A DNA stretch of 64,000 bases, from the NCBI GenBank assembly GCA_029959195.1, contig CP114119.1, positions 2,108,001-2,172,000 on the forward strand. Direction: 5' to 3'. A program made the translations under genes and the position numbers. Shown here piece after piece: positions 1 through 64,000 of this stretch (position 1 is its first letter; each line of letters begins with the position of its first letter). Origin of the DNA: Dictyophora rubrovolvata. Taxonomy: Eukaryota; Basidiomycota; Agaricomycetes; Phallales; Phallaceae. The notes beneath the pieces are model-generated. The model worked only from the letters and a program-made list of their open reading frames with translations, was not told the DNA's origin and did no database searches.

Positions 1-160
1 TGCGTTTCTGGAGTAGCTGGGACTGACGCCGAAGTCCATGTTGGCGAAGTTTTGAATGGAGCATAAACTTGAAGCATCCATTGGATTTGTGTTTCGGCGT
101 TCAGTAATTCATGATTTGCATAAACAGTTCGAACGACCGATAGCACCGACGTCGTTAATC
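1..160 (-). pseudogene. HD1-like C-terminal fragment or left-edge partial coding sequence
   Basis: Read on the minus strand, positions 1-47 encode SPTWTSASVPATPET. This resembles a stretch near the C-terminus of both complete HD1 proteins in the window (SPTCTSTSIPPTPAT and SPTCASTSVPPTPAT). At the DNA level about 36 of 47 bases match HD1b around 7930-7980. An open frame continues upstream to about 150, but it does not resemble HD1 and no homeodomain lies between here and the HD2 stop at 487. The reading frame runs off the left edge. It may be a relic of a further HD1 copy, or the start of another gene with a chance match. The DNA similarity is seen directly; its meaning is inferred. Confidence 0.35.
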
Positions 161-486
161 CAATTGACCTGCGATTTCAAAAGATGTTTTGCGTGACTGA
201 GCCTTGAAATTGAAAATCTACCCTCTCCATCAACAGACAGTTTCGAATTGTAACGTGTAAGAGTCATAACTATACATAGTTTATACATTGTTTTCAAAAA
301 TAAAATACATATCTTTATAATCCAACATACACGAGATTGAGATGCGAGACCTTGGTATGGTATAATGCTTGAAGATCGGATATTGAAGCCAACGAAAATG
401 ATAAGTCACCCAGCCAAAAATGGAAAGGATAATGATGAATAAGGTAAATAGGAAATTGAGTTGCCGGTCATTTGGGTTGGCTGCAA

Positions 487-2077
487 TTACGGACTCCATA
501 GACCTAGATCCAGTCCGATGGTGGATGCTTCTCCATAGTGATTGAGCGCGTCCACTCCACTTTTGTTTCCCCGAGGGATGTGAAGGAACGTTTCAGGCAC
601 CGGACGTTCGAGCAAGCACCGATCCTCAGCCTCGTGTTTGCCATACTCAAAGGTGGAAAAATTGGGTGAAAGCGGGAGTGGAAGACAAATCTCAATCGAA
701 TCAGGAGAAGAGGCGACAGTTGAGTATGAGGAGGCGTGAGATGAAGGCGATAGTGGTGGTTCATCCGTCGATTCGGAGAGGCAAGTGAGAGATGGAGATG
801 GGTGTGACATAGGAGAGAGAAATATGCCGGTTCGAATACGTTTCGGAAGGGATTTCATAGGCCTCGTGCTGGGAGATATGGACGGTGTTATATTTATTGA
901 CTCCAAATTTGATGATATGTCGCCGACTCGGAGATCGCGTTCACTAGCTCTGGGACGTTTTAATCCTCGGCGTCTTGGCCATAAGGAAGAATCGAGTTGG
1001 ACGTCAAAAGGATCAGAAGTTGGTGCAGATGGTACATAGGGAGCAGGAAAGGGTGAATGAGAACTGTTTATTAGGGTATCAGTGATTGCTTCCGACGAAG
1101 CATCGTCACTCGAGGAACTCTCGGTCTTCATTATCTAAGAGACACATTGAGAACGTTGATATAGACGTTGCAAACACGTGTACAACCACTAACCTTTTCA
1201 TAGTTGACGTCGTCATCATGACTGTAGTCAAAGGTGAGGTCGATGATGTCTGCCGAGTCTAGCGGTCGATCGACAGTTAAGACGTTTTCCTTGTCAATGT
1301 CATCTTCGTGATAAAATGGCCATTTGACCATCGGGCTTGTACATCCAAGGGCTTGGATTTCATCCCTTGAAGTCTGCAATATTGATGCACGAGAGTGCTT
1401 ACCGCTTCGACAGCGGCGATTTTGGAACTAACGTGTACGGTCAACATCAATAAATGAATAAAAATTATTTCACTTGCCCAAACGGAAATTTGACGATACG
1501 ACATCCCAGATACACGTGCTAGGTGCTTCTTATCTTCACGACTTGGAAATCGATCTTTTGAAAAGGCAAATTCAAACAAAGGAAGATATTCCTACTCCAA
1601 TTGAATAATTCGAACGACTCCCAAGTATACAGCACGTACCGATTTAAACCTTTTTCTGCTTTTCATATCACCGGTGCTGCTTCCCAGTGATACAACTGAT
1701 GACGACCTGTGTGACGCGGCGTGGCGTGAGGCAAGCTCACAAGCTTCTTGTGACCAGACAGAGAGCAGTGAAAGATATTTCTGCTTGTAGGTCTCGTATA
1801 AATCGTTCTGAAGAGTAGCAAAGGATTCTGCATTCCCCCATGGAGAGAGTTTCGACAGTAATTCAGAAATTGTTCCTGTCGAGTGAGCTTTTAATTCAAT
1901 GGCTCGACGAATGTACACTGCCGAAACGCGTTCAGCGATTTTCTCTGGAATGCTTTGGCTTATAAGAGCTTGCGTCAGCGGCTCTGGAAGGGGGAACAAA
2001 TAATCAATGTCCTTCGATATTTTTGGGTGCTGTAGAAAAGTGTCAGTATGAATGGTTGGACCTTGGGATATGGGCAT
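487..2077 (-). CDS. HD2: HD2-class homeodomain mating-type transcription factor
   Basis: This is the HD2 partner of the A mating-type locus; HD2 proteins pair with HD1 proteins from a compatible mate to drive the dikaryon programme in the nucleus. Exons read complement(487..1134, 1194..1427, 1478..1591, 1640..2077), giving about 477 residues. The homeodomain lies near residues 139-193, with helix 3 ending in WFQNRR, the classical HD2 form. The splice between W and F uses a GC donor (gcaagt). A GT-AG intron that could be drawn at 1402-1374 is not needed, because the frame stays open. The C-terminal half is rich in Ser and Pro, with basic clusters such as RRRGLKRPR that suit nuclear import. The start is the first ATG in the open frame. 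The frame is open further upstream without an ATG, so a small upstream exon is possible. The family call is firm; the start is less so. Confidence 0.92.
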
Positions 2078-3206
2078 GGCGAATGCAAGTATGTGTGTAG
2101 TGAAGGCAAGAGAAGAAATTCGGATATTATCCAACGGAGTTTGAAAAGAATGGCATTGTTGACAACTTAGGCAATAATTTTCCAAGATTTCTTCTATTGT
2201 GTTTTCAGCGCCTCTTACGAAGCAAACTAACGTGACCGTACGCGCCTAGGAAATATTCGCGAACAGCAAGATTAAACTTTTTTTAAGGAAAAGTGCATGC
2301 AAAGTTCAATGTAAATAATGAGGAAGTCTTTTATGGGAATATAACAAAGAAGGGAAGGAAGTTTTGAAGCAACCACAAGTGAAGCGTTTAAATTTCAGAC
2401 CGCCTATTTTTGGAGCTCTTGACACCAAGTACAAGCTGGTACAAGACCCTGTACTTACAGGGAACCTCCTCCGGCTAGAGATCAAGGACTTCAAACACTA
2501 AAATCATGAAAATGTGAGATTTTGACTCAAGTGGTCTAAATTTCCCAAGAGAAGCTTTAGCTGAATAACTTATTCACCTTCTTGCGACGGGAAAAAAACA
2601 AGAGCCCACAGGGGATCGAACTTAAGACAGTCTGAAAGAGATAATTTCACACATCCCACTGATTTACCAGACCACACCGTTAACGTGATCTGCCGTCCAT
2701 ATAACGTATAATTAGAGGGTGATCGAAAAGAGCCTCGGATGCGTCTCATTGGTTGACGACATGCGCGGAAATTTGGTTACTCGATTTAGTATCGAGCGCC
2801 TAAACTAGATCTAGACAGCTGGAAATACTTTGTAGGGACAGTATCCTAATCTTTGATGGTATTCAGGCGCATTTACATCATTCCCAAAATATACAAAAAG
2901 CAGCTGGAGATGCGTTTAATTCAATGAGCGCAGGACAAACCGAGCGCGTTCCCTACGATATGTATTTTATACTATTGATACATTAATGAAATAATGATAC
3001 ATTGGGGGTATAGAGTATATGGGTAAATTAACCGAAATTTTAACTAGGTTGTAAATGAAATTAGTGACGGACGTCAGGTATCTGCAAGCACATTGAATGT
3101 CAGCAACGTCAACAGCAAAGCGAGGGCACAAAAGCAAATGAAAACAGTGTTCGAAGGATCAAGTAATTTGGCAAACTCACAAAACGACAATCAGCATCTG
3201 AACATG
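2078..3206. other. Intergenic DNA between HD2 and HD1a
   Basis: About 1.1 kb separates the HD2 start from the HD1a stop. Apart from a tRNA-like relic at about 2590-2700, I see no gene in it. It must hold the HD2 promoter (right of 2077) and the HD1a 3' end. The short open frame at 2306-2494 has no supporting features. Confidence 0.6.
2590..2700 (-). repeat. tRNA-derived relic, SINE-like
   Basis: On the minus strand there is an A-box-like run (TGGTCTGGTAAATCAGTGG) followed about 35 bases later by a B-box-like run (AGTTCGATCCC), then CTGTGGGC and a T-rich stretch. This is the internal promoter layout of tRNA genes and of tRNA-derived SINEs. The two acceptor-stem halves do not pair well, so a working tRNA is unlikely. 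It sits between HD2 and HD1a. Confidence 0.3.
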
Positions 3207-5611
3207 TTACTCTTTCTCTAATTCTTCTAGCTCTCTTTCGAGCGCAGCCTTCTTTTCCTCGAGTTCACGCCGTTTATACTCCTTTCGTAAAGCCTTTTCA
3301 ACCATCGCTAAATCTTGTCCGGTCAGATCAAGGCTTGCTTCCTTCTTATTATCCAATACCGACAGCACACCGTCGGGCAACGGCGCAACGTCCTGCGTTG
3401 CTGGTGTTGGTGGAATCGACGTTGAAGTACATGTCGGCGATACGGACGCCAATCGTGATGTTTCGAAAGAATTGTTAGAGATTGATACTGATATTGGCAT
3501 TTGAGGTAGAGGTTGCATCGAGTAATTGAACTCGAAACCGTCCGACGTTTGCATTGGAGTTGGGCTGGACATTAGGTCACTCAAATCAAGAGTGTGGCCT
3601 CCAACGACATCCGCTGTCCCGGGTAACGAAATTTCGGTTTGCGGCCACAGACTTGTTAAACTGAATGATGATGAGCCAACGTCAACCTGGAGATCTGGTA
3701 TTGAGTGTGAAGCTAGCAGTTGCTCGAGTGCATAGGGCGATTGTGCCGTGGGTGAATCGGAACCGGATTGAGGGCTTTCGATGCAGGAATCGACGCCCGT
3801 GGGCGATGATGTTAGCGAGTTAACTGCTGCCATTTCGGACGCTACATCATTGGAAGTAATCATCTGGAATAATTCCGAAAAGTCAGACAATGCATTCTCG
3901 CTGCCAGTAATGGATTCGACGTTCATTCCCAGTCCTCCTGTGAGGTCAAAGGAATCGAGTGGGTTGGACCAGTCAAAAACGCCTACTTCAAGCGGAACTG
4001 AAGTATCCGGTGGTGTAATTTCCACAGGCTGTGGTTCTTCACTTCCTAACGTAAGTAGCGAATCGAAATCCACAAGCGAAAAATTCGATCGCCGATGACT
4101 TGGTACGGTTAAGGTTGAAGAAGAGGTCATAAAATCGGGGACTGGTCCAGCATTGGGAGAAGCGGTATTTTGCGTAATCTGAGTGAAATCTGAGCGGATA
4201 CGTTTGGCTGTTGGGGTTGTATCAACGTCGAGGCTCGCGTCATATGATCGTTTCTGACCACGGGTGGGTATAATGGGAGGATCGGTAGAGGAAGACATCT
4301 TGAAATTAAACGAGTCATCAAATGGGAAGGGCAACTCAAAAGCTGCGGTGGAGGATGAAACAGAGGTATCGGCATTAGACCTAAGTAATAGAAATCAGGA
4401 GAGCTTCCTATGGTGTTTTTATCGGCGTACCTTAATCGTTTGCGAGGCCGCTCTTCATCTCCACTATCAGACCATGATAACGAAGGAACGCGACTATCAG
4501 AGAAGTCTGAGGCAAAAGAGGATGCTGGAGAAGAGCCTCTAAGACGGAGTAAATCTTTATCTGCGAGCAAACTCTTGCGTTTGCCGTCGAAAACGGATTT
4601 TGATTCAAACGCATATTCGTCATCTTCAATAGTACTCCCCGAGGAGGTGAAAGAAGATAGAGAAGCGGTACGACTCAAACTATTTTGACTATCCTGATCT
4701 CGTTGTATCCTTCGTGGAGTTTTATCGACCTTGCATAAAGTCTCGGCCTGGTTCTTCTTTTTTACTTGCCGATTCTTCAAATCACCCTCGCGATGTTTTT
4801 GGGATGAAATGGTGTCGACTAGTTGATCCAAGTCCTCAATCCATGCGCTCGTCCGTGTCTTCTTCTCGTACATTGTCTCGACATTCTTCTTCATTTCCAT
4901 GAACTCGGCAACAATTTGAGGATCAACAGGTCGGTTAGGATCTTCTTTAACGAAAATTCTTTTGGAAATGTCAATCATTTCCTCGCGATTTCCTTTGCAC
5001 CGGTTTTTGAGGATTTCAGCCCAGCCACACCGTCTGCGCGCGTTGGTAAACCAATTCGAGACGCTGGTGAGCGTAACGCAAGAACTACTGCTCATGTCAA
5101 CAATAGCTTGTTTTTCTTCACGAGATGGATAGGGACTGTGGATATTTGCGACGAGGTACCTATAGGCGTGTTCGATGAATTCGGGTAGAGGACCAGGATC
5201 CGATATGGGATCTGTGTCAGGTGCCGACATTGTATCTGATGAAGAAATACCGACGGGAGATGATTTTGGGTGTCGACGCAGTTGAAGTGACGGCTTTGAA
5301 GGGCGTGTGGGGTCTGAAAGAGGGCTATACTCATCCTCGTCTCCCAACACTGTTTCAAAATCTACTAAAACGGTAGAGGAGAACGAAGCGGTAGCATTAT
5401 CCAGTTCCATGAAACCTTCAGTCATCACCCTGATATTACCCATGGCAAACGCAATCATGTTGAAGGTATTGTCCCTGTGAATGTCATGGCTCTGTGCTTC
5501 CTGTTGACAACGGTTGAAATCGCGTTTGAAGGTTGTCCACGAATTGGAACGAGTAGCTTCTATAAACCTTCGCTGGAGGAGAAATTCTTTTTGCTTTTCG
5601 TTGGCGGGCAT
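3207..5611 (-). CDS. HD1: HD1-class homeodomain mating-type transcription factor, copy a
   Basis: This nuclear regulator should form heterodimers with an HD2 protein. Exons are complement(3207..4380, 4431..5611), about 784 residues; the 50-bp intron falls in the basic run RKRLR. Residues 1-140 are the variable N-terminus that sets partner choice in this family. A TALE-type homeodomain spans about 141-196 and ends in WFTNARRR. A bipartite basic signal (KRSYDASLD...AKRIR) follows, then a long acidic, Ser/Thr-rich probable activation region. The C-terminus is a charged helix (YKRRELEEKKAALERELEEL). It is divergent from HD1b, 157 bp away. The segment 4622-5110 is nearly identical to HD1b, whereas the N-terminus is unrelated to it. 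It lies on the same strand as HD2, unlike the usual divergent HD1/HD2 pair. Confidence 0.95.
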
Positions 5612-5768
5612 TGGGGGTATAGAATATAGTGATGATTGTAGACGGTGAAGTCCCTGTGAACAATGGACTGGCAGTATTTCTTTTATGCTGAAGTAAGCAA
5701 GTCCAGGCGCCCGCTTCCCCCACTACCACAACTACCATAGCTGCTAAAGCTCCCTTCGAAAGTCGACG
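5612..5768. promoter_or_regulatory. Shared bidirectional promoter of HD1a and HD1b
   Basis: Only 157 bp lie between the two HD1 start codons, so both promoters and both 5' leaders must fit here. The left part is AT-rich (around 5615-5640) and the middle is pyrimidine-rich on the plus strand (around 5710-5730). No HD-heterodimer site of the GATG-N9-ACA type was found by eye. Confidence 0.6.
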
Positions 5769-8185
5769 ATGGCACTTGTTGAACTACCCCCAAATTCCGA
5801 TTTTCTTGCCAAAGCTTTACACATAGAAGCTGAGATTCTCAATGCGTCTTCGCAGCATGACTTAGACGACGTTCGTAGTCAATGGCTAATTATCGAACAA
5901 CAACTTCAACTTGCCTTGAAAGGCGGAAAATTCCCATTGCTGATGAAGAACCAAATGTCCTGTATCTCACAAAGGATTCATCTTCTCTTTCAAAATTTCT
6001 CCGATATTCTGTCCAAAACTCTGGATTTGGAGCCAAACTACCTCGAGGTCCTCGATGACCTAAACCTTACGCGGGACCCGAGATCCTCTAATTCTTGGTC
6101 CCCCAAACCCTTCCTTCAATCGTTAGGACATCCCAAATCTTTGCCGATGATACCTCCACAAGATCTTGATTCCGCGTATGATCCGACACCTTTACCCGAG
6201 TTCATTGAACATGCCTATAGATATTTCGTCGCGAATATTTACAATCCCTATCCATCCCGAGAAGAGAAACAAGCTATTGTTGACATGAGCAGTAGTTCTT
6301 GCGTCACACTCACCAGCGTCTCGAATTGGTTTACCAACGCGCGCAGACGGTGTGGCTGGGCTGAAATCCTCAAAAACCGGTGCAAAGGAAATCGCGAGGA
6401 AATGATTGACATTTCCAAAAGAATTTTCGTTAAAGAAGATCCTAACCGACCTGTTGATCCTCAAATTGTTGCCGAGTTCATGGAAATGAAGAAGAATGTC
6501 GAGACAATGTACGAGAAGAAGACACGGACGAGCGCATGGATTGAGGACTTGGATCAACTAGTCGACACCATTTCATCCCAAAAACATCGCGAGGGTGATT
6601 TGAAGAATCGGCAAGTAAAAAAGAAGAACCAGGCCGAGATTTTATGCAAGGTCGATAAAACTCCACGAAGGATACAACGAGATCAGGATAGTCAAAATAG
6701 TTTGAGTCGTACCGCTTCTCTATCTTCTTTCACCTCCTCGGGGAGTACTATTGAAGATGATGAATATGCGTTCGAATCGAAACCTCTTTTCAATGGCAAA
6801 CGCAAGAGTTTGCTTGAGGATCACAGTTTGCTCCATCTCAGAGGCTCTTCTCCGGCCTCGTCTTTATCATCCTTCTCTTTTGTCTCGGACCTCTCTAATA
6901 GTCGCGTTCCTTCGTTATCATGGTCTGATAGTGGAGATGAAGAACGACCTCATAAACGACCAAGGTATGTCAACAACAACACTATAAGTTCTTTTGATCT
7001 CGATTGCTTAGGTCTAATGCTGATACCTCTGTTTCATCCTCCCCGGTACCTTCTGAACTGGCATTCCCACTTGATGATTCGCTCCAGTTCAACCCATCTT
7101 CCCCCACCAATCCCCTTATTATACCCACCCGTGGTCAGAAACGATCATATGACACAAGCCTCGACATTGATGCAACTCCAATAGCTAAACGTATCCGTTC
7201 TGATTTCACTCAAATTGCACAAGATATTGATACCGCTTCCCCCAATACCGGACCAGTCTCCGATTTTATGTCCTCCTCAATAGCATCAAGTCATCGGCGA
7301 TCGAGTTTTCCGCTTGTAGATTTCGATTCGCTGCTTACATTAGGAACTGAAGAGCCACAGCCTGTGGAAATTGCACCGCCGGATACCTCAATTCCGCTTG
7401 AAGTAGACGTTTTTGACTGGTCCAATCCACTGGATTCCTTCGATTTCACAGGACTGGGAATGAACGTCGAATCCATTACTGGCAGCCAGAATGCATTGTC
7501 TGACTTTTCGGGATTATTTCAGATGATTACTTCTACTGATGTAGCGTCCGAAATGGCAGCAGATAACTCGATAACATCATCATCGCCAGATAAGACGGGC
7601 GTCGATGTTGGCATCGAAAATCCCCAAACTGGCTCCGATTCACTCTATGCACTTGAGCACCCATCACCCTCACATTCAATACCAGATCTCCAGGTTGACT
7701 TATCATCATTCAATTTGACAAGTCTATGGCCGCAAAGTGAAATTTCATTCCCCGGGACAGCGGATGTCCACACTCTCGATTTGAATGGCCTAATATCCAG
7801 CCCAATTCCAATGCAAACATTGGACAGTTTCGAGTTCGATTACTCGACGCAACCTCCGGGTCAAATGCCACAATCAGTACCAATCTTAAACAATCACAAT
7901 CCTGCCGAAACATCGCGATTGGCGTCCGTATCTCCGACATGTGCTTCGACGTCGGTTCCACCGACACCAGCAACGCAGGACGTTGCGCCGTTGCCCGACG
8001 GTGTGCTGTTAGCATCGGATAAAAAGAAGGATGTAAACATTGATCTCACTGGACAAGATTTAGCGATGGTCGAAAAGGCTTTACGAAAGGAGTATAAACG
8101 GCGTGAACTCGAGGAAAAGAAGGCCGCGCTAGAAAGGGAACGTGCGAGATTAGAAGAATTAGAGAGGGAATTGGAAGATGATTAG
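5769..8185 (+). CDS. HD1: HD1-class homeodomain mating-type transcription factor, copy b
   Basis: This is the second HD1 protein, about 789 residues from exons 5769..6964 and 7012..8185, with the same intron position as HD1a (47 bp, in KRPR). Its N-terminal 140 residues are unrelated to HD1a and are predicted to be helical. The homeodomain occupies the same residues, about 141-196, and ends in WFTNARRR. The basic signal, acidic Ser-rich region and C-terminal charged helix (REKKA-type repeats ending LEELERELEDD) are shared with copy a but differ at roughly a fifth to a quarter of positions. By contrast, 6270-6760 differs from HD1a at only about three bases. The gene is transcribed away from HD2, so HD2 and HD1b keep the classical divergent orientation with HD1a lying between them. 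Confidence 0.95.
6270..6760 (+). repeat. Inverted near-identical tract shared with 4622-5110 (gene conversion)
   Basis: About 490 bp from homeodomain helix 2 to past the linker match the reverse complement of 4622-5110 with about three differences by eye. Just outside, for example the codons for the first half of the homeodomain, there are many silent changes. Such an abrupt step from diverged to near-identical sequence is the mark of recent gene conversion between inverted copies. Confidence 0.85.
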
Positions 8186-8490
8186 ATGTTGATAAATCTT
8201 TGGTTGGTATTTCCATTCAAGTGTCAAACATTATGCTGATGTATGTATGTTCAGATTGTTTTGTTTTGCTTTCATGTTTTCGTTCTGCTATTCACATTGC
8301 TATTCCTGATCAATCATCATACGTATCTAACCTACCACCTAATCTATTGTGCAGGCTATGGACATCTCTGATCTTCACGTGTTTTTCACACACATACGTT
8401 ATACCCCAGCATGTATTATCATTATTCATGTGATGTATTAATAGAAAAATGCATAACAAGGTTAAAAACCAGAGTCTGTGCGTGCTCATA
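8186..8490. other. HD1b 3' flank
   Basis: About 300 bp of AT-rich sequence between the HD1b stop and the Tc1 element. It probably holds the HD1b 3' untranslated region. I see no gene. The string tcaaacattatg near 8225 resembles tcaaacataatg just after the HD1 relic at 20069. Confidence 0.5.
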
Positions 8491-10079
8491 CAGTGACGCG
8501 CAAAACCGTACATGCATTCGTCACATCTGAAATGTATCTTAAACATCTTTATCAATAAAATAGTAATAATCCTGAAAATATTTGAGTGTATACCTGAATA
8601 TGTTGGGAATGGGTTTGCTTAAGGGAACTTGTGCTCAGTGTCGCCCGTTCGTCCATGGTATATAAATGTGTTGGATGATATCACATGTACAGTTTTGCAC
8701 GTGGTGAAGGATGGAAAGTAAAATAAGGTTTGCATCGTTTTTTTGCGTATAAGGTTTGGGTCATGTGACTATATACAAGTAGATATATATTATTAGGAAC
8801 TTTTGAGGCAGAAATCAGCAAGAAATTGAGCATGGTCAAGCTTCCCCAGGAAAGGATAGATAGTGTCCTCCTCCTCCTCGATTTGGGGGCATCGGTCAGG
8901 AAAATAGTCCAAACCATTAATGTTAGTCAGGGGACAGTGACTAATATTAGAAAAGAATATCGAAATGACTTGCCCCGAGCAGCTGGAGGCCGTCCCCGAT
9001 CACTTTCTCCTCATGATATCCGGCATGCAATCCGTTATCTCACCTCTGGACAGGCAACTACGGCAGTAGATGTCCAAAAAATTTTACAATCATCGAGTGA
9101 AGTGCCTTTCCATACTAGTACACTGCGGCAATGCCTGAAAAAGGAAGGTCTTAAGTCAACCACAAAGGTCAAACAGCCACTTCTTTCTGCCCGGCATAGG
9201 AGGGAGAGGCTTGACTGGGCTATTAAGCACCAATTTTGGACGATTGAGGACTGGAAACGGGTGGTGTGGTCTGATGAAACAAAAATAAATCATTTTGGGT
9301 GTGACAGACGCAAATGGGTTTGGAAACGGCCAGGGGAAGGCTTAAATGATCGAGTGGTTGACAAGACTGTGAAACATGGTGGTGGTAGTATCATGGTGTG
9401 GGGGTGTTTCTGTTGGGATGGGATAGGTCAGGCGGGCAAGATAGATGGAAGAATGGATGCAGATTTATACTGCAAAATATTGGAGCAATATCTGAGGGGA
9501 TCTCTAAAGAAACTCAGGAAAAAAGTCCGGGACATCCTCTTCCAGCAGGACAATGACCCAAAACACACCTCCAAAAAGGCCAAAAACTGGTTCGAAGACA
9601 ACAGGATTGAAGTTATGAAATGGCCTGCACAATCACCAGACATGAATCCGATAGAACACCTTTGGAGTATTGTAAAACGGCGGCTTGGTGAATATGACTG
9701 GGCCCCAACCAGCATACAAGAGCTCTCAGAAAGAGTTTCAAATGTTTGGTCTGGAATAGAAGTTGGAGTTTGTCAGAATTTGATTGAAAGTATGCCTAGA
9801 CGAGTAGAGGCACTTCTAAAAGCCAAAGGTGGCTACACAAAATACTAGATTTGTATATTCTCATAATGTGAGCAAAACTGTACACCTGAGCTTACCATGA
9901 AGTCAGGCTAATCTACTGTAAACAAGTGATTATTATTCTAGCAGATATTAATGAAATTTGTAGTCAATATATACAACTAATCACACAAATATTTTGACAA
10001 TTTATAAGAATTTATTGAGCTCTCTATTTAAGTTGCGCGCGAAATATTACATTTGCGTGTACAGTTTTGCGCGTCACTG
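8491..10079 (+). mobile_element. Tc1-type DNA transposon, complete with TIRs and TA duplication
   Basis: The element is 1589 bp and is bounded by terminal inverted repeats. The outer 26 bases (left end starts cagtgacgcgcaaaac) match at 24 positions. It is flanked by TA at 8489-8490 and 10080-10081, the target duplication expected for Tc1/mariner elements. It carries one intron-free transposase gene on the plus strand. Ends and coding region both look intact, which suggests a young insertion. It lies about 300 bp downstream of HD1b. Confidence 0.95.
8832..9848 (+). CDS. Tc1 family transposase (DD34E)
   Basis: This 338-residue protein catalyses cut-and-paste transposition of the surrounding element. 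Residues 5-45 form a paired-like helix-turn-helix DNA-binding region, followed by a GGRPRS hook-like motif near residue 52. The catalytic triad is D148 (VVWSDETK), D240 (FQQDNDPKH) and E275 (PIEHLW). Exactly 34 residues separate the second D and the E, which defines the DD34E Tc1 group. I chose the ATG at 8832 because the open frame upstream holds only a TTG. There are no internal stops or introns, and the length is normal for the family. It is probably functional, judged by sequence only. Confidence 0.95.
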   Translation: MVKLPQERIDSVLLLLDLGASVRKIVQTINVSQGTVTNIRKEYRNDLPRAAGGRPRSLSPHDIRHAIRYLTSGQATTAVDVQKILQSSSEVPFHTSTLRQCLKKEGLKSTTKVKQPLLSARHRRERLDWAIKHQFWTIEDWKRVVWSDETKINHFGCDRRKWVWKRPGEGLNDRVVDKTVKHGGGSIMVWGCFCWDGIGQAGKIDGRMDADLYCKILEQYLRGSLKKLRKKVRDILFQQDNDPKHTSKKAKNWFEDNRIEVMKWPAQSPDMNPIEHLWSIVKRRLGEYDWAPTSIQELSERVSNVWSGIEVGVCQNLIESMPRRVEALLKAKGGYTKY

Positions 10080-10139
10080 TATGTTCGGTAAGTATTCACC
10101 TCTGTTAGGCATCACGCAAGTGTAAGTATCATATAGAAT

Positions 10140-10195
10140 TCACCATAAAATCATTGAGGACTCGGGTGCAACTTGGCTTTGAGGGCCCATACTAA
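10140..10195 (-). pseudogene. Relic of the 3' end of the putative pore-membrane protein gene at 20350-21303
   Basis: On the minus strand, 30 bases starting CACCCGAGTCCTCAATGATT match the last codons of the gene ending at 20350 (CACCCGAATTCTCGATGATC). Twenty-three of 30 agree and all seven changes are transitions. A weaker match (CCAAGTTG against CCAATTGG) continues upstream. It lies downstream of HD1b on the opposite strand, the same layout as the decayed HD1 fragment and that gene at about 20 kb. Confidence 0.45.
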
Positions 10196-10668
10196 AGCGG
10201 ACAAAGATAGCGAATTATCTGACTCGACGAGGAATCAGGACCTTCATGATTTGATTTAAGTATAAAGCACTATAATTGATCATTTGTCCCTGTGAAAACC
10301 TAGGTGTCGATATGTAATTCAAGCAGAAGGTTAATAGGGGTCGAAGCTATGATGAGTCTGCATGCTGAGCGTCATGGGTCCTTTACCAAAGCCAATCACT
10401 GGAGGTTTGCTGAATATCACATCTATCCTGTAATGAGCTGTCATAATATATAGGAGTTTTTGGATTTCAGAAGGTGCATGGCACACTCAATCCACGTATT
10501 ATTATATATAGCTGGTTATAACTCACATCCTCTGGACTCCTTTCAGGTTGTACCAGTATGTCAACGCTGCCTATGGACATCTTTGTACACATCATTGAAT
10601 TCGTTGACGATCTCAAAGATTTATTAGCCTTCGCATCGACATCTTGCACTTTACATGCCTTGATCAAA

Positions 10669-11397
10669 TGTCGCAAAAATTGAAAGGGGCTTATAATTCA
10701 AATCGGGTTTATTTACCCAACATGAAATTAATTTTGCATTTATTTTCAATTTCACGATGTATAGAGCTTAGTTTTCTCCCCTGTACCTTTATTTTCAGGT
10801 CCCTTCTCCAATGAATGCCCTGCAACTTCGCCTGAGTTGTGATCGGCTAAAAACTCATTCATTGGCTAATCTCTGAACATCTTGAATCGCACAAAAAAGA
10901 GGATGGTCTGTGCGCAAGATCAGGTTCCCATATAAACTTGGGACTTCGTTCATTTTCAAGTTGGTCATGTTGCCCCACTTAGTGGTATTCATCATATGTA
11001 CAGTAGTAGTAGTCTTGGTCTTAGTCTTAGCCTTAGTCTTAGTCTTAGTAGTCTTAGTAGTAGCAGCAGCAGTAGATTAGTCTAGTAGCAGTGGTAATTA
11101 CACTCTTTCATAGCGTATATAGACTATGTACATATATATGTTCAATATAATTTTTTTGAAAGCTACTCTGACTTGTGATTCTGTTTGAAAAAAAACAAAG
11201 TTAAAAAAAACAGGAGTAAGATGATTTACAAAAGTAAATGTTACAATGTATAAAAAACCACTGATTTAGTTTATAAACATGGCTGGCGGTTTATTGGAGC
11301 CTTGAAATGATTATAAACCAATTATAAACCCCCTCGGCGTCTGACAACCTTTTTTAGGTTTATAATGCATTATAATCCTCTAAGGATTTTTGCGACA
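10669..11397. mobile_element. Non-coding inverted-repeat element (MITE-like) inside the F-box gene
   Basis: Both ends share tgtcgcaaaaat in inverted orientation, followed by an imperfect continuation (ttgaaaggggcttataat against ccttagaggattataat). The body is AT-rich with TTATAA motifs and a CTTAGT/AGTAGC microsatellite at 11000-11090. It holds no coding sequence. I could not define a clear target duplication, so the superfamily is unknown. Confidence 0.7.
11008..11090. repeat. Microsatellite (cttagt)n and (agtagc)n
   Basis: Tandem runs based on gtcttagtctta grade into agtagcagcag inside the MITE-like element. This is simple sequence with no coding role seen. Confidence 0.8.
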
Positions 11398-13515
11398 CGT
11401 TCCTCGACATAGTGATTATCGTCGCATCGTTTGCGCAGAGTCAGCGACACACGTCTGGGAACACCTTTTGATAACTCTCAGTGCCTGCTCCTATGTTAGG
11501 TATCTGAATGCTACAACCACACGCAGTCTTCGGACCAATATTCCACGATTATGCCCGATCGATTGGGATTTTGCCGTCAACAGTAGTCTGCACTTGAACT
11601 TCGGAACGCCGCTCCCTCTTGTCGTTGACAAAGATGCTTTTCTTCAGGCCCTTTCAAAAATGGTCAACTTGAAAGTATTAGCATTCCAGACAGCGGGTCG
11701 AGGTCAAATTCCCATCGGGGCTATTTCGGAGGCGATTGAAAAGGCGGGTTGTGAATTAGAGGAAATCGACGTGTATTTCCAATTTATAAACGAAGAGGAA
11801 GAAACTCTTGATCTGGTGGATGAAGGAAACATATTCGTTCGGTATTTTGAAGAAAATAAATACTCAGAGAATCCGAGGGGATTTTCGGCAAGTTGGAAAC
11901 TTTCCTGTTATGCATATTAATTTATTTATTCACTTTGTGATAGCTATTATATGATTATCTGCCCTCACTTCGAAAATATTTTATTTATGCCGATACTTTC
12001 CCTGACAGCAACGTTTTCCTTCAGATGCTTTTGAATGCACCCAATTTAACTCACATGAATGTGACTCATGTATGCGCAGCTGTCTTTCTTTTAGGCTATT
12101 GGCCGAATCTTCAACACCTTGTAGTCTATCCTTGCGATACCCTTGAAGACGATCCCTTCGGACGCGATTATACACCAGGCATACGGATGTTCTTCAGTCG
12201 TCATTCCAAACTGATTACTTTGCGGGCCAACTACGTTCTCATTCCCGGCTGGGCTATTGAATCAGATAGTTTCCTTCCGAATCTCAGATCCCTTGGAATT
12301 ACACGCCTTACTTCTGTGGCCCCCATGATGACTTTTCATATTGGTACACGCCTCACTCATGTGGACATGAATACTGCGCTGTGTTCGTACCTCAAAGACC
12401 ATGGGATCGTGCTATACAACCTGGAAAGTTGTCAATATTGGCACGCCGACCCCAGGGCATCGACTCAAGATCTCGTCGATATAATTCCTAATATCAAGAA
12501 ACTTTACATGCTCTTTGGATACTACCAAGGGAGCAATCGACAGTTGACCGCCAACGAGGTACGCTGCAATAGGACTTGCTATCACGTTCATTGAAAAGGA
12601 ACCATAATATTCACCTAGATCATGGAACGTGTCGCTCCTTTTAGCGGTCTCAAGAGTCTGCGTACCCTCATAGGACTTTTCGACACAATTGACATAGATG
12701 ATCACCTCGAATTTATATACAGCATGCCCAGTCTCGTGTATACTCGAGTCCGAGACAAGAAGCTCTCTTCTGGACGATCACTTTCACGTTTAGAGCGGGA
12801 TAATATCGCCGGGGTGGTGAGATATGAGCCCATGAATGTTCTCCCTGACGAATGTGACATAGGCTCTTGGGGAGGATTCTATAGACGTGATATACATACC
12901 TCGGCCGAGTTTATTGGGCAACCTTTGGAATCTGGATTGCTAGTACTGAGAATATGATTTGGTTTAGGAAGGAATTTAAGAATGGATTTCGGTTGCCTTG
13001 GCTCAGTTGGTGATTTGTGTCATGCAGACGATTATAGGCACGGCACCAACGTCCTGTAGAGCTCGCGGGCTCCCATGTTCCTCGTCGTGCCTTTTGCTCC
13101 CATCATCATCGTAAACGTTACGTCCTTTACCATCAATCCATTTCCGTCGTTCGAATTTCGTTCCCACCATCCCACACAGATCCTCACTGCATTAGTCGAC
13201 CGTAGTTATGCATTCATCTTGAATACTACTGTCTTGTGTCACTCTGAGAGATGGCGTCCAAATCCGCCGAGCAAGGAGCCCGCCCACCCGGCAGTCTTAT
13301 ACCGCGTTCCGAGCACAACTCGACTCCCCCAACCTTAATCACAGACATCATCGAGGAGCGAGACGAGACAGGACGGTGCAATTTGTACATATTTACACGC
13401 TGATCACAGGGCAACTATTCGCTGGGCCTACCAAATTAAGCGCACCTATCGTGTTCCATTTCATGGGAGCGTTTGTAGTATACGCCAGGCCACAACTTGA
13501 CTCTGCACCTCGGGT

Positions 13516-15108
13516 ATGATGAAGCTGCCTGTTGACATTCTTATAGAAATCATCGAATGTGTCGACCACCCCAGAGATTTATTATCCCTTGCACTGACAG
13601 CGCGCGCCTTACATGCCGAGATCGTTCCTCGACATATTGACTATCGTCGCATTGTTTGTTGGGTATCCTATGACCATGTCTGGGAACATCTTTTGGCTCA
13701 TAACGCCTGTTCCCGCATTAGATATTTAGACATCACATGCATGTCGTGTCGTGCCTGGACAGGGGTGGAGATTCCACGAATGTGCAAAATCAGCTCGAGT
13801 TCGAAAACGATGTCTGTCGCCACGGTCGGCAGCCACAATATTGAAGTTTTTCTTCGGGCGCTCTCAAAAATGACTAACTTGAAAGTGCTCAAGTTCGATG
13901 CAACGGGTCGACGCCTTTGCCTTATATCTGAGGCAATCGGAAAAGCAAACTGTGTACGTGATCTAGTAGAGTTGGACACGTGTGTCGAGTTGCCAAGGAA
14001 AGGAGGAGCAATTGATCAGTATTTCGAAGTGAATAAAATCTCAACAAATAGAGGGCAATCCCCGGTAAGTCGGAATTTGGTACGGAAATGAAAATTTGTT
14101 CATTTTGTGATTTAGTTATTTTATGATTATCTATACTCCCTTCGAAAATATACTATCCGATGCGAAGTTCCCGGTCGTGGCACCTTTCTTCTCCAAATGC
14201 TTTTAAATGCACCCAATTTAACCCATATGAACGTATGCTCTTTACCCTCACGTACATTTCTTTTAGGTTATTGGCCAAATCTTCAACACCTCGTGCTTCC
14301 TTATCTCGGTGAATTCCAAGGAGATGATACGGGGAAGAGCTATACATATTATCTACGGACATTTTTATGCCGTCACTCAAAACTCATTACTTTCTCGGCT
14401 GAAAGGGCTCTCAGACCGGGTTGGGCTACTGAATGGGATAATTTCCTTCCGAATCTCAAATCCCTTGAATTCACCTCTTATTCTTCTCCAAATGTCCCTA
14501 TCATACCGACCCGCATCGCAGAACGCCTTACCCACTTGCGAATGTCCGCTGTGTTGCATTCGGTTCTTAAAGACCGTGGAATAGTTCTATTTAATCTGGA
14601 ATCTTGCGTATATTGGGACGCCGACCTTGAAGCATCGGTTAGAGACCTTGTCGCTGTAATTCCCAATGTCCAAAAACTTCACATTCGCTTTCAGTTTATC
14701 AAAAGGGGAATTTTTCGCTCCCCAGAAACGATAACCACTAACGAGGTATGTCGTAACAGCACGAAGCTTGACTCAATCGCAATGTTCTCATGCCGGGATC
14801 ACATTAATGCACTACACTAGACTGTGGGGTGTCTTCCCTTTTTTGCTAAATTCCAGTATCTACGCGTCCTCTCGGGAGCTTTCAACGGTGACATATCTGT
14901 CGATGATAATCCTTTCCCCGAACTACTATACGAATTCCCCAGTCTTTCGTATATTTGGGCGAAGTGGAACGGAAAATACACTCCTGAATGTTTACGTTTA
15001 GAGCGAGACAACGTTGCTCGAATGACGAGATTTGAGGCTGCAAGTGGCCTTGCCCAGGACGAGTGTGATATAGAGTCTTGGGGGGGATTTTACAGATGTA
15101 ATCCGTGA
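13516..15108 (+). CDS. F-box protein, intact tandem paralogue
   Basis: The protein starts MMKLPVDILIEIIECVDHPRD, a typical F-box, and likely binds Skp1 to bring a target to an SCF ubiquitin ligase. Exon 1 is 13516..14064. The middle exon runs from about 14195 to the GT at about 14744. Exon 3 is 14821..15108, ending in DECDIESWGGFYRCNP. The middle acceptor is unclear: the gene at 10558 has ttcag before ATGCTTTTGAATGC, but this copy has ttctccaa at the same place, so another acceptor (perhaps aag near 14165) must be used or the gene is mildly damaged. The body has repeated Leu spacing but no named domain. It belongs to the large F-box expansions common in mushrooms. Confidence 0.75.
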
Positions 15109-15991
15109 GTCAATTCTATCGCCTGAGGTCTACACCCATTAACGAGGTGTTAAAAATAGCATTGACCAACGAAGGGTGTGGACTATGCTTCATCCCGAGG
15201 AGCCTTACATTTTAGAATGATTGTCGACGATGTATTTCCTGCTGCAATCTTCGTATTTTCTCGCTATTTATACTTTTTTTCGTTAGCCCGGGGGTCGGAT
15301 GAAACGTCCGTATATCGTTGTTCCGGTACCTCGTGCGGGGGTCTTAAAGAAGCCGAAAAACGTACAGGCTGAAAATGTCCCAGTGCTATTCAACTCGATG
15401 TAATGCGTAATGTAGCTCAACATGTAGAATGTACGGTTTGGTGCGTCTATTTCATGAAATCATCCGAAGTGCACCCACCGAGAAAGTGGCCTCTGTATCT
15501 GGATGCCATTTAAACGGACCAAGAAAATGGCTTTGTATGCCTACATAACATTCAATGAACGAAGTTGCCCATAACTTACCCGTACCAGGAGTTCACCCCG
15601 GAGTATATTTTCTACCATAATCTTCAGGGTCGAGCGGATAAAACGAAAATTTGCCAACAGTTGCGTTTGATGGAGCGATAATTGCCCCCAAAACTGCCAT
15701 CATATTAAATCTATATGAATACGATAATACCCGGATATGGGATCCGGGATCAACTCCTTTACATTTGGCGACATGAGTCCTAAGTCCCTACCATAAAGTA
15801 TTTGAATCAAGCCTCCCGACCAAGCGTGAACATGACACATAAGATAAATATCGAAGACAAAATGAACGGAAGGTAAATGGATGGTGGAATATCAAGCGGA
15901 CGAGTCCGATTCAGGGGTATTAAAAAATCATAATGGTGTTGCACGCGCGAATCTTATAGGTGTGGAAGAAAAGGTGAATCCATTGGAGTGG
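15109..15991. other. Intergenic DNA between the F-box gene and SED5
   Basis: About 880 bp between the F-box gene stop and the SED5 stop. I see no convincing gene, RNA or repeat. The short open frame at 15178-15372 lacks any family feature. Confidence 0.6.
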
Positions 15992-17309
15992 CTATGAAAC
16001 GAGGATGAAAATAAGGAACTGGAACAATAATTGGTTAGGTTTAGTAATCGAATATGGATATGATGGGGGGTAACAACATACAAAGACAATGAGAACACCA
16101 AATATTTTTAGCATCAGCCATCTATTGCTTGATATATTGGCATAATATTTCAATAACTCCCGCTGAGCGCCGGAGATGTTGCTCGCTATGTCGACGGTAT
16201 CTGCATCAATCCGCTGAACAGTTTCTCGTTGTTCGGCTACCATGGTGGCTAATTGGGTAAAAATTTGACCTAGCTCTGCGATAGTGGATTCGATAGACTC
16301 GATAGCAGTGGAACGAGATTGAATGTATGAGTCCTGTTGTAGAAGGTTATTAAGTGTGTAATTTGGAGATAGTCAGGTCACAAACCTGTTGTTCCATCAG
16401 CTGCATTTGCATGTATGGGTCATTTCCTCTGCCACCAAGGCCTTCTTCCGCACTTCCGATATCCAACGCCAGAAGATCTCCATCCTGGACTTCACGACCC
16501 TTTCCTTTGGCATTCTGAGAATCTGTTCGTTGTGATGTAAACAACAAGGAGCCTGAAAAGTGCAAGTTGGTATTCTCTGCCATTTCTGTCAAGGTTAAGC
16601 TCTTACTTGTAGGCGCAGCTTGAGTCGCGGCCTGCGACGTTGTATACATGAATTGTTCTGTTCTGTCTCTAGACTCTTTCATATTCTGAGATATAGAGAT
16701 TGAAGACGTAAGATCGTGAAGAAGGACATGATATCATACCTGTGTTCGCAGTTCTAGTACGTCCTTGAAGCTTATACTTGTGTTGGCAAGCTTGCTTTGC
16801 AATAAGGTAACAACGTTCTTGTTATGTTCCTCTACCTGTGTGGCTTTCCCCCCTAGCTGAGTTTGGGCACGAACGTAAGCTTGTAAGGATGCAATATCCT
16901 TGTTAATTTTTGCAATATCTTGTTTTATCCAGTGCGTCAGTTCCTTTGATGATACGAGCGTTAACTTGAAGCATGACAATAAATACGAAAGACTCATACA
17001 TTAATCTCTGTCGGTCGATCATCGAATAGCGTTTTTCGTTTGGCCACTATTCTCCCACAGAGTTGTCAATACACGGGTAGACAAAAGGACTTATCAAGAA
17101 AACGCACATTGGGCTAATCTTCCCAAATTGGCCGTCGTCTTCGACAGATCCTTTCCAATAGATGCTGCCATCCGTGAAAACTCACTTTTATGTGTAGAAT
17201 GCTTTCCATTCTGCAGTAGCGGCTGCTTCACCGGATTCCGTGCGGCAGTGCGATTTTGGATGGAACTGACACAGGCACGAAACTCGGTTGTTCGATCTTG
17301 AACGGCCAT
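15992..17309 (-). CDS. SED5: Syntaxin-5 family Qa-SNARE (Sed5)
   Basis: Sed5 is the Golgi Qa-SNARE for ER-to-Golgi and intra-Golgi vesicle fusion. Exons read complement(15992..16018, 16082..16333, 16386..16552, 16607..16685, 16740..16943, 17000..17046, 17108..17309), giving 325 residues. The N-terminus holds the Sed5 signature DRTTEF, then SEFSRMAASIGKDLSKTT and LAKRKTLFDDRPTEIN. An N-terminal helical bundle region follows, then the SNARE helix with the central glutamine in IFTQLATMV. The protein ends in a single membrane anchor (WLMLKIFGVLIVF and a nine-codon last exon FLIFILVS). It is divergent from the GPD gene, with 304 bp between starts. Length and every splice junction fit the family. 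Confidence 0.93.
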
Positions 17310-17613
17310 TCTCGTATAACTTAAATAATCTAGGTGCGAAAGAAATAGCGGTATAGAAGGAAATCTGGTTTCTAGGCTTTTGAAGTGACTGGCGATAACA
17401 GGTACAAGTGAGGAGGACAACGCATGCTTAGTCAGAACGCCCACACGTGATCGTGCGACTTCCAGGTGAATACAGTGAATAGTGGCGCAGGTGTCGCGAT
17501 GATGCCGAATGGCAACTTCGTTGCCCAAGTACGTTTTCGCCTCTCCAACACACGGTTTACGCAGGTTTTCTCTCACACGTTGCTCCTATTCAACAACAAA
17601 TAAGCAGCACAAC
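17310..17613. promoter_or_regulatory. Shared promoter region of SED5 and GPD
   Basis: 304 bp separate the divergent start codons of two housekeeping genes. No obvious TATA element is seen; GPD has aacATGG at its start. Confidence 0.5.
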
Positions 17614-19167
17614 ATGGCTTACATTCGACAAAAATCGCAGAACGTATGCATTTTTGGCAGCGGAAATTTTGGTAAAGTTTCGCCGGTTCAAGCTTCACAG
17701 TATGGTAAAACACCCTCTAATCCTGGGCCACAAATTTTCTTTTCAGGTTCTTGTTTGGCTGATCATCTCGCCGACGCCTCGCACAATGTCTTACTGTGGT
17801 CGCGGTCTATGGCTGTGGTCAAATCGTTGAATTCTGCCCATACCCATCCGACATGTCACAAAGGGCATGTTTTTCCTGAAACTGTTCGTGCAGTTGGTCC
17901 TGATTTACCTATGAAAGAAATTTTGGATGAAATGGATGTATTAGTGTTCGCAGTCCCGACCGAAGGACTAAGGTAAATCTTTTTCCCTACCCTTTGAGAT
18001 ACTGAATACCTGAATTCTTGGGTAGATCAACGCTAGAACAGCTAAAACCTCTTTTACCAAAACTTGCACCCGCAGGTTCTGCAGCCTCTTCGTCATCCGC
18101 TATTTTGGATCGCAGTTCTCTGTTCATCTTTGTGAACAAGGGAATTGAAACCAACACTAACGCGCTTACTCTTGAGATCATTGCCGATACTTTGGGCAAA
18201 GAAATTGCATGTATCTCGTCGTTTATCGTCAGTGAAAATCGCTATTAATACCCACCACATTTACTGAAGCCGCAATATAGTCAGGCCCATCTTTCGCAAC
18301 AGAAAGTCTGTCTATTTTTTAAAACCGAACCGCGCCTTTTTTCATGTTACGTCTTTCAGTCGTTCGTAGACAACCCACAACGGTATCCGTATCTTCATTA
18401 TCAAAAGAACATGCTCAACGAACATCGGGGCTTTTTCATCAGCCTTGGTTCAGATGGTAATCGACCTTTTTTTTGGCTAGAGATTTCATTCTCAAACTCT
18501 TCACAGTTACACAGGTTCCGATCCGATTGGCGTAGAGTTAGCCGGTGCCTTGAAAAACGTGTATGCTATCGCGGCCGGTGTAGCAGAAGGTTTGGGTTAC
18601 GAAAACAACACTCGTGCTGGTATGTTTCGCGATTCTCTGCTGCTGAACAAGTGTCGTCATTTTGCTTTTGTATTAGGGCTGATCACACGAGCTCTGGCTG
18701 AAATGACTCGAATTGGAACTGCTTACGGCGCAGCTCCTCTGACATTCTTGACATTAGCTGGTGTAGGAGATCTATTTTTGACGTGTAGTTCGAAAACGAG
18801 TAGAAACTTTACCGTTGGATATCGGTTAGGTCAAGGAGAAAAGCTACAGGATATCTTGGACAGCCTAGGAAGTGTCGCCGAAGGGGTTGCGACAGCCAAA
18901 GGGTTGAAAGCTATCCTCGACAGACTAGGTCTTAGTGCCCCCATTGCTCAAGGTGTCTATGGAATTCTATATGACGGTAAGCTCGTTTCTTGAAAGTGAG
19001 ACTGTCTACTCTTCACTGACGTTTTCGCACATACAGATGTTTCTCCATTAGAACAGGCTAGATGGCTGATGGAACATCCTCCCGTCGCTGAGATTGATCT
19101 TCCGTGTGATATCGGATCAGCTGCTCGAAAGCTATTAACAAAACTTGGGATTGAACAAAACATCTGA
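17614..19167 (+). CDS. GPD1: Glycerol-3-phosphate dehydrogenase (NAD+)
   Basis: This cytosolic enzyme converts dihydroxyacetone phosphate and NADH to glycerol-3-phosphate, feeding lipid and glycerol synthesis. Exons are 17614..17671, 17747..17972, 18026..18227, 18281..18305, 18360..18456, 18507..18976 and 19037..19167, giving 402 residues. A Rossmann glycine motif is near the N-terminus (CIFGSGNFGS). FVNKGIE, FISGPSFATE, HQPWFR, YTGSDPIGVELAGALKNVYA (with the catalytic lysine in ALKN) and ENNTRA follow in family order. Exon 4 is only 25 bp. Gene length fits the family, and the product has no obvious targeting sequence. Confidence 0.95.
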
Positions 19168-19479
19168 TAATCAGGATTAATCCCTTGTCGGTTGCATCGC
19201 ATCTAACACAAAATTCATATACTACCCCCAATATACTAGATTTGTCAAGGACGAAAAGGAACAAATGACTTGGAGTGACCAAGTGACCAAGGACGACTTC
19301 AGATGCTTTGAATTAGTATCTTATTATTGACGGGAGGTCGTGCACATACATGGCTGGACAGTCGCAAATTGGGATCAACAAACGGCAATCAACCTCATCC
19401 GGACCCCATTTATGCCACATATCAAGATCGAAGTGTCTTGGCCCGACATACAATGTTGAGGCGATTCTGCACTTTCACT

Positions 19480-20069
19480 CCCATATGGTTTGATTGCATT
19501 GCCATGGCCGGATAAGACGGGCATCGAGTTTAAAGACCTCAGCTTGGCTCTGAACTATCCACGGCATTACCTATCCACCTGAGTAGCTACCGTCCACCAC
19601 ATTCATTTGGCACTCAATACCATGACCCCAAATCAACCTTTGTCCTTAGACTTGACGTGTCTATGGCTACAAACTGAAATTACATGTCCCGATACATGAG
19701 GTTCGATCGAGAGCCATGTTGTTGGGTTTCATTGCCACCGGGTCGATGTTCAACCTTGTTTGAAGGTGAACATTAAACAATTTCGCGCTCCATACAAGTT
19801 CAAGTGTCAATGCAAATATCAACACAGCTTCCTAACGCTCTTTCAAAGCCGTGGTTGTTCGTTCATGACGCCGATCTAGGCGTGAAGTCTTCTGAACTAT
19901 TGTCAGCTCTGGCCCAATGGCCGAAGCTTCTTGTATCTGCAATTGATATTGACGACATAAGGTTGGACAATGACAATACGTCCTGCGTGGGACTGACGAG
20001 CTTGAAAGGGAAAGAATCCGAAAGGAGACGACTAGGTCAGAACTGAAGAGGGAACTGGAACATGGCTAG
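19480..20069 (+). pseudogene. Decayed C-terminal third of an HD1 homeodomain gene
   Basis: Several blocks line up in order with the HD1b C-terminal region. At about 19509, ggataagacgggcatcga matches agataagacgggcgtcga (7599). At 19615-19700, actcaatacc, then LTCLWLQTEI and CPDT, match LTSLWPQTEISLPGT. At about 20010, ELERERIRKE-like codons ending GAACATGGCTAG match the terminal LERERARLEELERELEDD helix and stop. Stops and frame changes interrupt it. No homeodomain is found upstream, so only the tail remains. It is a host-gene fossil about 11 kb from the living HD1 pair, placed tail to tail with the gene at 20350. Confidence 0.7.
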
Positions 20070-20108
20070 GTATTGTTCTCCGTCCTTGTCGGTCAGCGTG
20101 GAAATTTA

Positions 20109-20306
20109 TCAAACATAATGTTTGCCATGTTTTTGCTTTGCCACTCGCAATGCAATCCGCATTGCTTCGGATAGCCCATTTTGTTGCGGTGTATTAGTGC
20201 ATACCAAAGTAAACATATTCAGTTTGTGTTTTCGTACCGAAAGACTATCCAGTAGGCCTTCATTGTGTTGTTCATGTAGGTGTAGATTACGCTGTAAGAT
20301 TTCCAA
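20109..20306 (-). mobile_element. Short Ty1/copia-like integrase fossil
   Basis: On the minus strand a short open stretch contains TNTPQQNGLSEAMR, resembling the conserved TPQQNG.AER region of Ty1/copia integrases. No LTRs or other parts are seen nearby. It is a small broken remnant of an LTR retrotransposon, lying between the HD1 relic and the next gene. Confidence 0.4.
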
Positions 20307-20349
20307 TGTCTGGTATATTACGTCTAAAAAAACTTGAAAGCATCTTCAA

Positions 20350-21303
20350 CTAATCTTCATCCTCCGCCATGAGATCATCGAGAATTCGGGTGCCAATTGG
20401 TTCTACAAGTTCTTTCAGTTTTGTTCTTGTTCTTCTGTATAGCGCGGGGCATCTCTTACCAGATGGACGTTTGGGATGTCGGCTCCTATAAGCAGCTAAA
20501 GGTGATGAGTTGACCGAGTCAACAGAGAACGAGGACATTCCGGATTGATTGAAGTTCAAAGGACTCCCTAACGGAGAATTGATTGTGTAGTTAATCAGTC
20601 GAGATTGTGAAGAGACAGGTGTCGATGCATATCCTGAGCTTCCAAAGGTGTTGCCTGATGCTGAGAAAGGCGATTTCTAATATAGATATAGAGGGTAATT
20701 TAGCCACCAGAGTTATGTTGATGAGACGACTTGGTAACGTACAAATGATGTTCCTAAGTCTTTGATTGGTCTTTTGACTGGTGTTGTGAGTGCTGGAGGT
20801 TTTGCAGGTGTTTTGAGTGCAGGATAAGGCGGGCGGGGGTAACGAAGCGAAATGAGAGCAACAAGGATGTTGAACCCGAATACGACAGAAAGCAAACCGA
20901 GTTCTTGACATGCGCGTTTTAGCAAAGTAGTACTATACAGGATAATAATACCCAACCCACCTATGATATGAAATGTTCCTAACCAGGAAGCAGGGATGAG
21001 GAATATTTTGACTCGAGGATATATAGGGAAGAACCAGTTCAGGAATAAGATAATGAAGACTGCTCCGACGTTGTTTCTGAGCATTATCAGCGCAGGTTCA
21101 CGTGGAACACGCATTGTCCATTTCGTTCTCGGTGGCTGAGCAGGGCTTGAAGGTGGTGGTGGAAGCATGAGCGAGCGATGTGCTGCCAAGCCGCAGAGAA
21201 GTGAACGCGTAGCGGAAGCAATTTTCCTCGCGCCCGTCCACACCGCCATGTCTGCCAGCTCTTTGGCAAGGATAATCACTTCCAAGGCGGTAAATCTGGC
21301 CTG
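20350..21303 (-). CDS. Two-membrane-segment protein, possible POM34-type nuclear pore membrane protein
   Basis: The clearest part is a Pro-rich linker (LPPPPSSPAQPPRTKWTMR) followed by two hydrophobic segments: NVGAVFIILFLNWFFPIYP, then WLGTFHIIGGLGIIILYSTT. A further hydrophobic stretch (LLSVVFGFNILVALISL) and a basic, Thr/Pro-rich tail follow. Introns separate the tail exons, which end at MAEDED and a stop at 20350. The layout recalls the pore-membrane nucleoporin Pom34, but I cannot confirm this by eye. An acceptor (ctttttcag) sits just before 21303; the frame is also open further upstream to about 21564, so the start is not fixed. The 3' end is duplicated as a relic at 10140-10195. Confidence 0.5.
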
Positions 21304-21512
21304 AAAAAGCAAAAAGAAAAGTCTTATTTCTTCTTCTTCCATGGCTGAAAGAAAAGTGCGGTTTATAAGGGAGCTGAAGCTCTCCAAGTTCTGAGCACTA
21401 CAGACCCCGTCTTTCTCGATGATTTTGAACACTTCAGACTCTGCTCTTCCCGTGTCGAATTCATCCGGTATGTGCTGTAGTTTCACTCTTTCAATCGCCT
21501 TGATCTGAGCGT

Positions 21513-21911
21513 ATGTCCTTAGAATTGAAAGATATACCCCTTTCAGCAATCTTGAGCCTACCATCCCCGACCGCAACGGCGTCTACTTTGAATTTATCTC
21601 CCACATCTCTCACTGCTAATTCATCCGTCGCGCCTCCAGAAAATTTAACCAATCTAACATTCTTCAATCTCGATACTCAAGATCCACCCTTTGTCTCGCA
21701 TGTAGACATCCTGCTTATATTCACTGCGTATGCGATCTTAATCATGTGCATCCTCTTTTTGCTTTGCTTGCTGGTATACGCGTACCGGCCGTGGCCATTC
21801 AATGGCACAATCCCGTGCATTTGCTGTCATGATCACGAAGGTTGGTGGCCTTTCATGTCAAAGGAACTTTCTGTAAAACTAACATGTACTTTTAACTTAG
21901 TATCATCATAA
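21513..21911 (+). CDS. Hypothetical small single-pass membrane protein
   Basis: An open frame of 132 residues starts MSLELKDIPLSAIL. It has a Thr/Ser-rich region with several N-x-S/T sites, then one clear membrane segment (ILLIFTAYAILIMCILFLLC) and a short Cys-containing tail. I do not recognise it. It overlaps the upstream open stretch of the minus-strand gene, so either this frame or that extension is likely not real. The membrane segment makes chance less likely but does not prove a gene. Confidence 0.3.
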   Translation: MSLELKDIPLSAILSLPSPTATASTLNLSPTSLTANSSVAPPENLTNLTFFNLDTQDPPFVSHVDILLIFTAYAILIMCILFLLCLLVYAYRPWPFNGTIPCICCHDHEGWWPFMSKELSVKLTCTFNLVSS

Positions 21912-22018
21912 ATATCACCATGTGAATAACGCTTGGTTAATTGCGTCTCTAGCTTGTGAGGTCCCATCTGAGGGCTATCGACTTGTTCTTCGAAATATCG
22001 GAATTTGTGGCACTTCAC

Positions 22019-23456
22019 TGTATTATAATCGGGGATCCCAATTTGAACAAGATTTTGTTTTCAAGTATTGGTCGGTTACTGATTGACTAGTCCTCAGGCT
22101 GGAAATAGATACCTCACGGGGTCAAAATTTTGAGCTTATCAACTGATGTATGAGGCTTCAGAGCTTCAGATCTTCAGATTTTCAGATCTTCAGATTTGAC
22201 GCTTTCTCACAGGCTTACTAAAATCCAGTTTAAATATTTTGGGAGACCAGGCTATCCAAATTAAGCAGTATTCGAATGACAGCCTGCGTTCTTTCAAATT
22301 ATGGCTTGGCTTCTGTTCCCATGTATGAGCCTTATCGCATTATTGTTAAGCTTAGACTAGCAGAATCAGATCGGCCTAATTGATTTGATTAAACTTAAAT
22401 CGAGTTCTCAAAGGTGCGACCGAATTAGTAGAAGATTGTGTGATTTGTGTTAGCGTGCTTCCTGAATCCGACTGACGTCATGGAGCTGATAACTTAGGAA
22501 TAGTTTCGGAGGATATAGTAGGATAGCTATTTTCGAATAAGCTTGCCTGTCTCGACCAATCTTCGACGGGAAATAAAGTGCAAAATAGGAAATGGACAGC
22601 TTCTACCTTCAGATCATATCTGGTCGAATAATAATCCCTTGGCATTAAACGATATTTGATATACACAAGCAGAACAGTTTTGTTCCTCACATCAGACGAT
22701 ATACCCCTTCTGGGGATTGTAACAGAGGTTCTCTATTAGTAACGGCATTTAGAACCTTCGCACGGATTCTCATAACCCAAATACTAATGTATGCCATAAC
22801 TTCCAGAGTTGACTACAACTTGATTTTCATTGAGTAAATTCAATTCAGGGATTTTTCATTCCTTGTCAAATTTAGATTCATATGGTAGTAACTTTTTCTC
22901 GTTTCTTTAAGAAACTCGTACACGCTCGAATTACATATCTCCAGATGTACTAATCACCCTTTCCCGTATTTCTTTTTTGAGGTTTGTAGTACTCAAATTT
23001 ACATCTTTTGAACGACCCTAGTGGCCTTCATCAACGGGTGAATTGGACACTGAGAAACTCATGAGAAAAAAAATAGATTTTGACATTTGAATTTAAATCA
23101 ATGACGTCGTCGGCGACTGCAGTGTCGCTACGACTTCGGACTGCGCCGCACGAATACTTAGACAAAATGCCGAACGGTCTGAACCTTCGGAACGCGAGCA
23201 CAGTTTTTCACTTCTTTTTTTGAATATATGGTTCACATGTGCCATCGCGTCGATGCATTAATTATATTATGTATATATCTTCCTGCATTCAAAGCATAGC
23301 AAAACCAAAGCAAAACAATACCAAAACAATACATCTCAATTGAGCGTGACATGTGACATCTGAGATCGCCATGCTCCCGGGGAGTTAATATCTCAATCGA
23401 TGAGCGATATAAATTAGTCCCCTCGGAGACGGTTTCCAAGACCAGAACGATTCTTA
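22019..23456. other. Intergenic DNA upstream of beta-fg
   Basis: About 1.4 kb with no supported gene. A short run of cttcagat repeats lies at 22155-22200. The right part should hold the beta-fg promoter; ATATAAATTAG near 23406-23417 could be a TATA-like element about 45 bp before the start codon. Confidence 0.5.
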
Positions 23457-24496
23457 ATGGTATGTTTTGCGGTATAGCTCGTAAATCCAGACATATGACT
23501 ATGATATATAGGATACATTCATAAACCTCGCTCAACAAGGCCTTCAAGCCTATCAAAGCCATTCCGGAGGTCAACAAGAGGGCCATCAACAAGGACCGCC
23601 GCCCCACCAACAGCAACAGCACCAACAGCAACAACAGCAACAACAGCAGTACAACTACGAAGGTGGCGAAGTGCAAGACCGCAGATACCGCGATGAAGAT
23701 AACTACCAAGGACCTAATCGTACGTGTACAGTCGCTTTTCTTTCGAAAGAAAGATGGCAATAATAAAATTAATTAGTTGATCACGATGACGTCGTGAACC
23801 AAGCTGCTGGCCACAGCGAAGGCTCAGGAGACTCAAACCTGTTTTCTAAAGCTATGCAGCACATTAGTCACAACAAAGTAAATGCGTCTCGCAGGTCTCT
23901 CCTTTTTCCCAGTTACTGATCAAAGCATATATTAAGGCTGAACATACCCAGCCAATCGACCAACAAGGTTTGCAGGAGGCTCATCAACAGGCATATGAGC
24001 GCAGCAATGCCGGCTCTTTGGACTCTGGTAGTATGGGTGCTGCTGCAGCTATGCAGGTATGGATAATAACCACAAATCTTTGGTGTTTTTATTCAGCGTT
24101 CACTGTTAGGCCTTGAAAATGTTCACCCAAAGCGGTGGTGGTGGCGGTGGTGGCGGTACTTCGAACCTTGTCTCCATGGCTATGGCAGAAGCCTCCAAGT
24201 TATTTGAATCCAGTGGCGGTTCGTCCTCCGGTAACAAGCAAGAGGTGGTCAATGGTGCAGCTATGACAATGATGAAGTTGGTCGTACAGGTAGTTCAATG
24301 CTCCATAAGTTTTTTCAAAAAGGAGACTAATAAAAAAATTTTTTCATTCCCTTTAGTCGAAGTTTGGAGGAGGGATTATGGGAGGAGGTAACAGCGGTGG
24401 TTTAGGTAGTCTGATGAGCGTTGTGAGTACAAACTAAATCAAGATGGATTTTATAGAAGCTAATTTTGGACCTGGCAGGCGGGTAAATTTTTATAA
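23457..24496 (+). CDS. beta-fg: Beta-flanking protein of the A mating-type locus
   Basis: Exons are 23457..23459, 23512..23719, 23777..23877, 23937..24056, 24110..24289, 24357..24422 and 24479..24496, giving 231 residues. The first exon is the start codon alone: ATG is followed directly by gtatgt, and the message continues DTFINLAQQGLQAYQS. The protein then has a Gln-rich run, LFSKAMQHISHNK, a QEAHQQAYERS block, a poly-Gly stretch and repeated amphipathic segments (LVSMAMAEASKLF and AAMTMMKLVVQSKFGGG). This matches what is known of beta-flanking proteins, conserved fungal proteins of unknown function that border HD genes in many mushrooms. It confirms that the left part of the window is an A locus, here about 15 kb from HD1b. 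The identification is from memory of the family. Confidence 0.85.
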
Positions 24497-25523
24497 AGGA
24501 CAATTTGTTTAAAATATTACCGATGTACAATTACTAAATTGGTCAATGGTCCAAGTTTTTTATCTGTCCTTGTCTTACATATACATACATCGATGCCAAC
24601 GAGCCTCCATCAACTCATCTCTGAAAGTGAATGGAAAAGTTGTGTCTACGTCAGTCATCCGACAAGTCGATCGAATCAATCTCGAACTTGGAGATCATGT
24701 TTCATATCCAAAATATCATGCTTGAGCTTTGAGGCGCGCTGTATTCTGTCTGGTTCATTGTAGGTACGAATAATTTCAAACCAGTTGAGTGTCGGATCAA
24801 TTCAACACTTACCAATGAGGGTTTTCAGCTCAAATCACGATTCAGAAATTCATTGCATCAAATAAATAGGCCCGTCAATTCGCAGTATCGATAACACGGC
24901 ACTTCCTGATCATGTTGAATTTCCGGGTCGGATATAAGACATAACACTTACAGACCGTCAATGAAAACTTCAAGAAATGATTAGAGGGTCCCGATCACCC
25001 GCCCCTACAGTGCCGGTCATATTATCTGAGGCTATGTCCACGATCTTATATATGTATATACATTTTCATTCATCTTGTCAGTTTTCTTTTTTTTTAACAA
25101 AAGCAAATCGATTTCTTGAGCCGAATCGGCTCAAACACAATTCCTCCGACATTATTTCGGACTAATACTTCCTCCTAAGTGCAATGTACAGCCAACCCTG
25201 AGTTATGGTATCACCTTTGAATACTTGTCAGAATGCTTTGAATTGGGCCTGAGTCCAACCAGACATAGGACATAATCTGAAGCTTGTTATGTTTTACAAC
25301 AAGGGAACTCCCGAGCAATAGCAACCCTCGACATAATCAACATAAATTGTCTCGATTCACCTATACAATTTTCCATTAATAATATGCCAAAATACATGCA
25401 TACATGTACATTCAATATTGGTGTCAATGGGGTGGTAAAACATTCCGCATGTACAAAGTACAATCTATGAGTGGGATAGATGAATAAAAAAAATTGCATC
25501 GGAGAAAACAGGAGGAAGGTGAA
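24497..25523. other. Intergenic DNA between beta-fg and the GMC oxidoreductase
   Basis: About 1 kb between two convergent gene ends. I see no supported gene or repeat. Confidence 0.55.
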
Positions 25524-28500
25524 TTAGTATGTCCAGTCTGTCCAAGTTGAAAACGAAAATGCGAATCGCCGAATATAGGCGTATGCTTGTTCAATGAAAC
25601 GGGGAATTACTGAGAGCTGACTCGATACGCGTTCAACGGTAATGACCAGTTGCTCTTCAACTCCGTTATTAAGAATAATGTCGGCGGCCTTCAATTATTA
25701 AGTTAGTCAATGCATGTCAACAGAAGATACGAAGGGCAAGAGAAGGGCCAAAAAAAAAGTATCAGGTGTTCCTTTGATACTCACCTTGCTTGCAATTGCA
25801 TAGACGGTGGCTTGAGGGTGTGTGCTCAGTTGCATCGATATTACACTGGCGTCCGCGACTCGGACGTTCCTAGTGCCGTAAACCTAACGAATAATAATAA
25901 TATGGTCTACCATAATTCAGATCAAAAAAATGTCTTACCCTGAGAGTATTATCCACAACGCCACCAATGAAACGCGGTGCCATCGGCGCGGTACCTGACA
26001 TTAACTTTTTTTAATGCTGTGTTCTAAAAACAGACATCGCAATTACGTACCGACAGGATGCTGAATGGACTGACGCAAAAAAAGAAACGTTAGAGACGTT
26101 TTGAAAACACATGTGATGTGATGTCATTCACGTACGATCGCGTTTTCCCTAAAGAAGCTGTCGAGAAGATTGACAGATGTACCGAAGGTTTTCGTGAGAA
26201 GAAAAAAAAGAGCAATGACTCACTCTTCCATCTCCTCATCCGTCGTGACGTTGTTCGGAGGTTCAACGCTATAATCCATGAAGTCATTCATAGGAGAGTT
26301 GGCGATTGCTCGACGAATGAATTGAGCTGCTTTCACAGTTACCATAGCATCTTTGCAAAACGTTGGGGGAAAAAAATATTAGCTGTGGCAATCAACATCC
26401 ATAGAGAATACCTCTACCGAAATTGAAATCAAGATATTTGAAATCTAGCACAGGTAAAGAGAGCGGGTCCTCGTTTGAAATATGCTTCAAGGGAAGGCAC
26501 AGTTACGTTAGTGGACCTAAAGGTGATGAATATCAAGATCTGCCGACTCACCACGTTCCCTCTACTGAATGGGTGCAGTTGCGGTATGATAATTGTGACA
26601 TAGCTTGTGTCGGAATGGGGTTTAAACCATGTGACGCCTCCGAGTGGACCGAACAGAGCTTCCCACTGGGTTACATGCCCTTCTTCAAGCCAACGGCGTT
26701 GCAGCAAATATTGTATCGTGGAAAGATTAGATAATTGGCCTCCACGGGAAGATAGCTCAGAGTCAAGAAGCTCTAAAATATCCATATACTCCTTCTCGGT
26801 CAAAATTGACTGTAGTGTCGAGAAAACTACCGTGGACCAGACTGCGGTCATTAGACCTGTCCTATTAGCGATACTAAAAAAGCATGGTCGGTGAAATGCT
26901 TTTTGGAAAAACGTTAAAAATAGTTACTATAATTCTCTCTGGGTCCGGGCGAAGTCCGAATTGATTCTAATGTTATCTAAAGTCTGTTGAGCGTCTAAGG
27001 ACTTCGAAAAAAAAAAATGGCTATAAATTATTACCCATGGTGTGATGCCCGGGTTTCAATGCGTAAGTCAAAGGTAGGAACACATGGTCCTGTAAATTTT
27101 CTCCGACTAAGAATAGCAAGCCAGTCAGCTAATTAGTGCTAGTGAGGTGGGCTCAGTCATTTACCTCCGGGAAGTTCCACTACCGGTTGGATACCATATT
27201 TTTTCAAGATATCTGAGTTGCCAATCCCGGAATACTCGAGAATTCTGTTCTTGGATCAGTGCCTTGAATAATTTTAAAAAGTCAAGGCAACTACACACTG
27301 GGGTGTTTGAATAGTTCCGGCAGAGATTACGACTTCCTTGCGTACAGGAACTGAGTACGATTGTCCTTCAAAGAAGAATTCAACTGCGGTGGCTTTGACC
27401 GGTTCTTGATCAGTATCCCAAAGCAATCGGGTGACCTAAAATAAAGGATGATAAGTAAGGCAAGATAAGGTCTTTTAAGCGTAAAATCGTAATACACGTG
27501 CGCCAGGAAGAACGACGAGATTTGATCTATTCAAGTTCGGTTCTAAAAACGCTGTTACGGCAGTAACTCTGGTTCCGCTTTTCCGATTAACACTTGTAGG
27601 TGAGTCCCAAACGCCGTTAATATCTCCAGAATCCTCGAATATACTGTCAGCGGATCATTAAATCATGACCATTAAGATCTTTTACTTACAGGTATCAGAT
27701 TCGTCGGAATACCTGCCTTGTTCATAGCCGTGACAAAAGGAAATGTCAGGTCGCAATATAGTGCGTTGTGAGATACCTATATATAAACAGCAATTATGTT
27801 AGAATGCGGAAACCTCTGGCTTCTCCGGCTTAACTTGAATCGGACCACCTTTTCCATGATAATTTTCATTCGTGGGGGTGGTATAGCCATGCAGCCATTT
27901 TTGGATCCGCGAGAAAATCTTTCGAGGTAAAAAAGTTTCGGTATCGGGGAGAATGGCATCAGGTGATGGTGGCGAATAATCTTCAAGCTGTTTGAATTGC
28001 TTCAAAAAGCCCTGCCAGCCCCATGATCTATCGTTCGCGAGTTCCGCTAAGGCATCGTATTCCTCTTCCGAAGCTCGACTCCAGACTTCAAAATTAATTG
28101 TGCTGGTGCCACCCAAAACTTTTCCTCTGTATGTAAAAAAAAATTAAAATAAAAAGGCAATTCCCCATCTTCCACTAACCTATTCGTGACGCGGGTGTTA
28201 TTTTTAAGACCGGGTTGAGAAACTCCAGGAAAAGCATGGTCATATCTGGTATTAAATAGCGCCTGGCCGAAATGGACTTGTAGCCGAGTATTTGAATATG
28301 CGGTCCGAGATCATAGGATGTAAGATACCTACTAGGAACATCGATCATAGGGTCATCCTTCATGTATACCCCTGAATCAAGCAAGCCAACATTGTATAAC
28401 CCACTCTCGCTGAGTCTGCAGGACACCTATAGGGCTGGCAGTTTATGTGACCGTATTATGAAACTCACCTCGCTGCAGCCGCAATGCCCTAAGAGTGGTC

Positions 28501-28801
28501 AGGTTAGAGAATGGAATGCAAGTCATGAATATGTGCATACTGCTGTGCCTCCACCTGCAAGAAGGGTTTAATTGTCAAGCTAATAACCAGGACAACAGTG
28601 GCCAGACCTTACCTATGACGACGTAGTCGAAATCATGCTTTAGAAATTCTTCGGGATGACTCGCAAGGACTATTTGATAAAAAGAAACGTTTTCAGAAGA
28701 AATGAAAGGCGAAGAAGAGAGAAAGACGAACGGCCGAGTACTACTGCACGAAGGCAGCAGCTGTAAAGGAGAAGTGAGCTAAGGAATGGTCTTCGGGCCA
28801 T
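25524..28801 (-). CDS. Secreted GMC oxidoreductase (aryl-alcohol oxidase-like)
   Basis: This is a FAD-dependent glucose-methanol-choline family oxidase or dehydrogenase, a group used outside the cell by mushrooms to oxidise alcohols and supply peroxide for lignocellulose decay. The start ATG at 28801 opens a signal peptide (MARRPFLSSLLLYSC). After one intron comes FLKHDFDYVVIGGGTA, the FAD-binding start. MGGTSTINFEVWSR is the first family signature. Near the C-terminus HPVGTAPM and STHPQATVYAIASKAADI supply the two expected active-site histidines. About a dozen short introns break the gene. It ends after a short extension (IPRFIEQAYAYIRRF) at 25524. The exact substrate cannot be told by eye. 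Confidence 0.88.
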
Positions 28802-29483
28802 GCCCAACAAAGATGACCTTGCTTCTTTAAATGCTTAGACTTTCCCTAGACTCAAATAGCTCATCATTAAGGCCCCTCATGATGAGAATCCGCATTGAGA
28901 AATTTCCGCAACTGTGAGCATATTCCTTGCCCCAGCGTCTAATCGTTAGCCCTGCCTAACCATGAATAGAAGTCGGAACGGGACAAATCAGAAATGTTTG
29001 GCGCAAAGCCGCTAGGACTAGCCTGCTGAGAAAGAAAAAAGTAATTGGCCCAAGAAGTTGGTTATGCCAACTCGGACTTCCCCATACAATTAGATGAAAT
29101 AGAGAATGATAAAGTTTCAATTGATAACACATGCGAAGAAATAGCTCGAAAGAGTCCCTGGTCAATGGATTATATCATGGATTAGAAGGATGACATAGCC
29201 GGACTGCTTCGGAGTGAACGACGGAGCTTCTCCCGCCCAAGCTTAGATATACGTTGAAGTCCATATTTTCTCCCAAAGAGATTAAAGCTCCTTTGTGCCC
29301 GTCGACATACGGGATATAATATATAGCCGCAAACTAAATGATACGTGGTAATGAAAATAGCAGAAAGAAGGAGAAAGTCGAAACGTGAGAATAAAGAACA
29401 GGGCAAACAAAACAAACAGTGGGATTGGAAGTCCATGAATGGGAAAAGAAAGCACACCCCCTTCCGTTCCCCTCTCATATCCA
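28802..29483. other. Intergenic DNA between the GMC gene and SLA2
   Basis: About 680 bp upstream of the GMC start and downstream of the SLA2 stop. Open frames here lack any family feature. Confidence 0.5.
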
Positions 29484-32400
29484 TCACTCTGTCTCATCGG
29501 TATGGTATCCTGCTCGTCGCATTCGTCCAAGTTTATGACGGGCTGCCCCGAGCTCTTTTTCCAATCTGAGAATTTCAACTTGCTGTTCCATTTCCCGAAC
29601 CTTAAATTCATGAACGCCCAAGGTACTAAAATCAATCTGGTCCGCATCAATCTGCTTTGCCGTGATTTCCTTGACTTGACGAACGAGTGCTCTACATGCT
29701 TCCGTGACGGCCTTGGCAGCCAACTCAAGTTTTTCTTGTGTTTTTGACATGAGTGATGCCTTAACACGGGAGGCAGCAACCAGCTGCGCGGTCGCACTAG
29801 CCACCTCATTAGAAGCGACAATGAGTTGTTCAAGGGTATGGGTGCCAGACAAGACACCATCAGCACATTCTATAAGGAGATTAGTCGCAAATGCGACAGC
29901 TTTGGCAGCGGATATCAACCCTTCGGTCCACCGGTTATTTCTTTTATAGAATTGGTGTGTCGAACTAGTGCCTTTGCCCTGATGGACAATTTCTTGTTGA
30001 GATTCAGTAGCTGCTCGAATGAGCCGTGAGATCGCATTCGCAATCGCAAGAGCGGAAGCGAGGATGGTGTCGTGAACCTGGATGTCTATGGCGTTGAAAC
30101 GTCTCGTATCGCGAGGCCGGCTCATAATCTCCTTTAGACGTTGAGTAGCGGCCTCAATCGCACGCGCAGTCCCAAGCATTTCCTGCTCGACAATATCCCC
30201 GATATCACCATTAGCCTTCGCCAAAGAGCCAGCCTTGCTTTTGGGTACAAGGGTTTCAACGGCCTCTGACAACTTGGTCAGAGAAGCCCGAGCCTCAACG
30301 CTGTTCCTAACAGCCACCTCTGATCGTTGTGCCGGTTGCAAGAAGTCGATCTTGTACGATTGCAGATTAAGGAAAAAACGCAAAACAACATCGCCAGCTT
30401 TCTTGGCCACAGCCACAAGTCGATCGGAGGCATCGTCGTCACTCGCAAGGCGAGTGACACCCTTCGCATTAATAAGCACATCTGACATGACCTGTGCGAG
30501 CTCGTTGGCACCCTTAATGACTTCCACATGTTCGCCTCCTGGTTCTTGATTGACATACAGAGTAAATGTAGTGGCAAATTCATTAGATATGTTCATGGCC
30601 TTTTCAATCATTGACAGTGTATATTCAGGCGTGGCATTCTGGTTGCCCGCCTGGCTCGGCGATTCTAGTTCGTAAATAGCTTCATCGACCTTCTGCACAC
30701 AACTCTGGAGAATTGAATCTGAATAGGTTGCAAGAGCAAATGAGAATCGATGGGAAATTAAAAGATCACATGAGCATACCAATAATTTCATTCAATTTCT
30801 TGCGATTATCCAAAATTAGCGTATCAATTTGAGCAGTGGTAGCTTGATCGGATAAGCCTTGAGTCTATAGAAAAAGAATATCAATGAATATAATTATCTT
30901 ATGGGGGTACATAACCACATACCTGTTGCAATTCATGCAATTGCTGAATGGTGCTATCCATTGCTTCTTGCAAAATTTGGATTTCCTGATCCTTCTCTTC
31001 CCGGAGCCGTTCGAGATCACCAACAGAATTATCCATCTTGAGAAGTAATTCATCAATTTGAACTTGTTTTGCCTGTAAGTGTGGAGATGCGTAGAAGAAT
31101 GAAGGGGAAAAAAAGGAAAAAAAAATGTGTCAAAAATCATATTTCTGTAGACAATTATGAAATGAATTACCCGAAGCGAGTCTTCCAATTCGTTTAGTTG
31201 ACGGTTGTATTTAGATATCAATGATGTCGTCTGTTCATTCTTTCCCCTTGATGCATCTTCGGCACGTTCATTGGCAAAGTCTAGTTCCCTGCGAAGTCTT
31301 TCAAGTTCATCGCGGTGATTCTATCGTATTTGAAAACAAGATATTTCATTAGTCAAGTCAGGAACTTCGCGCAGCAGCCAAGAAGACGTACAGCAGTCTG
31401 GCGATCCAAGTCAAATCGTGCACGATCACGTTCCTTAATCATGCCTGCTAGCTCGAGATTCTTCGCTTTAACATCTCTTTCCATACGTTCCATCCTGTCA
31501 ATAGCTTCTTGGGCAGAATTGGCCTTCAATTGCAGTTGCTTGTACTTGCTAAGCATTTCAAGGTGTTCCGTTCGTAGTTGACTGTACAGTTTGGCCAAAG
31601 CTTCGTATTTATTCCGCCATAATGCAACTTGCTCTTGCAGTTGTTTGATAAGTTCGTCTTTGGACATTATCTGGCTGCCCACATTGACATTGATGGCTGC
31701 GAGTTCATTTTCAAGTCCTTTAACTCTCTACGAGAATGAGCAAGCGCATTGAAAAACTGTTTGAGGTAGACTTTGAAAAAAAAAAAGAGATACGTACCCG
31801 ATCATACTGCTCAAGCAAGAGCTGGTCACGCTCGTATTGACCCTGCATCCCTACGATTTGTTGTTGCAGTTCCAGAACTTGTTGCTGAGCTTGAGAAGAA
31901 TACGCCTGTAACTGACTCTGCAGCTGATTCTGCAAAAGTTGCTCCTGCGCTAAACGTTCCCTTTCGGCCTGCTGTCTTTGTAGCTCTTCGTACTGGTATT
32001 GCTGAGCGGCCTCTTGCTCCCGTCGCATCCTCTCTTCCGCCTCTCTCTGAGCAACCAATTGCTTCTGTTGTGCCTCATACTGGGCGAGCATTCTGGCTTG
32101 TTCGTCAATTTCAGCAGCGGTAGCAGTAGGTGTTGGAGCAGCAGGCGGTGGTGACTTTACTTCAAGGTTTCTATTGCTGGTATCCGGGCGCGCGGGAAGC
32201 GCGGGCGCACCATCCTCACTTTCGAAAAGATTTGGAGGTTCGTTTCCGAGTTTTGGAACGTTGATAAGACCGGTAAGGTATTTGAGATTTGAACATTCAT
32301 AGTAAAACTTGCGAAGGGCATGGTGGTGCGCCGCGTATCTTGAGCGAAGAGGCTCGAGAGCATCGGGGGAATCTGTTCGTCTATGCATGGCGCGAAGCAT

Positions 32401-33377
32401 ACTGGTTATAAAACGGTAGATGTTCCAGCTCTCTTTAACGAGGGGAACCAGAGCAGAAATCCGACATTCATTATTAGATGAATGATTAAAATGCGAGAAT
32501 ATGATGCGCTGGAAGGCATCGATCTGGTCCTGAAGGCCCATAAGGTCGGAAATAGTTTCATAGCTGCGGGTTCCGTCAACTTTGTGTGCAAGAGAAGAAG
32601 AGAAGCGAGGTGTAAATTCTGTACATACCCTTCATTGGGATCGTCTATCTCCTTCAGACTTATATATTCTTTATATTCAAAAAGACCGTTAAACTCTTTT
32701 CTTTGGCGGTGAAAGCGTAGTTTCGAAAGGATGAACGAGACATATGTTCGAATGAGAGAACCATATCCTGAGTATCAGAAATAAGTTTGAGTGAGAGTCC
32801 AACAAGTGTCGTAGACTCGCCTTTGCTGGTGTCATTCGAAACAGTACGTGCACAAGTTTCCAACCACCCAGTTTGACTTTGAGCCTCTCTAAGAGTCTTG
32901 AATAGCATACATATAAAACATGTTTCATATATGTAAATTATAATGGTGTGACTTACAACCGGATGACCTTCCTGCAAAATCTTATGGACTGTAATTAACG
33001 CCTTAAATATTTGGACTTCATCGGACAAAATAGGTTGAACTCGGAGACCCTGCCAAATGGATGTTGAGCTGTGATAATCCCAAGTGTAGACGATGCATTC
33101 TACAAAATACAAAATAGAATCACGACGGAACGGACGTATTAGGCAACTACGGATGTGAACAATAACAAAGAACACGGAACGCACTTCGGACATGTTTCTG
33201 CTTCGGGGCTGTTTCATCTGAATTTGTGGCCTTCTTGATATGTATCGATAATTCTTGCTCAGCCTTGTCTTTGTCTACAGGTCTTGTTGGAAAATGCACT
33301 TCGTCGCCATCGATGTTATATTGCGGCGTCCGTGACCTAGAGAAATTAAGAATAGGACTTTGAGCACGGAGAACCAT
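29484..33377 (-). CDS. SLA2: Endocytic adaptor Sla2/End4 (HIP1R family)
   Basis: Sla2 links clathrin coats, membrane phosphoinositides and actin during endocytosis. The N-terminal ANTH domain is seen in IHIKKATNSDETAPKQKHVR, CIVYTWDYHSST and TVHKILQEGHPV across several exons near 32900-33300. A long Gln-rich coiled coil lies at about 31350-32150 (YEELQRQQAERERLAQEQLL). The C-terminal I/LWEQ (talin-like) actin-binding domain is at 29484-30720, including RWTEGLISAAKAVAFAT and LIVASNEVASATAQLVAASR, ending HTDETE. I placed the start at MVLRAQSPILNF because the frame runs directly into the ANTH domain. A strong-context ATG at 33546-33552 might instead begin an upstream exon. Gene size matches the roughly 1000-residue family. 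Confidence 0.93.
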
Positions 33378-35530
33378 AGGAAATGAAAGGTGAAAGAACA
33401 AGCTACATTTCTTAAATGCACCGTGCAGGATATGCTATGAATAGATAGTAAAGGACAGGACGGCACCATAAGTGAGGGATCAGTTCTGACCGACTTGAAC
33501 CCTGTTCCCACGCTTTGCGCTGCGGCCGCAACACTGCGTCCTCTCCATGGCCATGGTTATGATGTAAGTTCAATGCTGTGTACGTAGCTTGGCTTGGTGT
33601 TGCAAAACAACTAATTTGATTGATGTTTGTGTTTGTTTTTTATCAAAATGAAAGCGCGTTACAATTGAATTGCAGGGTATCACTGCCGTGTCCGTACGAC
33701 ATCGATCCACGCCTTTTCAGCTCGTTCTAGACGACTGTTGAATGAAACCCTAGATGAAGCATGCCACATTACTCCAACCTGAAGTATAATTATCCAACTG
33801 AGCATGTAATTGTGTGGCAGCCCGGAACAAATTTGTCCGCAGTCCACTCCAATCGAATCTATAAACAATCTAGTATGTAAACCCATATGATCTTTCTCAG
33901 TCCTAAGAAAGCGGAGAAAGCGTCCTGCAAACTTCAATATGAGCTCTTGGTGAACTTACCGAATGACGAATCTTTTCCGCAGTGTTATACACTGCAATGT
34001 TCGCAAAAATAAAAAATTTGTCTCCAAGATGCCAGCCGTATTTGTTGGTATATTACTATTTATATACCCGTCCAACCAAGTCAAAGTAGCCGTCGACGAT
34101 GTTACGGACGTTGACAAAACATCGGTGGCACTTGTGACTTGGTGCCCAATGAGGTAAATTTCGTTGAAGTATCAAACGTAGGCATCACACAAATTTCTCT
34201 TTTCTGAATGTAAGCATACTATGCATAAATAAAATCAATGTGCTAATACTGTAAGTCTGCGCAGGTGTCACAGAGCAAGTAAAAGAGAAATGAGTGAGAC
34301 CGAATGAGATCCTCAGACTCTAGTTCGACGAACTTTGTGACATTTTTGAAATGACCCTTACTACACTACATAAACCATTACGACTACATAAACCCTCCCG
34401 ACATGGCTACACGGTTAACTAGTGGAACGGGGGAGAGGGCAAGAAGGGTGTCTCTATCAGATCTAGCTATCGCTGTATGTACACTCACACGTCGACACTA
34501 GGGATGTTAGCCTATTTCATGCAAGGTTGGAATTAAGAAAGATGGGGATTACATGAAGGTTTGTTGCAGATACTTGGCGGTGTTTTCTTCAGCAGTTCCT
34601 TCAAGCTGTCCGTGGCTCCAAGGCTACAAGTCGCCTGAAAAATCTCTCGAGCTGCGACATCCCTCATCAACTGTGAGTGCATCGTATTACCAGGAGCCGG
34701 ATTGCTCAAAAGGGTCCCATCCAGTATACAGTCATTGGCGACGGCGTTGCAGCTTGAAGTAGCGAGAAGTTGACCTCACTCTTATCCTTATTCCTTTTTA
34801 GTCTTTTTATCGTTTCGTACCCTGTGATCTCGCTTCTTTTTACTCTCGACTCCACCAACGGACATCTACCATTCTTGAGTAGCAAAGAGCCTAGAAAGAC
34901 AGGCTGATAGCAGCATTTCCCCGGGGATTTTGGGTGGAGCAAAAAGCCAGAATCCATGTACACGCTGCTCATGGATGAGAAACAAGCCGGGAAAGGGGGC
35001 ATGATGGTGGTCATGGTCTAGGGCGATAGCCTTGCTGTATAGAAATCAAGCCAATAGTGATGGTGGCTTGGGGACATAAGCAGGCCGTTTCATGGTTCAT
35101 GTCGCACCGGCTTGACTCTGCGCGGGGTTTTCTTTAAGTGTTGCCCACTGATTTTTAATTAGAAATGTTATGATTGCTATAACCAGTGAAGATTCGCAGC
35201 TTCAGATTCAACTCTGGGTATGATATGACAGTGTTCTGTGAGGCCAGGACCACATATCACGCAATACTTCCGCCTGTTCGGATTTGAGCTCTTTCATCCA
35301 GACCAGTGCTGAGTGCGGTCGTGACGGACGGTTGCGAAATCGGGTGTTCCTGAAAACCAAAACCAAACGGTGGTCCATTTGTTGGAAGTAGGAGCGGAAA
35401 GGCTTGTAGTATTTGATTTCCAAATTAAGGTAGCGAACGTAAAGGTCTTATACCATGTCTTGGGCGGTGCAAGGGCGGTGACAAATATTGCTGACAAAGC
35501 CTTCGAGGTCTTCTCGTATCTTCACCGTTT
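33378..35530. other. Gene-poor stretch upstream of SLA2 and ARMT1
   Basis: About 2.1 kb. It holds the left arm of an inverted repeat at 34563-35030 and the promoters of SLA2 and ARMT1. A minus-strand open frame at 33680-33937 is unsupported. Confidence 0.5.
34563..35030 (+). repeat. Left arm of an imperfect inverted repeat around ARMT1
   Basis: This stretch matches the reverse complement of 38075-38525 along most of its length, roughly three quarters identical by eye. Shared anchors include ggtgttttcttcagcagttc, gtcgcctgaaaaatc and ccaccaacggacatct. Both arms contain a short decayed coding-like stretch, but I cannot name its origin. Confidence 0.75.
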
Positions 35531-37818
35531 ATGGATTACGACCCTCCTTACCCCCCCTACGATCCAACGGACAAAAATGGGTTCGTTCCTTAGTCATCGC
35601 GTTATATCTCATCTCATTCTTGGGTGATTATGTCTAGATTCAGGTAATAAACTATGATAGTGAATGATGCTAGTACCGAGAAATCATATCATCACCTTGT
35701 CTGAATACAGCTACGAGACTGTCGTGAAACGCTGGCCGATCATACTGGATTCTCTGATAGATACTGTCAAGCATGAAATAAATTTGTTGTCTTCGGATGA
35801 GCGACAGAATCGTGACCGTATAGTCGAAGGTAAAGCTGTCGTCAAGACAATCGTGGCCTTAAAGGCGGGTATGGCCCGTAATGACACCCTGCAGTGAGCA
35901 ACGAGGTCCTTATAAAATTAGGAAATGACTCATTAGCTAACTTAGGCCAATTCCCAATGACAATGAACCCAACGTAACTTGTTTCAATGACTTGCTTCTT
36001 AAATTATCCAAGAAAGGGGCGGACAGATGGTTTACAGCCCCGTGGTTATTCGCTGAGTGAGTTTTTATTGCACCTTGTTACGCCCGTTCTGATCAACTGT
36101 CAATAGATGCTATCTGTGCGCATGACTCTAATTTGCTCCGTGAAATACGATATGTACCGACCGTAAATAATAATTGCCAGATATCGACTTGTCAGAACGT
36201 ACTTCTCTACCACTGAGCTTTGGAAAACTTATGACCCTTTCTATTCTCAAAAAGAAAAGACCTTCAGATCAAGCGCTTCAGCCATATACAGTATGGTGTC
36301 ATCTATCCAGCCAAACCTTCATGTTTTTTTCTTCTAATATTGAAATCAAGAATTGGCACATACGATGACGGAACTCGGAGACCAAAAAGAGGTTTTGGAT
36401 GAAAGCAAGTTAGAAATTTTGTTCAAAGAAATGCTACAGATATGTCTCTGGTATGTTGTTCTATATTAATCAACGTTGCTCTCGACCAACGATTTCGAGA
36501 TATAGGGGAAATGCGACGGTTTGTTTTTTGTCTATTTGGGGAAAAAAACAGTCGAATATACATCAACATTTCAGGATCTCTCGCTATTGACTAACATGAC
36601 GCATGAAGACATCCAGAAACTGCAGATTGTCGAACGCGATGCACAAGAAGCCCGGAAAGAGTTTATTTTGTTAGATCAGTCGACTGAGGCTTGGAATGTC
36701 CTTCGAAGCAGCAAAGGAGGTCGAGTAGACATTGTCCTGGATAATGGTTCGTAGACACTCCATGTTAATATCTACTCCTCGCTCATCCACGTCTCCAAAG
36801 CGGGATTCGAAGTACGTCAAGTACTACAGCCTGTCTTGGTTCTCTCACTTAGAATTCCTACTCTATGCAGTTATTCACCGATTTGTTACTCGCTGATTTT
36901 CTGATCACTCATACCCCATACGTCTCCGAGATAGTCTTTCAGTATGTTCCTCAACCATCCATATAATCATGCATTGACAAATCCTCACGCCATTAAGCCC
37001 CAAGACGACGCCCTGGTTCGTCTCAGATGTGACACCGGTCGATTTCCACGAGGCTATTCCCATTTTATTGAGCGAGACCTTTTTCAACGAATTCCTTCCA
37101 TTACCGGAACAAAGGACAGAACTCGAAGAATTGGTACGGCGGTGGCAAATCTATCTAGATACTGGGAAATTTTCATTATCTGTACCGCAAGAGTGGTCCA
37201 TCGGTAGTCCGACGGAGCTAGCAGATTTTTGGACTACTCCTTATCCCTTTGCTGTCCTTCCAGAAGCAGCACCTCCTTTAGCCGCTTCCTTGAAAGAGAG
37301 CAAATTAGCGATTTTCAAAGTAAGCCTTCTTTCGCCAACCATAGCGCCCTAATATGAATAAAAATACATAGGGAGATTTGAAGTAAGTCATTATTAAGAA
37401 CCCTATAAGTAATATTTCTCTCACACAAAATGTGTTAGTTATCGGAAGTAAGTATACGCCAAGAACCCGCGACTTACAGTACGTCTAATTCTTTAGGCTG
37501 ACCGCTGATGTCCAATGGCCCCATTCGACGCCATTTCCTGAAGCTCTAGGTGCGGAAGTCCATATTGACTCGGCGTCCACATTCTCTAAACTAGCAACTC
37601 AGGTCCCTTAGTTGGACTATTCCCAATTCTCTCTTTAAGGACGTCTAAGGCAGATGTCGTAGTAGGTCTTACCGAGACTCGCGCTAAAGAACTACAGGCG
37701 GCCGATCCTAAATGGAGAGTTAATGGCAAGTAAGTAAACCGCGATTCACCTTGAAGATGTTGGTATAAGTAATTATATGTATAGATACGCCTTGATCAGT
37801 TTTTGTCCCAAGAGTTGA
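35531..37818 (+). CDS. ARMT1/DUF89 family damage-control phosphatase
   Basis: This family contains metal-dependent phosphatases that clear damaged or over-reactive sugar phosphates; the human member was also reported as a protein-glutamate methyltransferase. The start is MDYDPPYPPYDPTDKNG, then, after an intron, YETVVKRWPIILDSLID. EGKAVVKTIVALKAGMARN, YFSTTELWKTYDPFYSQKEK and DNAGFELFTDLLLADFL follow; the Asp-Asn in DNAGFE is the expected metal site. HPKTTPWFVSDVTPVDF, WSIGSPTELADFWTTPYPF, and a C-terminal WRVNGKYALISFCPKS complete the domain order of the family. Many short introns interrupt it. The gene lies between two inverted-repeat arms. Confidence 0.88.
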
Positions 37819-39076
37819 GTATTTGGAATTAATGTTTGTTAGCGCCACACAGTGGCGAGCGTTTTCTCCTTTTCCTATTTCTGACACCTGTCCGCAAAGA
37901 TAGCTATGTAAATTGAAATTATTAGACACAAGTGTTTTAGAACCAGGGCAGTGGTCCACTCGAAAAGTTCTGAATTTCTAGAACCCTCTTTCGCAAAAGT
38001 CTACCACGACCGCGTTCAAATATATCAATTATTCCAATGTCCATCGCGTGTTGCTAAATTTCTATCACGGGAATGCTATAGCACTAGACCCTGACCATCG
38101 TCTTCCCTCTTTTCCCGGGTTATTTCTTATTCATGAGCAGCGCGTACATGGAGCCCGGCCTTTTGCTCCAGGGAAATCCTGAACTCTTTCGATTTTTTTT
38201 CTAAATCGTTTCTGTCATAGCGGTGTGGGTGATGTCACTATCGGCCTATCTTTCTGGGCTCCTTGCTACTCATGAATGGCAGATGTCCGTTGGTGGAGGA
38301 TGAGGCCAACCTCTCGCTACTTCAAGCAGCAATGCCGTCGCCAATGACCGTATACCGGATGGGACTCTTTGAGCGATCCCGCTCCCGGCAATAGTTGATG
38401 ATGTCGCTCAAGGGATTTTTCAGGCGACTTGGAAGTTTGGAACCTCGGAGCCAAGGAAAGCTTATGCACGGGACACCTCTTTGGAAGGAACTGCTGAAGA
38501 AAACACCGCAAACTATCTGCAATTATTCGACTAAATCCTAACCGGCCACTGTAACGCGATGTTTTTTTTTTAATATTGACGATCGTTTCTTCTGCCCTAG
38601 AACAAGCGCGAACATCATTTCCTGACTACTTTGAAGTGACATGTGAGATCAACCGAGATACGTATATGCCGTTCAAAGGTCTGAATCATGCGTACATACT
38701 ACCATAGTGCTCCCGAAAAATTGAAGGAGGATGTCATCCGTCTTGAAAGTATTTTTATCTAACCACTGAATGTTTCGATTATGTATATACAACTGGAGAT
38801 ATTTTCAGCGCGTATTTTGACGATGTAATTATACAAACATATGTAACAAACGATAAAGCACGAGAAGGCAATACAAAGAAGGGATATAAAAAAGATCTGA
38901 GTGGTATAAGTATACGTGACAAGCAAAAAAGGAAGCAAAATGAAGGTGAAGGAGAGCGATAAAGCAAAGTAAATATGCGTAACGTCGACGAAAACTACAA
39001 TAAAAAAAACTTAATAAAAAATGATCAAAAAAAAAAAAAGAGAATAAAAAGAATAGTCGAAAACATAACGAGCAAT
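37819..39076. other. Intergenic DNA right of ARMT1
   Basis: About 1.25 kb that includes the right inverted-repeat arm (38075-38525). A poly-A-rich stretch lies near 39000-39045. No gene is supported. Confidence 0.55.
38075..38525 (-). repeat. Right arm of the imperfect inverted repeat around ARMT1
   Basis: Reverse-complement partner of 34563-35030. The arm reads, on the minus strand, from tgcagatagtttgcggtg through aaatcccttgagcgacatc to gtcagggtctagtgc. The arms are about 3 kb apart. Confidence 0.75.
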
Positions 39077-42000
39077 TCAGAAAATGATTGAATCATGGTT
39101 TCGTCTAAGTTCCAAGAAACTTTCCTCCGCTGGCCTATAAGACGAAGACGAAAGAGAATCAGAAGGAGACGCTAGAGATAAATCTCTAGGGGTGCGTGAA
39201 TATGTTGTTGGTTCGGTGTACCCATAGGGATGACGATATGCACTGGTATAAACCGGTTGAATGGGTTGCACAATGTCATGCAAGCAATCGCGTTCTCTAT
39301 TATGACGTCCACTCGATACCCTGACTTTGGGCGGCGGTAACCCAATAGTCGACGTAAATTCTCCATCACCCACAACTTCTTTATCTCCCTCAAATGTCAA
39401 CCTGACATTCCGTCCAGAGCCGCCCATATCAAGGAACGAGGGCTCGGAATCATCCAACACGTTCTCATCGCCTTTGGACTTGGATTTCGACTTTGACCGA
39501 GAGCTCTTCCGGCTCTTGTCTCTATCCTTCTTCTCCTCAGAATTCTTGCGCCCCCGACTCCGGCCCGACTCCATCCCCAAAGAGTTGACCCCACTCGAGC
39601 TGGAAAACCCGTTTACCTTAGTCTTACGTGGAGGAGGCGGTAAACTTGTGAAATTAGGGTCTCCGTCATTGAACTCATTGTGTACCACAACCAATAAGCC
39701 GTCTCTCTGATTCGCACGATTGTATAGGTCCGACGATGATATAGCATGTCGCATAAGACCCGGTGAACGGAAGCGTGAATTCGATAGTGGATTCGCTGAT
39801 TCTACCGAGATATATGTATTGGCAATTGACGCGGAACCAGATCCCCAACTACTCTTCGTCCGCCGTCTGAACGATAAAGTATCTTCATCACCTAATCAAA
39901 AAAAAACAAAATTGAATTCTTATCTCCGTTAGAAATCCAAATATCGTCGCGTACCTATTCTTGATATCTCTTCCTGAGTTAGAACAGGCCGCGCAAAGTC
40001 CAATTTTGGCGAAGATGGTTGCGCCGACGCGTTGTCACGGTTATTTTCATTTGCGTGAGATCGAGGGTCGGAACGGGAAGGAAAAGCATGGTACATGTCA
40101 TCATAATCGGAAGGTTCGGCAACAGTCGATAATAATCCGTTCGTATCACTTTTCTTCTCTCTTTCGCGCCTGCTTTCATAGAACTTTCGTTTTTCAACGG
40201 ACGAAGCAGCGGGTGCTGCCCCGGCCCGGACGGCGTCTTCGGAAGATTGCATTTGTAGCTGTAATGAATGAATGGATGTCGCTGGAGAACGACCAGTAGT
40301 AGTGTTAAGAGCGAGCGATGCATGCGGAGAAGCTGTTCGAGACGGCGGCGAAATCGCACCCACACGTATACTTCCGAATTTGTCAGCTAAAAGTGGATAT
40401 CAGTTGCTAACCAACCGGGATATATATAAATTTAACTTTGCATACCCATACCATTAGTATCGGAGGTGTTTGGACCTGGACCGACAACACGCATGGTGCA
40501 ATTTACATTGACGCCATTTGCACTATTTGCAATATTAGCCGGCGAGGATACACCATTAGCAATAGTAGTTTTGATAGGGCCGTTGCCGTTGCCACCATCA
40601 CCTGGCATGCCGGGATCGAAACTGCTACGATGCCGTAGTGCTCGCACACTCGACTTCCGAGGCAGCGGTCCCTGACTTTGATGTGGTTGCTGCTGAGATT
40701 GCAGCTGCGTCAAATTGGGATTCTGAACCTGGTTAGGATCAGAATTCGTGGCGGTCGACGAAAAAGTGTGGGAGCCATGATAAGAAGAAGACGAAGGATG
40801 GGAACGGGTGAGGGAATTTGTTTGTGGATTGAGACTAGTTTGGGTGCTGTCAGGGGGAGAAGAAGGTGATGACGAAGAAAATGGTGATGACATTTGTGCC
40901 GATGTTGACGCAGTGGGTGTCACGGGATGAGGAACACTGGAGGAACCTGATGGGGGTGAGTGATGGAAGGAACGTTGTTTATACAGAGTGTGGACAACAG
41001 TCGATGATGTCAAAGCACGAACGAAGGACGTAGACTTGGATAATCCCTGATTTCCCAATTGGGTAGAATTGGAAGACTCAGATAGGTTTGTTTTGGATAT
41101 CGAGCCCGAGGGCCGTTGAGGCGCATCCACACCGTTATTTCGTAGAATATCTTCTTCATCCACAAATTCAATATCAGATTCTTCGCCCTCGGTGTCTTCC
41201 GACATATCAATCATGCTCAAAAGTTCCCCTGCACCGCTAACTTTTTGGAGGCCATTTCCCCGCTGAGAACCCTCTTCTTCCTCTTCTTGCCTTTGTTCAG
41301 GTATGCTGGCGCTTACGCTTCCGGAGCGAGACGCGGATCGACTACGGCTGTCACTTTGACTTCCATTATATATAGATGGCCGTGCCGCAAACGAAAGAGA
41401 AGAAATAGTAGAAAGCGAGGCTGTCGAACCAGATATGACCGGCCTCGAAGTCGGTGTCGGTGTCAAGTGTTGATTTTCCGGGGGCGTTTTCACCGTGGTG
41501 AAACTTGGTGTAGATGCAGCGGATGATAGCCGAGCAGAAGAAATCGGCGCCGAACCTGAAGGGACTCGGCGAGATGAAGAGGGTTGAGACCGCGTACCGG
41601 CTAGTAGCGTGTCTGACCCTAGTTTTACAGGTGTAGGGGGCAAAGAAGTCGTTGGTGGGGGATGAGGTGAGTCGTTGCGAGGACTGACGGAGCCTGAGGA
41701 AGAGCCCGATCGTAGTACAGTAGGTACTCTTGCGAGCTTCGACTGCTGGGTAGCTACGGCATTGAGAGATGACACGGACGATTGAGTCGAGAGTGGGGGA
41801 GGACCAGACGAATAGGTTGCTGCGGACCCTCGCATGAATCGATTCTTTATAGGTGAAGGAAAATTTAAATTTGACGCAGCAGGTGCAGATCTCGAGGTTG
41901 AGGTGGAAAGAACGGTAGGTGTTCGCGACAAACTAGACATAGTGGTCCTAAACGAACCATGTGAGGAATAATCTGACATTTTGCGGGGATGTGCTGAGGC

Positions 42001-42994
42001 GTGGGCATCGAGTAAAGTCGCTGGAATGGCCTCGGCCATAACAAAAGGGTGTTGAAAAGAGACCGGTGAAAGGAGTGGAGTTTTTAACATTTCTTGATGA
42101 TTCGCTTCCGCGCGGAAAGGTAGCTTATCCGAGCTCATATCGGCTAAAACGCTGGATCTACAGGAGGCAACGACACATTACGAAAGCAAGTCAAAAAAAA
42201 AAATTTAGTCGAGGGCAAAACGAGGTATAAATATATATCAAAAAGAAGGATACATAAGTAAAGCATGAAGAGTTTATGATATTGACCGGCACAAACCTAG
42301 TAACGTGAGAAGACGGCATGGTCGAACTTCTCTCTCTAACGATTTCAAGTTTATCAGCATGTCTTGGACTAGAGATAGTGGCTGAATCGGGGAGCTTGGA
42401 TATCCTATTGCTGGTACCACTCCTGTGATCGTCATTAAGTCTCTCTTTTATTCGTCTGCCTAAACTCTTATCAGAATTGGCTGAATACCGCTTGTCGTTT
42501 GCGTAAAAGGGACTCGGGCGGGTGAAAGGGGAGGACTTCTTAGCGGTGTCGGACAAAGACATAAGAGAATGGTGATAGTATGATGAAACACGAAGATCAT
42601 CGGAGGGAGTAAGAGGTCCATCGGTTGAGGCACGAGAGGTTCCAGAGATGGAAGAAAGCCCTCGAGAAAAGCGAGGGTTGGAGGGTGCGGGATCGGGGTT
42701 CATGTCTGAGTCTTTGTGTAGTCTAGACACCGGGACTGGTATCGGGATGGCATACAAATGCTCGGGAGGATCTTGAATGATATCGGAAGCCCGGTTCTTC
42801 TTTGACTTTATGCCGAAACGAATGACGGAGGATATGTTGAACCGGGACTTGGTAGGAGGGGGACTAGACATTGAAGGTACTTTGGACCGAGATGGACGAA
42901 TTGATGAGAGCGTGTCTGCGGAAGGCTGCTTGTTGAGCGAGTGGGTGTTCCTCCACTGGGCTGGAGAGAGCGGAGGCGAATACACTGCCGCCAT
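39077..42994 (-). CDS. Large Ser/Pro-rich protein of unknown function
   Basis: Minus-strand exons at about 42994-42300, 42152-40443, 40365-39960 and 39890-39077 join into one long gene; donors and acceptors at 42297/42152 and 40440/40370 fit the consensus. The protein starts MAAVYSPPLSPAQWRNTHSL in a good ATG context. It is dominated by Ser, Thr and Pro, with basic stretches and many SP and TP sites, as in disordered, kinase-regulated proteins. An acidic run (DMSEDTEGEESDIEFVDEED) and a low-complexity SRSRSASRSGS-like run lie in the large exon. I recognise no domain. Such proteins in fungi are often polarity, cell-wall or signalling scaffolds, but that is only a guess. Confidence 0.7.
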
Positions 42995-43954
42995 GGGTGG
43001 GCAGGGTTGTGAGGAGCCTTGGAGCGAGAAAGACGGAAGGAAGGAAAGGCCAACGTGAGACTGAGAAGCTGGCGCAAGGAAAAGTGGGCTTTGGAGAGAA
43101 AATCACAGACCCGAAATAGAGAGAAGGCGTTGATTTGATGGATTAGATGGCGATGCCTTCTTCAGTGTAATTAAGGTGCATATACGACGCAGCGGGAAGA
43201 GGCGCTAAGCCGCGGAATGCGACAAGGGCGGCGACGACACAGACGAGGACGAGGACGAGGAGGAGGAGGGGAAGGAAGGAAAGAAGAGAGTGAGGAGCGT
43301 GTACATATTCATATGGTTCATTTCAACTGAGCGGGCGTCTAGTCTGCGAGGTCAATAAAGACTGTGGTCGAATTGGGCCGGCACGTGGGAACATAAACAT
43401 CATCGGCTGATGGAACTCTGTGACAATCACAATCACAGTCACGTAGACTTGCCGCTTTTGTCGAAAGTATCAAACACTATGCAGAATAGTCCATCCAATC
43501 CTTGATCGGATAGACCCATTGTCTTCCGCTCATTAAATTATTACAAAGATGAGATCTCACAGAACTTGTGCCCCGCGAAGCCACCTCATATGGGTATCCA
43601 GGGGAACACTAAGTGTAACGTGCTAAATCAATATTGCTGCTCTCAGCAATCCCACCACGTACATCCTATTCGGCCCCAGAAAAGTAAAACTTTTTTTTTT
43701 CCAGCATCCTCGGTTAAACTCCTGTTTAACATACGCCTCATCCAGCCATAAAACTCATCACCGAAGCAGTCGTCTATTTCTCGTTTCATTTAGCTGACAC
43801 TTTAAAACTTCAGTTTAGGCTTTTTTCCGTATATTCTTTGTCAACGTACCATAAAAACATTCAATTATTATTATACACTAAACCGTCAACTGAATTCACC
43901 ACCCTTCTTTTTTCCGGTAAAGAATCCGAACCTACTGACACAATACTGACATCT
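42995..43954. other. Intergenic DNA with a purine-rich repeat
   Basis: Upstream flank of the Ser/Pro-rich gene. A (gacgag)n/(gga)n purine-rich run lies at 43238-43290. No gene is seen. Confidence 0.5.
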
Positions 43955-44439
43955 ATGAACGGACATCGATTTTGGGAGATTAAACGAAGAATTTTCATTT
44001 TACTTTTTTTTTTTTGCTCTTCACGCATTCTAGCACAGCCTAAGATAGCCATTCCCTTCATGCGCGGCGTCGGTACCGGTGCCGAGTTCGACATGCCAAC
44101 TGCTCCAGCACCTCTCCTCTCTTCCTCTCTTATGTTCCCCTGGCAGGATAAGTGCACTCCCGAGGATCACTTTTCGCCCACTAGGATTTACCTGGTACAT
44201 ATTCCAGCTTACTGATGAAACGTAGACCGCAGTTCAGTGATGAGTTCTTTATTCAGGGTCACGGTGACATGTATGATATTCCTCTTCAAGCTTGGCTCAG
44301 GATAATAATCAATTACATATGCCGCCATCATCATAATCATCGTCATCATGGATGCCTGCTACACATGTTTCGATCGAGACCCTTAAGACCGTTAGAGACT
44401 CGGAACTCCGAGTCCGACGCCTTTGTGCACACAAACTAA
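43955..44439 (+). CDS. Candidate small orphan gene with a hydrophobic N-terminus
   Basis: An ATG at 43955 opens MNGHRFWEIKRRIFILLFFF, a signal-anchor or signal-peptide-like start, followed by IPFMRGVGTGAEFDMP and a Leu/Ser/Pro run. A possible 60-70 bp intron (gtacat to ttattcag, ending near 44257) would join RIYL to GHGDMYDIPLQAWLRIIINY. I do not recognise the product and no second line of evidence supports it. An intron acceptor inside the poly-T run near 44030 could change the N-terminus. Confidence 0.3.
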
Positions 44440-44855
44440 AAACATGTCCACGGAGGTAGGTGCCCGTAGCTATGAAGTCTATTCCATTCAGGGTATATGA
44501 TCCAAGCAATGCGGGACTTATGTAACGACTTGGACTCATCAAGATGGTGATGTGGTCGCTTGAGAGGGATTTCCACCTGACCACAGGTACCAAAAAATAC
44601 ACACGAATGAGAAAATCATCGTATAGATATCTGCATCAAGATCAAAATCAACATCTAAACTTCCCAAAAGCGTCACATATCATGAGTGATTATCATCAAT
44701 CAATGTGTCACTTAAAATTGGACTTGATTTTTGAACATATGACCCGGATTGCATACATACAACAGACAAACAAACGTGACACTCCCCCATATATAGTGGA
44801 GAGAATGTCGAAACTATTTTGAACTCCCCGGATCATTCATGTTAGAAAAACACAT

Positions 44856-46575
44856 TTAACAAGTCATCTCACTGCGTGAGCTGACAGGTGCAAATTTTTT
44901 CGCCTTAGAAAGGTATCTTTCATAGCGTTGACGACCCCGTTCAATGACTACGTCATAATAAAGTTTTGTTCGCTCTTCACCAGAAGGGGGAATTCTCAAG
45001 TCCGTTTTGATATTTTCCTTCGTTTCAGCCTGAGAATTAATCATTTGTTATTTATCAAAAATCAAAGAAACAAAAATACACACGTTCTGCATTAATGTGT
45101 GACGGAAAGAAATTCATATAAGCCAATTGTAGACCACTTACCTGATCCGACCCGGGACTTCCACGGGTGCGAACGGTTTTAGGAACTCTTTTGAAGGCCG
45201 GAGAACCCAGTCTAAGTCTTTCCCATATTCTACGTTTCTTTATTTTGGCGCCATTTCCCGATGAAGTCTTATTCTCTTCAATAGCGTTGTCCGTCGAGAC
45301 TGCATCAACAATTCCAGATGTTGAAGCAAGCGAACTTGATATGTGCAATTGAGTGGTTTCCTCACTAACCTCCCCATCCTCGATTGCATCTTTGCTATTA
45401 TCGCATGCCGACTCCTCATTATCGTCGCTGCTCAGGAAAAGGCACTGGAATTGAGAAACAAGAGAGTACATCTCAAAATCATTTTCCAGGGCTGGATATG
45501 ACTGTGCAGCGGCAATCTGCTCGCGCCTGAGTCCTCGTAGGGTGCGGGCATTCTGTCTTAAACGGTGCTTTTCGTATGCTACAGCTTGGACAGGAGTACA
45601 CAAATTAGAAGAACTTTCCGTAACTCCTTGCTGTTCTTGGTTATCATTACTGGGTTGACACGCAGAGTCCAGCCCAGGCGGTTCATTACTAGTTATTCCA
45701 TATTGAGCCAGGTCATCTGGGAAGACAGGCATACTTGGTCCCGAATGATAGTAGACATCAGCTCCAGTTTTCGCAGAAGGAGCGCACAAGTCTGCTCCAG
45801 AAGCCGAGAACCAAGAAGAAAACCGAGACGACTGGGCAGTAATACTAACGATGGGTGGTATTAGGCTCCGCGGAGTTGTTTCGCTCTCAGCTTTATTTGA
45901 CTTTACGGTGTCAGGTGTCCGACTGACCTTTAGATTTATTTTAGCAAGGTTACGCAAAGACCGAGATGTAATCAGCTTTAGGTTTGATTTTGCCTTTTTT
46001 ACGATGTTCAATGCGGTAGAAGAGTACGTGTTTTTTAGTTCAGTTGTTGAGAAAGGAAGAACGGCTGCAGTAGAAAGACGAGAAGACACAGTGTCCGTAG
46101 TAGGCACACTGGTAGATTGAGCCAATGATCGGCGTGAAGGTAAATCTGACCGCACGAGCTTAGATGTTGAACAGGAGGCAGTGCTCCCCAGCGCTTGACT
46201 ACTCGGAAATGCAGAAACCAGACCAGATAGACGCGCCTTAGATACAGGTGCTGTGTTGTCCCAAGAACCAAATAGAAAAGACGTAGGAAAGCTGGATAGA
46301 CTAGCCGAAAAATCTAGAATGTCTGTCCAGATAGTTGAGGCAGATAATGACATTCCAATTTTTGGTTTTGGTTTCGCCTGAGGGCAGCACGTAGCATCTG
46401 GGTTTGCAGGAATCACCGTTAGGGAACTGCTTTGAGCTTGAGAAGGGACTTCAACGCTTTGGGGTATAGGGTCAGTATGTTGGAGGGTATCAGCTTGTGG
46501 GGTATCCTCTTGAAGAACATGAATTGAGCAATTTACACATTGGGATGCTGGACTTGCCTGAGTCCTTGCAATCAT
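44856..46575 (-). CDS. Hypothetical protein with conserved-looking basic C-terminus
   Basis: A long exon (about 46575 to 45141) encodes a Ser/Thr-rich region. It is joined by a clean GT-AG intron (gtaagt to attctcag) to a last exon reading AETKENIKTDLRIPPSGEER and LYYDVVIERGRQRYERYLSK. The C-terminal helix is rich in Tyr, Arg and Lys and looks more constrained than the rest. The ATG at 46575 is the first in frame, but other open frames upstream (to about 47030, with a hydrophobic segment YLPKIILLLLCVASF) could form 5' exons. I do not recognise the family. Confidence 0.6.
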
Positions 46576-47249
46576 CTAAAAGATTGTCTACTAGGAACCC
46601 CCTTTTGATCAACATGCCAATTGAGGGTAAAGAGACACTTGAGGATATACGAAAACTATCATTGTCGCTGGTGAAAAAAGAATTGACAGGGGGTATGCAG
46701 GGTTGATAATTAGCCCAATGCGAGGACAAAGATTGTGCTGAGGCGCAAGAATAAAGCTATATAATACTATGATTTCTGTAGTTTAGGACCAAAAGAAGCA
46801 ACGCACAGAAGGAGAAGAATAATCTTTGGAAGATAGCGTTGAATCAGATTGCTAACATTAAGGGTGTTTAATAGTGAAACATTGCAAATTGATTGAAAGT
46901 GCTTACTAGAGCTGTCATTGAAAGTAAACATAAATGAAGTAAAGACCGTAGTGAAGAACGTATGTGGTGTGGCAATACTGTTGTCGACGAAAAGAAGCCT
47001 ACCGCCGACAAACCGGGCGGTCGCACGCATCACGTGTAAGTCGTTGAAGGAAGGGACACATTGAACGGTAAACCAACCACCGCACTCTCAGACTTCTCAA
47101 GAACTTTCAAACAGGGTTCCAACTTTTTTTCTCTGGCCTAAAAATTCGGAAACTTTCATTACAGCACCATCAATTAAATTTGCCGAAGCAGCCGACCGCT
47201 GTCCCACGACGTTGAACGAACACAATCAGGCTGCTGTTGTCTGTCAGCC

Positions 47250-48631
47250 ATGGCTATTCTCTCCTCTCCTCTGCAAATTGTAACCTCAACGCCACCAGCT
47301 ACACGCACATTCACAGCACTACTCATTTCTATTTCATTGGCGTACTATTGGTTACAGTGGCGCGCATCTGGAGACTGGCTGGGACATCCTCAAATTCCAT
47401 ATCTCACCCTCGTTCCCGGAATAAGTTGGATATACCCATGGACTTTTCTTACATCCTCTTTTGTTGAAAAAAGTGTCATTGAGGTTTGAAATCGATTGGT
47501 GGATCTCAATTGTATTGTGTTGCTGACTCGATTAAACCCAGCTGGCTTTCTCTCTTATTTGCCTGCCTGTGACATTACGCTATCTCGAACGTCTTTGGGG
47601 AACCGTAGAGACTTTCAAATTCATAGGAATTGTTCTGGTTATTTCGAATATCGTCACCTTCGCTGTCTCCTGGATTGAATTTGAGGTATTTGGCCTAGAA
47701 GCCCTCATGTGCGCATACGTCATTCATGTTCATTTCTGAAATGACGCACTGCTAAAAACCTCAAACCTCACTCATAGTTACGGGGTAGAATACCATGGGC
47801 AGATGGCCTTACAAACAGCAGTTTTGGTAGCGTTTACGCAAATGATACCCGAGCATCAGGTTCAATTGTTTGGAGTACTAAAAGTTCGCGTGAAGGTACG
47901 GTTCACTTTCCTAATATAACAGTTGCTCAGCCGGTAATTTTGACTTTCTACCTGACCTTAAAGCGACTACCGATGGCATATGTTACGTTCTCCACAGTTC
48001 TGTGCTTAATGGGATATCAAGATCCGTTTATACTTATACAATTTGGCTGGCTTGTTTCTTGGTTTTATCTACGTTTCTATAAACTCACTGGCGGTGACAC
48101 TGGACCAGTAGAATATGGAGATCGAAGTGAGACGTTCGCATTTGTGCATTGGTTCCCTCCATTCCTGCAGTAAGACAACTCCATGACTTTCTTTGACCCA
48201 TACGCTTATTCGAACGTCATTCAGCTATCCGATATCTATAGCTTCCGATGCCACATATACCCTCTGTCTTCGTATAAAACTCGTCAAACCACATTCCAGC
48301 GCCCTTTCAGATATCGAATCACCGTACTTAACACCTGGGGGTGCACGTGCCGAGGCAGAGAGGCGAAGGTTAGTTGCGACTTTGCATATCAAGCAATACA
48401 ACGGACTAACATACTTATTAAAACAGAGCCTTAGCACTAAAAGCGTTAGATCAGCGTCTCGCTAATCCTGCGCTAAATCCTGGGGCGACTTCATCAAACC
48501 CGTCGCGGCAGAACAATGCATCGCCAAATGTGCATGCACCCAAAGCCAACACAGGAAGCAGCAACAGCTCTTCCAGAGCGACACCAGAGGGCGAAGCAGA
48601 TTTGGGTGTATCTTCCGAAGACAAAAATTAG
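47250..48631 (+). CDS. TMEM115/DUF1751 family Golgi membrane protein
   Basis: TMEM115-type proteins are rhomboid-like, multi-pass Golgi proteins thought to help retrograde Golgi-to-ER traffic. The start is MAILSSPLQIVTSTPPATR, followed by a first membrane segment. YLTLVPGISWIYPWTFLTSS, LERLWGTVETFKFIGIVLV, HGQMALQTAVLVAFTQMIPE, VRVKRLPMAYVTFSTVLCL and FGWLVSWFYLRFYK then appear in the family order across several exons. The tail is hydrophilic, Ala/Asn/Ser-rich and ends SSEDKN. No protease active site is expected or seen. Confidence 0.88.
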
Positions 48632-48829
48632 ATACCAGCTGGCTACTCTCCTACCGCGAGATAAGTAGTCTACCATGAATTCTTTATTTTTGCAATAGCG
48701 TTTGTTTAATTAATATATGTTATTTTTCTCAAATATGTTTTGAAGTCTATTATTGTAAATTCTTTGATAGCTTTCAGACTTACAACCACGCTTGTAATTT
48801 TAGGGTTACACTCGAAGATATGTACTCGC

Positions 48830-50913
48830 TCAAGGTGATAGTCGCTTCGGGTCTCTGGGGAACAATGATGCTCTTCTAATGTTATTTAACTTGAGGAAAA
48901 GCATTAGAACCCGCTCAAGTCCTATATTCAATCATCAGACGTCATAAACGTTTGACACAAGAGTAACCTTGACTCACCGATTCCTCCTCCAGCATGCGGT
49001 GGACACCCCAGTCTGAAGGCATCCACGTAAGCTTGCATTGAAGCAGGATCGATGCCTTTTTCCTGCATCTTTCGGATCAACAAGTCAGGGTCATGAATAC
49101 GCTGGGCTCCAGATAGAATCTCTTCGCCACGCATGAAGAAATCGTATGAGTTTGACAGAGCGGGATCTCCGGGGTCGGGCATCGTGTAGAAGGGACGTAA
49201 CCCCAAAGGAAATTTGTCAATGATAAAGTAATCCGTGTCATGTTTCTCCAGGATTATTCGACCAAGGCGCTTCTCGTTTGTAGTACTTGAACTCATGTCA
49301 GTGGGGTCCAAAAGCGTAAATATCTCCAATGACTCACTTAATATCATCGAGCGTGTCTCTTTCCACTCCATCCTCGACAAGTAAGTCAACCGCCTCTTTG
49401 AAGGTCAGCTTCAAAGTTTCTTCTTTCCACTTGAATGGTTCGGCAGGAAATTGCCTCCCTATGGCGGCGATTTCTTTAGAATAACTCTCTGTGAGACCTT
49501 TGAAGATGCTTTTCAACATCCCATCAATCAAGTCCATAACCTCATGATAATGTTCTTCAAACGCCATCTCGAGATCCAGTCCAATAAATTCAGTCAGGTG
49601 ACGGTGTGTATTCGAGTCTTCCGCACGAAAAACAGGACCGATTTCGAATACACGCTCGAAATCTGCCGCAATACACATCTGCTTGTGGAGCTGAGGTGAT
49701 TGTGCCAAGAATGCATCCCCTAGAAAGACTTTTTCAACTTCATCCGACAGTACCTGCTTTCGCAACCAACCTTTGAAGTACCCAACCTTGAAAACGCTAG
49801 CACCCGACTCCGTAGCTGCTCCTTGGAGTTTTGGACTGTGAATCTCCGTAAACCCTCTGGATCGTAAGAAAGACGAAAAAAGGTCGGTAACGGCGGATTG
49901 CACTTTGAAAACTGCTTGATTCGTTTGCGTCTGCAGGTTCTCAAGATTCGGGGGAAAACCATTTCAAGAAAGTACGACGTACGCGTAAATCGACGATACG
50001 GTTGTCCAATCGAGTGTCAAGAAGCACTCTGGTGAATTGAGTGTCCTCTTTATCAAACTCGCTTTCCGGACGTGACGCATCCTCTACTGAGAACGGTAAT
50101 CTAATTTGCGGTGCGGCCTCTAGATGAATCTATGCATCGATCTTTAGCTGTATCGGGTTACCATGGAGGACTGACTCGCCTGGCTAACCAAGATTTCTAC
50201 ATTTCCAACGGTCGCACTTTTGACTTCTTCTTTTGGTATTTGGACCGTTCCTTCAACCAAAACAATACTCTCGTCTGCCAAAGAGGCAACCCACTTGACC
50301 ATTTGCTTCGAGATCTTCTCCGGGGTGATCATGACCAAGGCCTGCACCGAATCTGTCCTTTGGCGAAGGTTTAAGAAAACCATCTTACTACCTTGTGCAC
50401 GTGAAGTATTGACGCGTGCACGGAAAAAGACAGTCTCTTTTTCCTGGTTCGGTGATAGGGTTGCGATGGAAATACGTTTACGTCCTGCATTGAATCTGCA
50501 TGAATGCTACCGATATCAAAACAGACTGTCCTACCAGATCTTTCTTTTGACTGGTTTAAAGGCAACACTCCATACTTCTCTGCTAAACTCAAAGTCATTA
50601 TCCTGCGATCGATGAAGATTCTGAGAAAACAAGCTGACATGAAAAGTCCTATGTGAGTCATTCAAATCAGTAAAACTGCAGTGTATTTTCAGCTAAGTTT
50701 CCACAAACCACTTCAGCATCACCTCGAGCCTTCCGTTCCTCAGCTTCTTTGGCTACTCGCTCTGCTTTCTTTCGTTCCTTCTCTGCCTCTTTCGCACGTT
50801 TCTTTAACTCGCTCTTGGAGGGTCCTGTTTCGCTGACAGCTGATCAGACACAAGTCGAGCAGTATAATGAATGAAATTCACCCAGTTGGCTGATCTGCTT
50901 GTGGTTCCGACAT
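48830..50913 (-). CDS. DPS1: Cytosolic aspartyl-tRNA synthetase
   Basis: This class II enzyme charges tRNA-Asp. The first exon [11 protein letters not shown] joins, through a 60-70 bp intron, to a lysine-rich extension ([20 protein letters not shown]), as in eukaryotic cytosolic AspRS. The anticodon-binding OB-fold lies around 50100-50500 ([20 protein letters not shown]). In the catalytic core, [18 protein letters not shown] is class II motif 2 and GGGIGLERV is motif 3; the latter is split by the last intron. It ends [11 protein letters not shown], the usual AspRS C-terminus, at 48830. The insert [14 protein letters not shown] in the open frame near 49775 is an unspliced in-frame intron. It is divergent from the aspartate aminotransferase, with 362 bp between starts. 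Confidence 0.95.
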
Positions 50914-51275
50914 TGGAGTTGTATGGACAATACAACAAATTGAAGACGACGATATGACTCGGAAATCTAAGCACAAGATCTACAATTTCGAGTGTGACCC
51001 GGCTTACCCAATTGGGAGGTGCCGTGTTGAGTCTCCGCGTGAAGAACCATTTCTCTCGCGCCTGGATTTCAGTCTTCCGAGCATCTCTCAGACCCATAAT
51101 TTATAGTGATATCTATGTTCTAGTTAAGACGAAATTCGTGAAACAAATCGTCTGTCAATTAGCCAGTTTGAACGGAAATTGCTTCCGGCAGAGTACTTCG
51201 GCGTCAGGCAGGGCCAGCACGCGGTCCTTGATTTGTTCATTGAAAATTTTTCCGAGTCAACTTTTCTCTTCTCTA
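50914..51275. promoter_or_regulatory. Shared promoter region of aspartyl-tRNA synthetase and aspartate aminotransferase
   Basis: 362 bp between divergent starts. The two genes use aspartate in different ways, so common control is conceivable, but no element is recognised. Confidence 0.45.
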
Positions 51276-52858
<1,583 letters not shown>

Positions 52859-53039
52859 AAGTCTTGTCGTGAATGGAAGCGATGGATATTATCAATTTTC
52901 TTCATGTGTATATATTATTTTCTTGGATGGTATTACATTTCCAATAGATATTTGCATTTGATAAAGTTGTTCCACGTTGAAGCGAGCCTGTCCGAGTTGC
53001 TTTGCTGACACATCATACCGGCGTCAACGAATAGTCAGA

Positions 53040-55898
53040 ATGCCTCCCAGCGGCAAGAAAAAGAAAGAAAAGAACGTAGACTTCGCTGTTAGTTTTTCTT
53101 TTTTCAAGGACATGAGCCCATTTTATCATAGACTTTAGAAAGCGAAATTAAAATTAGGAAAGGGCAAGAGGCCTGCGAATAATGCCGTCGACACATCCTT
53201 TAAAGCCCGTTGTATGATTCTGGATTTTTTTCGTTATTGTGCTGCAAGCTGAGATATATCGTATATAGCTATTGCAGTTCCTTTCCAGACAATTGGTTTG
53301 GACAAAGGTCCCAACAATCCGACGACACGACGAAACCTAACCTTGGACGACCTGTTGCTTCATCTCAAACATCACAATCCCAATACGCGTAAAGGTAGTT
53401 ATATTGTCTTAAATAAGGGTTTTGCGCTGATCACAGTTGAAGACGCGATTACTGGACTTCGAGAGTTGCTTGAAGGACACCCGGAATTAATTGAGAGCTC
53501 TTTAACGGCTGTTCTTCATGCTTGTGCGCGTGTAATTGGCGATGAGGTGATATTCGTTGAGCTTTTACGTTGAAAAGTTTTTTTACGCATTTTAGGATGG
53601 TGACGTTAGAAAATTACTGCATAATTTTTTCTCCTGGCTTTTACGGTCATTGCCTCCGGTGGGTGGTTTATGACCAACTTCAACGTTTCTAACTAAGTTC
53701 AAATCACCAGCAACATATTCGCCCACATCTGCAATTCTTAATGTTGTTTATAACATCTGCACAAACACACATCTATCCTGCTATTCGTATAGACGCCATT
53801 CGATTCATCGACGTTTTCCTAGAACGCGCTCCAGACATTATTGTGCAAAACTGGCTTCAACCGGATACAACTGGATCGCGGGTTTTGGAAGGTTATCTCA
53901 GTCTTCTAAACTCTTCCTCAAAATCTTGGTCGGGATCGCAAGGTATATGAAGTCAATTCATTATAGATCTCGTATAAATTAAGTGTACAGATGATGTTCC
54001 TGGCCCATCAACTGCGAATGTGACCCTATCTCAAAATGTTCGTCTTGCGTTCCTCTGTTTTTGTTATTTACTCACGTGAAGTATAGTCACGGCTCGTTGT
54101 CCTATCTTCTTTGGCAACATTTTTGGAAAGGGCATTATTACCTTCACAAAACGAACAGACCTCTGTTGTTCCCAGATGGGTTTTCTCCCCTTACTTCGCA
54201 TCACAGTATGAATTAGAAGCATTTTGTACTCTTGTATATCCTTCCCGACTCGACGATCAACTACCTAAAACTGTTGCTTGGGATGACTCTCAAGGTGCAT
54301 TTGTGGGTCCTTTTGAGGACTACTGCCAAGCCGGGGGAGACAGCGCGCATGAAATATGGTTATCTTCAGATGAGATAGAGACATTGATACAAGATTCGGA
54401 CAATTCAAAACAGAACCCTTCACTGGATTCGCATCCCAAATCTTCACGTAATTCTTATATTGGTCATTTAGTTGTAAGTGTATTTCCTCACGTCAATATC
54501 AATACACAATATAATGTTTTATGCATAGCATTTATCTAGGACCTTGCAACCTATTCTGGCAACCGTATGGCTTGATGTAGCACCTTCTGTATTTCTTTCT
54601 GTTTCAACAGAAACGACGGACAAAACAGAAACACAGCTTGCACTTATCGTACTTAAAATCACCGGATGTCTGTACGGGGAAATTATTAGAAGTACCGATA
54701 TTGTAAGCACCTATAAATAAGCTATTCTCCCGTCTCCTACCTTACTTCAGCCGGAATACATTAAAAAATCGGTCAAAGACGATCTCTACAGTTTACTAGC
54801 TCACATGTCTCCCTATTTGCCACAGGTGATCTCTGCGGGTGATTTTGAAGTAAGCGGTCTCATTTTTTTGAATTATTCTGCAACTCGTATATTCGTAAAG
54901 TTAGAGGAACTTGTTCGGTCGATGAGTTTCAGTTACTGTGAATTGGTTTCACTGACTCTGTTGCTCGGGACCGATGACGCCTCACTCACTTCCGAGTCCC
55001 GGCGGAAACAGGACAGGCGTCTATCGATACAGCTAGAAAGAGTGGGAGAGTACATCCTCCAATCTCTGAACGGAAAAGTATGTTCATTTCATTCATAATG
55101 CCTTCAGTCATTGATATAACTCGGTTGCAGTCTTCAGTCCTATCGACATCTGCCTATACAAGTCTTCTGCCGACTCTTTGGTACTTACTGACCCACAAAT
55201 CAAAGAGCACTTTTTTGTCCACAATTAAATCCGCTTGCATTGATCATTCAATCCGTCTAAACTCAAAATCGGGCTCAAAATCTGCGTCTACCCAATTAAT
55301 TGGAATTTTCGTTTTGGTACTGTACTTGCATAATACAATACGAACGCATCTCAGTATTTTTTGCAGTTCTCCAGTCATTCTCGCTCGATTGATGTAATAT
55401 CAGACGAACATGCTCGTCTTAGAGAATGGTATCAGCAGTTGCCTAAGGCTCTGTGGGAAGCAGGTGCTAATGATCCTAATCTGGCCGAGGTAAGATTAAT
55501 CAGAAGAAAACAGTTTTTTCTTTTCATCTTTTCATATCTGACATCCTGATGAAGGTTATTCTTCTACTATTGCTACGCATTTCACAGCGACGAATCCAGA
55601 TTTTTGATGAAAACGTAAGTAAGCTCACAACTCATATGTGAAATTAATTTTTTTCACATTTTGGTTTTAGTCGCACATTGCGGTTATGTCCCGATTAGTA
55701 CCTTTCTTCACGATAGCACATCCACAAAAGGGTGAAATAGCTGGACCATTTACCAAATTAAAATCTGTTCAACTCAGAAGATTGGCTTTGGACGTGGCCA
55801 AAGTAATGGTCCATGATCATGAAAAGGCTGGTGCAGGACTTCGAGCTTCCGTTGAGCGGGCCGTTGTTGATACGAAGGATACGATACATTGGTTATAA
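53040..55898 (+). CDS. IPI1: IPI1/TEX10 family pre-60S ribosome factor
   Basis: Ipi1 is part of the Rix1 complex that processes pre-60S ribosomal particles in the nucleus. The start MPPSGKKKKEKNVDFAKAKL is a basic N-terminus of the kind seen in Ipi1. LGKGKRPANNAVDTSFKAR, the RRNLTLDDLLLHLKHHNPNTR segment split into shorter pieces, and LLRSLPPEHIRPHLQFLMLF, typical of the IPI1 domain, follow. AIRIDAIRFIDVFLERAPDI and a long HEAT-like helical region make up the rest. Many short introns interrupt it. I place the stop after DTKDTIHWL at 55898. A longer form reaching the small frame at 56062 cannot be ruled out. Confidence 0.85.
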
Positions 55899-56082
55899 TA
55901 TACGTCGCGATAAACATTTTTTAAGACTGATTACCACCCGACTGAACACTTGTGACTTCGGCATATCAATGTTGACTGAACGGTTTGGGTATGTGTTTCA
56001 TTTCTTGAATTTGTACTTGTGATTCATTTGTTAATTATCACAACCAACAACTAACTGGCATGTGATGAATCATTGCATCATG

Positions 56083-56412
56083 AATCGGTTTAGTGCCTTT
56101 GCCATAGAAACACCACCTGTGCAATTCTGTCCTTACGACGACCTTAATATCAGCTGTGAATGCTTAAAATCAGACTCGCGCTCCATTTGTGAATTCTTGA
56201 TGGCTCTTAGTTCCGGCATTCCAATGGAAACCTCTGCCAATTTTTTAGTCTCATGGTCGTCTGGTAATCACAAGCAATATGAATTGCGGGGGGTCAACGA
56301 GATAGCAAGGGGGGTGGTAAATTATATGCATGACACAACCGAAATCAAGCCGAATCTGACCATCATATTACAAATTGTGCTGCGCCACAGAAATGGGAGC
56401 CTAGTCTTGTAA
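56083..56412 (+). CDS. Hypothetical small protein or alternative IPI1 3' exon
   Basis: An open frame of about 110 residues starts MNRFSAFAIETPPVQFCPYD in frame with an upstream ATG at 56062. It has no signal peptide, membrane segment or known motif. It lies between the IPI1 stop and the permease stop, so it may be a separate small gene, a 3' exon of IPI1, or chance. Confidence 0.3.
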   Translation, partial: NRFSAFAIETPPVQFCPYDDLNISCECLKSDSRSICEFLMALSSGIPMETSANFLVSWSSGNHKQYELRGVNEIARGVVNYMHDTTEIKPNLTIILQIVLRHRNGSLVL

Positions 56413-56465
56413 AATACGCATTTATCATCACATCTAATTTCCTTTAATACGTTTGATAGGAAAAA

Positions 56466-58936
56466 TCATCCTAGAATATAACTCACAAGCCATTGCCAAA
56501 ATCTCTCTATAAAGTTTCGTGGAGGCGGTTCATCGTAACTGAAAACAAGCTTAGAAAATGAATAGCAAGGGTATGGATCAAAAAATACGCACGTTGCTTC
56601 AATAATTTTATCTAACCCACTGAAGAAATCCATATCCTGTGGTGAGATCATTGGTTGTCGATACAGAAAGTATCGAGCTCCAAAGTAGAGTATAGGGAAT
56701 AGAGCGAAAGGTAGATAATTAGTTACAAAAGTATCCGTAGCCCATTCTGAATAAAAGACGTTGAATCTAATAAACATGCCGAAAATCGAAGGATCAGCTT
56801 ACGGCCTTTCAAAAAGACGCTAATACCACTAAAAAAGCAGACTGTTAAAGTTGAGATGACCGTGAACCACGCAGCATAGGGTTGAAAAGGAGCTTTGTAA
56901 GGGAGACTATCCCTAGAAATTCCTTGCGCTTTCATTCCGGCGTAGAACCGGAGATACGTGAACGAGATGCCGAACCAGCCCATCATTCCCGCAATCGAAG
57001 TCTATAATTATTCGTTTCTCTCCGGCTCCTGAAAGTTGAGATAGTATATACTGCTTACCATATTGACGAACCACCCGAAAACACGACCTGCGCCAGCACT
57101 GGTTGCCATATATGCTAATATATCCGTAAGTCCTTATATCAGGCTTAAGTTTACAATTATGTAATTTACCTAGAAAACCTATACTTGCGCTTGCAATCAC
57201 AGAGAAAAGAGGTAAGCCCCGTTTTGTGGTGTATGCCATGATTTTAGGGGCATTTCCGGAAATAGCCAAAGCATCTAGATAAAAATATTAGTTTTGTTTG
57301 AAGTCTTTCTTCGTAAACCACAAAATGCCAACAGAGTGCCCGTGAGCTGATATACGTATCACTTGAGGCAGCGGACCACGCCGAAGTGAGTAGGCAAGCG
57401 TTAATCACGGATGGAAGCCCTTTGATTCCAGACCTCACGATTCTATATGAAAAGGGTTTTGCCTTGGTGTTACCAGTAACAGGCTATAACGTACGCAATG
57501 ACGAATGGAGATGCTGCCGCATCCTGAACTTTGAGATTCAGGCTTGGGCTGTCGGACGGTACCAGGAGACCAATAATAAATGTGCCGCCAATGTAAAAGA
57601 GTAATATGCGTATGTAGACTCGCTTTATGGCTTTGGGAAGGTTCTTTCCTAAAACGAAGATGCCACCATTAATATCAAGATATAAATATATCAAAGGGCC
57701 AGACTAACGAGGATTTTTCGCTTCTCCAGCGGCAAGTGCCACAACTTCAGTGCCAATGTAGGAAAATGCCGCCTGTGTCATAACCAGCCACCTATATGAT
57801 CGGACCAATTTCTTTAAGAAAAACTAATATCAAAAAAGATTATGCACAAAGATTACCATCCAAGGAAGCGTCCTGTGGCACCAGGAACATTATCAGCTTG
57901 AACGAACGGCCCGGGTTTTTTCCAAAATCTGAAGCCGATTCGATCGTGATCTGGACCTCCACCCAGGTCGAGAACAATACCGAGAATAATGAGACCAGTG
58001 ATGGTGAGAACTTTGATAGATGCAAAGTAAAATTCGCATTCTCCGTATAAACCTATGAATGTATGCGTAAAAATAATGAATGAAAAGGCGTCTCATATGG
58101 ATTATATGAAACAATACAAACCAGCACCGAATAAATTGATTATGATCACAACAATGAAGAATATTGTAATCCAGACTGCATTGTTAACAGATTTATTCCA
58201 GAAGTTTATCAGAATAGAAGATGCGCTAAGTTCGGTCGGCAAAAGCATGGCCCTGGGAGGAGATTGGCGTAATCGTTTTAGCTTGGGAAAACGACGGAGG
58301 ACAATGCGAAAGGTACGAACCAATTATACCAGTAGTTCCAGCCTATAGCAAAAGAGAAACTTTGATTGACGAATCGTTCCGCGAGTTTAATAAAACCACC
58401 AGGGATGGGAAGGTAAGCAATCATTTCTCCGAGGCAAATCATGGTTGAATAACACATAGATCCGACACTCGATTCGACATAAGGAAAGCGTGGAAAGAAA
58501 AGACAAAAGTGGCGGGACATACACCATATAACCCAACAGAAGCCCGACAGGACCGCCATTTCGCAGAGGGGTGCTATGATAACAATTTAGACCAAAGTTC
58601 CATGATTCCATCTAGGAAGGCCAAACAACTTACGCAGTGCCCAAGAATAGACCTGTACCGATAACACCTACATAATATCAAAAGAGCATACATATATCTC
58701 AACCAGGTACTGCGTGCCACCAATTCGATAACTAACCTCCAATACTTCAAAGGAAATGGTTAAGCATAAGAAACAGCCAATGAGAAAATGACATACCTAA
58801 TCATGGCAATGTGCCTATTTTTCAACTGTCGTTGAAGACCAGGGCCCGACGAGGTCTCGAGATCGATCTCGTGACTCTCTTTCAAGGAGGATACGACGTC
58901 TTTGTCTTCTTTGTCTTTCTCTGGAAATTGGCCCAT
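56466..58936 (-). CDS. Amino-acid permease (yeast amino-acid transporter family)
   Basis: This plasma-membrane proton symporter for amino acids belongs to the APC superfamily. The start MGQFPEKDKEDKDVVSSLKE gives a hydrophilic N-tail, followed by GLQRQLKNRHIAMI. GGVIGTGLFLGT is the family motif in the first membrane helix. Further helices include MICLGEMIAYLPIPGGFI, IGWNYWYNWFVPFALS, TQAAFSYIGTEVVALAAGEA, SAWSAASSDTYISSRALY and MMGWFGISFTYLRFYAG. It ends FIERFWQWLVSYILG, a tail close to those of fungal permeases. About a dozen introns interrupt it. Substrate preference is not clear from sequence alone. Confidence 0.92.
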
Positions 58937-61900
58937 CGTGGTGGTCGCAGGAAGACAAGAATTCTAGCGTAGGCGCTTGGAAGAGATAAGCGCAAGGCAG
59001 CTGATGCTCCAAAGCAATCATACAGCCGAATCAAGTATTTAATATTCAATATCCAGGCCTTCAGGGCCTCCATTCAAACGGGCACTCGGGTCGTCTTGTG
59101 AGTTTCAGAAGTAAACACGTAGCATAATATTCACAAGAGGACAAGCTCAATGGAACGAGAGAATCTGCTGAAAGTTCATGGGTGCGCCAAGTCATGTCAG
59201 GGAACACATGGAATTCTGGTTACATATATTACTAACCCGGGTTTTTTGAATTTACATGTGAAAATCAATTGTCACCGCCAACGCGAGATGGTCACGTGCG
59301 ACAGTTATGTACGTCGCTCGTTCCACACCACAGAACATAGTCGAAAATGCAGGGCTCCATAATGAAATTATATACTATATGCTGGGGTGCAGTAGAATGT
59401 TCGCCACGTACTATCAACACTCTAGTCAAACCTCGTGCGAGAATAGTAGCTGAGACCCTGCCTCGTGACCTCTTTAGACAGAAGTTTTCCCATGACTTCT
59501 AACCAGAGAAAACGCCAGTTTCGCAAGAATCCTTCCCCCGGAGAAGCAATTGGTTGACAGCCCATAATTACCTCGACATCATTTAGAAGGCACTGTCATC
59601 AGGAACAGACTTGAAGGCGCGAAAGGATAGGGCGAGGACAGTGTATACAATTGTGAAACACAGCTCTGATAGCGGTGCTCATTGGATCATAAAATGAATT
59701 TTGACATTCTTTCAGACGGGAAAGCTTCTCAGATGCGATCCGTTGAGAGCAAACTTGAATGAATGACAGTTAGGTTTATCAAGACTATATGAATGCACTT
59801 GCTCTGACTTTAAATTTTCGTAAGAAGAAACGCGAATTCAAAAAATTATGCATGATGCTGACGGAGATATCTCCGCGATAGACTTTGCAGAAAGTGTGTG
59901 TCCCGTTCGTCCCGAAACCATATCGAACTTACCTCACTGGTTGAGTTATTAAAAAAAAAGACGATCTTGACAAGTCTCGTTTGACGGGATCGTTCACTAA
60001 ACCATAGACTACTTAAGCGTGATTTAGACAGGAGGTTGGCATCCCGATAAAAAATGTTGCAGATTGATGTGTAAATGAGAGACACCAGATTGCTTGGAGA
60101 AGCTTGATTGACAAAGCCCAAGTAAACCGTAATGCAGGGAATCGAATTTTCCAAACAAGGACCCCCCCCCTTTGATGATAAATCAGAACCAAACCATGAG
60201 AAATTGTATAAAGTGATTGCACACCTGAATCATCACATGTCGTTCGTCTGGTTGGGATTTACGAGCTCTTAGCACCGTGAGGTGTGGTTTTGTTTTCGGG
60301 TTCGTTGACTTAGATCGTTGGTCTTGGAAGTGCAGAACTAAGCCAATTAGTATACTCTTCTATGGCGAAGGCTTTGACTCTGGTGTTATTGTACCGGACA
60401 TAAATCCTAATTGTCTTCTTCCGAGTTCAAGCCTTCAAGGTGTTCCGTGACCAAAAGATCTGAATTATAAGAAAACCCGAACGCCTCATTCTCTAGAAGA
60501 AAAAATAATGAAATTGATAAAACTTCTTCCGAGTCGTTATTTCAGACTCGTGCTGCGAGCCTGCGTCTAATTAGAAGTGAATATTGAAAAAAAGGCAATA
60601 AGCGCGCGTTTGAAATGTGGCGCCCACAAGAGCAAAGATTACATAAATAAATAAAAATAATGATCGAAAAAAAAACCAGCAAGGAGCGCGCCGCGGCGCC
60701 CGACAGTGTTTTTCACGCCAGACACTTAATTTCCTAGGCACCCCCCTGTATCTTGGTAACACGGCTGTTCAAGTCGGCAGGAAAAAATAGAACATGTGTA
60801 TCAATTTCTGAAATCAGTGAATCAACAAAACGAGAATGATTGTTCGACTGATCATGTGAAAGCTTGGAAAAAAAAACAGTTCTTCGGCATGTTTATTGAC
60901 ACAATTTCTTCAAATTGATGCTTTGATGGCCTGTCGAGTTATTTTGACAGCGTACAACTCCGAGTCGATCCAGGTCGATCCTTCTTCAAAGTTCAATATA
61001 TTCTCTAGATCAGAAGTCTCGAGATTGTATTCAATTCTTATCTATTGCTTGTTTGTCTGCAGCATACATATTTTACTTGAAACCGAGTGGTAATAGGCTC
61101 TTCGAGGTAAGTAGAAGCCGCATTACAGATTTTCATGCAAGCTAATTCCGAACGATGGCGGACCTACCCAGGGCTCGAGTCTGGAACAGAAACCACTTTC
61201 AATTTTATTTTAATGTCGGCATCTATCAACCACTATCTCTTTTTGAAATTAATCAGAGTACGACCACTCATGACCGGCACTATTTTTGAATGAAACCTAG
61301 ACCATCGCTGCTGCTGTCTTCCAGCAATATGACATATATTACAATAATATCTTTATCTTGCCCCTATAACTATACTCACCAAGAGTATCGATCTCTGAAA
61401 CAGGTGAACACCGAGGTACACGTGTTCATTTGAAGTTAACCATGACACAAGATTGACACCCCACGTTCATCTAATTGCAGAGATGACCATGTGCGGGGAA
61501 GGGTGTAATGAAAGTCCGGACTTAATACAAATATCCACCTTTTCGTTATCTACTTATTTAATCCTTTCACTTGACCTACCAACCGAGGTTGGTTCCGTAC
61601 TAGACATGATACATGATACCATTAGCCCCCGTTCACATTACGCATCACAAACTCAAAGCTTTTCTATAGTCACAAAGGCGATATTCGGAAAGGACGAGAT
61701 TAACTGCAATCAGGGTTTAGATGACGAGGTTTCTATATCTGAAACGACCCCCCCTGTATTCGAATTCTCGAGTTCCATATATGCGGGGGAGTAAGCTATA
61801 CTTGAGTCGTTCCCTTGCGGCACGCCAAGGTCCAGCGGACAGTGGAAATAACAATTCGAGGAGATCGATCTGCGGGAGTCGGCTATTATGTGTTTCTTGT

Positions 61901-63733
61901 TTCGTTTCAGAGGTTCAAAACATTGGTGAAAGCGACTATTCCGTGCATCGACAGTGCCAGACTCGCAATCAAAGAGTAGTGGGCAGTGCCGAATGTTGAT
62001 GCTCACCTGGTGTCTGCTTTCAAAAGTTTACTGACCGTATAATAAGTAATAAGGTGTGCATACTGGGATGATGGTCAAGCGATTTTGACCTCCTGCTAGT
62101 TGGACTACTAATCATTGGCACAGTGGATTTAGCGAGCGGCGTGGTACTGACTCTTTGAACTCGCGCATGCAGAAACAAATCAGCGTTGTAATCAGCAACC
62201 AATTCTCTGGGCTTTGTTAAACAGCTGTTTCGAGGTACAGTATTTGATTTTCATAATTAATAGTCGTGTGATAGAGCGCGCCGGTTTGTAAAGGCTGAGC
62301 CGTGTCAAGTCAAGTAGGGTTTTTCCTGATGAGTCTGGGTCTGTTTAATTGGATGAGAGGGGTTCATCAAAAAAAGATATGGCCGGAGGCGTAAAATGAA
62401 TGATGAATGTATATAATGTATTTTATTGCATATATCACCAATTTAAATCATTGAGAGTGGCGAGGAAGGATTGAAGTATTATTTGGGGATATTCCGATAA
62501 GATCTCCTATTGCAAAAAATAACAACTGTTTGTCTGGGAATTAGTTAACTCAGCGTGTGGGAGATATTACCACTCCTAAATGGGCGGCGGGCGGTGGCAG
62601 CGTTCGTCATGCGTCATGTTCCGACGCTTTGACTGGCCACGAAACCCTTTAATTACTAGTCGGAAGATGACATGACACAGCTGTCCGTATTACTGGTCGA
62701 CTGTATTCGTTCAACTATGAGTTAATAGTAATCTTCAAATCATAGATGTGATCGCGGGTAAGGAACACTCAGATGGTCCAGGTATGATTTTCCCACATGG
62801 GCAGAACATCACTAGTAATTAACCATATCATGGCCACTAGCGAGGAGAACTATTTTCTACATACTAGAATTGCTCAATTGTCGATTCTTCTCGAGGAAAG
62901 CTGAAAGTATTCTTGAGGGTTTACGTACGAAGATATATTTATAGCAACCGAAAGTCTGCTATGTTTAGTCTGGTCGTCAGAGAGTGCAACTGGTCCGCTT
63001 CTGCATGGTGCGTAACATCATCATCATCATCTCTGCCGCAGGGTGACAGCCGGTCAGATTCCTACCTACCATCTTCGGGGAATTTATTCGTTTTTTCAGA
63101 CCCAAAAAAATTCAAATTCAAAATAAATCAAAATAGATTTATGTTCAGGTACCACACAACATGACTTTTTAAACTAGGTTACGTGTTTCCCAAAAATTTT
63201 CTCGTTCTCCTGGATATTTCCGAGAGCTCCAGGCCGCTGACCACATTCACATTCATCTCTTCTCTTATTGCATCCATATCTCATATACGCACTTTCCATC
63301 TCGAGAATCGTACGAAACCCGACACTGAGAATAGCAAAAGGAGAAAGAGAGAGTAAAGGTTTATAAATTGATTCCGGATCGGGAACATCCTTTGAGGCCA
63401 GGATTAGTCGTGCACAAGTTATTCTCGGGGCATGGTGATTTTTTAAAAAAGCAGTGGTAGACGCACATTTAAGTTGGGCTTCAACGTGTTTGCTATAAAC
63501 CCTACCACTACTCTCCCCCTCTCACACGCAAATATTCTCACCGGTCTTCCCGCCATTGCAACATCTAGTGTATTCCCTCCACCTAGGTGTTTATTTCTGT
63601 CATACGTCGTACCATACTAGTTGGTAAGAGCTTCTTGAAGTACGTCCATTTGTCGGTTTACTCACGAGATTAACATTCCACAGCCAGCCTCGTTAAACTA
63701 CTATAAATATATTACACACAAACACGAACACGA
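58937..63733. other. Long gene-poor interval
   Basis: Nearly 4.8 kb with no recognised gene. It holds scattered short open frames, a C-run at 60162-60172, a GC-rich patch (gcgcgccgcggcgcc) at 60687-60701 and A-rich runs. No tRNA, rRNA or transposon was found. Most of it may be upstream control DNA of the gene starting at 63734. Confidence 0.55.
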
Positions 63734-64000
63734 ATGGATACATCTACTTGGAAACGAGGTCTGATTGATGAAGACGAGGAGCTGGATATAAAGTGGCCAC
63801 TGTCGTCTTTGCCGCAGTTGGGTGGAGATAGTAGTAGTCTCGTCAGTCCTTTGACGGTAGAGAATGCTTTTTCAAAGTTTTTTCAATCTTCGCCAACTGT
63901 CGAAGTGAACGAAGGAGCGGGTGCAAACTTTTTCGACGGGGCACTCGACAGACTGAAGAGGTTCGAAGCCATATTGCCCGCGGATGTTAATCCAGTCCCG
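63734..64000 (+). CDS. 5' part of an unknown protein, truncated by the window edge
   Basis: From the ATG at 63734 the frame is open to the last base, 89 codons. It reads MDTSTWKRGLIDEDEELDIK, then a Ser-rich stretch with SKFFQSSPTVEVNEG and FFDGALDRLKRFEAI. The N-terminus is acidic. CT-rich sequence (about 63505-63525) and a long leader precede it, as at well-expressed fungal genes. The product is not recognised. Confidence 0.6.
   Translation, partial: MDTSTWKRGLIDEDEELDIKWPLSSLPQLGGDSSSLVSPLTVENAFSKFFQSSPTVEVNEGAGANFFDGALDRLKRFEAILPADVNPVP

Follow-up and report, generated by a model that had tools for sequence, protein, structure and literature searches.

Two head-to-head HD1 genes with divergent N-termini and a shared body in a putative HD mating-type haplotype of Dictyophora rubrovolvata

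Introduction

How one mating locus can hold several specificities and yet avoid self-fertility is a live question. The closest described arrangements are those of Pleurotus ostreatus. In strain PC80, hd1.1 and hd1.2 are reported to lie head-to-head, accompanied by a third hd1 and one hd2, and all three hd1 genes are transcribed (PMC12387193). Strain PC15 has been described with an hd2 and with two hd1 genes transcribed divergently from a common promoter region (PMC10739230); a later report conflicts with this and gives PC15 two HD2 genes (PMC13108863), so that it is a weaker precedent. The same report describes duplicated HD1 genes in the haplotypes SS5, CCMSSC00389 and 595 as well (PMC13108863). 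Among PC9, PC15 and PC80, the identities of HD1 coding sequences are given as mostly 62-73% (PMC12387193). Here we describe an HD1 pair of this kind from Dictyophora rubrovolvata.

Results and Discussion

Organization of the locus

The analysed window is a stretch of 64,000 nucleotides of contig CP114119.1 (positions 2,108,001 to 2,172,000 of the forward strand, assembly GCA_029959195.1) with a GC content of 43.8%, below the roughly 50-51% of P. ostreatus, and all coordinates refer to it. HD1a (3207..5611, minus strand) and HD1b (5769..8185, plus strand) are arranged head-to-head and transcribed outward, confirming the initial annotation that the two genes face away from each other, and positions 3207 and 8185 are their respective stop codons. 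Their start codons are separated by an intergenic region of 157 bp (5612..5768), which may serve as a shared divergent promoter. Elsewhere in the window, this gap is matched only by a 20-bp repeat (see below) and a chance-level 17-mer; comparison of its two halves with each other, and of the gap with the 323 bp upstream of HD2, gave no similarity above shuffles.

According to our splice models, HD1a encodes 784 amino acids and is interrupted by a single intron (4430-4381), while HD1b encodes 789 amino acids, also with a single intron (6965-7011) located at the same aligned site. Both proteins contain a TALE-type homeodomain matching PF05920 (Homeobox_KN; E 2.1e-10 and 8.6e-11) at residues 153-194 in each, so the homeodomain does occupy exactly the same residue numbers in both, as had been claimed. 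The third helix reads WFTNAR in both proteins, which fits the TALE/KN pattern WFxNxR. C-terminal to the homeodomain, where a bipartite NLS is characteristic of basidiomycete HD1 mating-type proteins, NLS-like motifs matching a loose pattern only are present in HD1a (KR 437-438 and KRIR 453-456) and HD1b (KR 442-443 and KRIR 458-461).

HD2 (487..2077, minus strand) is modelled as a protein of 477 amino acids with a tentative start codon and three introns (1639-1592, 1477-1428 and 1193-1135), the second of the GC-AG type. The predicted protein matches PF00046 (Homeodomain; E 3.3e-12, residues 139-191), and its recognition helix WFQNRR fits the WFxNRR of basidiomycete HD2 mating-type proteins. 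The reading frames of all three genes are intact. The canonical divergent HD1/HD2 arrangement is absent: it is the 3' end of HD1a that adjoins the upstream side of HD2, and HD1b is directed away from HD2 with its start 3.7 kb distant. A locus of the C. cinerea type has an HD2 partner for each HD1, whereas tblastn finds one HD2 in this window, and a tblastn search of the window to E 10 returned weak short matches but no convincing trace of either another HD2 or an additional HD1. The earlier statement that a single HD2 lies nearby therefore holds for the window; since only 486 bp of sequence follow the HD2 stop codon before the window ends, further HD genes may lie to the left.

Divergent N-terminal modules

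The N-terminal module of HD1a (5297..5611, minus strand; residues 1 to about 105) shows no clear similarity to that of HD1b (5769..6104, plus strand; residues 1 to about 112). Almost no alignment is possible across the first ~105 residues, and tblastn pairing begins at residue 106 of HD1a and DNA position 6105 of HD1b. The local score over residues 1-120 (33) lies close to that of shuffled sequences (26.3 +/- 4.4) and is reached in 165 of 2000 shuffles, while the global score is reached in only 7 of 2000, suggesting a faint trace of a common N-terminal origin. The description of residues 1-140 as unrelated was thus too broad in extent and too strong in wording, and at the level of sequence the two N-termini are not demonstrably independent.

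AlphaFold models of the exon-1 proteins, each built from a two-sequence alignment, have a mean pLDDT of about 41, a poor value that gives no basis for a fold search. In these low-confidence models the HD1a module is helical and the HD1b module contains helices at residues 9-24, 29-51 and 57-83. The HD1 region conferring specificity is reported to span ca. 110-120 amino acids in C. cinerea and S. commune (PMC8305134). The divergent part described here is about as long, and both its length and its variability fit such a region, the helices being predicted at low confidence.

Shared bodies and a gene-conversion tract

Beyond the N-terminal modules, the two genes form an inverted repeat, the left arm (3190..5191, minus strand) covering the HD1a body and the right arm (6189..8193, plus strand) the HD1b body, with 85.1% identity over 2050 columns, which is far above chance. 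The proteins are 85% identical from residue 139 onward, and identity between HD1a and HD1b is about 81% when all aligned codons are counted and 89% within the body. All 12 coding indels are multiples of three, and a 13th gap of 3 nt is intronic; we therefore conclude that both frames have been kept. dN is lower than dS both in codons 346-784 (0.107 versus 0.325) and in codons 139-202 (0.035 versus 0.48). The frame-preserving indels together with the low C-terminal dN suggest that both copies have been constrained for most of their divergence.

The initial annotation was right that the remainder of the two genes is clearly homologous, but their divergence is uneven. Codons 181-330 of HD1a (4622..5071, minus strand) and HD1b (6309..6758, plus strand), comprising the end of the homeodomain and 136 codons past residue 194, are identical at 449 of 450 nucleotides, whereas the other 1446 aligned body positions are 85.8% identical. 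The longest run with at most one mismatch measures 452 nt, compared to a maximum of 153 in 10000 codon shuffles, none of which reaches the observed length. Strong purifying selection was considered as the cause and rejected: codons 201-320 hold 73.1 synonymous sites and not a single synonymous difference, so protein constraint cannot account for the tract. Judged from the sequence, this 450-nt stretch with one difference, between flanks differing at 14% of sites, is a recent gene-conversion tract. It is a new observation, absent from the initial annotation, and shows that HD1a and HD1b have exchanged sequence in the past; it does not imply flipping of the core or exchange in cis. Among the literature matches listed, none stood out as treating gene conversion between HD1 copies in cis.

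Flanking sequence and origin of the pair

The 3' flanks of the two genes are also related. The HD1a flank (2924..3206, minus strand), most clearly in its outer part (2924-2999), is homologous to the HD1b flank (8186..8489, plus strand), the homology reaching roughly to where the Tc1-like element after HD1b begins. Over the full 400 nt the alignment score is 192.5 compared to 125.7 +/- 9.8 for shuffled sequences (0 of 1000 shuffles reach it); the inner 187 nt alone are weakly similar (55 of 1000), while positions 2900-2999 against the HD1b flank give a score that none of 1000 shuffles reaches. The local alignment extends to 8502, the query having been cut at 8489 in another comparison. About 300 bp of 3' flank are homologous, and therefore a genomic segment was copied. 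No homology was found to resume past the Tc1-like element (scores matched by 941 and 700 of 1000 shuffles).

Two copies of a 20-bp direct repeat enclose HD1a, one downstream of the gene (3000..3019, plus strand) and the other, 2.6 kb apart, containing its start codon (5609..5628, plus strand). A simple insertion of HD1a with a 20-bp target-site duplication was not adopted, since flank similarity is strong beyond the 3' copy (2900-2999). For the same reason the copied segment does not end at the repeat, whose 5' copy is probably the derived one. Scans of the window for RNA families (at gathering score) and tRNAs found none and gave no support to a tRNA-like SINE that had been suspected between HD2 and HD1a. 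No M3 peptidase (MIP) was detected in the 30 scanned of 102 downstream ORFs of at least 75 aa, nor was the MIP motif [FL][HY]E[FMLAY]GHA in six frames of the window. Since MIP is reported at least 47 kb from the HD locus in L. edodes (PMC8686365), its absence beside HD1b is not decisive for the relationship.

It is conceivable, though rather unlikely, that the pair arose by loss, two divergent HD1/HD2 pairs having lost both inner HD2 genes so that HD1a and HD1b were left back to back. In Agaricus bisporus, traces of two HD subloci are reported in which a pair has lost one HD gene (PMC8305134), PC15 of P. ostreatus has two HD2 genes by one account (PMC13108863), and several pairs are stated to occur at C. 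cinerea loci (PMC12387193). Against this, tblastn revealed no convincing trace of a lost HD2, whether within the 157-bp gap or across the remaining window, HD1a is bracketed by the direct repeat, and bodies with 85% DNA identity and related 3' flanks would be better explained by duplication of an HD1, or by two alleles of HD1, than by old paralogous pairs. Loss concerns how the locus arose, and is compatible with the functional reading given below.

A probable combination of two HD1 specificities in cis

We consider it probable that this is an HD or matA haplotype with two HD1 genes and one HD2, combining two HD1 specificities in cis, and on the sequence features described this is the likeliest reading. 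The same proposal in the initial annotation is partly supported by the divergent N-terminal domains, the shared body and their presence on one sequence; that the specificities differ is our interpretation. An HD1 with a different N-terminal partner-choice domain would have been duplicated or inserted, in inverted orientation, between HD2 and the resident HD1, which would be HD1b, still pointing away from HD2. We infer this direction and order of events, and likewise that HD1a and HD1b are expressed and both retained as working genes. HD2 proteins contributed by the mate's nucleus would meet a different N-terminal dimerisation domain on each of the two HD1 proteins, while both would supply the same body with its DNA-binding helix, NLS-like motifs and C-terminal region. 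The N-termini may remain distinct through having too little common sequence to convert and through balancing selection for difference, whereas the bodies would be partly held alike by gene conversion. If the strain is self-incompatible, neither HD1 should pair with the cis HD2; a haplotype carrying two HD1 genes and one HD2 must extend the ban on internal pairing to each HD1 protein.

That one HD1 is instead a redundant or idle duplicate, encoding a good protein without contributing a working specificity, as has been suggested for HD1.3 of Hypsizygus marmoreus, appears unlikely. HD1 copy number does differ among P. ostreatus haplotypes (PMC12387193, PMC13108863), and the reported lack of detectable HD1.3 expression indicates that an extra HD1 can be idle (PMC8686365). 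However, the in-frame indels and the C-terminal excess of dS over dN described above argue for constraint on both copies, and PC80 is said to transcribe all its hd1 genes (PMC12387193). Self-compatibility, in which HD1a pairs with the cis HD2 and triggers A-regulated development without a mate, seems quite improbable: an HD1a N-terminus from another haplotype would be unselected for avoiding the cis HD2, but PC15, with its extra HD1, is described as an ordinary monokaryon that mates with PC9 in a tetrapolar species. A false assembly join of HD1 copies from different nuclei of a dikaryon is very unlikely, for although the two diverge as Flammulina HD1 alleles do, with a different N-terminus and a conserved rest (PMC5100862), the near-identical tract could in principle reflect misassigned reads, and inverted orientation alone is compatible with two haplotypes because mating types can differ by an inversion (140 kb long in A. 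bisporus var. burnettii; PMC8305134), the two halves come together within a 157-bp segment that offers no shared sequence for a false join save the 20-bp repeat, of which the second copy lies at a distance of 2.6 kb, and the chromosome-level assembly of the monokaryotic PC80 also has head-to-head HD1 genes (PMC12387193), SS5 being said to be similar (PMC13108863).

Beyond two specificities in cis, it would be highly speculative to regard the inverted bodies as recombination arms around a 1-kb core holding both partner-choice ends and the shared promoter. Repeated conversion, perhaps joined by crossover inversion of the core, would then keep the bodies interchangeable, and HD1 specificities could be exchanged or newly assembled at the locus. 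Such a flipping core would be somewhat similar to the mating-type switches that some yeasts operate with inverted repeats.

Comparison with known systems

The locus resembles that of PC80 in having a head-to-head HD1 pair and an HD2 together, strand of hd2 aside, and differs in having two HD1 genes where PC80 has a third. Coding identity is also higher than the 62-73% reported for P. ostreatus (about 81% here, with a recent conversion tract), and a Tc1-like element follows HD1b, with no MIP found, where MIP is described as adjoining the outer HD1 in the PC80 type. In that type beta-fg adjoins HD2, on whose far side the present window extends for 486 bp. HD1 alleles at HD-b of Flammulina velutipes likewise vary N-terminally with the other four-fifths conserved, but there the divergent forms are alleles of different strains, whereas both are on one sequence here (PMC5100862). 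Inonotus hispidus MAT-A has an HD1/HD2 pair with a single extra HD1, though the account of that locus mentions neither a head-to-head HD1 pair nor a shared body (PMC12858565). In Hypsizygus marmoreus, HD1 genes also outnumber HD2 genes (three versus two) with the additional HD1 in the middle, but two HD1/HD2 pairs are present and no expression of the extra HD1.3 was detected (PMC8686365).

The conversion tract contrasts an exchanged part with a freely diverging one, both inside a single gene pair. Badrane and May (1999) reportedly described a 'divergence-homogenization duality' at b1 of Coprinus cinereus, in which the specificity part diverges and the remainder is homogenised; this is said to concern alleles of one gene in a population, unlike the two cis copies here. 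The rarity implied by the initial annotation was overstated, as HD1 duplication is reported in several P. ostreatus haplotypes and in head-to-head form in PC80 and, on one account, PC15. With this precedent, the HD1 duplication at the D. rubrovolvata locus is a further example of a known layout and not a new kind of system.

Organization of the HD locus

A homeodomain mating-type locus is located at the left end of the window in the order HD2 (minus strand), HD1a (minus) and HD1b (plus). HD2 (2077-487, minus strand) encodes 477 aa in a splice model with three introns, contains WFQNRR and matched PF00046 in a Pfam profile search (E 3.3e-12). One intron (1428-1477) is GC-AG and splits the homeodomain, and WFQNRR is not read without its removal. 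The start codons of the two HD1 genes, HD1a (5611-3207, minus strand, 784 aa) and HD1b (5769-8185, plus strand, 789 aa), are separated by 157 bp (5612-5768) and transcription runs outward from this gap; Pfam places Homeobox_KN at residues 153-194 in both. The window edge lies 486 bp beyond HD2 and the locus is seen only to that point on the left.

Two related genes lie in tandem at 11384-15105 (DNA 67.6% alike over 695 columns); an F-box-like match to the second gene is weak and below the cut-off (E 2.8e-4). Pfam matches of the flanking genes at 15995-58586 are SNARE, glycerol-3-phosphate dehydrogenase, GMC oxidoreductase, I/LWEQ and ANTH (Sla2-like), ARMT1-like, class II tRNA synthetase, aminotransferase and amino acid permease. 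Inverted repeat pieces (61-243 columns, 72-90% identity) are present at 34564-35046 and 38058-38522, ~3 kb apart.

Shared bodies and divergent N-termini

The bodies of the two genes form an inverted repeat (3190-5191 / 6189-8193) with 85.1% identity over 2050 columns, and 538 of 632 aligned body residues (from HD1a residue 139) are identical. The DNA alignment of the arms has 13 gaps, and each of the 12 that fall in coding sequence is a multiple of three in length. dN/dS is ~0.07 for codons 139-202 and 0.33 for codons 346-784. This pattern argues that both reading frames were preserved during most of their divergence.

The N-terminal ~105 residues are almost unalignable. For residues 1-120 the local score was reached by 165 of 2000 shuffles and the global score by 7 of 2000, the latter suggesting a possible trace of shared ancestry. 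The divergent stretch is about as long as the HD1 region to which specificity is attributed in C. cinerea and S. commune (ca. 110-120 aa; PMC8305134), and the same split is described between Flammulina alleles (PMC5100862). Therefore, one haplotype most likely carries two HD1 specificities, each toward non-self HD2 proteins; we infer both the expression of HD1a and HD1b and their pairing with HD2.

A near-identical tract

Only 1 of 450 nt differs in codons 181-330, compared to 85.8% identity over the remaining 1446 aligned body positions. Allowing one mismatch at most, the longest run reaches 452 nt, against a maximum of 153 among 10000 codon shuffles. The tract spans the end of the homeodomain, including the recognition helix, and 136 codons past residue 194. 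Protein constraint is ruled out as its source since codons 201-320 hold no synonymous difference at 73.1 synonymous sites (dS is 0.325 in codons 346-784). The tract is thus a product of gene conversion, which may also have taken place between alleles, before the HD1 copies were united in cis.

Flanks and origin of the layout

Homology of the copies extends ~300 bp beyond the stop codons. Compared over 400 nt, the 3' flanks score 192.5 (shuffles 125.7 +/- 9.8), a value attained by none of 1000 shuffles and by none of 120 other stretches of the window. The inner 187 nt are weakly similar (55 of 1000 shuffles reach the score). On the HD1a side, 2900-2999 is strongly similar to the HD1b flank (0 of 1000) and 2800-2899 shows no similarity to it (198 of 1000). 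No similarity was found between the regions upstream of the genes.

The local alignment extends on the HD1b side to 8502, ~13 bp inside the end of a Tc1/mariner-like element (8489-10081; 359-aa transposase frame with HTH_Tnp_Tc3_2 and DDE_3). The element starts ~304 bp beyond the HD1b stop, near the end of detectable HD1a-flank similarity, and its ends are inverted (8487-8605 / 9965-10083, 68.9% over 119 columns).

HD1a looks like the extra gene because HD1b retains the canonical orientation away from HD2. A 20-bp near-perfect direct repeat brackets HD1a, one copy (3000-3019) lying 187 bp beyond its stop and the other (5609-5628) containing its start codon. The consensus of both sites had no match at up to 3 mismatches in 100 window shuffles; in a fairer test, a 20-mer within 2 mismatches of the 7 kb around the locus occurred in none of 60 shuffled gaps, whereas the real gap holds one at 1 mismatch. 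By arithmetic, a locus lacking one repeat unit (2609 bp) would have HD2 and HD1b pointing away from each other, their start codons 1082 bp apart. A two-pair locus that lost HD2 genes is a possible alternative origin. Simple target-site duplication around HD1a is rejected because HD1b-flank similarity runs past the 3' repeat.

Comparison with known loci

HD1 duplication is described in the Pleurotus ostreatus haplotypes PC15, PC80, SS5, CCMSSC00389 and 595 (PMC10739230, PMC12387193, PMC13108863), and additional HD1 gene(s) in Inonotus hispidus (PMC12858565) and Hypsizygus marmoreus (PMC8686365). As described, PC80 shares with the present locus a head-to-head hd1 pair and one hd2, and has a third hd1 as its own feature; mip lies upstream of hd1.1, and hd2 is followed by beta-fg (PMC12387193). 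In our window, MIP was found neither in the 30 of 102 downstream ORFs scanned nor by motif search. For PC15, one report gives a single HD2 and two oppositely directed hd1 (PMC10739230) and a later paper counts two HD2 genes (PMC13108863); if the latter is right, PC15 may just hold two pairs, and PC80 is the more secure precedent. HD1 duplication thus gains a further example in the present locus, whose own features are the greater likeness of the bodies and the sharp conversion tract.
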